Under the pieces are notes generated by a model. The model was not told the DNA's origin and did not search any database. It saw only the letters and a program-made list of their open reading frames with translations. Positions 1 through 43,517 of a stretch of 43,517 bases of DNA are shown here, in pieces (position 1 is the first letter of the stretch; each line of letters opens with the position of its first letter). Origin of the DNA: Acidimicrobiales bacterium (GTDB lineage Bacteria; Actinomycetota; Acidimicrobiia; Acidimicrobiales; Ilumatobacteraceae); NCBI GenBank assembly GCA_030828465.1, contig JAURCL010000012.1, positions 1 through 43,517 of the forward strand. The letters are read 5' to 3'. A program made the translations under genes and the position numbers.

Positions 1-317
1 GGCGGCACGCCTCCGATGGGGAAGCCCGTCGCACCACGCACGGCGTCAGCGTCGACCCGCTCGCAGGCGGATCCTCCCGCGGCAGCGGCCAGCAGCCGCT
101 CATCAAGACGGTTGGCGCCGCTCACGTAGGCGAGCACCAGCTCGCCATCGACTCCGAAGATCAGGCTCTTCACGATCTGGCCGAGTTCGACCCCGATCGC
201 GTCAGCGGCGTCCTGGGCGGTCTTGGTGCCCTCAGGGAAGGTCCTCGGCTCGATCTCGAGGCCGAGTTCACGGGCCGCGGCAACGACCCGCTCGACATTC
301 GGATGCCGATCAGCCAT
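1..317 (-). CDS. YbaK/ProX-family aminoacyl-tRNA deacylase (3' part missing)
   Basis: Reading leftwards from ATG 317-315 the frame stays open to the window edge, giving about 105 residues of a protein normally near 155-165. It begins MADRHPNVERVVAAARELGL and continues with TAQDAADAIGVELGQIVKSLIF, the helix-strand unit typical of the YbaK/EbsC fold with its buried lysine, then VLAYVSGANRLDE. Members hydrolyse mischarged tRNAs such as Cys-tRNA(Pro) in the cytoplasm. The start overlaps the stop of the upstream pterin dehydratase by 8 nt, so the two are probably co-transcribed. The family call rests on the N-terminal two thirds only; which tRNA is edited cannot be told. Confidence 0.8.
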   Translation of the reverse strand, partial: MADRHPNVERVVAAARELGLEIEPRTFPEGTKTAQDAADAIGVELGQIVKSLIFGVDGELVLAYVSGANRLDERLLAAAAGGSACERVDADAVRGATGFPIGGVP

Positions 318-564
318 CGCCGACCTCCGTCAACAACGCGTCGATCTCCGCGGCGAGCCGATGATCGCGAGCGGTGACCGTCCGCCCCGCATCGTGGGAG
401 GTGCACCGCAGCACAACCCGGCTGTAGGAGATCTCGATGTCCGGATGATGATCGAGTCGCTCAGCGATCTCAGCGACACGGGTCACCAACGCGAATGCCT
501 CAGCGAAGTCGACGAATTGCAACTCACAGATGAGCGCTCCGCCCTCCTCACGCCACGCCAACAC
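310..564 (-). CDS. 4a-hydroxytetrahydrobiopterin dehydratase (PCD/DCoH family)
   Basis: An 84-residue protein, slightly shorter than the usual 95-105. It carries the family core: an N-terminal strand segment (ALICELQFVDFAEAFALVTRVAEIAE), then LDHHPDIEISYSRV with the paired catalytic histidines, then TSHDAGRTVTARDHRLAAEID with the further conserved histidines. The enzyme dehydrates 4a-carbinolamine pterins and recycles the pterin cofactor of aromatic amino-acid hydroxylases; bacterial copies without a hydroxylase partner are common and of unclear role. Start GTG 564 was chosen because a TAGAGT box ends exactly 6 nt upstream, matching leaderless starts elsewhere in the window. It is followed by the YbaK-like gene with an 8-nt overlap. 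Confidence 0.85.
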   Translation of the reverse strand: MLAWREEGGALICELQFVDFAEAFALVTRVAEIAERLDHHPDIEISYSRVVLRCTSHDAGRTVTARDHRLAAEIDALLTEVGDG

Positions 565-570
565 GCCACG

Positions 571-576
571 ACTCTA
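571..576 (-). promoter_or_regulatory. -10 box of the pterin dehydratase gene (leaderless)
   Basis: On the minus strand TAGAGT is followed by 6 nt and then GTG 564. No Shine-Dalgarno is present. No convincing -35 was seen. Confidence 0.5.
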
Positions 577-658
577 GGTGCGTGGCGCACTTGCGCCGGA
601 TTCGCACTCCGGCGCCGACCTGTGACACCGTTTGAGGAATCTCGACCCCGGAGGAACC

Positions 659-1864
659 ATGTCGGACACCACCACCTTGACCACCGCCGACGCCGAGGCG
701 TTTCGCGAGCGGTGCCGCGAGTTCCTGAGTGAGCACGCCAAGCCCGGGGCGCGCCGCGATCTTGAGGCCGCCCGCGCCTTCCAAGCCGCTCTCGCCGAGG
801 CCGGACTCGCCGGCCTGACCTACGACACCGAGTTCGGGGGCGCCGGTCTCACCCTCGAGCATGAGCGGATCTTCCGCCAGGTTGCCCAGGAGTTCCCGGC
901 GATGACCGGCGAGCTCGTCATCAGCCACGGGATGTGTCTCCCGGTGCTCAACGAGTTCGGTACCGACGAGCAGAAGCGGCGCTACATGCCCGACAACATC
1001 GCGGCGCGAACCGTGTGGTGCCAGATGTTCTCCGAACCGGGCGCCGGTAGCGATGTCGCCAGCCTCCAGACCCGCGCCGACCGCGACGGCGACGAGTGGG
1101 TGCTGAACGGCCAGAAGGTCTGGACCACGCTCGCCCATCGCAGCGACTACGGGGTCATCGTGGCCCGAACCGACCCCGACCAGCCGAAACACGCCGGTAT
1201 CTCGATGTTCATCGTCGACCTCAAGGCGCCCGGGGTCGAGATCCGCCCGATCCACCAGATCGACGGGGGCAGTCACTTCAACGAGGTGTTCTTCACCGAC
1301 GTTCGCGTCCCCGCCGACAACCTGCTCGGAGAGATGAACAACGGCTGGCGACAGGCCACCGCGATGCTCATGTACGAGCGCGTCGCGATCGGCTCGATGG
1401 GCTCGGGCGCCATCAGCCAGCCGATGTACGACCTGCTGCTCGGAGCCGCCAAGGCCACGGGCCGTATCGACGACCCGGTGGTGCGCGATGAGTTGATGAA
1501 GGTCTACGCCATGGAGACCACCAAGTCCCTCATCGCCATGCGCACCCGAGCGGAATTGAAGGCCGGCAAGGCACCTGGGCCAGGAGGCTCTCTCGGCAAG
1601 CTCTACTCCTCGGTCATCTCGTGGCGGTTCCGAGAGATCGCCATGGAGATCGCCGGCGCAGGGTCGCAGGCCTGGGAGCCCGGTGACGCGCTCGGTCAGA
1701 TGATGCAGTCGGTCGTCCTGAACTCGTTCCAGGCCGGTATCGCCGGGGGCACCGATGAGATTCAGCGCAACATCATCGGTGACCGCGTGCTTGGCCTGCC
1801 CCGCGACATCTCGGTCGACACCAAGATGCCGTTCCGCGACTTGAAAGTCGGCACTCAGCGCTGA
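659..1864 (+). CDS. Acyl-CoA dehydrogenase, helix-G glutamate type
   Basis: A 401-residue flavoprotein of normal family length. FAD and substrate motifs are clear: CQMFSEPGAGSDVASLQTRA near residue 120, GWRQATAML, and the C-terminal GGTDEIQRNIIGDRVLGLPR. Acyl-CoA dehydrogenases make a trans-2-enoyl-CoA while reducing FAD and pass electrons to ETF. Glu240 in YERVAIG aligns with the helix-G catalytic base of isovaleryl- and long-chain dehydrogenases, while the medium-chain base position is Gly363, so a branched, long or polycyclic acyl-CoA is more likely than a short straight one. ATG 659 is preferred over the TTG 27 nt earlier because GGAGG lies at 651-655. It converges on the MFS gene with one base between stops. 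Confidence 0.9.
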   Translation: MSDTTTLTTADAEAFRERCREFLSEHAKPGARRDLEAARAFQAALAEAGLAGLTYDTEFGGAGLTLEHERIFRQVAQEFPAMTGELVISHGMCLPVLNEFGTDEQKRRYMPDNIAARTVWCQMFSEPGAGSDVASLQTRADRDGDEWVLNGQKVWTTLAHRSDYGVIVARTDPDQPKHAGISMFIVDLKAPGVEIRPIHQIDGGSHFNEVFFTDVRVPADNLLGEMNNGWRQATAMLMYERVAIGSMGSGAISQPMYDLLLGAAKATGRIDDPVVRDELMKVYAMETTKSLIAMRTRAELKAGKAPGPGGSLGKLYSSVISWRFREIAMEIAGAGSQAWEPGDALGQMMQSVVLNSFQAGIAGGTDEIQRNIIGDRVLGLPRDISVDTKMPFRDLKVGTQR

Positions 1865-1865
1865 G

Positions 1866-3128
1866 TCAGCGTGCCGTCGCCACCGTGAGGTGGTCACGGT
1901 GGTCTTCGGCGGGGCCTCCGACGGCGAAGCAGATGGCTCCGGTCAGCGAGACGATGCCGGCGACGACATAGGCGGTGTCGTACCCCCCGGCGTTGTCGTG
2001 CAGCCAGCCGAGCAACAACGGCCCGCCCGCGGTGCCGAAGATGCCGATGAACTGGCTTCGCGAGAAGAGACGCGGGTACTCCTTCACCCCGAATCGCTCC
2101 GCGATCAGCAGCGGCTGCAGCATCAGGATGTTCCCAACGGTCGCGCCGAAGAGGATGATCGAGGCGAACAGCAAGACCACCGATTGCGAAAGACCGATCG
2201 CGACGAGCGCCACCATCTGGCCCACCGCGAGCACCATCACCACCCGAGCCAGCGCGAACCTCGGAAACACCCGACCGCCGACCAGGCGGGCGACGATGGA
2301 GGTCAAGGCGAGCGCCAAGGTCGCGAACGCCGCGGTCGCCGCGTCCGTACGCTCCTCCGCGAGACGCACCAGTTGCTGAATACCGCCGACCTGTGACCCG
2401 AGCGCCAACACGTAGCCGACGGTGACGGCGATGAAAAACCGGGAGCGGCGAGCGATCTCATAGGGCGTCCCCGGTAGCTCGGTCGGAGGAGCATCGGCTG
2501 CTCGAGGCTCACCATCTGGGTGGAAGCCGACGGTCTCGGGATCCGAGCTCACCATGTACCACCCAGGCAACACGGTGCCGATAAGGAAGAGCAGACCGAG
2601 CCACGGCGCGGCGGTCGCGAGATCCGACTGGTCGATAAACCACTTCACTCCGGGGGTGACCGCCACCCCACCGAAGGAGAGACCCGTCGACGCGACAGAG
2701 ATCGCCATCGCCCGCCGTCGGTGATACCAGCGGGTGACCACCGTCGTGACGGGCACCAGGCCGGCTGCGGCAAAGCCGACCGCGTAGAGGGAATACACCA
2801 CGAACAGGTGCCACGGTTCGCTCACTCGTCCAAGCAAAGCGAGCGACGCTCCCCCAATGACCCCGCCGCCCACGATCACCAGACGGATGTCGTGGCGCGC
2901 GATCAACCGAGCCACATACAGGCCGACGAAACCCGCCACGAGGAAGAACACCGTCGTGGCGAGCGAGAGCGAGGCGACCTCCCACCCTCGCTCGCGACTC
3001 AGCGCGTTGAGGTAGACCGCAAGGCCGTAGAAGCCGAAACCGGCCGAGGTCGTCAGGATCAGGAACCCTCCGGCCACCACCCGACGTCCGGGGAACCGCC
3101 CAGACGGGGCTATGGAAGTTGGGGGCAC
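1866..3128 (-). CDS. MFS transporter, monocarboxylate/oxalate-formate antiporter-like
   Basis: A 420-residue integral membrane protein with about 12 hydrophobic segments split by a charged central loop (residues about 195-225). The N-terminal half has GFGFYGLAVYLNALSRERGW, the loop-2 type sequence of monocarboxylate-porter-like MFS carriers, and RWYHRRRAMAISVASTGLSFGG, which matches the loop 4 region of that group. The C-terminal half has GATVGNILMLQPLLIAERFG. The likely substrate is a small organic anion, but nothing fixes it. GTG 3128 is the start because TACCGT ends 6 nt before it. Its stop lies one base from the stop of the convergent acyl-CoA dehydrogenase. Confidence 0.8.
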   Translation of the reverse strand: MPPTSIAPSGRFPGRRVVAGGFLILTTSAGFGFYGLAVYLNALSRERGWEVASLSLATTVFFLVAGFVGLYVARLIARHDIRLVIVGGGVIGGASLALLGRVSEPWHLFVVYSLYAVGFAAAGLVPVTTVVTRWYHRRRAMAISVASTGLSFGGVAVTPGVKWFIDQSDLATAAPWLGLLFLIGTVLPGWYMVSSDPETVGFHPDGEPRAADAPPTELPGTPYEIARRSRFFIAVTVGYVLALGSQVGGIQQLVRLAEERTDAATAAFATLALALTSIVARLVGGRVFPRFALARVVMVLAVGQMVALVAIGLSQSVVLLFASIILFGATVGNILMLQPLLIAERFGVKEYPRLFSRSQFIGIFGTAGGPLLLGWLHDNAGGYDTAYVVAGIVSLTGAICFAVGGPAEDHRDHLTVATAR

Positions 3129-3134
3129 GAGCGA

Positions 3135-3140
3135 ACGGTA
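3135..3140 (-). promoter_or_regulatory. -10 box of the MFS gene (leaderless)
   Basis: Minus-strand TACCGT, 6 nt, then GTG 3128. It lies in the short gap between this gene and the divergent DUF1289 gene (ATG 3173). Confidence 0.5.
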
Positions 3141-3172
3141 GCGAGCGGACTGCGACTACGTTCAGTCGCGCG

Positions 3173-3361
3173 ATGGCGACCGTCTCCCCGTGCACCAAGG
3201 TCTGCGTGATCGCAGACGACGGACTGTGCGACGGATGCCTGCGGACACCTCGCGAGATCGCCGTGTGGGGACTGATCCCCGATGAGGTCGCCCGCGCGGT
3301 GATGGCGGACCTCCCCGGCCGCCGCCACGGATCACATTCGGAAGAGGTCGTCGAGGCCTGA
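3173..3361 (+). CDS. DUF1289 small Cys-rich protein
   Basis: A 62-residue protein beginning MATVSPCTKVCVIADDGLCD, followed by GCLRTPREIAVWGLIPDEVARAVMADL. This is the DUF1289 signature: PC-x3-C, C-x2-C, then a Trp-containing helix. Four cysteines suggest a metal or Fe-S site, but the family is not characterised. ATG 3173 is chosen because it sits just before the conserved PCTKVC block; a TACGTT box ends 10 nt upstream. The 3' end overlaps the 3' end of sufC on the other strand by 30 nt (3332-3361). Placement beside SUF genes fits an Fe-S link, but that is inference. Confidence 0.75.
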   Translation: MATVSPCTKVCVIADDGLCDGCLRTPREIAVWGLIPDEVARAVMADLPGRRHGSHSEEVVEA

Positions 3362-4126
3362 GGCCTCTTCGCCCGCTTCGGCGGGCTCGTCGCCATCGGT
3401 GAAGGCCGCGTATCCGTCGGCCTCGAGGGTGGTGGCGAGTTCTGCTCCTCCGGACGCGACGATGCGTCCTCGAACGAGGATGTGCACCCGATCGGGCTTC
3501 AACTCGGTGAGCAACCGGTTGTAGTGCGTGATCGCGAGCACACCGAGCGGATTCTCGGCGTCGTTCGAGAGTTCCTCGACCCGGCGTGAGCAATCGCGAA
3601 GCGCGTCGATGTCGAGGCCCGAGTCGAGCTCGTCGAGGATGGCGATACGAGGCCGCAACATCGCGAGTTGCAGCGTCTCGTTGCGCTTCTTCTCACCTCC
3701 AGAGAGATCGACATTCAACGGGCGATCGAGGAACCGCTCCTCGAAACCGATCCTCGCCGCCTCAGCCACCAGGTGCCCGCGCACATCGCCGCTGGCGCGA
3801 CCGCGGGAGGTGAGCGCCTCGACCATGACGTCGTGTAGCGCGACTCCTGGCACCTCGGTCGGGTACTGCATCACCAGATGCAACCCGGCGACGGCGCGCT
3901 GCCAGGTCGGCATCGCCAAGACGTCCTCACCGTCGAGCGTGACGGACCCGGCGGTGACCTCGTAGCCAGCGCGACCCATGACGACCGCCGACAGCGTGCT
4001 CTTTCCCGCCCCGTTCGGCCCCATGACCGCGTGCACCTCGCCACTACGAACCGTGAGGTCGACGCCCCGCAAGATCTCGCGCCCAGCGACCGTGGCATGG
4101 AGTCCGCTAATCACCAGTTCGCTCAT
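3332..4126 (-). CDS. sufC: SufC, ATPase of the SUF Fe-S assembly complex
   Basis: A 264-residue ABC ATPase of normal SufC length. Walker A GPNGAGKST is at residues 36-44, the Q-loop is in LVMQYPTEVPGV, the signature is LSGGEKKRNE and Walker B is IAILDELDSGLDIDAL; LSGGEKKRNE plus DELDSGLDID are diagnostic for SufC. It acts in the cytoplasm with SufB and SufD as a scaffold where ATP hydrolysis drives Fe-S cluster assembly. ATG 4126 overlaps the stop of the Rieske ferredoxin by ATGA. It is the last gene of the cluster on this strand; no sufS, sufU or sufT follows, since a convergent DUF1289 gene occupies the next stretch. Confidence 0.96.
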   Translation of the reverse strand: MSELVISGLHATVAGREILRGVDLTVRSGEVHAVMGPNGAGKSTLSAVVMGRAGYEVTAGSVTLDGEDVLAMPTWQRAVAGLHLVMQYPTEVPGVALHDVMVEALTSRGRASGDVRGHLVAEAARIGFEERFLDRPLNVDLSGGEKKRNETLQLAMLRPRIAILDELDSGLDIDALRDCSRRVEELSNDAENPLGVLAITHYNRLLTELKPDRVHILVRGRIVASGGAELATTLEADGYAAFTDGDEPAEAGEEASGLDDLFRM

Positions 4127-4437
4127 GACGCGACCTCCACGATGACCATGCCGCCCTCGACCCGAGCGGTGTGCACCGCAACAGGACGGGTGGCGGGCAG
4201 CGTGTCGGGCTCCCCGGTCGTCAAATTGAACGAACTGCCGTGCTTGGGACATTCGAGCATGCACGAATCGCTCCAGACCTCGCCGTCGGAGAGCGAGACA
4301 TTGGCGTGCGAGCACACATCGTCGATCGCGTAGACGTCGTCACCGATTCGCACCAGCGCCACGGCTCGGCCGTCCACGACGACCCGGCGCGCGGTTCCTG
4401 ATTCGAACTCGTCGAGAGAGCAAACCACATTGCTCAC
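4123..4437 (-). CDS. Rieske [2Fe-2S] ferredoxin in the SUF operon
   Basis: A 104-residue soluble Rieske protein of the BphF/NirD-like type, with no membrane anchor. Cluster ligands are visible as C42-S-H44 and C63-P-K-H66, embedded in DDVCSHANVSLSDGEVW and LECPKHGSSFNLTTGEP. Such proteins carry one electron at moderate potential. The gene lies between sufD and sufC with 4-nt overlaps on both sides (GTGA at 4434-4437, ATGA at 4123-4126), so it is translated with the scaffold proteins. Actinobacterial SUF clusters sometimes hold such a ferredoxin; it could feed electrons for sulfane reduction or be an early client. The start is GTG. Confidence 0.92.
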   Translation of the reverse strand: MSNVVCSLDEFESGTARRVVVDGRAVALVRIGDDVYAIDDVCSHANVSLSDGEVWSDSCMLECPKHGSSFNLTTGEPDTLPATRPVAVHTARVEGGMVIVEVAS

Positions 4438-5498
4438 GGTGCACCTCCCTGCAGATCGAGCTTGGCGGCGACCGCGGCGCGGAGCTCATCGGCGTGAGGT
4501 CCCGGAGGAAGCTGATCGAGGACCTCTTCGAAGAATCCGAGCACGACGAGGCGCTCAGCGGTCTCAGGAGGCACTCCGCGACTCTCGAGGTAGAAGCGCT
4601 GGTCATCGTCGATCGGCCCGACCGTCGAGGCATGCGAGCACTTCACGTCATTGGTTCGAATATCGAGATTCGGCACGCTCTCCGCCCACGCCCCTTCGGA
4701 GAGGGTCAGATTGCGGTTCGTCTGATACGCCGCGGTGCCGCGCGCATGCTCGCGGATGGTGATGAGGCCGGTGTAAACGCTGCGCGCCCGGTCCTGGACA
4801 GCCCCCTTGAAGAGCAGGTCACTCGAGGTGTGCGGGGCATCGTGATCTTGAATCACTCGGAAATCGTGCATTTGATCGCCGGCGGCGAAGTACAGGGCGA
4901 CCTGCTTGGTGGAGGAGCCTTGACCGGACGACCGAGCCTCCGTGCGCACCCTGGTGTAATGGCCACCGAGAGTGACCGTGGAGATACGGACCGACGAGTC
5001 GCGGTCGCCAACCACGAGCTGGTGACCGACCTGCCACGCCTCAAGATCAACATCGTTCACGGCGAGGTAGGTGAGGCGACCCGCTGGCGCCACCTCGGCA
5101 CTCAGCACGGGCGCGACGAGCGCTGCGCCGCCCGACGCGGAGTTGAAGCGTTCGATGACCGTGACCTCGGCGTTCTCGCCCACCCGCAACACCGTTCGGG
5201 GAAACGATGCCGATCCCGGTCGGGAGGTGTGCGTTATCACGATCGGCTCGTCGACGGTCGTCCCTCGCGGCACCTCGACGACAACGGTGGATTGATGCTC
5301 GGTGTTGATCTCGGCGAACACGTCAGGCTCCGCGATGACGGCCGCGGACGCTCCGATGGTCACGAAACCTTCGCCGCCGAGCACCTTGGTGTCGGCACCC
5401 TTGACCTCGAAAGCTGTCGGGTCGAGCGCGTCGATTCGGCTGTAACGCCAGATCTCCTCGTCAGCGGAGGGCAGGGGAAGTTCCCGAAGCCGAGCCAC
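4434..5498 (-). CDS. sufD: SufD, SUF scaffold subunit
   Basis: A 354-residue beta-helix protein of the SufB/SufD family. The diagnostic C-terminal block is NLDIRTNDVKCSHASTVGPI followed by DDDQRFYLESRGVPPETAERLV. It pairs with SufB to form the SufBC2D scaffold. I place the start at GTG 5498 (MARLRELPLP): TAGAAT ends 6 nt upstream and there is no Shine-Dalgarno, so a leaderless mRNA is likely; a TTG at 5504 is the only earlier in-frame alternative. The gene has its own promoter with an ACTA-N6-TAGT palindrome although it lies downstream of sufB. Its stop overlaps the ferredoxin start. Confidence 0.94.
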   Translation of the reverse strand: MARLRELPLPSADEEIWRYSRIDALDPTAFEVKGADTKVLGGEGFVTIGASAAVIAEPDVFAEINTEHQSTVVVEVPRGTTVDEPIVITHTSRPGSASFPRTVLRVGENAEVTVIERFNSASGGAALVAPVLSAEVAPAGRLTYLAVNDVDLEAWQVGHQLVVGDRDSSVRISTVTLGGHYTRVRTEARSSGQGSSTKQVALYFAAGDQMHDFRVIQDHDAPHTSSDLLFKGAVQDRARSVYTGLITIREHARGTAAYQTNRNLTLSEGAWAESVPNLDIRTNDVKCSHASTVGPIDDDQRFYLESRGVPPETAERLVVLGFFEEVLDQLPPGPHADELRAAVAAKLDLQGGAP

Positions 5499-5504
5499 GG
5501 TCAA

Positions 5505-5523
5505 ATTCTACTATCGCCGTAGT
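5505..5523 (-). promoter_or_regulatory. sufD promoter with ACTA-N6-TAGT operator
   Basis: Minus-strand -10 box TAGAAT (5510-5505) is followed by 6 nt and GTG 5498. A palindrome ACTA (5510-5513), six bases, TAGT (5520-5523) abuts the -10. The surrounding block, from AATT at 5504-5507 to ACCG near 5530-5533, recurs almost unchanged before sufB, in the opposite orientation relative to transcription. A repressor bound here would block RNA polymerase. The regulator is not in the window; SufR-like or Rrf2-like proteins are the known candidates for suf operons. Confidence 0.6.
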
Positions 5524-5575
5524 GGAAATACCGGCCCTGCTCGACGCCCGAGCGGCGACGGTGGCGTGACTCTCG

Positions 5576-5932
5576 TCACTCCCCTCGACGGAACAGTCGC
5601 CTGATCAAACCGCGGCCGCGCGAGTCAGACTCACGCTCCGCCTCGACCTCAGCCAGGATCCGCGAGCCCGCGGCATTCAGGATGTCCTCAGCGGCGTCGA
5701 GCAGCGCCGCGGCCGACCCGTCATCGAGACCGTCCGGCTCGGGTGGAGTGGGCGGGACCACCAATGAACCATGGGTCCACGCGGCATCCGCGAGACGGCG
5801 CTCGTAGCGCGGGCACTCCTCGGGGCAGCGCCACGGCGCATCCGGCGCGAGATCGAGGTTGCACTTCCGAACCGTGTCCCCATTCGGGTAGGAACGCGAC
5901 TCAAAGTGCTTGCACTCGGTTCGCATCGGCAT
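5576..5932 (-). CDS. Unrecognised Cys4 protein between sufB and sufD
   Basis: A 118-residue protein with no function I can name. The N-terminal 45 residues hold four cysteines: C7, C24, C36 and C40, the last two in WRCPEECPRYERR, which looks like a zinc or Fe-S site. A Pro/acidic linker follows (VPPTPPEPDGLDD), then an amphipathic helix (AAALLDAAEDILNAAGSRIL) and a basic tail RGRGLIRRLFRRGE. ATG 5932 lies 26 nt after the sufB stop, so it is co-transcribed with sufB; the sufD promoter lies beyond its 3' end. Its place inside the SUF cluster suggests an accessory role in Fe-S assembly, which is inference from position only. Confidence 0.75.
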   Translation of the reverse strand: MPMRTECKHFESRSYPNGDTVRKCNLDLAPDAPWRCPEECPRYERRLADAAWTHGSLVVPPTPPEPDGLDDGSAAALLDAAEDILNAAGSRILAEVEAERESDSRGRGLIRRLFRRGE

Positions 5933-5958
5933 GACATCGAGCCTAGGGCCCGGCTGAA

Positions 5959-7359
5959 TCAGCCGACCGAACCCTCCATCTGCAATTCGATGAGTCGGCT
6001 CCACTCGACCGCGTACTCCATCGGCAGGGTCCGGGTGATCGGCTCAATGAATCCGTTCACCACCATGCCGATGGCCTGTTCCTCGGTGAGGCCACGCGAC
6101 ATGAGGTAGAAGATCTGCTCATCGGCGATCTTCGAGACCGTCGCCTCGTGACCGATCTCAGCATCTCGCTCGCCCATCTCCATGTAGGGAAGGGTCTTCG
6201 ACACCGAGTCCTCGTCGAGGATCAGCGCGTCGCACTGCACGTGACTGCGGCAGCCGTGCGCTCCTTCGTCGACCTTGACGAGACCGCGATAGGTGGTCAC
6301 ACCGCCGTCCTTGGAGATCGACTTAGACACGATCTTTGAGGTCGTGTTCGGAGCCGCGTGGACCATCTTCGCCCCAGCGTCCTGATGTTGCCCCTCACCG
6401 GCGTAAGCCACCGACAGCACCTCGCCGGTCGCGCCCTCGCCCACGAGATAGACGGCTGGGTACTTCATGGTGAGCTTCGAGCCGATGTTTCCGTCGATCC
6501 ACTCCATGTGACCGCGCGCCTCAACACGAGCGCGCTTGGTGACCAAGTTGTAGACGTTGGGCGACCAGTTCTGGATCGTCGTGTAGGTGACCCGGGCGTC
6601 GGGTTTCACGATGATCTCGACCACCGCGGAGTGGAGCGAGTCGCTGGTGTACACCGGCGCGGAGCAACCCTCGATGTAGTGCACCTTGGCGCCCTCGTCG
6701 GCGATGATGAGCGTGCGCTCGAACTGACCGGCATTCTCGGAGTTGATTCGGAAGTACGCCTGCAGCGGCATCTCACATTCGACGCCGGGCGGCACGTAGA
6801 TGAACGACCCTCCCGACCACACGGCCGAGTTGAGGGCGGCGAACTTGTTGTCGCCGGGCGGGATGACCGACCCGAAGTACTGCTTGACGAGATCGGGATA
6901 CTCCCGCAAGGCGGTGTCCATGTCGCAGAAGAGGATCCCCTGAGCCTCAAGGTCCTCGCGGTTCTTGTGGTACACGACCTCGGACTCGTACTGGGCCGTC
7001 ACACCGGCGAGGTATTTGCGCTCGGCCTCGGGGATCCCGAGCTTCTCGTACGTGCGCATCATCTCCTCAGGCAGCTCATCCCACTCGTCGACCTGCTCGC
7101 CAGCGGGCTTCAGGTAGTAGAAGATGTCCTGGAAATCGATGTCGGGCATGTTGGTCGCGAACCACTCGGCCATGGGCTTGCGATCGAAGAGTCGCAGCGA
7201 CCGGAGCCGGGACTCGGTCATCCAACGCGGCTCGCCTTTCCACCAGGAGATCTGCTCGACCACGCCCTGATTGAGACCCTTGACCGGATCGAAGGCGTAC
7301 TCCACCTCGTCGTTCCAGCCGAGCTGGTACTTGGAGAGATCGAGATCGAACGTCGTCAC
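5959..7359 (-). CDS. sufB: SufB, SUF scaffold subunit
   Basis: A 466-residue protein of full SufB length. Landmarks are the N-terminal [73 protein letters not shown] with the conserved late cysteine, and [20 protein letters not shown]. SufB is where sulfane sulfur and iron are assembled into [4Fe-4S] clusters together with SufC and SufD. The start is GTG 7359 with a TGAGGAG Shine-Dalgarno at about 7369-7375, so unlike sufD this gene has a leader of roughly 60 nt. Upstream is a promoter overlapped by an ACTA-N6-TAGT palindrome; downstream are the Cys4 protein and sufD. Confidence 0.97.
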
Positions 7360-7418
7360 GTCACTTGCTCCTCAGGGGGTTCGAGTATCCGGCCGGGAAG
7401 TTCCCGATCGGCATTTTC

Positions 7419-7433
7419 ACTACGGGGATAGTA
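7419..7433 (-). promoter_or_regulatory. sufB promoter with ACTA-N6-TAGT operator
   Basis: On the minus strand TACTAT (7433-7428) is a good -10 box, placing the start of transcription near 7421 and leaving a leader of about 60 nt before GTG 7359. The palindrome ACTA-N6-TAGT (7419-7432) overlaps the -10. The flanking block AATT...CCGTAGTG.AAAT.CCG (7439 down to about 7411) matches the block beside sufD at almost every base. No strong -35 is seen, which would fit an activator- or repressor-governed promoter. Confidence 0.6.
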
Positions 7434-7471
7434 ACAATTCCCGCGCCACCGGACCACCCGAGCGGGTCGGC

Positions 7472-7762
7472 TCAGTCGCCTTCGGGCAACGCACCCGAAC
7501 GATCCTCGCCGGGACCGATGGCAGGCACCGGGACCTCGATGAAGATGCACTCTCCCGGGCAAACCTCAGCCGACTCGACCACGGCCCGCTCGAGCCGCTC
7601 AGGCACCTCGGCGATGCTCCTCGATCCGCCTGGATCGTTGAGGACACGACCAGCCTCAACCACGTAGGCGATGCCATCCTCCAAGAGCGTGAACACCGAC
7701 GGGCAGTGGTCGACACACAGGCCGTCACCCGTGCACAGGTCCTGATCGATCCACACCCTCAT
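7472..7762 (-). CDS. Single-cluster ferredoxin with Asp at the second ligand
   Basis: A 96-residue ferredoxin. The cluster motif is C10-TG-D13-GL-C16-VDH-C20-P with distal cysteines C68 and C72 (EVCPGEC). The pattern C-x2-D-x2-C-x3-CP is the one seen in Pyrococcus furiosus ferredoxin, where Asp ligates a [4Fe-4S] that readily converts to [3Fe-4S]; many actinobacterial P450-type ferredoxins have another residue there. C20 with C72 or C68 could form the matching disulfide. The tail after residue 75 is acidic and Pro/Gly-rich. ATG 7762 is the start; a TAGCGT box ends 10 nt upstream. The gene precedes sufB on the same strand but sufB has its own promoter. Confidence 0.88.
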   Translation of the reverse strand: MRVWIDQDLCTGDGLCVDHCPSVFTLLEDGIAYVVEAGRVLNDPGGSRSIAEVPERLERAVVESAEVCPGECIFIEVPVPAIGPGEDRSGALPEGD

Positions 7763-7783
7763 GGCCGAACGGACGCTATCCCC

Positions 7784-7789
7784 TACCCT
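7784..7789 (+). promoter_or_regulatory. -10 box of the oligopeptidase gene (leaderless)
   Basis: TACCCT is followed by 7 nt and ATG 7797. The gap to the divergent ferredoxin start is only 34 bp, so the two promoters overlap. Confidence 0.5.
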
Positions 7790-7796
7790 GCGGCCC

Positions 7797-9860
7797 ATGT
7801 CAGGACGAGCCGCCGATGCATCGCCGCCCACTCCGCCAGCGCCAGAGCGACGACCGCATGTCCTTCCTCGGGTTACCGGCGACGTCATCGACGACTGGTA
7901 CTGGCTGCGCGACCGCACGGATCCGGCGACGAGCGCCCACCTCGAAGCAGAGAACGCTCACGCTCGCTCGTGGTTCGAGGCCACAGGAGCACTCGTGGAC
8001 ACGATCGATGCCGAGATCAGATCGAGGGTTCTCCAAACCGACATCTCGACCCCTGTCCGCCACGGACCGTTCTGGTATTCGGCTCGCACCGTCGAAGGAC
8101 TCGACTATCCGATCCATTGTCGAGCTGAGCGCGCCGACGACCCGGAGCCCACGGTCATCCTCGACGAAAACGTCGAAGCGTCCGACACCGACTTCTTCGA
8201 TCTCGGCGCGCTCGAGCCATCCCCCGACCACCGGCTGATCGCTTGGTCGGCCGACACCCGCGGGGACGAGCACTACTCCCTGCGTATCCGGGACCTCACG
8301 AACGGATCAGACCTCGATGACGTCATCGACGACACCACCTGGGCGGGAATCGCTTGGAGCTCGGACGGCGCTCACCTGCTCTACGTCGTCGCCGACGACG
8401 CGGAGCGTCCCTGTGAGGTCCGCCTCCATCGGATCGGCTCTCCCGCTACCGATGACCAAGTCGTCTTCCGAGAGGACGACGAACACTTCTACGTCGGCAT
8501 TGGCGCGACGAGGAGCGGGCGCTACATCGTGATCCACACCGCGTCGAAGACCTCCTCGGAGGTGCGTCTCCTCGACACCACCGACATCACCGCTCCCGCT
8601 CGGGTGGTGCGCCCCCGCGCTTCCGATGTCGAGTACCAGCTCGACGACTGGGGAGACCGCCTCGTGATCGTCACCAATCTCGACGCCGTCGACTTCCGCG
8701 TGATGACCGCCGACCCGGCGTCGCCCGGTGACTGGACGGAGTTCATCTCCGGCACTCCCGGGCGAAGGATCGTCGCCGCGGAGCCCTTCGAGGGTCATCT
8801 GGTCGTACTCGAGTGGGTCGATGCTCAGCCAAGGATGCGAGTTCTCGACCGCGATGGGGCCGAGATGCCCCTCGACATCGACTCCGAGCCCCACGACCTG
8901 ACTTTCGGGCCGAACGAGGAATGGACCAGCCGAACCGTTCGGGTGGTCCACCAATCGCTCACCTCACCTCCCCGGATACTCGACATCGACCTCTCCGACG
9001 GCACGAGCACCCTCGTGCGACGAACTCCGACCCCCAACGTCGACACCGACGACTACGTCGCGCATCGCGAATGGGCAGAGACCGCCGACGGCACTCTTGT
9101 CCCGTACGACGTGGTCCGCCATCGAGACACTCCGCTCGACGGCTCGGCAGCGGCCGTCGTCTACGCCTACGGCGCCTACGAGATCTCTCTCCCCCCATGG
9201 TTCTCCGTCGCTCGACTCTCGCTGCTCGACCGAGGCGTCGTGTGGGTGCTCGCGCACCCCCGTGGCGGAGGGGAGCTCGGGCGGAACTGGTACCTCAACG
9301 GTCGCCTTCTTCACAAGCGCAACACCTTCGACGACGTGAACGCCGTTGCCGAGCGGATCGGCTCGAACGGCACCGCGGATCCACGACGACTCACCATCCG
9401 CGGCGGAAGCGCCGGAGGCCTCATGACCGGGGCCTGCATCACGATGCGACCCGATCTGTGGAACTGCGCGGTGGCCGAAGTGCCCTTCGTTGATGTGGTC
9501 ACCACCATGAGCGACCCCTCACTTCCGCTCACGGTCACCGAGTGGGACGAGTGGGGCGATCCTCGCGAGGAGCCCTGGGCGACGTACATCGCCTCCTACT
9601 CCCCCTACGACAACACCATCGACTCCAACCGACCGGCGATGCTCGTTACCGCCGGGCTCAACGATCCACGAGTCGGCTTCCACGAACCGGCCAAGTGGGT
9701 CGCGCGGATGCGTCACCTCGATGAGACCCGCGCCGAGGGGAACGCGCGACCACTGCTGCTCCGAACGGAAATGGGCGCCGGACACGCCGGACCGAGCGGG
9801 AGGTACTCGGCGTGGCGCGAGGAGGCCGAGAACCTCGCCTTCATCCTGTCGAACAACTGA
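7797..9860 (+). CDS. ptrB: Oligopeptidase B (S9A prolyl-oligopeptidase family)
   Basis: A 687-residue serine peptidase of normal length. The N-terminal part has DDWYWLRDRTDPATSAHLEA, typical of S9A enzymes, followed by a seven-bladed propeller region. The C-terminal alpha/beta-hydrolase domain has YAYGAYEISLPPWFS, HPRGGGELGRNWY, the nucleophile S538 in RGGSAGGLM, D623 in GLNDPRVGFHEPAKW and H663 in GAGHAGPSGR. NDPRVGFHEPAKW is closer to oligopeptidase B, which cleaves short peptides after Lys or Arg, than to prolyl endopeptidase. There is no signal peptide, so it is cytoplasmic. ATG 7797 is chosen because TACCCT ends 7 nt before it. Confidence 0.93.
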   Translation: MSGRAADASPPTPPAPERRPHVLPRVTGDVIDDWYWLRDRTDPATSAHLEAENAHARSWFEATGALVDTIDAEIRSRVLQTDISTPVRHGPFWYSARTVEGLDYPIHCRAERADDPEPTVILDENVEASDTDFFDLGALEPSPDHRLIAWSADTRGDEHYSLRIRDLTNGSDLDDVIDDTTWAGIAWSSDGAHLLYVVADDAERPCEVRLHRIGSPATDDQVVFREDDEHFYVGIGATRSGRYIVIHTASKTSSEVRLLDTTDITAPARVVRPRASDVEYQLDDWGDRLVIVTNLDAVDFRVMTADPASPGDWTEFISGTPGRRIVAAEPFEGHLVVLEWVDAQPRMRVLDRDGAEMPLDIDSEPHDLTFGPNEEWTSRTVRVVHQSLTSPPRILDIDLSDGTSTLVRRTPTPNVDTDDYVAHREWAETADGTLVPYDVVRHRDTPLDGSAAAVVYAYGAYEISLPPWFSVARLSLLDRGVVWVLAHPRGGGELGRNWYLNGRLLHKRNTFDDVNAVAERIGSNGTADPRRLTIRGGSAGGLMTGACITMRPDLWNCAVAEVPFVDVVTTMSDPSLPLTVTEWDEWGDPREEPWATYIASYSPYDNTIDSNRPAMLVTAGLNDPRVGFHEPAKWVARMRHLDETRAEGNARPLLLRTEMGAGHAGPSGRYSAWREEAENLAFILSNN

Positions 9861-9888
9861 ACAGAATTGACTCGCGAGCGCCCGGCGC

Positions 9889-10266
9889 TCAGCCGGTCGC
9901 GGAAACAGCGGTGAGAGCGATGAGCACTCCGTTGCGAGCCAAGTGTCCGAACCCGACTGGTCGGCGGTCGAACGAACCGAAGCAGGCGCACACCGGAGGC
10001 ACCTCGCTGCGCATCGCGCGAACGATGACGAGGGAGAACGCAACGACGAGCGCGATCATCGCCATCGACGACCAAGGAGTCGCCAACCGCAGCGCCACCA
10101 TGGCACCAAGCGCGATCTCCACGAAGGGGATGGGCCGCGCAAGCGCCACCCCGACGCCAAGCGCCACCGCGTCGTCGAGCCAATTGACCGAGGAGAGTTT
10201 CAGCATCCCAGCCACGACAAGGGTGCCCCCTGCGAGCACGCCGGCGAGCACGATCGTTAGGTCCAT
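9889..10266 (-). CDS. MauE/DoxX-like redox-associated membrane protein
   Basis: A 125-residue protein with about four membrane segments. The C-terminal part carries PPVCACFGSFDRRPVGFGHL followed by ARNGVL, the C-x-C-F-G plus RN pattern of MauE-type proteins, which in methylamine-utilising bacteria help form disulfides in exported proteins and are otherwise linked to thioredoxin-like partners. ATG 10266 lies 3 nt after the stop of the MBL-fold hydrolase, so the two form one operon. The operon is divergent from the thioredoxin-fusion and selenoprotein genes, which suggests, without proof, a shared redox role. Confidence 0.75.
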   Translation of the reverse strand: MDLTIVLAGVLAGGTLVVAGMLKLSSVNWLDDAVALGVGVALARPIPFVEIALGAMVALRLATPWSSMAMIALVVAFSLVIVRAMRSEVPPVCACFGSFDRRPVGFGHLARNGVLIALTAVSATG

Positions 10267-10269
10267 CGC

Positions 10270-11082
10270 TCAACCTGCAAGGAGTTCGATAGTCGCGCGT
10301 TCGCGAGCGACGGTCACGCGAGGTGACGTGGAGTGGCAGTGGACCTCGACCATCTCGTCGAGTTGGCAATCGGAGCGCTCAGGATCGTGATGGAACATGA
10401 CGAGGTGACGGGCATCAGCCGCGCGCGCGACGTCGAGTGCGAACTCCGGGGTGCAGTGCCCCCAGTCAGGTCGACCTGCCAGTTCGACCGCCGTGTACTG
10501 AGAGTCGTGGATGAGCAGATCGACTCCTCGACAGAGATCGATCACCTCCGGATCGGGACCCGAGCCGTCCATCGGCTGCTGGTGGTCGCTGACGTAGCCG
10601 ACGCTGATCCCGCAGAGATCGACCCGATAGCCGAGTGTTCGTCCGACATGACGGACCTCCGCCGATGACACCGCCACCCCACCGATCATCCGCTGGCCCG
10701 CGTCGAGACCCACGAAGTCGGGCCGGGCCGGGAACGAGTCGAGTCCCACCGGGAAGACCGGTTCGCGGATGATCGCAGCCATCTTCTCGCCGAGCGGAAC
10801 ACCGTCGACCGGCGCCGGCGCGCAGACGGTGATTCGACTCGCCTGATCGAGCATCGGTGGAAAGAACGGAAGCCCTTGAATGTGATCCCAGTGCAAGTGG
10901 GTCACCAGGCAGATCACCTCTCGCCCGGCGTCCACCGCCGCGTAACGCGATCCGGTGCCGAGATCGAAGAGCACGAGGGGCTCACCGGGGGCGTCAATAC
11001 CCACGCAGGAGGTGTTGCCCCCGAAGCGCGCCGTCTCCTCGCCGTGGCAGGCAGTCGAGCCGCGCACCCCGTGGAAGGTCAC
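10270..11082 (-). CDS. MBL-fold metallo-hydrolase
   Basis: A protein of about 270 residues with the metallo-beta-lactamase fold. Metal ligands are in THLHWDHIQGLPFF (HxHxDH), the later Asp in GYVSDHQQP, and DWGHCTPEFALDVA plus VMFHHDPERSD near the end. This belongs to the phosphodiesterase-like group that includes PhnP and 3',5'-cAMP phosphodiesterase relatives; the substrate is unknown. The start is uncertain. GTG 11082 gives MTFHGVRGST, but a TAGCGT box at 11115-11110 is followed by 6 nt and then ATC 11103 in frame, which would add GDKTVTV and restore a full first strand. The MauE gene follows after 3 nt. Confidence 0.85.
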   Translation of the reverse strand: MTFHGVRGSTACHGEETARFGGNTSCVGIDAPGEPLVLFDLGTGSRYAAVDAGREVICLVTHLHWDHIQGLPFFPPMLDQASRITVCAPAPVDGVPLGEKMAAIIREPVFPVGLDSFPARPDFVGLDAGQRMIGGVAVSSAEVRHVGRTLGYRVDLCGISVGYVSDHQQPMDGSGPDPEVIDLCRGVDLLIHDSQYTAVELAGRPDWGHCTPEFALDVARAADARHLVMFHHDPERSDCQLDEMVEVHCHSTSPRVTVARERATIELLAG

Positions 11083-11109
11083 CGTGACCGTCTTGTCTCC
11101 GATGCTCGA

Positions 11110-11115
11110 ACGCTA
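11110..11115 (-). promoter_or_regulatory. -10 box upstream of the MBL-MauE operon
   Basis: Minus-strand TAGCGT. Six bases later comes an in-frame ATC (11103-11101), 21 nt before the first GTG. Either a short-leader mRNA starting at GTG 11082 or a leaderless AUC start is possible. Confidence 0.45.
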
Positions 11116-11193
11116 GCCACGCTCGCGAAAACCGCTCACCGACATTCGTCACACCTCACCGTCGAGGCTCCACCGCCGCGGCGGCTCGTCGGT

Positions 11194-11199
11194 TAGCGT
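11194..11199 (+). promoter_or_regulatory. -10 box of the thioredoxin-fusion/selenoprotein operon (leaderless)
   Basis: TAGCGT is followed by 6 nt and ATG 11206, with no Shine-Dalgarno. The same hexamer serves the divergent MBL-MauE operon about 80 bp away. Confidence 0.55.
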
Positions 11200-11205
11200 C
11201 GCCAT

Positions 11206-12645
11206 ATGACCGCACCGTCGCTTCCGGAAGGCTTGGTCGCCGTCGTCAAGCGGGATTGCGAGACGTGCCAGATGATCGCCCCCGTGCTCGCCGAACTCGC
11301 CGAGCAGACCTCGCTCACCGTGTTCTCACAGGACGATCCGGCGTTTCCCGAAGGCCTCACCGTCACCGATGACCGCGACCTGTCCGTCAGTTGGCACCAC
11401 GAGATTGAGACCGTGCCCTCCCTGATCCGAGTCGGCGTCGCCGGCGAGGAGGCGCGCACTGTCGGCTGGTCGATCGAGCAATGGCGCGCCCTGACCGGGA
11501 TCGACCAACTCGCCGCGGATCTCGGCCTCCCCGAACAGCGCCCAGGATGCGGATCGATGAGCGTCGACCCCGATCTCGTCGACAGCCTGAGAGTCCGGTT
11601 CTCCGGATCCACCCTGCGCGCTCGCCGCCTCGACCTCGCCGAGGCCGAGGACGAGTTCGAGTACATGCACCGGATGGGGTGGAGCGACGGCCTTCCTCTG
11701 GTGCCCCCGACCGCCGAGCGGGTGCTCGCCATGCTCGAGGGCACGTCGAGACCTCCAGATGAGGTAGTCGCGATCGTGCCCCCCGACCTCAACCAAGCAA
11801 CGGTCGAGAAGATCGCGATCTCCGCCGTCATGGCGGGCTGCCTCCCTGAGCACCTGCCCTGGGTGATCACCGCGGTAGAGGCTGTCTGCAACGACGAGTT
11901 CAATATGCACGGACTCCTCGCCACCACCATGCCTGTCGGACCGGTGATCGTCTGCAGCGGACCGGGAACAGCCCGCATCGGGATGAACCCAGGGGTCAAC
12001 GCGCTCGGACAGGGCAACCGAGCGTCACTGTCGATCGGACGCGCGCTGCAACTGCTGGTGCGAAACCTCGGTGGTGGTCGACCCGGCGGCGTCGACCGGG
12101 CCACCCACGGCAACCCCGGCAAACTCAGCTTCTGCTTCGCCGAGCATCCCGGGGCCTTCGGCTCACTCGCATCAAGCCGCTCCGACCTCGACGAGTCGAC
12201 CGATGCGATCACGGTGTTCGCCGGAGAGGGGCCCCGGTGCATCGTGGATCAACTCTCACGCAGCCCGGAGAGCCTCGCGGAAACGCTCGCGGAGAACCTC
12301 CGGGTGATGCATCACCACAAGTTGGCGCTCGCATTCGACGCGATCCTGGTGCTCGGACCCGAGCACGTTCGCGTCTTCACCGAAGGCGGCTGGGATCGGC
12401 CGCGCATCATCGCCGAGCTCGAGTCACGTCTGCAGTTGCCCTATCCAGACATCGTCCGCGGCGCCGGGGGAATCGCCGAGGGGATCCCCGACGGCCTCGG
12501 ACTCGAGTCACTCCCGAAATTCAGCCCCGGCGGCCTCATGCTCGCCCACGCCGGTGGCGGCGCGGGCCTCTTCTCAATGCTGATCGCCGGGTGGGTCAAC
12601 GGAGACTCGGGCAGCCGACCCGTCACCCGCGCGGTGCAATACTGA
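11206..12645 (+). CDS. Thioredoxin-fold fusion protein, partner of the UGSC selenoprotein
   Basis: A 479-residue protein in two parts. Residues about 9-110 look like a thioredoxin fold: a first strand LVAVVKRD, then C18-E-T-C21 starting a helix, and a cis-Pro candidate P71 in ETVPSLIRV. After a hinge with C115 (RPGCGSMS) comes a large domain of about 340 residues that I cannot name, with MGWSDGLPLVPPTAERVLAM, VMAGCLPEHLPWVITAVEAV, CNDEFNMHGLLATTMPVGPV and GMNPGVNALGQGNR. It ends 4 nt before the selenoprotein start, so the two are translated together; the CxxC domain is a natural reductant for a selenol partner. No signal peptide. Function is inferred from context. Confidence 0.75.
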   Translation: MTAPSLPEGLVAVVKRDCETCQMIAPVLAELAEQTSLTVFSQDDPAFPEGLTVTDDRDLSVSWHHEIETVPSLIRVGVAGEEARTVGWSIEQWRALTGIDQLAADLGLPEQRPGCGSMSVDPDLVDSLRVRFSGSTLRARRLDLAEAEDEFEYMHRMGWSDGLPLVPPTAERVLAMLEGTSRPPDEVVAIVPPDLNQATVEKIAISAVMAGCLPEHLPWVITAVEAVCNDEFNMHGLLATTMPVGPVIVCSGPGTARIGMNPGVNALGQGNRASLSIGRALQLLVRNLGGGRPGGVDRATHGNPGKLSFCFAEHPGAFGSLASSRSDLDESTDAITVFAGEGPRCIVDQLSRSPESLAETLAENLRVMHHHKLALAFDAILVLGPEHVRVFTEGGWDRPRIIAELESRLQLPYPDIVRGAGGIAEGIPDGLGLESLPKFSPGGLMLAHAGGGAGLFSMLIAGWVNGDSGSRPVTRAVQY

Positions 12646-12649
12646 TCTC

Positions 12650-13174
12650 ATGTCGTCAAAGGTATTGCTCGATCCGACGTCGGAATCGGCCCCGGCAGAA
12701 CGCCAGCGGATCGCCCGACCGGCGAACCTCGACGGACTCACCGTCGGACTCCTCGACATCTCCAAACCACGTGGTGACGTGTTCTTGGATCGACTCTCCG
12801 AGCACCTCGAGCGGCGCGGTGCGACCGTCAGGCGCTACCGCAAGCCAACCTTCGCCAAGCCGGCGCCGGTCGATCTGCGCCACGAGATCGCCGGCCAATG
12901 CCATGTGGTGATCGAGGCGCTCGCCGATTGAGGCAGCTGCACGTCGTGCAGTGTGCACGACATCAGTGATCTGGAGATCCGCGGAGTGCCCGGCGTGTTC
13001 ATCGCCTCGAGCGAATTCGTCGACGCCGCCGTCGCGCAGAGCACCGCGCTCGGATACCCGTCGATGGCGCGCGTCTTCGTGCCACATCCGATCCAAGACC
13101 GCACCGACGACGAGATGCGAGCCCACGCCGATCGCGCGATCGACGAGATCCTCACCGCCATCACTTCCGACTAA
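12650..13174 (+). CDS. UGSC-family selenoprotein (UGA at 12929-12931 read as Sec)
   Basis: One 174-residue protein if the in-frame UGA is decoded as selenocysteine, U94. The sequence around it is VVIEALAD-U-GSCTSCSVHDI, the U-G-S-C motif that defines the UGSC (seleno)protein family first noted in marine metagenomes. Both halves have intact coding character: LDGLTVGLLDISKPRGDVFL and LERRGATVRRYRKP before, and IRGVPGVFIASSEFVDAAV and YPSMARVFVPHP after, in the same frame. A hairpin with 8-bp arms at 12943-12961 places its apical loop 20-22 nt past the UGA, like a bacterial SECIS. The true stop is TAA 13172-13174. The biochemical role is unknown; U94 with C97 (U-G-S-C) could act as a selenylsulfide pair. 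Automatic annotation would break this into two fragments. Confidence 0.85.
12929..12931 (+). other. Selenocysteine codon (in-frame UGA)
   Basis: TGA between GAT and GGC in the selenoprotein gene. It encodes U94 of U-G-S-C. Translation stays open on both sides: 93 codons before and 80 after, up to a TAA. Confidence 0.82.
12943..12961 (+). promoter_or_regulatory. Candidate bacterial SECIS hairpin
   Basis: Perfect 8-bp arms GTCGTGCA (12943-12950) and TGCACGAC (12954-12961) with a GTG loop (12951-12953). The stem begins 12 nt and the loop 20 nt after the UGA. Known bacterial SECIS elements have the apical loop roughly 16-37 nt downstream with a G in its first two bases, which this one meets. The hairpin lies in coding sequence (SCSVHD). 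A rival 6-bp hairpin at 12937-12951 overlaps it. Confidence 0.7.
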
Positions 13175-13199
13175 CGAACGGGACACCGTCCGGCGCCGC

Positions 13200-14066
13200 T
13201 CATCCGAGCACGATCTCGCCGTCGATCCGGCGACAGAGACCCTCAGCAACGAGGTCAGCGAGCAGTCGATCCGCAAGGGCGGGATCGCGTTGCATCACCG
13301 ACGGGACCACGCCAACAGGAACCGCGCCATCGACGAGAGCAGCGAGCAGTCGACCCCGCGCCTGCCGGTCACTGCCCTCGAAACGAGCTTGCTTCCCGCT
13401 CACCCCGGCGGAACCCCGCGCAGGATCTGAGCGCTCAGCCGACCCTGCCCAGGCGCACTGCCGTTTCACCGGGCAGCCTCCGCAACCCGGTGACCTCGCG
13501 GTGCACACGGTCGCACCGAAGTCCATAACGACCTGATTCCAGATCCAGGCGTCTCCCTCGGGAACTAGCTCATCGGCGAGCGCCTGCGCCGCCGCCGGAC
13601 GAAGCCGCTCCCCTACCAGCCGAGCCAGCATCCGGCCGACATTGGTGTCGAGCACCCCGACGTCGAGACCGAATGCGAACGCGGCGACAGCCCGCGCCGT
13701 ATACGGACCGACGCCGGGAAGATCCATCAACTCCTCCACCGTCGCCGGGAACCGGCCCGCAGCCGCGATACGCCCCGCCGCATCGTGGAGCGCTCGGGCT
13801 CGCCGCGGGTACCCCAACCCCTGCCAGAGCCTGAGCAGATCGGCCAGCGGCGCCGAAGCGAGCGCCTCGGGAGTCGGGAACCGTTCCATGAATACTTCCC
13901 AACGCGGAATGATTCTCGCTACTTGGGTCTGCTGGGCCATCACCTCGCTCACGAGCACACCCCAGGGATCGCGGGTGCGCCGCCAAGGCAGGTCGCGCAG
14001 CCGGGGCCCTCCCCAGGAGAGCAGTTCCGGCACGACCTCCTCAGAGATCGATGGCGCCGGGGTCAC
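13200..14066 (-). CDS. mutY: A/G-specific adenine glycosylase MutY
   Basis: A 288-residue DNA-repair glycosylase that removes adenine mispaired with 8-oxoguanine. The catalytic Glu is in SEVMAQQTQV, the helix-hairpin-helix is LPGVGPYTARAV, the catalytic Asp is in LDTNVGRML, and the [4Fe-4S] loop is C-x6-C-x2-C-x5-C in VCTARSPGCGGCPVKRQC. The C-terminal NUDIX-like domain that reads 8-oxoG in E. coli MutY is absent; a short winged-helix-like tail (SDRQARGRLLAALVDG...) takes its place, as is usual in actinobacteria. GTG 14066 overlaps the stop of the YbhN-like gene by GTGA. The Fe-S cluster would be supplied by SUF. Confidence 0.92.
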   Translation of the reverse strand: MTPAPSISEEVVPELLSWGGPRLRDLPWRRTRDPWGVLVSEVMAQQTQVARIIPRWEVFMERFPTPEALASAPLADLLRLWQGLGYPRRARALHDAAGRIAAAGRFPATVEELMDLPGVGPYTARAVAAFAFGLDVGVLDTNVGRMLARLVGERLRPAAAQALADELVPEGDAWIWNQVVMDFGATVCTARSPGCGGCPVKRQCAWAGSAERSDPARGSAGVSGKQARFEGSDRQARGRLLAALVDGAVPVGVVPSVMQRDPALADRLLADLVAEGLCRRIDGEIVLG

Positions 14067-15358
14067 GAGGAGCGGTCAACTTCGTCGTCGCCGTCGACCG
14101 GGCGCGTCGGTAGTGCCTCGTCGGGGTGATGACGACGGCGCGAGCGGTCCCAACTCTGGTGGCTCGGTCGTATGTACTGCCCGGTCACATCCCGGATCGG
14201 GAAGCGCAACTGGAAGTCGATCCTCGACTCACCACGTCGGGTCTCCTGCTCGGCGAGATCACGCAGTCTCATGAGGCGATCCCGCCGCTCGATACTCCAC
14301 GGCCCGACTCGGAGCGTGGCGTAGAGGACGCCTCCGAGGATGATCGGGAAGAAGAACTGGGCGAAGCGATACGAGGCAACACCGAGGGTCGCTGTTCGCA
14401 GCGGCACGCCGAAGCCGCGCAGCATGCCGACATAACTGGTGTCGACATAGCCGAGACCGCCCGGTGTGATCGGGATCGCAGCGAGCACGTTGGCGACGCC
14501 GAAGGCGATCACCAGAGCGTCGAGATCGAGCGACACCCCGAACGCCCGCACGAACACCCAGAGGGCAGCCGCGTCGAGGAGCCAGTTGAGCGCCGCCCAG
14601 AACGCGACCCGCCCAAGCAGTTGCCGATCACTGATGAGCGCCTCGAGACGTTCAGCGAGCTGGTGGACGATCCGCGCGGCCCGGTCCGGGTCGAGACGAA
14701 GACGCGCCGCCACCCATCGCACGAGGCGCTCCGAACGACCCTGGCCCTCCATCAGACCGAAGGTGAGCGCCCCGGCCAATCCCATCACCAGCACCCCGAC
14801 CAACGCGGCACCGCCGTAGATCGGGTTCACCCCACGGATCGGGATCGACACAATGAGTCCCGTCCACAGGATCAGGTTCAACACGACCGCTGAACCCAGC
14901 CCGACAGTTGCGAGGGCGAATCCCGCATCCGGTCCGCTCACCCCCGACAACGTCATGAGGCGGTATCCGAGCGCCGAGCTCGCGGCGTTGCCCCCGGGAA
15001 CGATGCTCGAGAGCGCCCGGGTGCTCATCTGGATCCGGAAGAGCCGCCATCGGGAGAGATGCAGGCCGGCATCGCCGAGCGCCGCCTTCATCAATGGCGC
15101 GTAGCACCACAGCGCGAGGACCTCGAGCAACAGCCCGAGGCCGAGGAGCGCGGGGCGCACATTACGGATCTCATCGAGGGCCGCTCGGAAATCGGGAACG
15201 AGCGGGATAACGAACAGGTACAGCACCGCCGCGAACACGACGAGTTTCAGGCTGAGCCGGAACCGCCGACGACGCCGAGCGGTTTCCCCCGGTGACCGCT
15301 CGATCGCCGGAAGCTCGCCGGTGGGCAGCGGCGCCTCGTGTGTCTGTGGTCCGTCCAT
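14063..15358 (-). CDS. YbhN/UPF0104 lysylphosphatidylglycerol-synthase-type membrane protein
   Basis: A 431-residue polytopic membrane protein with about eight hydrophobic segments after a cytoplasmic N-terminal stretch rich in Arg (ARRRRRFRLSLK). Family landmarks are MSTRALSSIVPGGNAASSALGYRL and IPITPGGLGYVDTSYVGML, the paired PGG motifs of the flippase-like transmembrane domain. It lacks the soluble aminoacyl-transferase domain of MprF, so it may translocate a lipid or isoprenoid-linked substrate. The charged C-terminal tail (SRRRHHPDEALPTRPVDGDD) is cytoplasmic. ATG 15358 is the best start, though the nearest purine-rich stretch (GGAGGAG) is about 20 nt upstream. It overlaps mutY by 4 nt. 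Confidence 0.8.
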   Translation of the reverse strand: MDGPQTHEAPLPTGELPAIERSPGETARRRRRFRLSLKLVVFAAVLYLFVIPLVPDFRAALDEIRNVRPALLGLGLLLEVLALWCYAPLMKAALGDAGLHLSRWRLFRIQMSTRALSSIVPGGNAASSALGYRLMTLSGVSGPDAGFALATVGLGSAVVLNLILWTGLIVSIPIRGVNPIYGGAALVGVLVMGLAGALTFGLMEGQGRSERLVRWVAARLRLDPDRAARIVHQLAERLEALISDRQLLGRVAFWAALNWLLDAAALWVFVRAFGVSLDLDALVIAFGVANVLAAIPITPGGLGYVDTSYVGMLRGFGVPLRTATLGVASYRFAQFFFPIILGGVLYATLRVGPWSIERRDRLMRLRDLAEQETRRGESRIDFQLRFPIRDVTGQYIRPSHQSWDRSRRRHHPDEALPTRPVDGDDEVDRSS

Positions 15359-15419
15359 GCGCTCGCGGAGCGAGAGCTCCTCCGGACACACTACGCACCG
15401 CCCCGACCGAGCGGGACGT

Positions 15420-16445
15420 TCACCCGAGACGGGCGAAGAGACGCTGTGCCTGCTCGGATGCCTTCGCGCGCACCTCATCCGGATCAACCCGAGTCGGGCG
15501 ACCCTCATCGAGCACGACCTCACCGTCGATGACGACACCCACCGGGCTAAGGCCCGGAGTGAAGGCGAGATACCAGGGATCGATCTCCCCGTGATGCCAG
15601 GTCACCATGTCCTCAGCGGACTCGGGGACGAGATGACGCCCTGCGGCGAGCCATCCCCACGCCAGTTCCGGGCCAACGGTCACGTCGTGCTCTCGGGATC
15701 TCGCATAGGCCAGGCGGAACTCCTCGAGCATGTCGGCTCCGATGCCATCGGTCCCGAGCGCTACCCGATTCGAGAACCGCGCCGGAGCCGCGTAGCCCAC
15801 CGCGTTGTTCATGTTCGATCGCGGGTTGTGCACGACCGTCCCGCGCAGTCCGTGGTCGTCATCGAGGTGAACCCCGTGCACGAGAAGCCACGAGTCATCG
15901 GTGAGGTCAGCGAGGCGCCCAGCTGCCTCCCGGTCAGCGGCACCCTCGGCGACGTGAATGTGCACGCCCACCCCGAACGAGGAGGCGAGTTCGGCGGCAC
16001 CGGCGAGGGTCTCGTCGCTGCAGGTGAACGCGGCGTGGACACCGACCATCCCGCGCCCACCCTCGGAGAGGAACCGACGGTTCTCCTCAAGGCCCCGCCG
16101 CGCGCCGTCGGCACCGTGCCGATCGGTCACCCCGTAGGCGCAGACGACACGCACGCCGACCTCGGCGCAGGCATCCGCGATCACACTGAGGGACCCCTCG
16201 ATCGCGTTCGGCGACTCATGATGATCAACGATCGTCGTGCAACCCCGCTCGAGGGCCTCGAGGGCCCCAAGCATGGCCGACCACCTGATCATCTCGAGGT
16301 CGAGGGCGGAGTCGAGCCGCCACCAGACCAGTTCGAGGATGTCGGTGAAACCGGTCGGAGTTCGGTCTGGGGCTGGCATGCCGCGGGCGAGGGTCGAGTA
16401 CAGGTGGTGATGCGCGCACACCAGGCCCGCGCTCGTCGTCGTCAT
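15420..16445 (-). CDS. Amidohydrolase (SsnA/ATZ-TRZ group) lacking the N-terminal strand domain
   Basis: A 341-residue metal-dependent hydrolase of the cytosine-deaminase/SsnA/atrazine-hydrolase superfamily. The protein starts MTTTSAGLVCAHHHLYSTLA, so only about six residues precede the metal motif HxH, where relatives have 55-70 residues forming half of a beta-sandwich. Remaining landmarks are present: VVDHHESP, VHIHVAEG, VHNPRSNMNNAVG, LGTDGIGADMLEE and a C-terminal VGVVIDGEVVLDEGRPT. ATG 16445 overlaps the stop of the carbamoylase gene by ATGA, so no upstream sequence is available for a longer N-terminus. The operon context suggests hydrolysis or deamination of a cyclic ureide or heterocycle. 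It may be a functional short form or a decayed gene. Confidence 0.8.
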   Translation of the reverse strand: MTTTSAGLVCAHHHLYSTLARGMPAPDRTPTGFTDILELVWWRLDSALDLEMIRWSAMLGALEALERGCTTIVDHHESPNAIEGSLSVIADACAEVGVRVVCAYGVTDRHGADGARRGLEENRRFLSEGGRGMVGVHAAFTCSDETLAGAAELASSFGVGVHIHVAEGAADREAAGRLADLTDDSWLLVHGVHLDDDHGLRGTVVHNPRSNMNNAVGYAAPARFSNRVALGTDGIGADMLEEFRLAYARSREHDVTVGPELAWGWLAAGRHLVPESAEDMVTWHHGEIDPWYLAFTPGLSPVGVVIDGEVVLDEGRPTRVDPDEVRAKASEQAQRLFARLG

Positions 16446-17377
16446 CGGGGCTCCGAGCGATCGACCACCCCGCGCGTCGACGAGATAAGTCCGTAATGCT
16501 CGGGTCGGCGATAGCGGGCGAAGTCGAAGAGAGTCTCCTTGTAGTGGCGACAGAGATCGAGATCACAGACCGCCGAGATGATCAGGTCGCCCGACACCGT
16601 GGCCTGAGCGACCACCTGACCGGATGGGGCGATGATCTGCGAATGGGAGAGCGACTCCACGCCCTCCTCGACGCCACCCTTGGCGACGCCTACCACCCAG
16701 GTTCCATTCTGGTAGGCGCCCGAGGCCATCACCAGGTTGTTGTGGAAGGACTGGAGCGGGTTCTGGTCAGGATCGGGCGCGTAGTGGAGCGGTGTGTTGT
16801 AACCGATCAGCACGAGTTCGACGCCGAGCAGACCGAGCACCCGGTACGTCTCGGGCCAACGCCGGTCGTTGCAGAGCGCCATGCCGACGACCCCACCGAA
16901 GGCATCGTGCACGGCGAATCCATCAGGAGACTCCTCGAAGTACCGCCGCTCGAGATGCTGGAACGGCCGCCAAGGCTCGTGCGCGTCGTGCCCCGGGATG
17001 TGGACCTTTCGGTAGCGGCCGATAATCGAGCCGTCGACACCGACGAGCACGTAAGTGTTGTAGCGGTGGCCATCCGCTGTCAGCTCGGCGTAACCGAGGC
17101 AGAACCCGACCCCAAGACGCCGCGCCTCGTCGAAGAGCGGTTGGGTCGTCGCCGAGGGCATCTCGCGCTCATAGAAGTGGTCGTGTCCGGCCGGGTCCTC
17201 GGTCCACCAGCGAGGGAAGAAGGTGGTGAGCGCCAACTCGGGAAAGACGACGAGACGGCATCCCCGCTCCGAGCCCTCGCGGAGCAGGGCGATCAGACGA
17301 TCGACCACCTCCGACCTCGACTCGTCACGCGCGATCGGACCGAGTTGAGCCGCGCCGACATGGATCTCCCTGGTCAC
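16442..17377 (-). CDS. N-carbamoyl-D-amino-acid hydrolase-like nitrilase-superfamily enzyme
   Basis: A 311-residue carbon-nitrogen hydrolase. The Glu-Lys-Cys triad is visible as E47 in VVFPELALTTFF, K124 in RYRKVHIPG and C169 in ALCNDRRWPETYRVL. The string CNDRRWPE and the length of about 305-310 are characteristic of D-carbamoylase (EC 3.5.1.77), which releases D-amino acid, CO2 and ammonia; the triad spacing nearly matches the Agrobacterium enzyme (E47, K127, C172). Beta-ureidopropionase is a less likely alternative. GTG 17377 overlaps the stop of the M20 hydrolase by GTGA and the gene ends in an ATGA overlap with the amidohydrolase. Confidence 0.85.
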   Translation of the reverse strand: MTREIHVGAAQLGPIARDESRSEVVDRLIALLREGSERGCRLVVFPELALTTFFPRWWTEDPAGHDHFYEREMPSATTQPLFDEARRLGVGFCLGYAELTADGHRYNTYVLVGVDGSIIGRYRKVHIPGHDAHEPWRPFQHLERRYFEESPDGFAVHDAFGGVVGMALCNDRRWPETYRVLGLLGVELVLIGYNTPLHYAPDPDQNPLQSFHNNLVMASGAYQNGTWVVGVAKGGVEEGVESLSHSQIIAPSGQVVAQATVSGDLIISAVCDLDLCRHYKETLFDFARYRRPEHYGLISSTRGVVDRSEPR

Positions 17378-18645
17378 CAGTCCTCCCCCTCCGCGAGATC
17401 GATCATCACGTCGGCCATCACCTGACACCCGGCCACCAGATCGGCGTCGTCGGTGAGCTCGGCGGGGTTGTGGCTGATCCCTCCGATGCTCGGAACGAAC
17501 ACCATGCCAGCAGGGCACATCCGCGCGAGCATCTGCGCATCATGGCCCGCCCCTGAGGGCATGCGGCGAACCGACAGACCCCGAGCGGCGGCAGCGGTTT
17601 CCACCCGCGACACGACCCGCTCGTCGAAGGCGACCGGCTCGAATCTCGCGAGCGATTCGGTCTCGACGGTGACGCCATGGCGCTCCGCGACACGAGAGAG
17701 TTCGCTCTCGAGTTCCGCCTCGGCGCGACGGAGCGTCTCATCGTCGGTGTTGCGGAGATCGACCGTGAACGCGGCCCGGGACGGCACCACGTTGACCAGG
17801 TTCGGATGGAGTTCGATCCGTCCGACGGTCGCCACCTGCGGCGCGCCGAACCGTTCGGCGAGGTCATTGACGAACACCGCGATGCGAGCGAGCGCGGCGG
17901 CTGGATCACGGCGCATCGACATCGGCGTCGTGCCGGCATGGTTCGACTGCCCCGTGAAGGTCACGCGGGTCCACGAGATCCCCTGCACACCGGTGACCGC
18001 TCCGATCTGAAGGCCCTCGGCCTCGAGTACCGGGCCTTGCTCGACATGCAGCTCGACGAAGGCGTGGGGAGCCGGTCCGGGGCAGGGAGCGGCGCCGAGG
18101 TAGCCGATGCGCTCGAGTTCGGCTCGAACCGTCGGCCCGGGTCCGCCCGGATCGGCGGCGCGGATGTCGTGGGCTTGCTCAACCGTCATCCCACCCGCGT
18201 AGACGAGGCTGCCGAGCATGTCTGGGGCGAAGCGGGCGCCCTCCTCATCGGTGAACAACCCGACACCGAGCGGTCGTCGCAACTCGAGTCCTGCCGCGAG
18301 TACCGATTCGATCACCTCAAGCCCGGCGAGCACACCGAGATTGCCGTCGAAGCGACCCCCGGTGGCGACCGTGTCGATGTGGGATCCGCACAGCACCGGT
18401 GGGCGCCCCGATCGGTGGCCGCAGGCCTCGCCCATCACCGCGATCACGTTGCCGATGGCATCGATCGTCACATCGAGCCCGAGGTCGCGCATCCAGCCCA
18501 TCACGAGATCCCGGCCATCCCGATCGGCGTCAGTCAACGCGAGCCGCGCGCTACCGCGCTCACCGGAGGCACCGGTAATCGGGCCAACCTCGGCGAGTGC
18601 CTCGAGACGCTCCAGGAGCCGCCCACCATCGATGTCAACACGCAC
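17374..18645 (-). CDS. M20 Zn-dependent hydrolase, L-carbamoylase/ureidopropionase type
   Basis: A 423-residue metallo-hydrolase of the HyuC/AllC group. Metal and catalytic motifs are LCGSHIDTVATGGRFDGNLG, FTDEEGARFAPDMLGS, FVELHVEQGPVLE and the dimerisation-domain string FTGQSNHAGTTPMSMRRD, with MPSGAGHDAQMLARMCP near the C-terminus. Relatives hydrolyse N-carbamoyl-L-amino acids, N-carbamoyl-beta-alanine or allantoate. As first gene of a three-gene operon with a D-carbamoylase-like enzyme, it suggests breakdown of ureides of both hands. GTG 18645 is fixed by a strong promoter (TTGACG, 17 nt, TAACCT) whose -10 ends 6 nt before it. A ring-opening hydantoinase or dihydropyrimidinase is not recognisable unless the amidohydrolase plays that part. 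Confidence 0.88.
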   Translation of the reverse strand: MRVDIDGGRLLERLEALAEVGPITGASGERGSARLALTDADRDGRDLVMGWMRDLGLDVTIDAIGNVIAVMGEACGHRSGRPPVLCGSHIDTVATGGRFDGNLGVLAGLEVIESVLAAGLELRRPLGVGLFTDEEGARFAPDMLGSLVYAGGMTVEQAHDIRAADPGGPGPTVRAELERIGYLGAAPCPGPAPHAFVELHVEQGPVLEAEGLQIGAVTGVQGISWTRVTFTGQSNHAGTTPMSMRRDPAAALARIAVFVNDLAERFGAPQVATVGRIELHPNLVNVVPSRAAFTVDLRNTDDETLRRAEAELESELSRVAERHGVTVETESLARFEPVAFDERVVSRVETAAAARGLSVRRMPSGAGHDAQMLARMCPAGMVFVPSIGGISHNPAELTDDADLVAGCQVMADVMIDLAEGEDW

Positions 18646-18651
18646 GAGCGA

Positions 18652-18680
18652 AGGTTACGAGTCGCTTGACAAAGCGTCAA
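18652..18680 (-). promoter_or_regulatory. Near-consensus promoter of the carbamoylase operon with -35 palindrome
   Basis: Minus strand: TTGACG (18680-18675), 17-nt spacer, TAACCT (18657-18652), 6 nt, GTG 18645. An inverted repeat TTGAC-N5-GTCAA (18666-18680) covers the -35 and is a plausible operator. This is the best-formed promoter in the window. Confidence 0.7.
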
Positions 18681-18686
18681 AGCATC

Positions 18687-19286
18687 TCAGCGGTCGATGT
18701 CCACCCATTTCGGCGCGACCTCACCATGGTCGCGGTCGAGGAGCTCCATCACCTCGGCCACCGTCGAGGCTCTCAGCGCAGCGGCGCGATGACGCTCCTT
18801 GAGAAGACCGGACTCAACAGCATGATCAAAGAAGTCGAAGAGGCGTCGGTAGAAACCAGCCACATCGAGGAGGATCACCGGGTGACGGTTGAGGCCGAGT
18901 TGCGTCCACGTGAGGATCTCGAGCACCTCCTCGAACGTGCCGAAACCACCGGGAAGCGCGACGAACCCGGTCGCTAGGTCGGCCATCCGCGCCTTACGTT
19001 CGTGCATCGAATCGGTCACCTCGAGCGAGGTCACCCGATGGTGCGCCAACTCGTGGCGAACCAGATGCTCCGGGATCACCCCGATCACCGTCCCTCCGGC
19101 GTCCATCGCCGCGTCGGCGACGATGCCCATGAGGCCGACGTCGCCGCCCCCGTAGACAAGCGTGCGCCCCGCGCCGGCAAGCGCCGATCCGAGTTCGGCC
19201 GCGGCTGCGGCAAACTTCGGGTCGACACCCGCGGAGGACCCGCAGTACACCGCGACCGGACCCGCTGATCCGGCGCCCTCCTCCAC
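18687..19286 (-). CDS. LOG-family nucleoside 5'-monophosphate phosphoribohydrolase
   Basis: A 199-residue protein of the TIGR00730/LOG family, which releases the base from cytokinin-type or other nucleoside monophosphates. It has VAVYCGSSAGVDPKF, TLVYGGGDVGLMGIVADAAM, SMHERKARMADLATGFVALP and the signature PGGFGTFEEVLEILTW. The start is uncertain: ATG 19295 overlaps a TACGAT box (19294-19299), and the next in-frame GTG 19286 lies 7 nt after that box, which matches leaderless genes in this window, so I use GTG 19286. It is not obviously linked to the carbamoylase operon beyond it, which has its own promoter. Confidence 0.85.
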   Translation of the reverse strand: MEEGAGSAGPVAVYCGSSAGVDPKFAAAAAELGSALAGAGRTLVYGGGDVGLMGIVADAAMDAGGTVIGVIPEHLVRHELAHHRVTSLEVTDSMHERKARMADLATGFVALPGGFGTFEEVLEILTWTQLGLNRHPVILLDVAGFYRRLFDFFDHAVESGLLKERHRAAALRASTVAEVMELLDRDHGEVAPKWVDIDR

Positions 19287-19293
19287 GGCCTGC

Positions 19294-19299
19294 ATCGTA
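19294..19299 (-). promoter_or_regulatory. -10 box of the LOG-family gene
   Basis: Minus-strand TACGAT, 7 nt, GTG 19286. It overlaps a possible ATG start at 19295. Confidence 0.4.
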
Positions 19300-19335
19300 G
19301 GCGAGCACGGATCGCGCGGCCCGCGCGTCGGTCGG

Positions 19336-19341
19336 TAGTTT
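19336..19341 (+). promoter_or_regulatory. -10 box of the Mcd-like dehydrogenase (leaderless)
   Basis: TAGTTT, 6 nt, ATG 19348, no Shine-Dalgarno. Confidence 0.5.
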
Positions 19342-19347
19342 CGGCCC

Positions 19348-20967
19348 ATGGATCACCCGACTCCCGACATGCTTGGCGCTGCCGCCGTGATCGACCTCGC
19401 GGACTCCATCATCGGCTCGGCGATCCGACGACTCGGTGAGACCGGTGGGCCTGATGTCCATCAGGTGTTCGCCTACGACCTCGCGCACGCCGCGTCAGCC
19501 GCCGCCACCGCCCGCTCGCTCCTCGACTACGGCTCGAAGGGCGACGTCGAGGCTTCGATCACCTGTGCGTTCACCGCCGACATGGTCCATGACCTGTCAT
19601 CGCGAATCCTCGGGCGCGAGTCGCAGTGGGGTGTCGAGCCGGGTGTACTCGAACCAGCGCACCACTTCGTGTCCCGCTACCGCGACGTCGAGTTCCTCGC
19701 CTCGCTCGCCTCAACCCCCGGGCCGCTCCACCTGAGCGACGACATGGACATGGTGCGCGACACCTTTCGAGCGTTCGCAGCGGACGTGGTCGCTCCCCAC
19801 GCCGAGCACGTTCACCGCACCAACGGCGACGTGCCCGAGGAGATCATCACTGGGCTCGCCGAACTCGGCGCCTTCGGATTGAGCGTGCCGAGCGAGTACG
19901 GCGGCTACAGCGAGGGTGGCCACGATGAGTACGTCGCGATGGTGGTCGCCACCGAGGAGCTCAGCCGAGCCAGCCTCGGGATCGGCGGCTCGCTCATCAC
20001 CCGACCCGAGATCCTGACGAGAGCGCTGGTGAAAGGTGGCAGCGAGGAGCAGAAGCGCCACTGGCTTCCCAAGCTCGCCGTCGCCGAGGTGATGCCCGCG
20101 GTAGCCGTGACCGAACCGGACTACGGCAGTGATGTCGCCAGCATCAAGGTGACCGCGACGCCGGCGCCCGGCCCCGAGGGCCAGCCCGGCTACGTGATCA
20201 ACGGCGTCAAGACCTGGTGCACCTTCGGCGCCCGAGCCGACGCCCTGGCCCTGCTCGCCAGAACCGACCCCGACCGCTCAAAGACGCACCGGGGACTCAG
20301 TCTCCTCATCGTTCCGAAGCCCCGAGGCGACGCGCACGGATTCGTCTTCTCCCAGGACCCGGTCGAGGTCGACGGTTCGACCCGAATCGGACGCATGGAG
20401 GGTCGACCGATCGACACCATCGGCTATCGGGGCATGCACTCCTACGAGATCGCCCTCGAGGACTGGTGGGTGCCAGCCGAGAATCTGGTCGGCGAATCCG
20501 AGGGTCTCGGCCGCGGCTTCTACTACCAGATGGAGGGCTTCGAGAACGGCCGTCTCCAGACCGCCGCGCGCGCCGTTGGACTCATGCAGTCCGCCTACGA
20601 ACTCGCGCTGGAGTACGCCGAGAACCGGAAGGTCTTCGACCACTCCATCATCGATTACCAGTTGACCCGCGCGAAGCTCGGCCGTATGGCCGTCGTCATC
20701 CAGGCCGCGCGCCAGTTCTCGTATGCGGTCGCCACCCTTATGGGCAAGGGCGAAGGCGCCACCGAGGCCTCGATGATCAAGGCCTATGTGTGCAAGGCAG
20801 CTGAGTGGGTCACCCGCGAGGCGATGCAGATCCACGGGGGCATGGGTTACGCCGAGGAGTACGCCGTGAGCAGGCTCTTCGTCGACGCTCGCGTGCTGTC
20901 GATCTTCGAGGGCGCCGACGAGACGCTCTGCCTGAAGGTGATCGCTCGCCGCCTCACCGCGGACTGA
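19348..20967 (+). CDS. Acyl-CoA dehydrogenase, (2S)-methylsuccinyl-CoA dehydrogenase-like
   Basis: A 539-residue acyl-CoA dehydrogenase, about 150 residues longer than usual because of an alpha-helical N-terminal domain (VIDLADSIIGSAIRRLGE... DLAHAASAAATARSLL...). That extension is a hallmark of methylsuccinyl-CoA dehydrogenase of the ethylmalonyl-CoA pathway. The core has AVTEPDYGSDVASIKVTAT, ENGRLQTAARAVGLMQSAYE, QIHGGMGYAEEYAVSRLFVD and ARVLSIFEGADETLCLKVIA, with the catalytic base E521 at the medium-chain-type position. It would oxidise (2S)-methylsuccinyl-CoA to mesaconyl-CoA. Crotonyl-CoA carboxylase/reductase and ethylmalonyl-CoA mutase are not in the window, so the pathway assignment rests on architecture and motifs. 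The stop abuts the convergent HAD gene. Confidence 0.72.
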   Translation: MDHPTPDMLGAAAVIDLADSIIGSAIRRLGETGGPDVHQVFAYDLAHAASAAATARSLLDYGSKGDVEASITCAFTADMVHDLSSRILGRESQWGVEPGVLEPAHHFVSRYRDVEFLASLASTPGPLHLSDDMDMVRDTFRAFAADVVAPHAEHVHRTNGDVPEEIITGLAELGAFGLSVPSEYGGYSEGGHDEYVAMVVATEELSRASLGIGGSLITRPEILTRALVKGGSEEQKRHWLPKLAVAEVMPAVAVTEPDYGSDVASIKVTATPAPGPEGQPGYVINGVKTWCTFGARADALALLARTDPDRSKTHRGLSLLIVPKPRGDAHGFVFSQDPVEVDGSTRIGRMEGRPIDTIGYRGMHSYEIALEDWWVPAENLVGESEGLGRGFYYQMEGFENGRLQTAARAVGLMQSAYELALEYAENRKVFDHSIIDYQLTRAKLGRMAVVIQAARQFSYAVATLMGKGEGATEASMIKAYVCKAAEWVTREAMQIHGGMGYAEEYAVSRLFVDARVLSIFEGADETLCLKVIARRLTAD

Positions 20968-21687
20968 TCAGCGCAGGAGCGCCGGAAGCTCCGCCAGCGA
21001 GGTGATACGCGTGAACTCAGCCCCGACATGGTCGTCGTAGGGATCGACGAGCACCGGGTGCAACCCCGCGGCTCTCGCTCCCCCCACGTCCATCACGACC
21101 GAATCCCCGACGTAGAGGATCCGGTCGGAAGTGGTCTCGGGGTGGTGTTCGAGAGCGAAGGAGAAGATCGCTGGGTCAGGCTTGGCGACACCAACCACAT
21201 GGGAGTCAACGATGGCGCGCATGTTGACACCTACACCGGCGCCCCGCTGGCAAATCCCCATGTGCTCGAGCACCCACTCGATCTGACCCGAGGCGTTCGA
21301 CACCACTGACATCGGCACACCGAGCGCCTCGAGTTCGGCGAGGGCGGCCACCGACTCCGGGATCGGCCACCTCCACAGCTCGGCGGTTCTCGTCCGGTCG
21401 AGGAGCGATGCCGCAAGCAACTGGAGTTCGAGCTCTACGCCGACGGAGGTGACATAGGCGAGGTTGTAGGAGTCCCAATCGGACTCCGAGGCGGCCGCGC
21501 GCGATTTCGCTGCCATGCCCGCGTAGTGCGCTCGGCGATGGTCCTCGATTTCAGGCGACCCGCCGTAGGTCACGAGCAGCGGTGCGAGCACCGTCGGGTC
21601 GGGTAGGACGAGTACACCGCCGGCATCGAAGAGGACCGCCTCGAACGGTCTCGACTCGCCCGGCCCACGTGCTCCCACCGTTTCCAT
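20968..21687 (-). CDS. HAD-superfamily hydrolase
   Basis: A 239-residue phosphatase-like protein. The HAD motifs are FDAGGVLVLPDP (I), SVVSNASGQIEWVL (II), GVAKPDPAIFSFALE (III lysine) and ILYVGDSVVMDVGGARAAGL (IV). Motif I has DxG rather than the common DxD: D-A-G. The acid/base Asp two residues on is therefore replaced by Gly, as in some haloacid-dehalogenase-like and nonphosphatase members, so phosphatase activity is not assured. A helical cap (residues about 40-110) marks subfamily IA. ATG 21687 is used, with TACCCT ending 8 nt upstream. Substrate unknown. Confidence 0.82.
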   Translation of the reverse strand: METVGARGPGESRPFEAVLFDAGGVLVLPDPTVLAPLLVTYGGSPEIEDHRRAHYAGMAAKSRAAASESDWDSYNLAYVTSVGVELELQLLAASLLDRTRTAELWRWPIPESVAALAELEALGVPMSVVSNASGQIEWVLEHMGICQRGAGVGVNMRAIVDSHVVGVAKPDPAIFSFALEHHPETTSDRILYVGDSVVMDVGGARAAGLHPVLVDPYDDHVGAEFTRITSLAELPALLR

Positions 21688-21695
21688 CTCGTTCG

Positions 21696-21701
21696 AGGGT
21701 A
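21696..21701 (-). promoter_or_regulatory. -10 box of the HAD hydrolase gene
   Basis: Minus-strand TACCCT, 8 nt, ATG 21687; transcripts would have a leader of 0-2 nt. Confidence 0.4.
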
Positions 21702-21727
21702 ACGACGGACCGGGCGTCCACGGCCGT

Positions 21728-21733
21728 TACGGT
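21728..21733 (+). promoter_or_regulatory. -10 box of the small gene at 21740 (leaderless)
   Basis: TACGGT, 6 nt, ATG 21740. Confidence 0.5.
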
Positions 21734-21739
21734 CCGGGC

Positions 21740-22024
21740 ATGGGTCTGTGGAACTGGGTGTTCGGAAAGCACCCCCCACGCCCCATCGACCCCGACCGGT
21801 CGGTTGAGGCGGCCTGGTTGCCGATGTGGCAGGCACAACTCGTCATCCACGAACTGTGGGAGCGAGAGATCCCCTGTGTCATGAGCGAGGACTTCACCTC
21901 TCATCTCCGTTTCGGCGCTCGCGAGCCAATGGCGCGCATCTTCGTGATGGAGCCCCGCCTCGCGGAGGCTGAGGGTGTGATCACCGAGATCACCGGGCAT
22001 CCCCCGAAGCATCTCGGCATGTAA
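21740..22024 (+). CDS. Small protein, possibly DUF2007-like
   Basis: A 94-residue soluble protein. After a basic/Pro-rich start (GKHPPRPIDPDRS) it has AAWLPMWQAQLVIHELWERE, IPCVMSEDFTSHLRFG and RIFVMEPRLAEAEGVITEIT. A strand that would read one domain, a helix that would span LVIHELWE, and a final strand-helix with acidic residues resemble the DUF2007 (putative signal-transducing) fold, but the match is weak. A leaderless promoter and codon use like neighbours support a real gene. It is divergent from the HAD gene and followed by a convergent unknown gene. Confidence 0.65.
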   Translation: MGLWNWVFGKHPPRPIDPDRSVEAAWLPMWQAQLVIHELWEREIPCVMSEDFTSHLRFGAREPMARIFVMEPRLAEAEGVITEITGHPPKHLGM

Positions 22025-22060
22025 GTCCCGACGCGGAGTCGGCCGGTCACACCGCCGAGT

Positions 22061-22612
22061 TCACAGCAGCGCCGTGACCGACGGGCAATCCGGTTTCGGA
22101 GCGCACGTCTCCACCAACACGACGCTGCCGTCGCTGCGAAGCCGCTCACACACGAACAGCACACCCTCCCCATCGGTCACGACGCTCTGCGAGGCGGACG
22201 CCAGCCGCGACGTGTAGTCGCTCGGCAGCAGCGATCCAAGTGGCACGAGCACCGTGGCGCCGAGTAGCCGACCGCTCGGCGCGAGCAGGGCAACCCCTGA
22301 GTTCGACCCGTCGGTGAGGGCGGCAGTCACCACCGGGATATTCGAGCTCGACGGACGGGGCGCCGCCGCGGCGTGCAGCACCTCCTCAGCCGCCGTTCGC
22401 TCGTCGAGGGCGGAGACGATGCGACTCGCCGACCACCAGAGTTCCGGGCGGCCCGCAAGGCGCTCGAGAAGGCGACGGGCCGTCGGCACCGCCTCGGGGC
22501 CACCGAGACCGTGGTCCGCCACGAGCAGCGCGAACGCTGCCGCTGCCTCCCACGGTCGGTCGGCGCTCGACGGGTCGCGCGCGACCGACCTGAGGTACTC
22601 GAGGGGGTGCAC
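22061..22612 (-). CDS. Unrecognised protein with N-terminal helical repeats
   Basis: A 183-residue protein I do not recognise. The first 90 residues are helical and Ala/Leu-rich (MHPLEYLRSVARDPSSADRP then AAAFALLVADHG, ARRLLERLAGRPELWW), perhaps a small helical repeat. The second half alternates strands and turns: VVTAALTDGSNSGVALLAPS, GRLLGATVLVPLGSLLPSDY, VVTDGEGVLFVCERLRSDGS. There is no signal peptide or membrane span. GTG 22612 follows a TACCGT box by 6 nt, which supports both the gene and its start. It is divergent from the thioredoxin-like gene at 22699. Confidence 0.6.
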   Translation of the reverse strand: MHPLEYLRSVARDPSSADRPWEAAAAFALLVADHGLGGPEAVPTARRLLERLAGRPELWWSASRIVSALDERTAAEEVLHAAAAPRPSSSNIPVVTAALTDGSNSGVALLAPSGRLLGATVLVPLGSLLPSDYTSRLASASQSVVTDGEGVLFVCERLRSDGSVVLVETCAPKPDCPSVTALL

Positions 22613-22618
22613 ACGTCA

Positions 22619-22624
22619 ACGGTA
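22619..22624 (-). promoter_or_regulatory. -10 box of the gene at 22061-22612 (leaderless)
   Basis: Minus-strand TACCGT, 6 nt, GTG 22612. Confidence 0.5.
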
Positions 22625-22686
22625 CCGATGACCGAGCGAGGTGCCGGGACGGACATCAGTGTTGGGGGCCGCCCCCACCGCATCGC

Positions 22687-22692
22687 TACGAT
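22687..22692 (+). promoter_or_regulatory. -10 box of the thioredoxin-like/hrpB unit (leaderless)
   Basis: TACGAT, 6 nt, GTG 22699. Confidence 0.5.
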
Positions 22693-22698
22693 CGCGGC

Positions 22699-23187
22699 GT
22701 GGCAAATCGACTCCCCGACGATCTCGTGCTGCACCCGATCGGCTCCGATTCCCGACCCGTCACGGAGTGGCTCACGACCTTCCACCTCGCTCCGGTCGTC
22801 CTCGATCCATACACCAACGAGAGCTCGTGGATCCTAAAGACGGCGGTTCGGATACTCGATGCGCTGCGAGGCGCCGACGCGCGGGTGAGCTTCATCGTCA
22901 CCTCAGACGCCGACGACGCGCGTCGCTTCCTCGGGCCGATCGCCGACGACTTCCTCGTCTTCGCCGATCCCGACCGAGCCGTTCCGAAGGCGCTCGGTGC
23001 AACGAGCCTTCCCGCCTTCGCGTTCGTGCGAGTCGACGGTTCAGTTGACGCCCTCGCCGAGGGATGGAACCCGGCGGCTTGGCGTCAGGTGGCCCGCGCC
23101 ATCTCCGACGCGACCTCGTGGAATCCGCCCACGATCCCCGGGCCAAACGACCCAGCTCCCTTCGTCGGTTCGCCCGTCGCCGGCTGA
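22699..23187 (+). CDS. Cysteine-less thioredoxin-fold-like protein
   Basis: A 162-residue protein. The central part ARVSFIVTSDADDARRFLGP, DFLVFADPDRAVPKALGATS and LPAFAFVRVDGSVDALAEGW reads like the second half of a peroxiredoxin or thioredoxin fold: strand, helix, strand, DPDRAVPKALG, then a candidate cis-Pro in SLPAFAFV and a final beta-hairpin before WNPAAWRQVARAI. There are no cysteines, so no redox chemistry is expected. It is the first gene of a unit with hrpB (25 nt apart) and starts at a leaderless GTG. The fold call is by pattern only. Confidence 0.62.
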   Translation: MANRLPDDLVLHPIGSDSRPVTEWLTTFHLAPVVLDPYTNESSWILKTAVRILDALRGADARVSFIVTSDADDARRFLGPIADDFLVFADPDRAVPKALGATSLPAFAFVRVDGSVDALAEGWNPAAWRQVARAISDATSWNPPTIPGPNDPAPFVGSPVAG

Positions 23188-23212
23188 GGCCGCGGCGTCG
23201 CACGGAGGTCCG

Positions 23213-25717
23213 GTGACCGACCTGCCCGACCTGCCGGTCGTCGTCGAACTCGAACGGATCCGCCGGGCGCTTCGGGAAGCCCGCCGCTGCGTCCTCACCG
23301 CTCCCCCCGGCGCGGGAAAGACCACGGTGGTGCCGCTCGCCCTCCTCGACGATCTCCCAGCAGATGGCCGGATCGTCCTTCTTGAGCCGCGTCGACTGGC
23401 CGCTCGGGCCGCCGCGCGACGGATGGCGCAACTCCTCGGCGAATCAGTCGGCGACACCGTCGGGCTCCGAACCCGCGACGAGCGCATCGTCGGACCGATG
23501 ACGCGCATCGAGGTGCTCACCGAGGGGGTGCTGACCCGGCGCCTCCAGAACGACCCAGAGCTTCCCGGCACCGCCCTCGTGATCTTCGACGAAGTCCATG
23601 AGCGAAACCTGACCACCGATCTCGGTCTCGCCCTCTGCCTCGATATCGCCTCCACCATCCGGCCCGACCTCGCGCTGCTCGCCATGTCGGCCACCGCCGA
23701 CACCGACCGACTGAGCCGCCTACTCGACGGGGCCACGGTCATCTCGAGCGAGGGACGCGCCCATCCGGTGGACCAACGCTGGATTCCAACGCCGAAGGGA
23801 ACGCGCATCGAGGACGCGGTGGTGGCCGCGACAGAGCGCTCGCTCGCCGATGACTCGGGGGACATCCTCGTGTTCCTCCCCGGAATCGCCGAGATCACCC
23901 GCGTAGTCGACCGCCTCCGCCAGACCGTCGACTCCCGCGTCGCCGTGCTCCCGCTCGCCGGCAGCCTGTCGCTGGCGGAACAGGACGCCGCGCTCCGCCC
24001 GTCACCAGAGGGGCATCGTCGGGTCGTCGTCTCCACCGACATCGCGGAGACGTCACTGACGGTGGAGGGGGTGCGAGTCGTCATCGACTCCGGTCTCGCG
24101 CGCGCCCCACGGCACGACTCAGCAACCGGGATGACCCGGCTGGCGACCGTGACAACCAGCCGCTCATCGGCCACCCAGCGCGCGGGTCGCGCCGGCCGCG
24201 AGGCACCGGGAGTCGCCTACGCGCTCTGGAGCAGGATCGAGCACGGAACCCGGCTCGCGCATCCGACACCGGAGATCAGCGAAGCCGATCTCGCCTCGTT
24301 CCTCCTCGAGTCGCTCGCCTGGGGTAGCGAGCCCGACGACCTCCGTCTCATCACTCCTCCCCCACAATCATCGATCCGATCCGCTCGAGCGCTCCTCGTC
24401 GACCTCGGTGCCATCGACGCCGAGGGCGCACTCACCGACGACGGTCGACAGATGCTCGCCCTCCCCCTCCACCCGCGCCTCGCTCGGATGGTGGTACGGC
24501 ACCCCGAGCCGGTCTCCTGCGTGCTCTCCGCACTGCTCGACGAGCGTGATCCTCTGCGCGGTCGACGCGACGAGTTGCCGGTGGACCTCGAGACTCGCGT
24601 AGCGCTCGTGTGCGGCGAGAACCCGTCGCTGCCGGCCGGGGCTCGACCCGATCCCGGGGCCATCGACCGGATCAGGCGTCGCGCCGCCGACCTGATGCGT
24701 CGCGCCTCGATCGACGGCTCACCCTCCGACGCGAGAGCCGAGGACGCGGGTCGCGCGCTCATCGAGGCCTACGCCGATCGGATCGCCATGCGACGGCGCG
24801 TCGGGCAGTTCCAGCTCCGCACCGGATCGGGAGCCTGGATCCCCGAGACCGACCCGCTGGCATCGGAGGAGTTCATCGTGGCAGCCGACCTCGACGGGCG
24901 CCGAGATCGGGCTCGGGTCCGCCTCGGCGCCGCGGTCGACGGCACCTCGGTGATCCGGCGCTTCGCCGAGATCCCCGGACTGCTCAGCGAACGTCGCCGG
25001 CTCGACTGGGATGCTGACCGAGACGACCTCGTCGAGATCGTCGAGCGCCGACTCGGTTCGCTACGCCTCGGCACGACCGCCTCGAGACCCGAGTCTGGTC
25101 CCGACACGATCTCTGCTCTGCTCGACCGGGTCGCAGCGACCGGCCTCGCGGTGCTGCCGTGGGACGGCGGGGCGCTGCGACTCCGGGAGCGCGTCGGCTT
25201 CTTACGCGCGAGGCGCGGTGAGCCCTGGCCCGACTGGAGCCGCGAGGGCCTCATCGCTGGACTCGATGAGTGGCTCGCGCCGTATCTCACCGGAGCGACC
25301 TCCCGAGCCGATGTCGAGGCGCTCGACCTGACCATGCTCCTTCGAGCGATGCTGCCCTGGCCTGAGGGCGCTGATCTCGATCGGCTGGCTCCTGAAGCGC
25401 TCACCACTCCGGCCGGCACCGCCGCCCTGATCACCTATACCGACGCGCGACCGGTGTGCGCCGTCCGGGTCCAGGACCTCTTCGGTCTTGCGGCGCACCC
25501 GCTGGTCGATGGCGAACCGCTCGTGCTCGAGTTGCTCTCCCCGGCGGATCGCCCAGTACAGGTAACGACCGACCTCCCCGGATTCTGGGCGGGATCATGG
25601 TCACAGGTCCGATCGGAGATGGCGGGTCGCTACCCGAAACACCATTGGCCAGAGGATCCGGCCTCGGCACCCCCGCGCCGTCTGAAACGCCCTCCGGACG
25701 GACGGGACGCACGATGA
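23213..25717 (+). CDS. hrpB: ATP-dependent RNA helicase HrpB
   Basis: An 834-residue DEAH/RHA-type helicase of normal HrpB length. Motifs in order: TAPPGAGKTTVVPLALLDDL (I), LEPRRLAARAAARRMA (Ia), LTEGVLTRRLQND, FDEVHERNLTTDLGLAL (II, DEVH), LAMSATADTDRLSRLLDG (III), STDIAETSLTVEGVRVVIDS (V) and ATQRAGRAGREAPG (VI). The C-terminal HrpB domain ends TTDLPGFWAGSWSQVR and YPKHHWPEDPASAPPRRLK, where GSY/W...YPKH.WPEDP is diagnostic. GTG 23213 follows a GGAGG at 23204-23208. Upstream in-frame codons lie in the previous gene and are not used. The stop overlaps the TauE start by ATGA. Confidence 0.95.
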   Translation: MTDLPDLPVVVELERIRRALREARRCVLTAPPGAGKTTVVPLALLDDLPADGRIVLLEPRRLAARAAARRMAQLLGESVGDTVGLRTRDERIVGPMTRIEVLTEGVLTRRLQNDPELPGTALVIFDEVHERNLTTDLGLALCLDIASTIRPDLALLAMSATADTDRLSRLLDGATVISSEGRAHPVDQRWIPTPKGTRIEDAVVAATERSLADDSGDILVFLPGIAEITRVVDRLRQTVDSRVAVLPLAGSLSLAEQDAALRPSPEGHRRVVVSTDIAETSLTVEGVRVVIDSGLARAPRHDSATGMTRLATVTTSRSSATQRAGRAGREAPGVAYALWSRIEHGTRLAHPTPEISEADLASFLLESLAWGSEPDDLRLITPPPQSSIRSARALLVDLGAIDAEGALTDDGRQMLALPLHPRLARMVVRHPEPVSCVLSALLDERDPLRGRRDELPVDLETRVALVCGENPSLPAGARPDPGAIDRIRRRAADLMRRASIDGSPSDARAEDAGRALIEAYADRIAMRRRVGQFQLRTGSGAWIPETDPLASEEFIVAADLDGRRDRARVRLGAAVDGTSVIRRFAEIPGLLSERRRLDWDADRDDLVEIVERRLGSLRLGTTASRPESGPDTISALLDRVAATGLAVLPWDGGALRLRERVGFLRARRGEPWPDWSREGLIAGLDEWLAPYLTGATSRADVEALDLTMLLRAMLPWPEGADLDRLAPEALTTPAGTAALITYTDARPVCAVRVQDLFGLAAHPLVDGEPLVLELLSPADRPVQVTTDLPGFWAGSWSQVRSEMAGRYPKHHWPEDPASAPPRRLKRPPDGRDAR

Positions 25718-26439
25718 TCCTCGGACTCGAGTGGTGGGTCGTCGCCGCCTGCCTGATCACCGTCGCGGTCGGCTCCTCGGTGCAAGCGACGATCGGAATC
25801 GGCATGGGCATGCTCGCCGCCCCGGTGCTCGGCCTCGCCGATCCGGCCTTCCTGCCCGCGACGATCATGATCTCCGTGCTGCCTCTGTCGGTGGGCGTGG
25901 CCGTTCGCGACTGGGACGCGGTCAACTGGATCGACGTTCGCGACGCCTTCATCGGTCGCGTACCGGGTATCGCGCTCGGCGCCGTCTTCGTCGCCGTCAC
26001 CGGCCCACGGGCGATCGCGGTCATCGTCGGCATATCGGTTCTCACCGCGGTCGCGGTGTCGCTCACCGATTTCCGGTTCCGCACCACCCCGCGCAACCTT
26101 CGCATCGCCGGCGTGTTCTCGGGCATCTTCGGAACCGCCGCCGGTGTCGGCGGACCGCCGATGGCCCTGACCTACCAGCACGAGACCGCCCGGGTGATGC
26201 GAGCCACGCTCGCTGTCTACTTCGGGTTCGGCTCGACGCTCTCGATCCTCGCCCTCGCGATCGCCGGAGAGGTCGGGAGTCGCCAGATCGAGCTCAGCCT
26301 CCTCCTGCTGCCCGCTGTCCTTTCCGGTCTCATGCTCTCGCGACCGGTCATCGCCCGCCTCCCCGAGGCCCGGGTAAGGGTGGCGGTGCTCGCGCTCTGC
26401 ACCATCTCCTCGACGGCCCTGCTCATCGAGGCGATCTGA
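25714..26439 (+). CDS. TauE/SafE-family membrane transporter
   Basis: A 241-residue membrane protein with about seven or eight hydrophobic segments. The internal-repeat landmarks are VGSSVQATIGIGMGMLAAPV near the N-terminus and FSGIFGTAAGVGGPPMALTY in the second half, the paired glycine-rich motifs of the TauE/SafE (DUF81) family. Members move sulfite, sulfoacetate or other organosulfonate anions. ATG 25714 overlaps the hrpB stop by ATGA, so it is translationally coupled to a helicase with which it has no obvious functional tie. Substrate unknown. Confidence 0.85.
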   Translation: MILGLEWWVVAACLITVAVGSSVQATIGIGMGMLAAPVLGLADPAFLPATIMISVLPLSVGVAVRDWDAVNWIDVRDAFIGRVPGIALGAVFVAVTGPRAIAVIVGISVLTAVAVSLTDFRFRTTPRNLRIAGVFSGIFGTAAGVGGPPMALTYQHETARVMRATLAVYFGFGSTLSILALAIAGEVGSRQIELSLLLLPAVLSGLMLSRPVIARLPEARVRVAVLALCTISSTALLIEAI

Positions 26440-26485
26440 GCGGGCGCCCTCGAACCTCGGAGCCCACCAATCGCATCGATCGACC

Positions 26486-26491
26486 TAGGGT
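26486..26491 (+). promoter_or_regulatory. -10 box of the fumarase gene (leaderless)
   Basis: TAGGGT, 6 nt, ATG 26498. Confidence 0.5.
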
Positions 26492-26497
26492 TGAGCC

Positions 26498-28159
26498 ATG
26501 TCCTCCGAAGACTTCGACTTCACCGAACTCCTGCCGCTCGGCGAGGACACCACCGAGTACCGGTTGATTACGACCGAGGGGGTCGAGACGGTGGAGACCT
26601 CCGAAGGACGCTTCCTCAAGGTCGCCCCTTCGGCCATCAGACGCCTCACTGCCGAAGCGATGCGCGAGATCGCCCATCACCTGAGAAGCGGGCATCTCGC
26701 CCAATTGCGAGCGATCCTCGACGACCCTGAGGCGAGCGACAACGATCGGTTCGTCGCGCTCGATCTGCTCCGCAACGCGGCCGTCGCCGCCGGGGGTGTG
26801 CTCCCCATGTGTCAAGACACCGGGACAGCGATCGTCAAAGCGAAGAAGGGTCAGTGGGTCCTCACCGGAGGCGGTGACGAGCGGGCGATCGCTAGCGGGA
26901 TCCAGGACACCTACCTGACGAGCAACCTGCGCTACAGCCAGCTCGCGCCGATCACGATGTTCGAGGAGCGCAACACCGGAACGAACCTTCCAGCTGAGAT
27001 CAAAATCTCGGCGGTCGACGGGGACTCGTACAAGTTCCTGTTCATGGCCAAGGGCGGCGGGAGCGCCAACAAGAGTTTCCTCTATCAGGAGACCAAAGCG
27101 CTGCTGAACGAGGCGACGCTTATCCCGTGGGTGTTTGACAAGATGCAATCCCTCGGCACCTCGGCCTGCCCTCCGTACCACCTCGCGGTCGTGATCGGGG
27201 GCACCTCCGCGGAGATGGCCGTCGAGACCGCAAAGCTCGCCTCCGCCCGCTACCTCGATTCCCTCCCTACGGCGGGCTCCGCTCTCGGCCACGGCTTCCG
27301 CGACATCGAGCTGGAGGGCCGACTTCTCGAGCTCAGCCAGCGGACCGGGATCGGCGCCCAATTCGGTGGCAAATACTTCTGCCACGACGTTCGCGTGATC
27401 CGGCTGCCGCGACACGGCGCCTCGTGCCCCGTCGCGATCGCGGTGTCGTGCTCGGCTGACCGACAGGCACTCGGGAAGATCACCTCCGACGGGGTCTTCC
27501 TCGAGCAACTCGAGCACGATCCGGCTCGATTCCTCCCTGAGACCACCGAGGAGGATCTCGACGACACCGCCGTGGTGCGGGTCGACCTCAACCGGCCTAT
27601 GGCCGAGATCCGAGCACAACTCTCGGAGTTGCCGGTTCGCACCCGAGTGATGCTGAGCGGCCCGATGGTCGTCGCCCGCGACATCGCCCATGCCCGGATC
27701 AAGGAACGGCTCGATGCCGGAGAACCCATGCCGTCCTACCTGGCCGATCACTGCGTCTACTACGCCGGACCGGCGAAGACGCCCGAGGGCATGGCCTCCG
27801 GTTCGTTCGGCCCGACGACAGCCGGCCGGATGGACTCCTACGTCGAGCAGTTCCAGGCGGCCGGAGGCTCGTTCGTCATGCTCGCCAAGGGCAACCGCTC
27901 CCGACAGGTCACCGACTCCTGTCGGGACCACGGCGGGTTCTACCTCGGGTCGATCGGCGGTCCCGCCGCCCGACTCGCCCAGGACAACATCACCTCCGTC
28001 GAGGTGCTCGAGTACCCCGAACTCGGCATGGAAGCCGTATGGCGTATCGAGGTGCGGGACTTCCCCGCATTCATCGTTGTCGACGACAAGGGCAACGACT
28101 TCTACGAGCAGGTGCGCCTCGAAGCGGCACAGCGGCCGACTGGGGTGTCGATCGGCTGA
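26498..28159 (+). CDS. fumA: Class I fumarate hydratase, [4Fe-4S]
   Basis: A 553-residue single-chain class I fumarase of the FumA/FumB type. The cluster ligands fall at C105 ([11 protein letters not shown]), C224 ([12 protein letters not shown]) and C318 ([11 protein letters not shown]), the same numbers as in E. coli FumA. Other landmarks are [60 protein letters not shown] and [20 protein letters not shown]. It interconverts fumarate and malate in the TCA cycle and is oxygen-sensitive. It is a likely client of the SUF system at 3332-7359. Monocistronic, with a leaderless promoter. The alternative substrate mesaconate, used by some class I fumarases, cannot be excluded. Confidence 0.94.
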
Positions 28160-28163
28160 GCCC

Positions 28164-29780
28164 TCAGGCGAGGGCGACCAGCTCGAGCCACTCCTGTGAG
28201 AAGTAGTCGACCTGACCGTCGGGGAGGAGCAGCACCTTCGTCGGCGAGAGACGCTCGACGAATTCCGTGTCGTGACTCACCAAGATCACCGTTCCCGGCC
28301 AGGGCTCGAGGGCCTCGGCCACCGCTGAGCGAGACGCCGGATCGAGGTTGTTGGTCGGCTCGTCGAGGAGCAGCAAGTTGTTGCGACCCGACATCAGCAT
28401 CGCGAGCGCGAGCTTCGTCTTCTCGCCGCCCGACAGCGTGCCTGCCCGCTGGAGCACCTTGTCGCCCGACAGGCCGAACATCCCGAGAAGCGCGCGCAGT
28501 TCGGTCTCGGTGAGCGTTGTTCCAACGGTGAGCGCCCGCCGCATGTTGTCAAGCAGCGAGGCGTCGACATCGAGGTTGTCGTGCTCTTGGGCGTAGTACC
28601 CAGGCACCACCTGGTGCCCCCACAGGACCTCGCCGAGATCGGCCTCGGTCTCCCCGGCGAGGATGCGAAGCAGACTCGTCTTTCCAGCGCCGTTCAACCC
28701 GAGCACGAGAAGGCGCTCGCCGCGCCCGATGTCGAACCGGACATCCTCAAAGACCTTCGGACCGCCGTATCCCTTGCAGAGACCCGACACCGTGAGCGAG
28801 GTGACGCCGCTCGCGGGCGGATCCGGGAACCGCACCCTCAGGGTCCGGTCGCGATCCGACACACGAACCCGTTCGGACTCGAGGCGGGCGATGCGTCGCT
28901 CCATGTTGTGCGCCATGGCCGCCTTGGTGGCCTTGGCGCCGAATCGATCGACCACGCGTTGCATTCGAGCGATCTCACGCTCCTGCTGCGCGGCGGTGCG
29001 GGCGCGCCGTCGCTCATCCTCCGCGCGGGCCGTCACGTACTGCGAGTAGGTGCCCCGGTACTCGACGATCCGCCCGGTGTCGGATTCACCAGGACGGTCG
29101 AGGTGCAGCACACGGGTGATGGCCTCATCGAGCAACTCGAGGTCGTGGCTGATCACCAGCAGAGCCCCCCGGAAGCCCCGGAGGAATCCGAGGAGCCATT
29201 CCTTGGCATCGATGTCGAGGTGGTTGGTCGGTTCATCGAGGCAGAGCACCTCCGATCCGGCGAACAGGATTCGGGCGAGTTCGACACGGCGGCGCTCCCC
29301 GCCAGACAGCACGCCGATCGGGAGCTCGAGCCGCGCGTCAGGAACGCCGAGCCCAGCCGCGATCGACCGGGCCTCACCCTCCGCCGCGTATCCACCCGAG
29401 GACGCGAAGAGCTCCTCAGCCCGAGAGAACCGTCGAACGGCGTCCTCGGACGGAGATTCCTCCATGGCGATGCGGAGTTTCTCGATCCGCTCGAGCTGAT
29501 CGTCGATCGATCGACCCGACAGCACATGCGAGATCGCTCGCCGCGAGTCGTGAACTCCGGCGATCCGGGGGTCCTGAGGCAGATACCCGAAGGCGCCCCG
29601 ACGCACCACCCGTCCCGATATCGGCTCCTCCTCGCCGCCGAGCACGCGGAAGAGCGAGGTCTTTCCCGCTCCATTGCGTCCGACGATGCCGACCTTGTCG
29701 CGGGCCATCACCGTGAAGTCGGCCGACTCGACGACGGTGCGCCCACCGACCTCGACGGTGAGCGACTGGGCCTGGAGCAC
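28164..29780 (-). CDS. ABC-F family ATPase
   Basis: A 538-residue protein with two ABC domains and no membrane segments. The first has GRNGAGKTS, LSGGERRRVELARILF and LDEPTNHLDIDAKEWL; the second GLNGAGKTS, LSGGEKTKLALAMLM and LLLDEPTNNLDPASRS. Between them lies a charged linker (RRRARTAAQQEREIARMQRV...), the interdomain P-site-tRNA-interacting region of ABC-F proteins. These factors act on the ribosome in translation or antibiotic protection; the subtype (EttA-, Uup- or resistance-like) is not certain. GTG 29780 follows TAGCCT by 6 nt. The stop lies 4 nt from the convergent fumarase stop. Confidence 0.93.
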   Translation of the reverse strand: MLQAQSLTVEVGGRTVVESADFTVMARDKVGIVGRNGAGKTSLFRVLGGEEEPISGRVVRRGAFGYLPQDPRIAGVHDSRRAISHVLSGRSIDDQLERIEKLRIAMEESPSEDAVRRFSRAEELFASSGGYAAEGEARSIAAGLGVPDARLELPIGVLSGGERRRVELARILFAGSEVLCLDEPTNHLDIDAKEWLLGFLRGFRGALLVISHDLELLDEAITRVLHLDRPGESDTGRIVEYRGTYSQYVTARAEDERRRARTAAQQEREIARMQRVVDRFGAKATKAAMAHNMERRIARLESERVRVSDRDRTLRVRFPDPPASGVTSLTVSGLCKGYGGPKVFEDVRFDIGRGERLLVLGLNGAGKTSLLRILAGETEADLGEVLWGHQVVPGYYAQEHDNLDVDASLLDNMRRALTVGTTLTETELRALLGMFGLSGDKVLQRAGTLSGGEKTKLALAMLMSGRNNLLLLDEPTNNLDPASRSAVAEALEPWPGTVILVSHDTEFVERLSPTKVLLLPDGQVDYFSQEWLELVALA

Positions 29781-29786
29781 CCCCGC

Positions 29787-29792
29787 AGGCTA
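29787..29792 (-). promoter_or_regulatory. -10 box of the ABC-F gene (leaderless)
   Basis: Minus-strand TAGCCT, 6 nt, GTG 29780. Confidence 0.5.
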
Positions 29793-29812
29793 CGAGCGCC
29801 CGACGGGAGCGG

Positions 29813-30700
29813 TCACTCGGTGACGATCGTCGGCAGGACGTCGTCCGTGAAGGTTGTGGGAAGGCACTCCCCCTCGAGCCGTCCCGGCGCCTCGCCGAGG
29901 ACGAGGGCGACCTCGGCGACGATTCTGGTTCGACCGGCGCCGGTGAGGTGGATGCCGTCTCCGCCAACGAGCCGCGGCTCCGCGTCGGTCATATCGGCCC
30001 AGTCGAGGAGGTAAACGTTCGGGTCGCCGTCGGCGATGGAGCGGATGATGTCGTTCACCACGGTCCGGGTCTCGGTGAACTCACTCACGGTCAAGACCAG
30101 TACGGGGCGCGGCGCGAGCCGATCGATCAGGTCCCTCATCTGATCCTCGAAGTTGAGGTAATCGCCACGGAAGTTGCTCCCGAAGAAGATGACCGCCGCG
30201 TCCCAATCGGCTCCGTCGCTCGGAGGGAGGCGACGGTTGAGCACCCGATGGGCGAAGTCGATGAAGCGCCCCGGTTCGGCGTCGACCTCAACATCCCATC
30301 CGGCCTCATTCAGCCGAGCACACATGTCACCGCCATAGCGCTCCGCCGTGGAGGCCATGATCGAGTCGCCGATCACGATCACGCGATTGCCCTCTACGAA
30401 CTCACCGAACGGAGGGAGCCCCAAGTCGCCCGGCCGGATCCCGTCGCTGTCGAGCACCATCGACTCCGGTTCGGGCTCGGTCACATCGGGTGTGGCCTCC
30501 TCGGTCGCCGCATCCGCCGGTGGAGCATCGCGGTCGACCGGCAGGCCGATGTCGCCTGGCATTACACCGACCCCGGCAACGGTTCCCGCGGCGACGGTGA
30601 CCGCGCCGGTCGAGGTGGTCGTCGTCGAGCAGGCAACGAGCGCGAGCGGGGCGATCGCGGCGAAGACGGACATCGCCAGCGATCGGGAGGACGACGGCAC
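29813..30700 (-). CDS. SGNH/GDSL-hydrolase lipoprotein
   Basis: A 295-residue exported protein. The N-terminus is a type II signal: MPSSSRSLAMSVFAAIAPLA then LVACS with the lipobox cysteine, so it is anchored outside the membrane. A Thr/Asp/Pro-rich spacer of about 80 residues follows, with two copies of a short motif, MPGDIGLPVD and RPGDLGLPPF. The catalytic domain has VIVIGDSIMAST (Ser block), FFGSNFRGDY (Asn block) and GGDGIHLTGAG (Asp/His block), as in SGNH esterases and acetyltransferase/deacetylase relatives. GTG 30700 is preferred because it gives a positively charged start; ATG 30673 is an alternative. Its promoter is not clear. Likely acts on cell-envelope sugars or lipids. Confidence 0.82.
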   Translation of the reverse strand: MPSSSRSLAMSVFAAIAPLALVACSTTTTSTGAVTVAAGTVAGVGVMPGDIGLPVDRDAPPADAATEEATPDVTEPEPESMVLDSDGIRPGDLGLPPFGEFVEGNRVIVIGDSIMASTAERYGGDMCARLNEAGWDVEVDAEPGRFIDFAHRVLNRRLPPSDGADWDAAVIFFGSNFRGDYLNFEDQMRDLIDRLAPRPVLVLTVSEFTETRTVVNDIIRSIADGDPNVYLLDWADMTDAEPRLVGGDGIHLTGAGRTRIVAEVALVLGEAPGRLEGECLPTTFTDDVLPTIVTE

Positions 30701-30801
30701 ACGCCCATTGAACAGCACGCACGGCACCGCGCTGTGGCACCGATGCGTCGCTGGCTGTCGCACTCGTCACATCGGGCACCGAGGAGTCGGCCCCGGACGG
30801 G

Positions 30802-30807
30802 TACCGT
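30802..30807 (+). promoter_or_regulatory. -10 box of the flavoprotein gene (leaderless)
   Basis: TACCGT, 6 nt, GTG 30814. Confidence 0.5.
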
Positions 30808-30813
30808 GGGCGC

Positions 30814-32238
30814 GTGCCGCGGCCGTACGACCTCGTGATCATCGGGCTCGGATCCGCCGGCTTGACGGCGGCGAGATTCGCCTCGGCCGAACTCGGGCTC
30901 CGCGTCGCGGCGATCGAGCGCGACCGCGTCGGCGGCGACTGCCTCTGGAGCGGTTGCGTCCCATCGAAGTCTCTCGCCCGGTCGGCGCGATCCGCCCACG
31001 AGGCTCGCCGCGCGGTCGACTTCGGGGTGCGCACCGGCGAGATCACCGTCGACCTCCCTTCGGTGTGGCGTCGTATTCGCGATGTGCAAGGTGTGATCGC
31101 GGCCGGAGACGACTCGCCCGAACGAGTCGCTGACTGGGGAGTCGACCTCTACAGCGGGACGGCGTCGGTCATCGGTGCCCGTCGCGTCCGGGTCGACCAG
31201 GAGGACGGAGCCACCGACCTCGACACACGCAACATCCTCCTCTGCACCGGCTCGCGCGCCCGCGTCCCGCACATCTCGGGGCTTGCCGATGTCGACTACC
31301 TGACCAATGAGTCACTTTTCGCTCTGGATGCCCCTCCGGCCTCTTTGGCGGTCATCGGTGGCGGACCGTTCGCCGTCGAGAGCGCCCAAGCCCTCAACCG
31401 GCTCGGCGTCGAGGTGACGCTCTTCGAGGCCCTCGACCGACTCCTCTCGCGCGACGAGCCCGCGCTCGCCGCGCGGGTCGCCGAGGTGCTCCGGGCCGAG
31501 GGGGTCGACGTCCGCCTCAGCACCGCGGTCACCGGCGTGCGATCGGAGTCCGGCGGTGTCGTCGTGGAGACAGCCGAGGGTGACTCCCGGGCGTCGGCCG
31601 TGTTGCTCGCCAGTGGGCGTACCGCAAACGTGGAGTCCCTCAGTCTCGACCGGCTTGGAATCGCGGCGGGGCCCGACGGCATCTCGGTCGACGCGCGGTC
31701 TCGCACGATCGTCTCGTCGATCTATGCGGTCGGCGACGCGGCTGCCGGTCGGTCGCTGTTCACCCACTCGGCAGCGCATGACGCCGTGATGGCCGTGCGC
31801 GACATGTTCCTCCCCGGTCGGGGCGCCGCAGCGACCCTCGTGCCCTGGGTGACCTTCAGCGACCCGCAGCTGGCCCATGTCGGCATGACGGCTGCCGAGG
31901 CGCGGGAGCGGTTCGGTGAGCGGAGGGTGCGAGTCACCCGGTTCGACCTCTCCGACACCGATCGCGCGCGGATCGACTCGACGCCTGAGGGCATGGTGAT
32001 GGTCGTGACCGCTCGCGGGAAGGTGGTGGGAGGACACATCCTCGCCCCGGAGGCCGGCGAGATGATCCAGGAACTGGCGCTCGCCGTGCGATTCTCGATG
32101 TCGATCAGGGAGCTTGGCGAGATCGTTCACGTCTATCCGACGATGTCGACCGGCATTTCCCAGATGGTCGCCGAGCAGGTGTTCCGACGGATCAGGCGGC
32201 TCCGCAGAGTGGCGAAGCTCAGCCGGTTGATGGGCTGA
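30814..32238 (+). CDS. MerA-like pyridine nucleotide-disulfide oxidoreductase
   Basis: A 474-residue FAD enzyme of the dihydrolipoamide-dehydrogenase/mercuric-reductase group. FAD binding is at LVIIGLGSAGLTAARFA, the redox-active pair is in GGDCLWSGCVPSKSLARSA, NAD(P)H binding is at LAVIGGGPFAVESAQALNRL, the second FAD motif is IYAVGDAA, and the base is in EIVHVYPTMSTGISQM. It lacks the N-terminal heavy-metal domain and the C-terminal Cys pair of true mercuric reductase, so another disulfide or a quinone may be the substrate. The basic C-terminus (RRIRRLRRVAKLSRL) is unusual and may bind membrane. It overlaps the convergent MFS gene by 20 nt. Confidence 0.88.
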   Translation: MPRPYDLVIIGLGSAGLTAARFASAELGLRVAAIERDRVGGDCLWSGCVPSKSLARSARSAHEARRAVDFGVRTGEITVDLPSVWRRIRDVQGVIAAGDDSPERVADWGVDLYSGTASVIGARRVRVDQEDGATDLDTRNILLCTGSRARVPHISGLADVDYLTNESLFALDAPPASLAVIGGGPFAVESAQALNRLGVEVTLFEALDRLLSRDEPALAARVAEVLRAEGVDVRLSTAVTGVRSESGGVVVETAEGDSRASAVLLASGRTANVESLSLDRLGIAAGPDGISVDARSRTIVSSIYAVGDAAAGRSLFTHSAAHDAVMAVRDMFLPGRGAAATLVPWVTFSDPQLAHVGMTAAEARERFGERRVRVTRFDLSDTDRARIDSTPEGMVMVVTARGKVVGGHILAPEAGEMIQELALAVRFSMSIRELGEIVHVYPTMSTGISQMVAEQVFRRIRRLRRVAKLSRLMG

Positions 32239-33484
32239 GGCTGGGGTCGAGCTCCTCGAAGGTGTCGATCCGCCTGATCGAGGGGAACAGTAGAGCGAAC
32301 GCCCCGGCGATGACCACGGTCGCGATTCCTCCACCGGCGATCGCCCAGGGCACTCCGAGATAGCGCGCGGCGACCCCGCTCTCGAAAGCTCCGAGTTCAT
32401 TCGACGCGCCGATGAAGACCCCCTCAACCGCCGACACTCGTCCGAGCTGCTCCGGAGGAGTCACGAGGGGCACCAGCGAGCCGCGGATGAACATCGACAC
32501 CATGTCGGCAGCCGACAGCACGACCAGCGCGAGGAACGCGACCAGGTAGCTGGTGGTGAGACCGAAGACGATGGTGCCGAGCCCGAACACCGCCACCGAG
32601 ACGAGCAGGGTGGGACCTACCCGTCGTCGTACCGGTGCGACGGCGAGGATGACCGCCATCGTGGCCGCGCCGACACCGGGGGCGGCTCGCAGCCACCCGT
32701 AGGCGATGTCGCCGACGCCCAATCGCTCGGCGGCGACGATCGGGATCAGAGCGACCGCACCGCCGAAGAGCACCGCGAAAAGGTCGAGGCTGATGGCGCC
32801 GAGCACCACCGGGGTCCGGCGGATGAACGACAGCCCCTCGAGGGCGAGTTTCAGGCTCGGCCGCTGAGACGGATCGGATCGATCGGTTGCCACAGCCGCG
32901 GCGCCGGGCCGGTACTGGACGGCCAGGATCAACGGGATCGCGCCAGCGGTGAGCACCGTCGCCACCGCGTAAGCAACCCACGGATCGATGCTGTAGAGCA
33001 AGCCGCCGAGAGCGGGTCCGAGGATCGAGGTACCGGTGAAGGTGGCCGTCCAGAGAGCCACGACCCGCGGTACATCCGCCGGTGGGACCATGAGCGGCAG
33101 CACCGCGCGGCGACTGGGTCCGATCATCGCGTCGGCGGTGCCAATCCCGACCGCGATGAGGAAGAGCAGCCACACACGATCGCCATCACCGAGGCTGAAC
33201 ACGACCAGGCCAGCTGCGCAGGCGAGACGACCCCCGAGGAATGTGCCCGCCACCCGGCGGCGATCGAATCGATCGGCGATGTACCCGCTCGGAAGGGCGA
33301 GCAGCAGACCGGGTACGAACTGCGCGAGACCGATCAGACCGATGTCGAAGGGGTTGCCGGTTAAGTCATAGACCTGCTTGAACAGGGCCGTGATCAACAG
33401 GTTGATCCCAGTCGCGGCGAGTGCCGTCGAACCGAGATATCGGCGGACTGGGCGCTGACGGAGCACGGTCAGCGCTGACGACAC
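32219..33484 (-). CDS. MFS exporter, EntS/MFS_3-like
   Basis: A 421-residue carrier with about 12 membrane segments. The start RRYLGSTALAATGINLLITA followed by FKQVYDLTGNPFDIGLIGLA, LPSGYIADRFDRRRVAG (loop 2-3 motif) and MIGPSRRAVLPLMVP match the MFS_3 group, which includes the enterobactin exporter EntS and many drug exporters. Substrate unknown. GTG 33484 follows TAGCGT by 7 nt. The 3' end overlaps the flavoprotein gene on the other strand (32219-32238). The divergent region toward 33618 holds a partial copy of the suf operator sequence, noted separately. Confidence 0.87.
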   Translation of the reverse strand: MSSALTVLRQRPVRRYLGSTALAATGINLLITALFKQVYDLTGNPFDIGLIGLAQFVPGLLLALPSGYIADRFDRRRVAGTFLGGRLACAAGLVVFSLGDGDRVWLLFLIAVGIGTADAMIGPSRRAVLPLMVPPADVPRVVALWTATFTGTSILGPALGGLLYSIDPWVAYAVATVLTAGAIPLILAVQYRPGAAAVATDRSDPSQRPSLKLALEGLSFIRRTPVVLGAISLDLFAVLFGGAVALIPIVAAERLGVGDIAYGWLRAAPGVGAATMAVILAVAPVRRRVGPTLLVSVAVFGLGTIVFGLTTSYLVAFLALVVLSAADMVSMFIRGSLVPLVTPPEQLGRVSAVEGVFIGASNELGAFESGVAARYLGVPWAIAGGGIATVVIAGAFALLFPSIRRIDTFEELDPSLSPSTG

Positions 33485-33491
33485 CGGCGAG

Positions 33492-33497
33492 ACGCTA
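33492..33497 (-). promoter_or_regulatory. -10 box of the MFS_3 exporter gene (leaderless)
   Basis: Minus-strand TAGCGT, 7 nt, GTG 33484. Confidence 0.5.
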
Positions 33498-33617
33498 GCC
33501 CCGTCACCGAGCCGCGCTCGGTTTCGGGACCGTGACGCACACTACGGAGATATGACGGTTCGTGTTCGATCTGATTGAGAAGCGCGATTCCTGCCCCGCG
33601 GGTCGATCAGGACGGGT

Positions 33618-33872
33618 ATGAACAGAGACATGACCGACATGTCGCTCGTCGCAGGGCGTGCCCTCGACGAGCGCCGCGCCCTCGATGACACCGTCGACAC
33701 CTGTGTCGACTGGCCCGCCGTCGTCCGTCTCGGCGTGACCATGAGCACCACCGCTGCCGCCGCCGCGGTCGTCACCTACGGCTCCATTGGGTCGGTCGGC
33801 CAGGGCGCGCTGATGCTCACCGTCATCGGTGTCGGATTCACCGGCTCGCTGCTCCGCACTCGCCGCGACTGA
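33618..33872 (+). CDS. Small hypothetical membrane protein
   Basis: An 84-residue protein of unknown function. The first 38 residues are charged (RDMTDMSLVAGRALDERRAL), followed by two hydrophobic stretches, LGVTMSTTAAAAAVVTYGSI and GALMLTVIGVGFTGSLL, and a basic tail RTRRD. This predicts a small two-span or hairpin membrane protein. ATG 33618 is preceded by AGGA at 33609-33612 with a 5-nt spacer, so unlike most neighbours it has a leader and Shine-Dalgarno. It lies 46 nt upstream of an alpha/beta hydrolase on the same strand. Confidence 0.55.
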   Translation: MNRDMTDMSLVAGRALDERRALDDTVDTCVDWPAVVRLGVTMSTTAAAAAVVTYGSIGSVGQGALMLTVIGVGFTGSLLRTRRD

Positions 33873-33918
33873 CGCGGACATCTCGTCCGGTCGAAGGCTG
33901 ACGTGCCACGATCGGCGC

Positions 33919-34626
33919 ATGTCGATCCGTCCGGTACTGCTGGTCCACGGCGCCTGGAGCGGAAGCTGGTGCTGGGCGCGCCTCCAGAGCGAGCTCGATC
34001 GACTCGGCGTTCCGTCGCATTCGATCGACCTCCCGGGGCACGGCGCCTCTCCCCTGCCGCTCGGTGACCTCGAGGGAGACGCGCGGGCGGTCGCCGACGC
34101 CGTCGACGCGCTCGGACCCGAGGTCACGCTCATCGGACACTCATACGGCGGAGCGGTCATCACCCGCGCCGCCGCACTCACCTCGGTCTCGCACCTCATC
34201 TACATCGCCGCCTTCGCCCTTGAGGACGGGGAGAGCGTCAACGGCTTCCTTCGAGCCGCCCCTCGCCACCGGGTCGAGCTCGCCGATGCCATCCGGCCGG
34301 CGGAGGACGGCACGACCACCCTCGATCCCGACGTGATCGGCCCAATCTTCTATCCGACGCTCGACCCGACCGAGCGAGCGGCGCTCACCGCACGGCACTC
34401 GCCTCAACCCAACGCCGCGATGACCCAAGCGGTCACCGGCAACCCCCGACCGACGACGCCATCGACCTACGTCCTGTGCAACCGCGATCGAACCGTTCAC
34501 CCGGAGCACCAGCGGATCATGGCCGAGCGCTGCGACACGACGATCGAACTCGCCCGCGACCATTACCCCTTCATCGAGGATCCCTCCGAGTCGGCCGGGA
34601 TCATCGCCCGCATCTCGGCGGGGTGA
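33919..34626 (+). CDS. Alpha/beta hydrolase, esterase-like
   Basis: A 235-residue alpha/beta hydrolase. It starts VLLVHGAWSGSWCWARL (oxyanion HG), then SIDLPGHGASP, the nucleophile elbow LIGHSYGGAVITRAAA, an acid candidate in CNRDRTVHPEHQRIMAER and the catalytic His in ARDHYPFIEDPSESA. The pattern GAW.G.W.W, GHSYGG and DH.PF resembles plant methylesterase/hydroxynitrile-lyase-like proteins that are common in actinobacteria. ATG 33919 follows CACGAT by 6 nt, a near-match to the leaderless box. The thioesterase gene follows directly, with a possible GTGA overlap. Confidence 0.85.
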   Translation: MSIRPVLLVHGAWSGSWCWARLQSELDRLGVPSHSIDLPGHGASPLPLGDLEGDARAVADAVDALGPEVTLIGHSYGGAVITRAAALTSVSHLIYIAAFALEDGESVNGFLRAAPRHRVELADAIRPAEDGTTTLDPDVIGPIFYPTLDPTERAALTARHSPQPNAAMTQAVTGNPRPTTPSTYVLCNRDRTVHPEHQRIMAERCDTTIELARDHYPFIEDPSESAGIIARISAG

Positions 34627-34628
34627 TC

Positions 34629-35429
34629 ATGACCGATCAAGCCGACGCGCTCTTCGAGAGATCAGGAGACCGCTTCACCCCGACCGTGCTCGCGGCCGGA
34701 CCCTGGGACCCGGCGAACTGTCACGGTGGCCCACCCTCAGCGCTCCTCGCTCGCGCCGTCGAACATCACGACTCCGACGGCGTCGAGTGGCAAGTGGCCC
34801 GCCTGACCATCGAACTGCTCCGTCCAATACGGGTTGGGCGGCCACTGAGCATCGCGTCGGCGACCGAACGCGCCGGTCGTCGCATCTCCGTGGTCACCGC
34901 CTCCCTCATCGACGGTGAGCATGAGGTGGCCGGCGTCCGCGCCCTGCGGATACGACGGCGCCAGGACGATCTTCCGGAGGGGGTCGTGCCCACCGACTCG
35001 ATGCCGACCGCCGTCGAGCAGTCGTGGCCCGATGTCGCCGACTTCACCGACGACCAGCCGAGCTACGTCGGTCATGCCTGCGAGTTCCGGTTCGCCAGCG
35101 GTGGCTGGAACCAGCTCGGCGCTTGCGCCGTGTGGATCCGACTGCTGTGCCCCGTCATCGGCGGTGAACACCCGACCGGCCTCCAACGCGTCGCGGCGGC
35201 CGCCGACTTCGGCAACGGTGTCTCCGCCGACGTCGACTTCAACAATTGGCTGTACATCAACCCGGATCTCACCATCCACCTCGCTCGGCCGGCGCGCGGA
35301 GAGTGGATCGGTCTCAGGGCGTCATCGCATCTCGGCGGCACCGGAACCGGCCTCGCCCACTCGCTCCTCCACGACGAGGACGGGCCGCTCGGACTGAGCC
35401 TTCAGAGTTTGCTGGTCGAACCGCGCTGA
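34629..35429 (+). CDS. Acyl-CoA thioesterase, double-hotdog (TesB-like)
   Basis: A 266-residue protein with two hotdog halves. The first has AAGPWDPANCHGGPPSALLARA with the HGG turn, then VARLTIELLRPIRVGRPLSI; the second has VWIRLLCPVIGGEHPTGLQR, AAADFGNGVSADVDFNNWLY and INPDLTIHLARPARGEWIGL. That arrangement is typical of acyl-CoA thioesterase family proteins (4HBT_3) that hydrolyse acyl-CoA to free acid and CoA. ATG 34629 is used; GTG 34623, two codons earlier, would overlap the previous stop by GTGA as do other pairs in this window and is equally possible. It converges on the acetoacetyl-CoA synthetase with 3 nt between stops. Confidence 0.85.
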   Translation: MTDQADALFERSGDRFTPTVLAAGPWDPANCHGGPPSALLARAVEHHDSDGVEWQVARLTIELLRPIRVGRPLSIASATERAGRRISVVTASLIDGEHEVAGVRALRIRRRQDDLPEGVVPTDSMPTAVEQSWPDVADFTDDQPSYVGHACEFRFASGGWNQLGACAVWIRLLCPVIGGEHPTGLQRVAAAADFGNGVSADVDFNNWLYINPDLTIHLARPARGEWIGLRASSHLGGTGTGLAHSLLHDEDGPLGLSLQSLLVEPR

Positions 35430-35432
35430 GCC

Positions 35433-37424
35433 TCAGCGACGAGAGCGAGCGACCTCGACGACCGCATCGATCGCCGCCGGATCTTTCAGGGCTCCACGGC
35501 TGGCGACCACCTCCGGGTCGGCTCCGAGAAGAATCCGCTTCACCGGCAACTCCAACTTCTTCCCGCTGAGCGTGGTGGGGACCGCATCGAGACGGTGCAC
35601 CTCATCGGGCACATGCCGGGGTGACAACTGCGACCGGACGACGGTCCGGATCTCAGCGACCAGGTCGGAGTCGACCACCCGACCCTCGCCCGCCCCCACC
35701 ACGAAGAGCACGAGTAACCCCGGATCATCACCCTGCTCACCCTCGAGATGAACGACAAGGGAGTCGACCACTCCAGGCACCGACTCGACCACCCGGTAGA
35801 TCTCGGCGGTGCCAACCCGCACGCCGCCTCTGTTGAGGGTCGCGTCGCTCCGGCCGGAAATAACGCACGATCCGCGATCGGAGAAGGTGACCCAGTCTCC
35901 GTGCCGCCAAATCCCCGGGTAGTGCTCGAAATAACTCGCCGAATAGCGACTCCCGTCGTCGTCACCCCAGAACCCGATCGGCATCGACGGCATCGGCTCG
36001 GTTACCACCAGTTCACCCTGGGAACCGACCACCTCATGACCGTCCTCGTCGAACGCCGCGACCGCGCAACCGAGGTAACGGGCAGGAATCTCTCCGGTCC
36101 ACACCGGAGTCATAGGGCTCCCTCCGACAAAGGCCGAGGCGATGTCGGTGCCTCCGGAGATCGGCGACAGCATCGCCGTGGCTGACACGTGATCGTGGAT
36201 CCAGTGGAATCCCTCCGGAGGCAGTGGCGCGCCGGTCGAGCCGACGGCGCGGATCGCCGACAAGTCGAACCGCTCCGACGCACGGACTTCGGCGCGAGCA
36301 CAGGCGGTGAAGAACGGAGCCCCACCGCCGAACCAGGTCACCCGCTCCTCGGCAGCGAGACGCCAGAGAGTCTCGGGACCATCAGCGTTCGGATCACCGT
36401 CGTACAGCACGAGCGTCGAGCCATGGAGCAGACCCGAGACCAGGTAGTTCCACATCATCCAGCCGGTGGTGGTGAACCAGAAGAACCGATCGTCGAGTCC
36501 CATGTCACCGTGAAGACCCTGCACTTTCAGATGCTCGAGCAGCACCAGTCCTTGACCGTGCACGATCGGCTTCGGTAGGCCAGTGGTGCCCGAGGAGTAC
36601 AGCACGTAGAGCGGGTGCTCCACCTCCCGACGCTCAAAAGCGAGAGGCTTCTCGGTAGGCGCCACCATCACCTCCGACCACGCGAGCACCGGAACGGCCG
36701 CCACCGACTCGGGCAGACCCCGGTCGAGGTACGCGACGGAGATCACGGCGGACAGCGTCGGTAGCCCAGCGCAGATCTCGGTCACCTCATCGACGCGCCG
36801 AACATCGTGACGGCCGTAGCGATAGCCGTCGACCGCGAGAAGCACCTTTGGCTCCACCTGCGAGAACCGGTCGAGCACGGCTCGCACACCAAACTCGGGG
36901 GCACATGAGGTCCACACCCCACCGAGACTCGAGACAGCGAGGAAGGCGACAATCGTCTCGGGGATATTCGGCAGATACGCGGCAACTCGGTCGCCGGGAC
37001 CGACGCCGAGGTCAACCAGAGCCGAGCGAGCTCGACGGACCGCCTCGATGAGTTCCGCGCCGCTCATCTCGCTGCGATCCCGCGATTGCGATCGCGCGAT
37101 AAGCGCTGGCCGTGAGTCGTCGAGGTGACGGAGGCAGTGCTCCGCGAAGTTGGTGCGAGCACCCGAGAACCAGTGAGCCCCCGGCATCACCCGGCGGTCA
37201 AGGACCTCCTCAAGAGCACCGTCGAAGTCGACGTCGAAGAAGTCCCAGATCGCGGCCCAGAAATCCTCAAGTCCATCGGTGACCGACCACGCCCACAGCG
37301 CCTCGTAATCAGGGAACGTCCGACCGGTGCGCCGCTCGCAAAGGTCGGCGAACGCCCCGAGTCTCGTCGACTGGCGGGCGTCGGCGGAAGGAGTCCAGAG
37401 CACCTCGGGTCGGGTCGTGTCCAC
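35433..37424 (-). CDS. Acetoacetyl-CoA synthetase
   Basis: A 663-residue acyl-adenylate-forming ligase of the acetoacetate-CoA ligase subgroup. Motifs: LYVLYSSGTTGLPKPIVHGQ (P-loop A3), FFWFTTTGWMMWNYLVSGLL, FGGGAPFFTACARAEV, GSTGAPLPPEGFHWI, ISGGTDIASAFVGG, the D-R region FSDRGSCVISGRSDATLNRG and the final lysine in LSGKKLELPVKRILLG. ISGGTDI.S.F and SGKK.E.PVK are characteristic of AACS. It activates acetoacetate for reuse in lipid or PHB metabolism. The start is GTG 37424 (6 nt after CAGACT) or GTG 37430; open codons further upstream lie opposite the divergent hydrolase and are not used. Confidence 0.93.
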   Translation of the reverse strand: MDTTRPEVLWTPSADARQSTRLGAFADLCERRTGRTFPDYEALWAWSVTDGLEDFWAAIWDFFDVDFDGALEEVLDRRVMPGAHWFSGARTNFAEHCLRHLDDSRPALIARSQSRDRSEMSGAELIEAVRRARSALVDLGVGPGDRVAAYLPNIPETIVAFLAVSSLGGVWTSCAPEFGVRAVLDRFSQVEPKVLLAVDGYRYGRHDVRRVDEVTEICAGLPTLSAVISVAYLDRGLPESVAAVPVLAWSEVMVAPTEKPLAFERREVEHPLYVLYSSGTTGLPKPIVHGQGLVLLEHLKVQGLHGDMGLDDRFFWFTTTGWMMWNYLVSGLLHGSTLVLYDGDPNADGPETLWRLAAEERVTWFGGGAPFFTACARAEVRASERFDLSAIRAVGSTGAPLPPEGFHWIHDHVSATAMLSPISGGTDIASAFVGGSPMTPVWTGEIPARYLGCAVAAFDEDGHEVVGSQGELVVTEPMPSMPIGFWGDDDGSRYSASYFEHYPGIWRHGDWVTFSDRGSCVISGRSDATLNRGGVRVGTAEIYRVVESVPGVVDSLVVHLEGEQGDDPGLLVLFVVGAGEGRVVDSDLVAEIRTVVRSQLSPRHVPDEVHRLDAVPTTLSGKKLELPVKRILLGADPEVVASRGALKDPAAIDAVVEVARSRR

Positions 37425-37475
37425 CCGCACAGTCTGACCGAGGAGCCTCCCGCTCGACGAGTGAGCGGCGACGAC

Positions 37476-37481
37476 TAGGTT
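37476..37481 (+). promoter_or_regulatory. -10 box of the dienelactone hydrolase gene (leaderless)
   Basis: TAGGTT, 6 nt, ATG 37488. Confidence 0.5.
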
Positions 37482-37487
37482 CGCCGA

Positions 37488-38171
37488 ATGGGACGAATCG
37501 ATCTGCAACCTGGCGGCATCTCCGGCTATCTGGCTGAATCGGCAACGGGATGCGGGCCCGGCGTGATCGTGGTGCAGGAGTGGTGGGGGCTCGACAGCGG
37601 CATCATCCAGATCTGCGACGAGCTCGCCGCAGCAGGTTTCACCGCGCTCGCCCCCGACCTCTACCGGGGAGAACTCGCCGGACACACCGAGATGGACCGA
37701 GCCGGCGAACTCATGGCCGCTCTCCCCATGGACCGCGCCGCCGAAGATATGAGCGGCGCCGTCGATCACCTGGCATCGCTCGAATCGACCAGCGGCGACG
37801 GTGTCGCCGTCATCGGCTTCTGCATGGGCGGCATGCTGACCTTCGTGCTCGCCGCGCTTCGCCCCGACCTCGTCAAGGTCGCTGTGCCGTTCTACGGGTT
37901 CCCGTCCGGAGACGACCAGCCGGACTACTCGCGGATCTCCGCGGTGGTGCGCGGCCACATGGCAGAGCGCGACGACTTCTTTCCCCCTTCCGGCGCCGCC
38001 GAGCTTGAGGGCAGACTCCGCGCGGCCGGTGTCGACGCCGAGCTCACGGTTCACGAGGGCACCGGTCACGCGTTCATGGCCCCGCACGACGCCCTCGGCA
38101 CCCAGCGCGCTGATCTCGCGGCCGAGATCTGGCCGCAGGTGCACGACCTCATCCGTTCCACGATCGCCTGA
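37488..38171 (+). CDS. Dienelactone hydrolase family protein
   Basis: A 227-residue alpha/beta hydrolase of the dienelactone-hydrolase family. It has GVIVVQEWWGLDSGIIQICD with the conserved Glu that helps activate the thiol, the nucleophile Cys in VAVIGFCMGGMLTFVLAA, the acid in AERDDFFPP and the His in HEGTGHAFMAPHD. Classical members open dienelactone in chloro-aromatic breakdown, but most genomic copies, such as this one with no aromatic genes nearby, have unknown substrates. ATG 37488 is leaderless. It converges on the tag gene with 11 nt between stops. Confidence 0.9.
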   Translation: MGRIDLQPGGISGYLAESATGCGPGVIVVQEWWGLDSGIIQICDELAAAGFTALAPDLYRGELAGHTEMDRAGELMAALPMDRAAEDMSGAVDHLASLESTSGDGVAVIGFCMGGMLTFVLAALRPDLVKVAVPFYGFPSGDDQPDYSRISAVVRGHMAERDDFFPPSGAAELEGRLRAAGVDAELTVHEGTGHAFMAPHDALGTQRADLAAEIWPQVHDLIRSTIA

Positions 38172-38182
38172 ACGACGATCGG

Positions 38183-38776
38183 TTAGGGCTGTCTCGGCTC
38201 CGCGCGGTGACAGCCGACGAGGTGGTCATCGGCCAGGCCCATCGACTGCATGAGGGCGTACATGGTGGTCGGCCCGACGAAGCGCCAACCCCGGCCCCGA
38301 AGGTCACGCGACAACGCGACTGAGGTGTCGGTGATCGCCGGGACCTCCGACATCTCCCGAGGCCGTGGTCGAGTCGGCTCCCGAAAACCCTCGAAGTAGG
38401 CACCGAACGAGCCGAACTCGTCGATCAGAGCTGAGGCAAGTCGAGCGTTGGCGATGACCGACTCGACTTTGCCTCGATGACGGATGATCCCGGGGTCGGC
38501 GAGCATCTCCTCGATCCTGCTCCCGGGGATCGATGCCACGCGGCGCGGGTCGAAGCCGTGGAACCAGTGCCTCAGTCGATCGCGCTTGCGCAGCACGGTC
38601 AACCAACTGAGCCCAGCCTGAAAGCCCTCGAGGCTCACCTTCTCGAACCACTCAATGTCACTGACCGCCGGTCGTCCCCACTCCTCATCGTGGTAGGCGA
38701 TGTAGTCATCGTGGCCCGCGCACCAACCGCACCGAGGCCGCCCGTCAACCCCGGTGAACAGGTCGTTCGGCGGCAT
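38183..38776 (-). CDS. tag: DNA-3-methyladenine glycosylase I
   Basis: A 197-residue Tag protein. The N-terminus has RCGWCAGHDDYIAYHDEEWG with the first zinc ligands and the conserved YH.EEWG block, then LFEKVSLEGFQAGLSWLTVL in slightly changed form (WFEKVSLEGFQAGLSWLTVL), FRGKVESVIANARL-like IIRHRGKVESVIANARL, and LRGRGWRFVGPTTMYALMQS with the terminal ligand region DHLVGCHRA. It excises 3-methyladenine from alkylated DNA. Length and motifs are standard. ATG 38776 follows TAATCT by 7 nt. It is divergent from the B12 mutase operon. Confidence 0.95.
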   Translation of the reverse strand: MPPNDLFTGVDGRPRCGWCAGHDDYIAYHDEEWGRPAVSDIEWFEKVSLEGFQAGLSWLTVLRKRDRLRHWFHGFDPRRVASIPGSRIEEMLADPGIIRHRGKVESVIANARLASALIDEFGSFGAYFEGFREPTRPRPREMSEVPAITDTSVALSRDLRGRGWRFVGPTTMYALMQSMGLADDHLVGCHRAEPRQP

Positions 38777-38783
38777 CCCGGCG

Positions 38784-38789
38784 AGATTA
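38784..38789 (-). promoter_or_regulatory. -10 box of tag (leaderless)
   Basis: Minus-strand TAATCT, 7 nt, ATG 38776. Confidence 0.55.
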
Positions 38790-38821
38790 GGCCCACCTTC
38801 GCGCGCGAACCGCGAAGGGCG

Positions 38822-38827
38822 TAGCCT
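38822..38827 (+). promoter_or_regulatory. -10 box of the acyl-CoA mutase operon (leaderless)
   Basis: TAGCCT, 6 nt, ATG 38834. It drives the four-gene unit ending at 43047. Confidence 0.5.
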
Positions 38828-38833
38828 CAGCCC

Positions 38834-40468
38834 ATGCCGACGCCACGCGAGATCTGGGAGGCCGAGTTCGGCGCCGCGCCTCGGCGCGACGCCGACTTCG
38901 AGACGATGTCGGGAATCCCCGTCGAGCCGGTCTACGGGCCCGAGGACGGCGAGTTCCCTGGACAGTTCCCCTACACCCGCGGCCCCTACGCCTCGATGTA
39001 CCGATCACGGCTGTGGACGATGCGGATGTTCGCCGGGTTCGGCACCGCCGAGGACACCAACTGGCGTTTCAAGGAGATCATCCGGGCCGGTGGCGGTGGC
39101 CTCTCGACGGCGTTCGACATGCCGACCCTGCTCGGCATCGACTCCGACGATCCGATGGCACTCGGTGAGGTGGGACGCTGCGGCGTCGCGGTCGACACCC
39201 TCGCCGACATGGAGGATCTTTACGCCGACATCGACCTCGGCGAGGTCACCACGTCGATGACGATCAACTCGCCGGCCGCGGTGATCTTCGCGATGTTCGT
39301 CGCCCAAGCCGAGAAGGCGGGCATTCCCCGCGCCCGCCTCGGCGGGACTCTGCAAAACGACATCTTGAAGGAGTACCAGGCGCAGAAGGAGTTCGTCTTC
39401 CCGCCGCGGCAGTCGATGCGGCTCGTGCGCGACACGATCGCCTTCACCTCGGCCGAGATGCCGAGATGGCATTCCGTGTCGATCTCCGGTTACCACATCC
39501 GAGAAGCGGGCTCGACGGCGGTGGAGGAGCTCGCCTTCACCCTCGCCAACGGTTTCGCCTACGTGGAGCTCGCCCTCGCGGCCGGTCTCCCCGTCGACTC
39601 GTTCGCGCCGCGCCTCAGCTTCTTCTTCAACGCGCACATCGACTTCTTCGAGGAGATCGCGAAGTATCGAGCGGCCCGACGTATCTGGGCTCGGTGGATG
39701 AGGGACCGTTACGGAGCAGAGGATCCGCGCTCGATGCAGTGCCGATTCCACACCCAGACCGCCGGTGTGTCACTCGCCGCCCAACAGCCGGAGCTCAACA
39801 TCGCGCGAACCGCGATCGAAGCGCTCGCCGGAGTGCTGGGAGGCACGCAGAGCCTCCACACCAACTCGATGGATGAGGCGATGGCGCTCCCCACCGAGAA
39901 GGCCGCCCGTATCGCGCTGCGCACCCAGCAGATCATCGCCAACGAGACGAACGTCGCGCACGTCGCCGATCCGCTGGGTGGTTCGCACTACGTCGAAGCG
40001 CTCACCGACGAGGTGGAGCGTCAGGCAGAGGAGATCTTCGCCCACATCGAGGAGCTCGGCTCCGGTTCGATGCTCGAGGGAGCCATCAAGGGGATCGAGG
40101 AGAACTGGTTCCAGGGACGCATCACCGACTCGGCATTCGAACTCGAGCGCAAGGTCAACGAGGGACGTCGGATCATCGTTGGTGTGAACGCCTTCACCGA
40201 GGGCAACGAGGAGGAGCAGATTCCCCTCCTACGGATCACCAACGAGGACGAGCAACGCCAACGCAAGCGCCTCGATGCCGTCCGTGATCGCCGCGACCAG
40301 ACGACGGTGGACGCCGTGCTGGAACGGCTCCGCATCGAAGCCGCCGACCCCGAGATCAACCTCATGCCGACGCTCATCGAGGCGTCTCAGGCCTACGCGA
40401 CCCTCGGAGAGATCATGTCGGCGATGGGCTCGGTGTTCGGGCGCCATGTCGAGGTACCGACGTTCTAA
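38834..40468 (+). CDS. icmA: B12-dependent acyl-CoA mutase large subunit, isobutyryl-CoA-mutase type
   Basis: A 544-residue substrate-binding subunit of the methylmalonyl-CoA-mutase superfamily without its own B12 domain. The CoA tunnel sequence is TRGPYASMYRSRLWTMRMFA, with GGGGLSTAFDMPTLLGIDSD, GGTLQNDILKEYQAQKEFVF and SISGYHIREAGSTAVEELAF. Specificity positions are F66, A93 and Q184, aligning with Phe80, Ala107 and Gln198 of isobutyryl-CoA mutase; methylmalonyl-CoA mutase has Tyr and Arg at the first and third, and 2-hydroxyisobutyryl-CoA mutase has Ile and Asp at the first two. It should isomerise a branched and a linear C4 (or similar) acyl-CoA. The small subunit follows after 24 nt. Confidence 0.86.
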   Translation: MPTPREIWEAEFGAAPRRDADFETMSGIPVEPVYGPEDGEFPGQFPYTRGPYASMYRSRLWTMRMFAGFGTAEDTNWRFKEIIRAGGGGLSTAFDMPTLLGIDSDDPMALGEVGRCGVAVDTLADMEDLYADIDLGEVTTSMTINSPAAVIFAMFVAQAEKAGIPRARLGGTLQNDILKEYQAQKEFVFPPRQSMRLVRDTIAFTSAEMPRWHSVSISGYHIREAGSTAVEELAFTLANGFAYVELALAAGLPVDSFAPRLSFFFNAHIDFFEEIAKYRAARRIWARWMRDRYGAEDPRSMQCRFHTQTAGVSLAAQQPELNIARTAIEALAGVLGGTQSLHTNSMDEAMALPTEKAARIALRTQQIIANETNVAHVADPLGGSHYVEALTDEVERQAEEIFAHIEELGSGSMLEGAIKGIEENWFQGRITDSAFELERKVNEGRRIIVGVNAFTEGNEEEQIPLLRITNEDEQRQRKRLDAVRDRRDQTTVDAVLERLRIEAADPEINLMPTLIEASQAYATLGEIMSAMGSVFGRHVEVPTF

Positions 40469-40492
40469 GCGTCGGATCGGATGGAGATGACG

Positions 40493-40894
40493 ATGGCGGG
40501 TGAGCGAATCCTGGTGGCAAAGGTCGGCCTCGATGGTCACGACCGCGGGGTGAAGGTTGTGGCGCGCATCCTCCGCGATGCCGGCTTCGAGGTGATCTAC
40601 ACCGGTCTCTTCCAGACTCCGGAGACGGTCGCCGCGGCGGCGGTAGACGAGGATGTCGACGCGATTGGGCTGTCAATGCTCTCCGGCGCGCACATGACGC
40701 TCGCCCCGGCGGTGGTCGAGGCGGTCCGATCGAGAGGGGCGGACATTCCGGTGATGGTGGGTGGCATCGTTCCCGACCATGATCTCGAGGAGTTGACCGC
40801 CGCGGGAATCAGCGCTGTCCTCACTCCCGGATCGACCGCCGAGCAGATCATCGTCGAGGTTCGGCGCGTGCTCGACGCCGAGACCGCGAGCTGA
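40493..40894 (+). CDS. icmB: B12-binding small subunit of the acyl-CoA mutase
   Basis: A 133-residue cobalamin-binding domain of the IcmB/HcmB size class. It has [20 protein letters not shown] with the base-off DxHxxG motif (the His ligates cobalt), [18 protein letters not shown] and [20 protein letters not shown]. It completes the heterotetrameric mutase with the preceding gene. Three in-frame ATGs stand at 40481, 40487 and 40493; I choose 40493 because GGAG at 40483-40486 then lies 6 nt upstream, which would be inside the gene for the others. No MeaB/MeaH-type chaperone is in the window. Confidence 0.92.
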
Positions 40895-40897
40895 TCG

Positions 40898-41821
40898 ATG
40901 CCGCTGGATCCCGACGTCGCGGAGCTCGTGAGGACGCTGGCGGAGACGGGTGCACCCGCCCTGTCGGACGGAACCATCGACGAGGCCCGACGCAACTACG
41001 ACTCGGCACCCAAGCCCGATCCCGACCCCCTCCCCCACGTCGTCGACCTTCACGTCCCAGGACCTGGCGGAGAGGTCCCGGTCCGGGTGTACGCCGCGAT
41101 CGCGAATCCGCGCCGCCTCCCGGTGGTCGTGTTCTTCCATGGAGGGGGCTGGGTGCTCTCGAGTGTCGATGGGCACGATCCGACCGCGCGTCGACTCGCC
41201 GTGCTGACCGGCGCGCTGGTGGTCTCGGTCGACTACCGGTTGGCCCCAGAGCACCCCTTCCCGGCTCCCCACGACGACTGCTGGGCGGTCACCGAGTGGT
41301 TGAGTCGCGAGGCCGAGTCGATCGGGGGTGATCCGACGCGGATCGCGGTGGCCGGCGATTCCGCCGGTGGGAATCTCGCCGCCGGTGTGGCGATCCGAGC
41401 GCGAGACGAGGGCGTCGCCCTCCGACATCAATGTCTGATCTACCCGTGCATCGACAACGAGCAGGAGCCCTACGAGTCGATGCGTCAAAACGCCGAGGGC
41501 TACTTCTTGAGCGCTGCGGACATGGTGTGGTTCTGGGATCGATACGTCGATCCAGCGCTGCGGCATGATCCTCGAGCCGTGCCCGCTCGTCTCGACGACC
41601 TCTCCGGGCTCGCTCCCGCACTCGTGCTCACCGCTGAATTTGACCCATTACGGGATGAGGCTGAGGCCTACGCGGAGCGCCTCGGCCTCGCCGGTGTCCA
41701 AGTCGACCTGGTGCGCAGCCCGGGAGTCGTCCACGGCTTCGTGACTCGCTGGCACACGATGTCTCGCGCGCACGAGGCCCACGAGGCGATCGCAGCGGCC
41801 CTTCGCCACGCACTCTCATGA
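40898..41821 (+). CDS. HSL-family alpha/beta hydrolase
   Basis: A 307-residue esterase of the hormone-sensitive-lipase family. Motifs: VVVFFHGGGWVLSSVDGHDP (HGGG oxyanion), VSVDYRLAPEHPFPAPHDDC, the nucleophile VAGDSAGGNLAAGVAIRARD, the acid in LTAEFDPLRDEAEAYAERL and the His in SPGVVHGFVTRW. These enzymes hydrolyse short acyl esters, such as lipid, drug or ester-solvent substrates. ATG 40898 is 3 nt past the icmB stop and its own stop overlaps the permease start by ATGA, so it is in the mutase operon. An ester releasing a branched short-chain acid would suit the mutase, but this is inference. Confidence 0.92.
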   Translation: MPLDPDVAELVRTLAETGAPALSDGTIDEARRNYDSAPKPDPDPLPHVVDLHVPGPGGEVPVRVYAAIANPRRLPVVVFFHGGGWVLSSVDGHDPTARRLAVLTGALVVSVDYRLAPEHPFPAPHDDCWAVTEWLSREAESIGGDPTRIAVAGDSAGGNLAAGVAIRARDEGVALRHQCLIYPCIDNEQEPYESMRQNAEGYFLSAADMVWFWDRYVDPALRHDPRAVPARLDDLSGLAPALVLTAEFDPLRDEAEAYAERLGLAGVQVDLVRSPGVVHGFVTRWHTMSRAHEAHEAIAAALRHALS

Positions 41822-43047
41822 CCGGCTTGCGACGAAGCCTCGGCGTTGCCGACGCGGTAGTCGTCGGCGCCGGCTCGATGCTCGGCGCGGGGGTCTTCGC
41901 CGTCTGGGGCCCCGCGGCCGACGCCGCGGGTGCTTGGTTGCTCATCGGCTTGGTGATCGCCGGAGCAGTCGCGTTGTGCAACGCGACCTCGTCAGCACAG
42001 CTCGCGGCTCGACACCCGGAGTCGGGAGGGACCTATGTCTACGCCAGGGAGGAGTTATCTCCCTTCTGGGGGCACATGGCGGGCTGGGGCTTCGTGGTCG
42101 GCAAGACGGCGTCGTGCGCAGCGATGGCCCTCACAGCCGGCGCCTATATCTGGCCGGAGCGGCAGGTGCTCGTCGCAAACCTCGCCGTGGTGGCGGTGTT
42201 CGCGGTGAACGTCGGTGGGCTAACGCGAACCGTTCGGGTGACGCGATGGCTGCTCGTCGCGACAGCCGTCACCCTCGCGCTGGTGATGATCTCCGGTGCC
42301 GGTGCGCCGCGAGAGGCCATCTCCTGGTCCGCGCCGGACCCATCGTTTCCCGGCGTGCTGCGCTCGGCCGGGCTGATCTTCTTCGCCTTCGCCGGCTACG
42401 CGCGAATCGCCACCTTGGGCGAGGAGGTTCGCGATCCGCAGCGAACGATTCCGCGCGCTATTCCGAGGGCGCTCGCCCTCGTCCTCGCGATCTACGCAGT
42501 GGTTGCGCTCGTGGTGGTGGCCACCGTTCCGGCAGCGACCCTCCCAAGCGATACCGCCCCACTTCGCACGGTGATCGAGTCCGGAGCCGTCAGCGCGCTC
42601 GGGCCGCTCGTCCCGGTCGGAGCCGCCATCGCGTGCGCTGGGGTGTTGCTCAACCTGTTGCCGGGGGTGTCGCGGACCGTGCTCGCTATGGCTCGACGGC
42701 ACGAGTTGCCGTCAGCGCTCTCCCTGGTGGATGGCAGGCGCGCGATTCCGCTTCGCGCCGAGGTGACCGTGGTCGCGGTGGTGCTGATCCTCGTCAACAC
42801 GATCGACCTCCGCTCCTCGATCGCGGTATCGGGGGTCGCTGTGTTGACCTACTACGCGATCACCAACGCCTCCGCGCTGGCGATGCCGCGAGAGACGCGA
42901 ATCTGGCATCCGTCGATCGCCGTGCTCGGCCTTGTCGGATGTGTCACGCTCACACTCGCTCTTCCCATTGAGGCGCTCATTGGCGGGGCCATCTCGCTGG
43001 CGGCCGGAGTGTTAGCGCGAGCAATCACCAGACGCGAAAACGGCTGA
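41818..43047 (+). CDS. APC-superfamily amino acid permease
   Basis: A 409-residue membrane protein with about 12 spans. The first helix has VVVGAGSMLGAGVFAVWGPA, the substrate-binding GxG region of APC carriers, followed by ARHPESGGTYVYAREELSPF and, in helix 6, LIFFAFAGYARIATLGEEVR with DPQRTIPRAIPRALAL. These are typical of amino acid or polyamine uptake permeases. It is the last gene of the mutase operon (ATGA overlap). In context it may import an amino acid such as valine whose breakdown gives isobutyryl-CoA, but the substrate is not readable. The stop is inside the first base of the terminator hairpin. Confidence 0.88.
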   Translation: MTGLRRSLGVADAVVVGAGSMLGAGVFAVWGPAADAAGAWLLIGLVIAGAVALCNATSSAQLAARHPESGGTYVYAREELSPFWGHMAGWGFVVGKTASCAAMALTAGAYIWPERQVLVANLAVVAVFAVNVGGLTRTVRVTRWLLVATAVTLALVMISGAGAPREAISWSAPDPSFPGVLRSAGLIFFAFAGYARIATLGEEVRDPQRTIPRAIPRALALVLAIYAVVALVVVATVPAATLPSDTAPLRTVIESGAVSALGPLVPVGAAIACAGVLLNLLPGVSRTVLAMARRHELPSALSLVDGRRAIPLRAEVTVVAVVLILVNTIDLRSSIAVSGVAVLTYYAITNASALAMPRETRIWHPSIAVLGLVGCVTLTLALPIEALIGGAISLAAGVLARAITRRENG

Positions 43048-43073
43048 TGCCCCCGGCCATCGGCCGGGGGCAT
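43047..43073. terminator. Strong hairpin between convergent genes
   Basis: Perfect 12-bp arms ATGCCCCCGGCC (43047-43058) and GGCCGGGGGCAT (43062-43073) with loop ATC. No T-run follows on either side, so it is an actinobacterial-type hairpin terminator. It can serve both the mutase operon and the convergent gene ending at 43094. Confidence 0.75.
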
Positions 43074-43093
43074 CGAAGGCCGTTTGAGAACGG

Positions 43094-43517
43094 TCACTCG
43101 CGGCAAGCCGGCATAGACGAACCGGTCACAGCGTCCCGATCGATGATCGTGTTGCTCCCCTTCAACACGCAGAACACTCGAACCACACCGTCCTGATTCT
43201 TGATGGCGACGTCGGCGTAGTCCTTGGTGGAGTTGTTTGACCCCCACTGCCCGTTCATGGTCCACTCCCGGGTGTACACCCCGAAATCAGCGAGATCGTC
43301 GCGGGTGCCGCAGCCCTCGGCGAGCAACTTCGGGATGCGCGTTCCGTCCTCGCGCTCGACGTAGCCGGTCGGGCCGTTGGTGGCGTTCCCATACTGGTTG
43401 TACTGAACGAGGCAGACCGACTCGATCCCGCGTTGCCGATCGGAGGAGAACCCGGGCATCTCGGCATCGACGATCACCCTGAACGATGTCGATCCTCGCT
43501 GGTAATCGACCTCATAT
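43094..43517 (-). CDS. Unknown protein cut by the right edge (C-terminal part)
   Basis: The minus-strand frame is open from the edge to TGA 43094, giving about 140 C-terminal residues. The visible part starts YEVDYQRGSTSFRVIVDAEM and includes SVCLVQYNQYGNATNGPTGY, LLAEGCGTRDDLADFGVYTR, DYADVAIKNQDGVVRVFCVL and a final SSMPACRE. Four cysteines, many Asn/Gly/Tyr residues and few lysines suggest an exported, disulfide-bonded protein, perhaps part of a secreted or surface domain. I do not recognise the family. GTG 43477 is an in-frame start possibility, but the frame continues upstream, so the true start is probably outside the window. Confidence 0.6.
   Translation of the reverse strand, partial: YEVDYQRGSTSFRVIVDAEMPGFSSDRQRGIESVCLVQYNQYGNATNGPTGYVEREDGTRIPKLLAEGCGTRDDLADFGVYTREWTMNGQWGSNNSTKDYADVAIKNQDGVVRVFCVLKGSNTIIDRDAVTGSSMPACRE

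Follow-up and report, generated by a model that had tools for sequence, protein, structure and literature searches.

A UGSC-family selenoprotein gene of an Acidimicrobiales bacterium, its apparently near-obligate partner gene and a probable distant relationship to GrdB and PrdB

The DNA analysed here (43,517 nucleotides, below called the window) is contig 3 of a 1.83-Mb assembly that is 92.6% complete. Two short frames on its forward strand, 12650–12931 and 12953–13174, share one reading frame, with a TGA at 12929–12931 between them and a TAA at 13172–13174 as the closing stop. With the TGA read as selenocysteine (Sec94), a single gene runs from ATG to TAA at 12650–13174 and encodes 174 residues with the motif U94-G-S-C97-T-S-C100. 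A hairpin resembling a bacterial SECIS element occupies 12943–12961 on the same strand, 11 nt after the TGA. Directly upstream, a gene at 11206–12645 (forward strand) encodes a protein of 479 residues, here called the partner, and ends 4 nt before the start codon of the selenoprotein gene. Other neighbours in the window encode an adenine-glycosylase-like protein, an LPG-synthase-like membrane protein and a metallo-beta-lactamase-fold protein, homologues of which accompany 34, 25 and 30, respectively, of 43 fully flanked relatives; these genes say little about a substrate. The only tRNA found in the window by ARAGORN is a tRNA-Cys (GCA) at 28717–28806 on the reverse strand.

With cysteine written in place of selenocysteine, the product matches PF24696 (“UGSC family”) over residues 6–172 with 161.8 bits (cut-off 25, E 2.3e-47) and the equivalog model NF041046 (“UGSC family (seleno)protein”) over residues 28–171 with 166.5 bits (cut-off 125). 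Since both matches span the TGA, the sequence on either side of it matches the family. Thus, the preliminary description, which had assigned the two frames to one UGSC gene split by a single TGA and ended by the TAA, is upheld in each of these points; the selenoprotein family is one already described, and the gene is a typical representative of it. With 255 sequences, UGSC ranks fifth in the selenoprotein table of the Global Ocean Sampling survey (PMC2398784), and the consulted part of a 2026 review lists it among selenoproteins with largely uncharacterised functions (PMC13188914); both sources agree with the earlier statement that the function of the family is not established. The same statement had placed the family in marine metagenomes. 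It does occur there, but this is too narrow, as UGSC was relatively commoner in the non-marine samples of the 2008 survey (PMC2398784).

A search for relatives in a genome collection gave 369 confirmed hits, the best 80 of which were kept as loci, and TGA is present at the aligned selenocysteine codon in all 80. The closest named locus comes from an Ilumatobacteraceae assembly and encodes a protein that is 89% identical; named isolates with TGA at this codon are Ilumatobacter nonamiensis and Desertimonas flava. The GC content at the three codon positions is similar before (0.71/0.47/0.77) and after (0.64/0.49/0.85) the TGA. Synonymous and amino acid changes counted against four relatives, all of which have TGA at this position, were 37/10, 35/16, 30/22 and 35/25 before the codon and, for the same relatives, 19/8, 23/9, 17/19 and 16/18 after it. 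These values show constraint on both sides and bear out the proposal that coding quality is continuous across the TGA. For a family alignment, 117 profile hits in the fetched loci were reduced to 36 representatives, and a fused homologue with methionine at position 94 (L125) and a GrdB protein (L143) were excluded, leaving 34. All 34 carry selenocysteine (24) or cysteine (10) at position 94, so the cysteine homologues that had been proposed as a check exist. P9, C97, G112 and F123 are invariant, while position 100 is cysteine in only 21 of the 34. Eighteen pattern matches to UGSC in viral contigs yielded no confirmed member.

The machinery for selenocysteine decoding, which the preliminary description had suggested looking for in the same genome, is present there in full, each component exceeding its curated cut-off. 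A tRNA-Sec scores 63.1 bits, over the Rfam cut-off, and has the anticodon TCA according to ARAGORN; selA (390.8 bits) adjoins selB (243.4 bits, barely over the cut-off of 242.25) on contig 21; and selD (307.5 bits) lies on contig 22. Thus, neither of the two outcomes that the preliminary description had named as refuting, a genome lacking selB/selC or a lack of homologues with Cys or U at position 94, was obtained. We also surveyed 396 genomes of the phylum, 27 of which have a UGSC match over the cut-off, 23 of them with at least one Sec form. A selA gene was found in 22 of these 23 genomes, in one of the four UGSC genomes without a Sec form and in 236 of the 396 overall (Fisher p 1e-4, uncorrected for kinship). 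One draft genome (G036, 94% complete) has a Sec-form UGSC gene at positions 205469–205966 of its contig C10 (L104) and no selA match.

The loop of a bacterial SECIS element is expected to hold GU. The hairpin in the window, GUCGUGCA-GUG-UGCACGAC, has an 8-bp stem and a GUG loop, which agrees with the SECIS-like structure originally noticed after the codon. Since it is unexceptional when folded alone (z −1.08; 29 of 200 shuffles fold equally well), the weight rests on conservation and compensatory changes. Corresponding segments were collected from 117 hits, 114 of which were clean and 106 distinct (95 Sec, 11 Cys). All eight pairs form in 81 of the 95 Sec segments, and at least six pairs together with a GU-N loop in 94. 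The exception, L124 (1474–1980, reverse strand), is a fused UGSC–partner protein with the motif UDGC; only the first pair forms there, and no hairpin follows its TGA. None of the 11 Cys segments combines at least six pairs with a GU-N loop, although the stem is complete in L132 and has seven of its eight pairs in L129 and L135. Among 67 distinct Sec rows, three pairs have changed on both sides; the covariation score was reached by none of 500 shuffles and the count of doubly changed pairs by one of 500, with the caveat that related sequences may beat shuffles without any structure. The clearest compensation is seen in four Sec rows that have tryptophan at position 100 (TGG) and carry C at the paired third base of codon 102, the other 63 having a C-G pair. 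When the 3′ strand was slid by +2, 62.6% of cells were still paired and the covariation score was 0.066, as compared with 0.082, because the hairpin sequence is nearly palindromic. The mean z against synonymous recoding was −1.32 in the 95 Sec and −0.44 in the 11 Cys segments. As the bases of the hairpin also encode the conserved motif, the SECIS evidence is only partly independent. Rfam models gave nothing up to E 1 at 11000–14000 and nothing at gathering level across the window.

We are nearly certain that the gene encodes a UGSC-family selenoprotein whose UGA is decoded by the genome’s own selenocysteine machinery with the help of the SECIS hairpin. The standard code does split the frame in two, but a pseudogene, a sequencing error or an ordinary stop that leaves two fragments is practically untenable in view of the TGA kept in all 80 loci, the constraint on both sides of it, the decoding machinery in the genome and the covariation in the hairpin.

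The upstream gene accompanies UGSC with few exceptions. A tblastn match to the partner is present in 73 of the 80 UGSC loci (the best 80 of 369). In four of the remaining seven, UGSC lies within 400 nt of a contig end; in the other three (L058, L078 and L079), a full-length partner is found elsewhere in the genome, not beside UGSC. Six of the seven genomes (all but that of L088) were searched for the partner: three have a full-length copy, one a partial copy and two, of 1.3 Mb each, none. In the sample of 396 genomes, the partner occurs in 29, and none of the 27 genomes whose UGSC match exceeds the cut-off lacks it (Fisher 8e-40, uncorrected for kinship). Two of the 29 partner-bearing genomes, G183 and G351 (short fragment), have no UGSC match, and two further genomes (G196 and G271) have weak UGSC matches below the cut-off and no partner. 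Among 116 UGSC copies, some of them fetched twice from different collections, the partner lies on the same strand within 250 nt in 103, farther away in three and, under the length filter, nowhere in ten, seven of which sit near a contig end. In L124, L165 and L173, UGSC and the partner form one frame in which the Sec TGA is the only stop. Judged from this distribution, the upstream gene appears to be a near-obligate partner of UGSC, and it is very probable that the two proteins work together.

A tblastn search of plasmid records gave 15 with UGSC and 24 with the partner; eight UGSC hits and five partner hits were examined as loci. A Cys-type UGSC gene adjoins the partner of an Embleya plasmid, and a Haladaptatus plasmid has a partner and no UGSC match in the whole record. 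The hits in Sporomusa (L188) and Vibrio (L189) plasmids are fused UGSC–partner proteins. Together with the fused protein of L125, they read D-M-G-T-S where the others read D-[U/C]-G-S-C, that is, with methionine for Sec94 and serine for C97. These three homologues are more distant and lie outside the 34-member alignment. Genes annotated as aconitase X adjoin the fused copies of Sporomusa and Vibrio. As two plasmid records show, UGSC genes still enter the databases as broken hypothetical proteins. In plasmid pFER4 of Paracoccus ferrooxidans (CP038202.1; L186), a Sec-type UGSC gene at 3399–3968, with the partner adjoining, is entered as two hypothetical proteins. This plasmid also carries an annotated selB, about 3.3 kb downstream; an ORF at 6818–8182 was considered as selA-like, which was not supported. 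In the IncP plasmid of Acidovorax sp. T1 (NZ_CP021650.1; L133), a UGSC frame at 8001–8522 with an in-frame TGA and a compensated hairpin is entered as a “hypothetical protein” of 291 nt, and no gene is listed over the adjoining partner.

At E 0.001, neither Pfam nor NCBIfam gave a family for the partner, and a comparison of its sequence with solved structures gave nothing below E 0.89. The N-terminal part of the partner (11206–11505, about residues 1–100) is thioredoxin-like. TIGR01068 matches 9 of 28 members of the partner family at E up to 10 (best 6.5e-6; 0.019 for the protein of the window), and in an AlphaFold2 model (pLDDT 81.7) this part aligns with PDB thioredoxins at Z up to 9.0 (rmsd 2.2, 85 residues aligned). 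The other fold matches listed for the model are a few low-quality rows for fumarase and fusion proteins. According to the translation and the partner alignment, the domain contains a CxxC motif, C18-E-T-C21, at 11257–11268. Such a domain is present in 12 of the 28 aligned partners. The body that follows is without a family; its Cys212 (codon 11839–11841) is invariant in all 28, within MAGC in most. The partner as a whole shows more invariant residues than UGSC.

Some partner copies that lack the thioredoxin-like domain have a thioredoxin reductase nearby. A trxB gene occurs in four of the eight plasmid UGSC loci, all of Cys type (L130, with trxA; L131; L134; and L136, where it is interrupted). 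In 20 chromosomal stretches, 19 around divergent UGSC copies and one (L180) with the partner only, a search for trxB returned a single weak homologue (L178). Thioredoxin is described as the reductant of the glycine reductase complex and is argued against for D-proline reductase in the consulted part of PMC10298544.

The predicted structure of UGSC (pLDDT 95.3) has five strands that alternate with five helices, with U94 between strand 86–92 and helix 95–110. The domains that it matches in the PDB are of a generic Rossmann- or flavodoxin-like kind; a designed protein and chain H of an MCR activation complex (8s7v_H; rmsd 3.2, 132 residues aligned) share the best VIA-align score, Z 11.4. The Global Ocean Sampling survey had suggested a thioredoxin-like fold for UGSC (PMC2398784), which we tentatively set aside in view of the predicted topology and a profile score of 14.6 against the thioredoxin-like domain of the partner. 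No thioredoxin is among the 50 structural matches listed for UGSC, an absence that is no proof in itself. Comparison by sequence with solved structures gave nothing below E 0.47 for UGSC and nothing below E 0.11 for a GrdB/PrdB profile.

We then aligned the UGSC profile by hhalign with a profile of 11 GrdB/PrdB-like sequences. The match extends over 98 columns with selenocysteine on selenocysteine and a score of 62.9 (probability 96.1%, E 3.1e-9). As controls, 60 column shuffles scored 20.0 at best, two reversals 14.2 and 20.1, and 13 unrelated profiles, including GrdE, the partner and a six-member family of probable short-chain dehydrogenases, 21.6 at best. The score was 41.2 against GrdB alone and 35.2 against PrdB-like proteins alone. 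In a small custom set, the UGSC profile matched one GrdB (L143; E 0.0023). The motif is AT-U-GTGTRCG in the GrdB proteins of related genomes (L137–L143) and V[PI]-x-U-PVCH in the stand-alone PrdB-like proteins. The 20 families listed for the 34 UGSC proteins with an E limit of 10 do not include PF07355. In the GrdB loci L137–L143, the PF07355 matches end just before the Sec codon and leave the Sec motif of the proteins uncovered, which may be why the link between UGSC and GrdB has gone unnoticed. Very probably, the selenocysteine of UGSC is placed after a strand and before the helix that follows it, in a Rossmann-like domain whose distant relatives include the Sec domain of GrdB and PrdB.

One could suppose from the UxxC motif, and from the thioredoxin-like domain and trxB nearby, that UGSC works alone as a thiol-disulfide or peroxide oxidoreductase and that the partner is another redox protein of the same operon. 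This is quite improbable, as UGSC is predicted to be a Rossmann-like sandwich, is unlike the partner’s thioredoxin-like domain by profile and comes with a large, near-obligate partner.

We lean instead towards a two-component reductase that acts on a small organic acid and draws its electrons from thioredoxin, with UGSC as the selenol subunit. In glycine reductase, glycine is bound by protein B, which also releases ammonia (PMC10298544). A mechanism for the UGSC pair can be proposed by analogy. The partner body, with its invariant Cys212, would bind a small organic acid and activate or polarise it. Sec94 would attack the substrate and take up the cleaved group. Resolution of the adduct, as a selenenylsulfide, would fall to C97 and, in the proteins that have it, C100. 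The selenol would then be restored by the fused thioredoxin-like domain, or by Trx/TrxB supplied otherwise. Both the substrate and the chemistry in this scheme are inferred. Several observations weigh against it: the lack of PF07355 among the listed matches, a partner body unlike GrdE, the variable position 100, the near absence of trxB from the chromosomal stretches, the Sec-form genome with no selA match, the partners in G183, G351 and the Haladaptatus plasmid with no UGSC match, and the argument against thioredoxin in D-proline reductase.

Conversely, the partner may be the enzyme, a lyase, dehydratase or isomerase, with UGSC as its redox switch, structural subunit or activator. The fused homologues with methionine keep both scaffold and partner. 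As the redox pair is thus dispensable to the scaffold, selenocysteine chemistry can hardly be the sole purpose of UGSC and its partner, and our confidence in a reductase is lowered; that these homologues survive, two of them beside aconitase X genes, favours a partner with enzymatic activity of its own. Further points in the same direction are the Haladaptatus plasmid with a partner and no UGSC match, the larger number of invariant residues in the partner and the presence of 8s7v_H among the two best structural matches of UGSC. Against this, UGSC is related to the Sec domain of known reductases, selenocysteine or cysteine is kept in all 34 aligned members, and the top Z is shared with a designed protein and is generic for the fold. 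On balance, we regard the assignment of the catalytic role to the partner as unlikely, and a two-component reductase remains the preferred reading.

The surroundings of plasmid copies hint at organic-acid catabolism. A TRAP, TAXI or tripartite-tricarboxylate binding protein is encoded within about 8 kb in six of the eight plasmid UGSC loci and a CoA-transferase within the same distance in five of the eight, both counted without a control. Annotated phosphosulfolactate synthase genes lie near the Cys-type UGSC pairs of a haloarchaeon (L129) and an Arthrobacter (L130). Among 107 neighbours of 19 divergent copies, short-chain dehydrogenases (six) and CoA-transferases of family III (five) lead; these counts, too, are without a control, and nothing is drawn from them.

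Tentatively, and with more doubt than belief, UGSC and its partner could be counted as a third class of selenol reductases of the GrdB type, with members in Actinomycetota and Proteobacteria and, in a Cys form, in haloarchaea. Thioredoxin would supply the electrons for the reductive cleavage of a common dissolved organic acid; the partner would be a new substrate-activating family in place of the pyruvoyl subunit of glycine reductase, and the fused branch without selenocysteine or cysteine would have moved to a non-redox reaction. The family itself is known; what is new here is the near-obligate partner, the thioredoxin link, the covariation in the SECIS element and the distant relationship to GrdB/PrdB. 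The preliminary description contained neither the partner nor the thioredoxin link nor the kinship with GrdB. Taken together, the near-obligate partner, the likely source of electrons and the remote kinship to proteins whose chemistry is known make a testable enzyme of an orphan selenoprotein.

In comparison with the UGSC-containing selenoproteins already described (PF24696, NF041046; PMC2398784, PMC13188914), the gene of the window is no different: it passes the family cut-offs and has the UGSC motif and a TGA at the expected codon. The family as it appears in the consulted parts of these sources has no GrdB link, a supposed thioredoxin-like fold and no named partner other than Unknown_1. The latter is a conserved domain of unknown function that was reported in the Global Ocean Sampling survey as fused to UGSC (PMC2398784, Figure S1A); the part of the survey consulted gives a fusion and no general co-occurrence with UGSC. 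Perhaps Unknown_1 is the partner body described here. Within the scope of what was covered in PMC2398784, PMC13188914, PMC9312934, PMC7435645, PMC1088965 and PMC1794560, with subscription papers and supplements outside that scope, neither a link between UGSC and GrdB/PrdB nor a named partner beyond Unknown_1 is mentioned. UGSC differs from GrdB in that PF07355 is absent from its listed family matches and in that its partner is unlike GrdE by profile: a GrdE homologue was considered for the partner and rejected, as the partner body has no similarity to GrdE (PF09338), encoded by the ORF upstream of GrdB, or to the product of the ORF downstream. The host genome has no PF07355 match. UGSC should therefore not be filed as GrdB, for which both a PF07355 match and a GrdE-like partner would be expected. 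The likenesses are nevertheless several. UxxCxxC is named as the GrdB motif in the consulted part of PMC13188914, and UGSC of the window has U94-x-x-C97-x-x-C100, the last position being cysteine in only part of the family. As in GrdB/PrdB-like proteins, there is tight pairing with a second gene, next to the similarity of the profiles around a shared selenocysteine. Finally, thioredoxin, the reductant of glycine reductase (PMC10298544), is linked to the UGSC pair as well.
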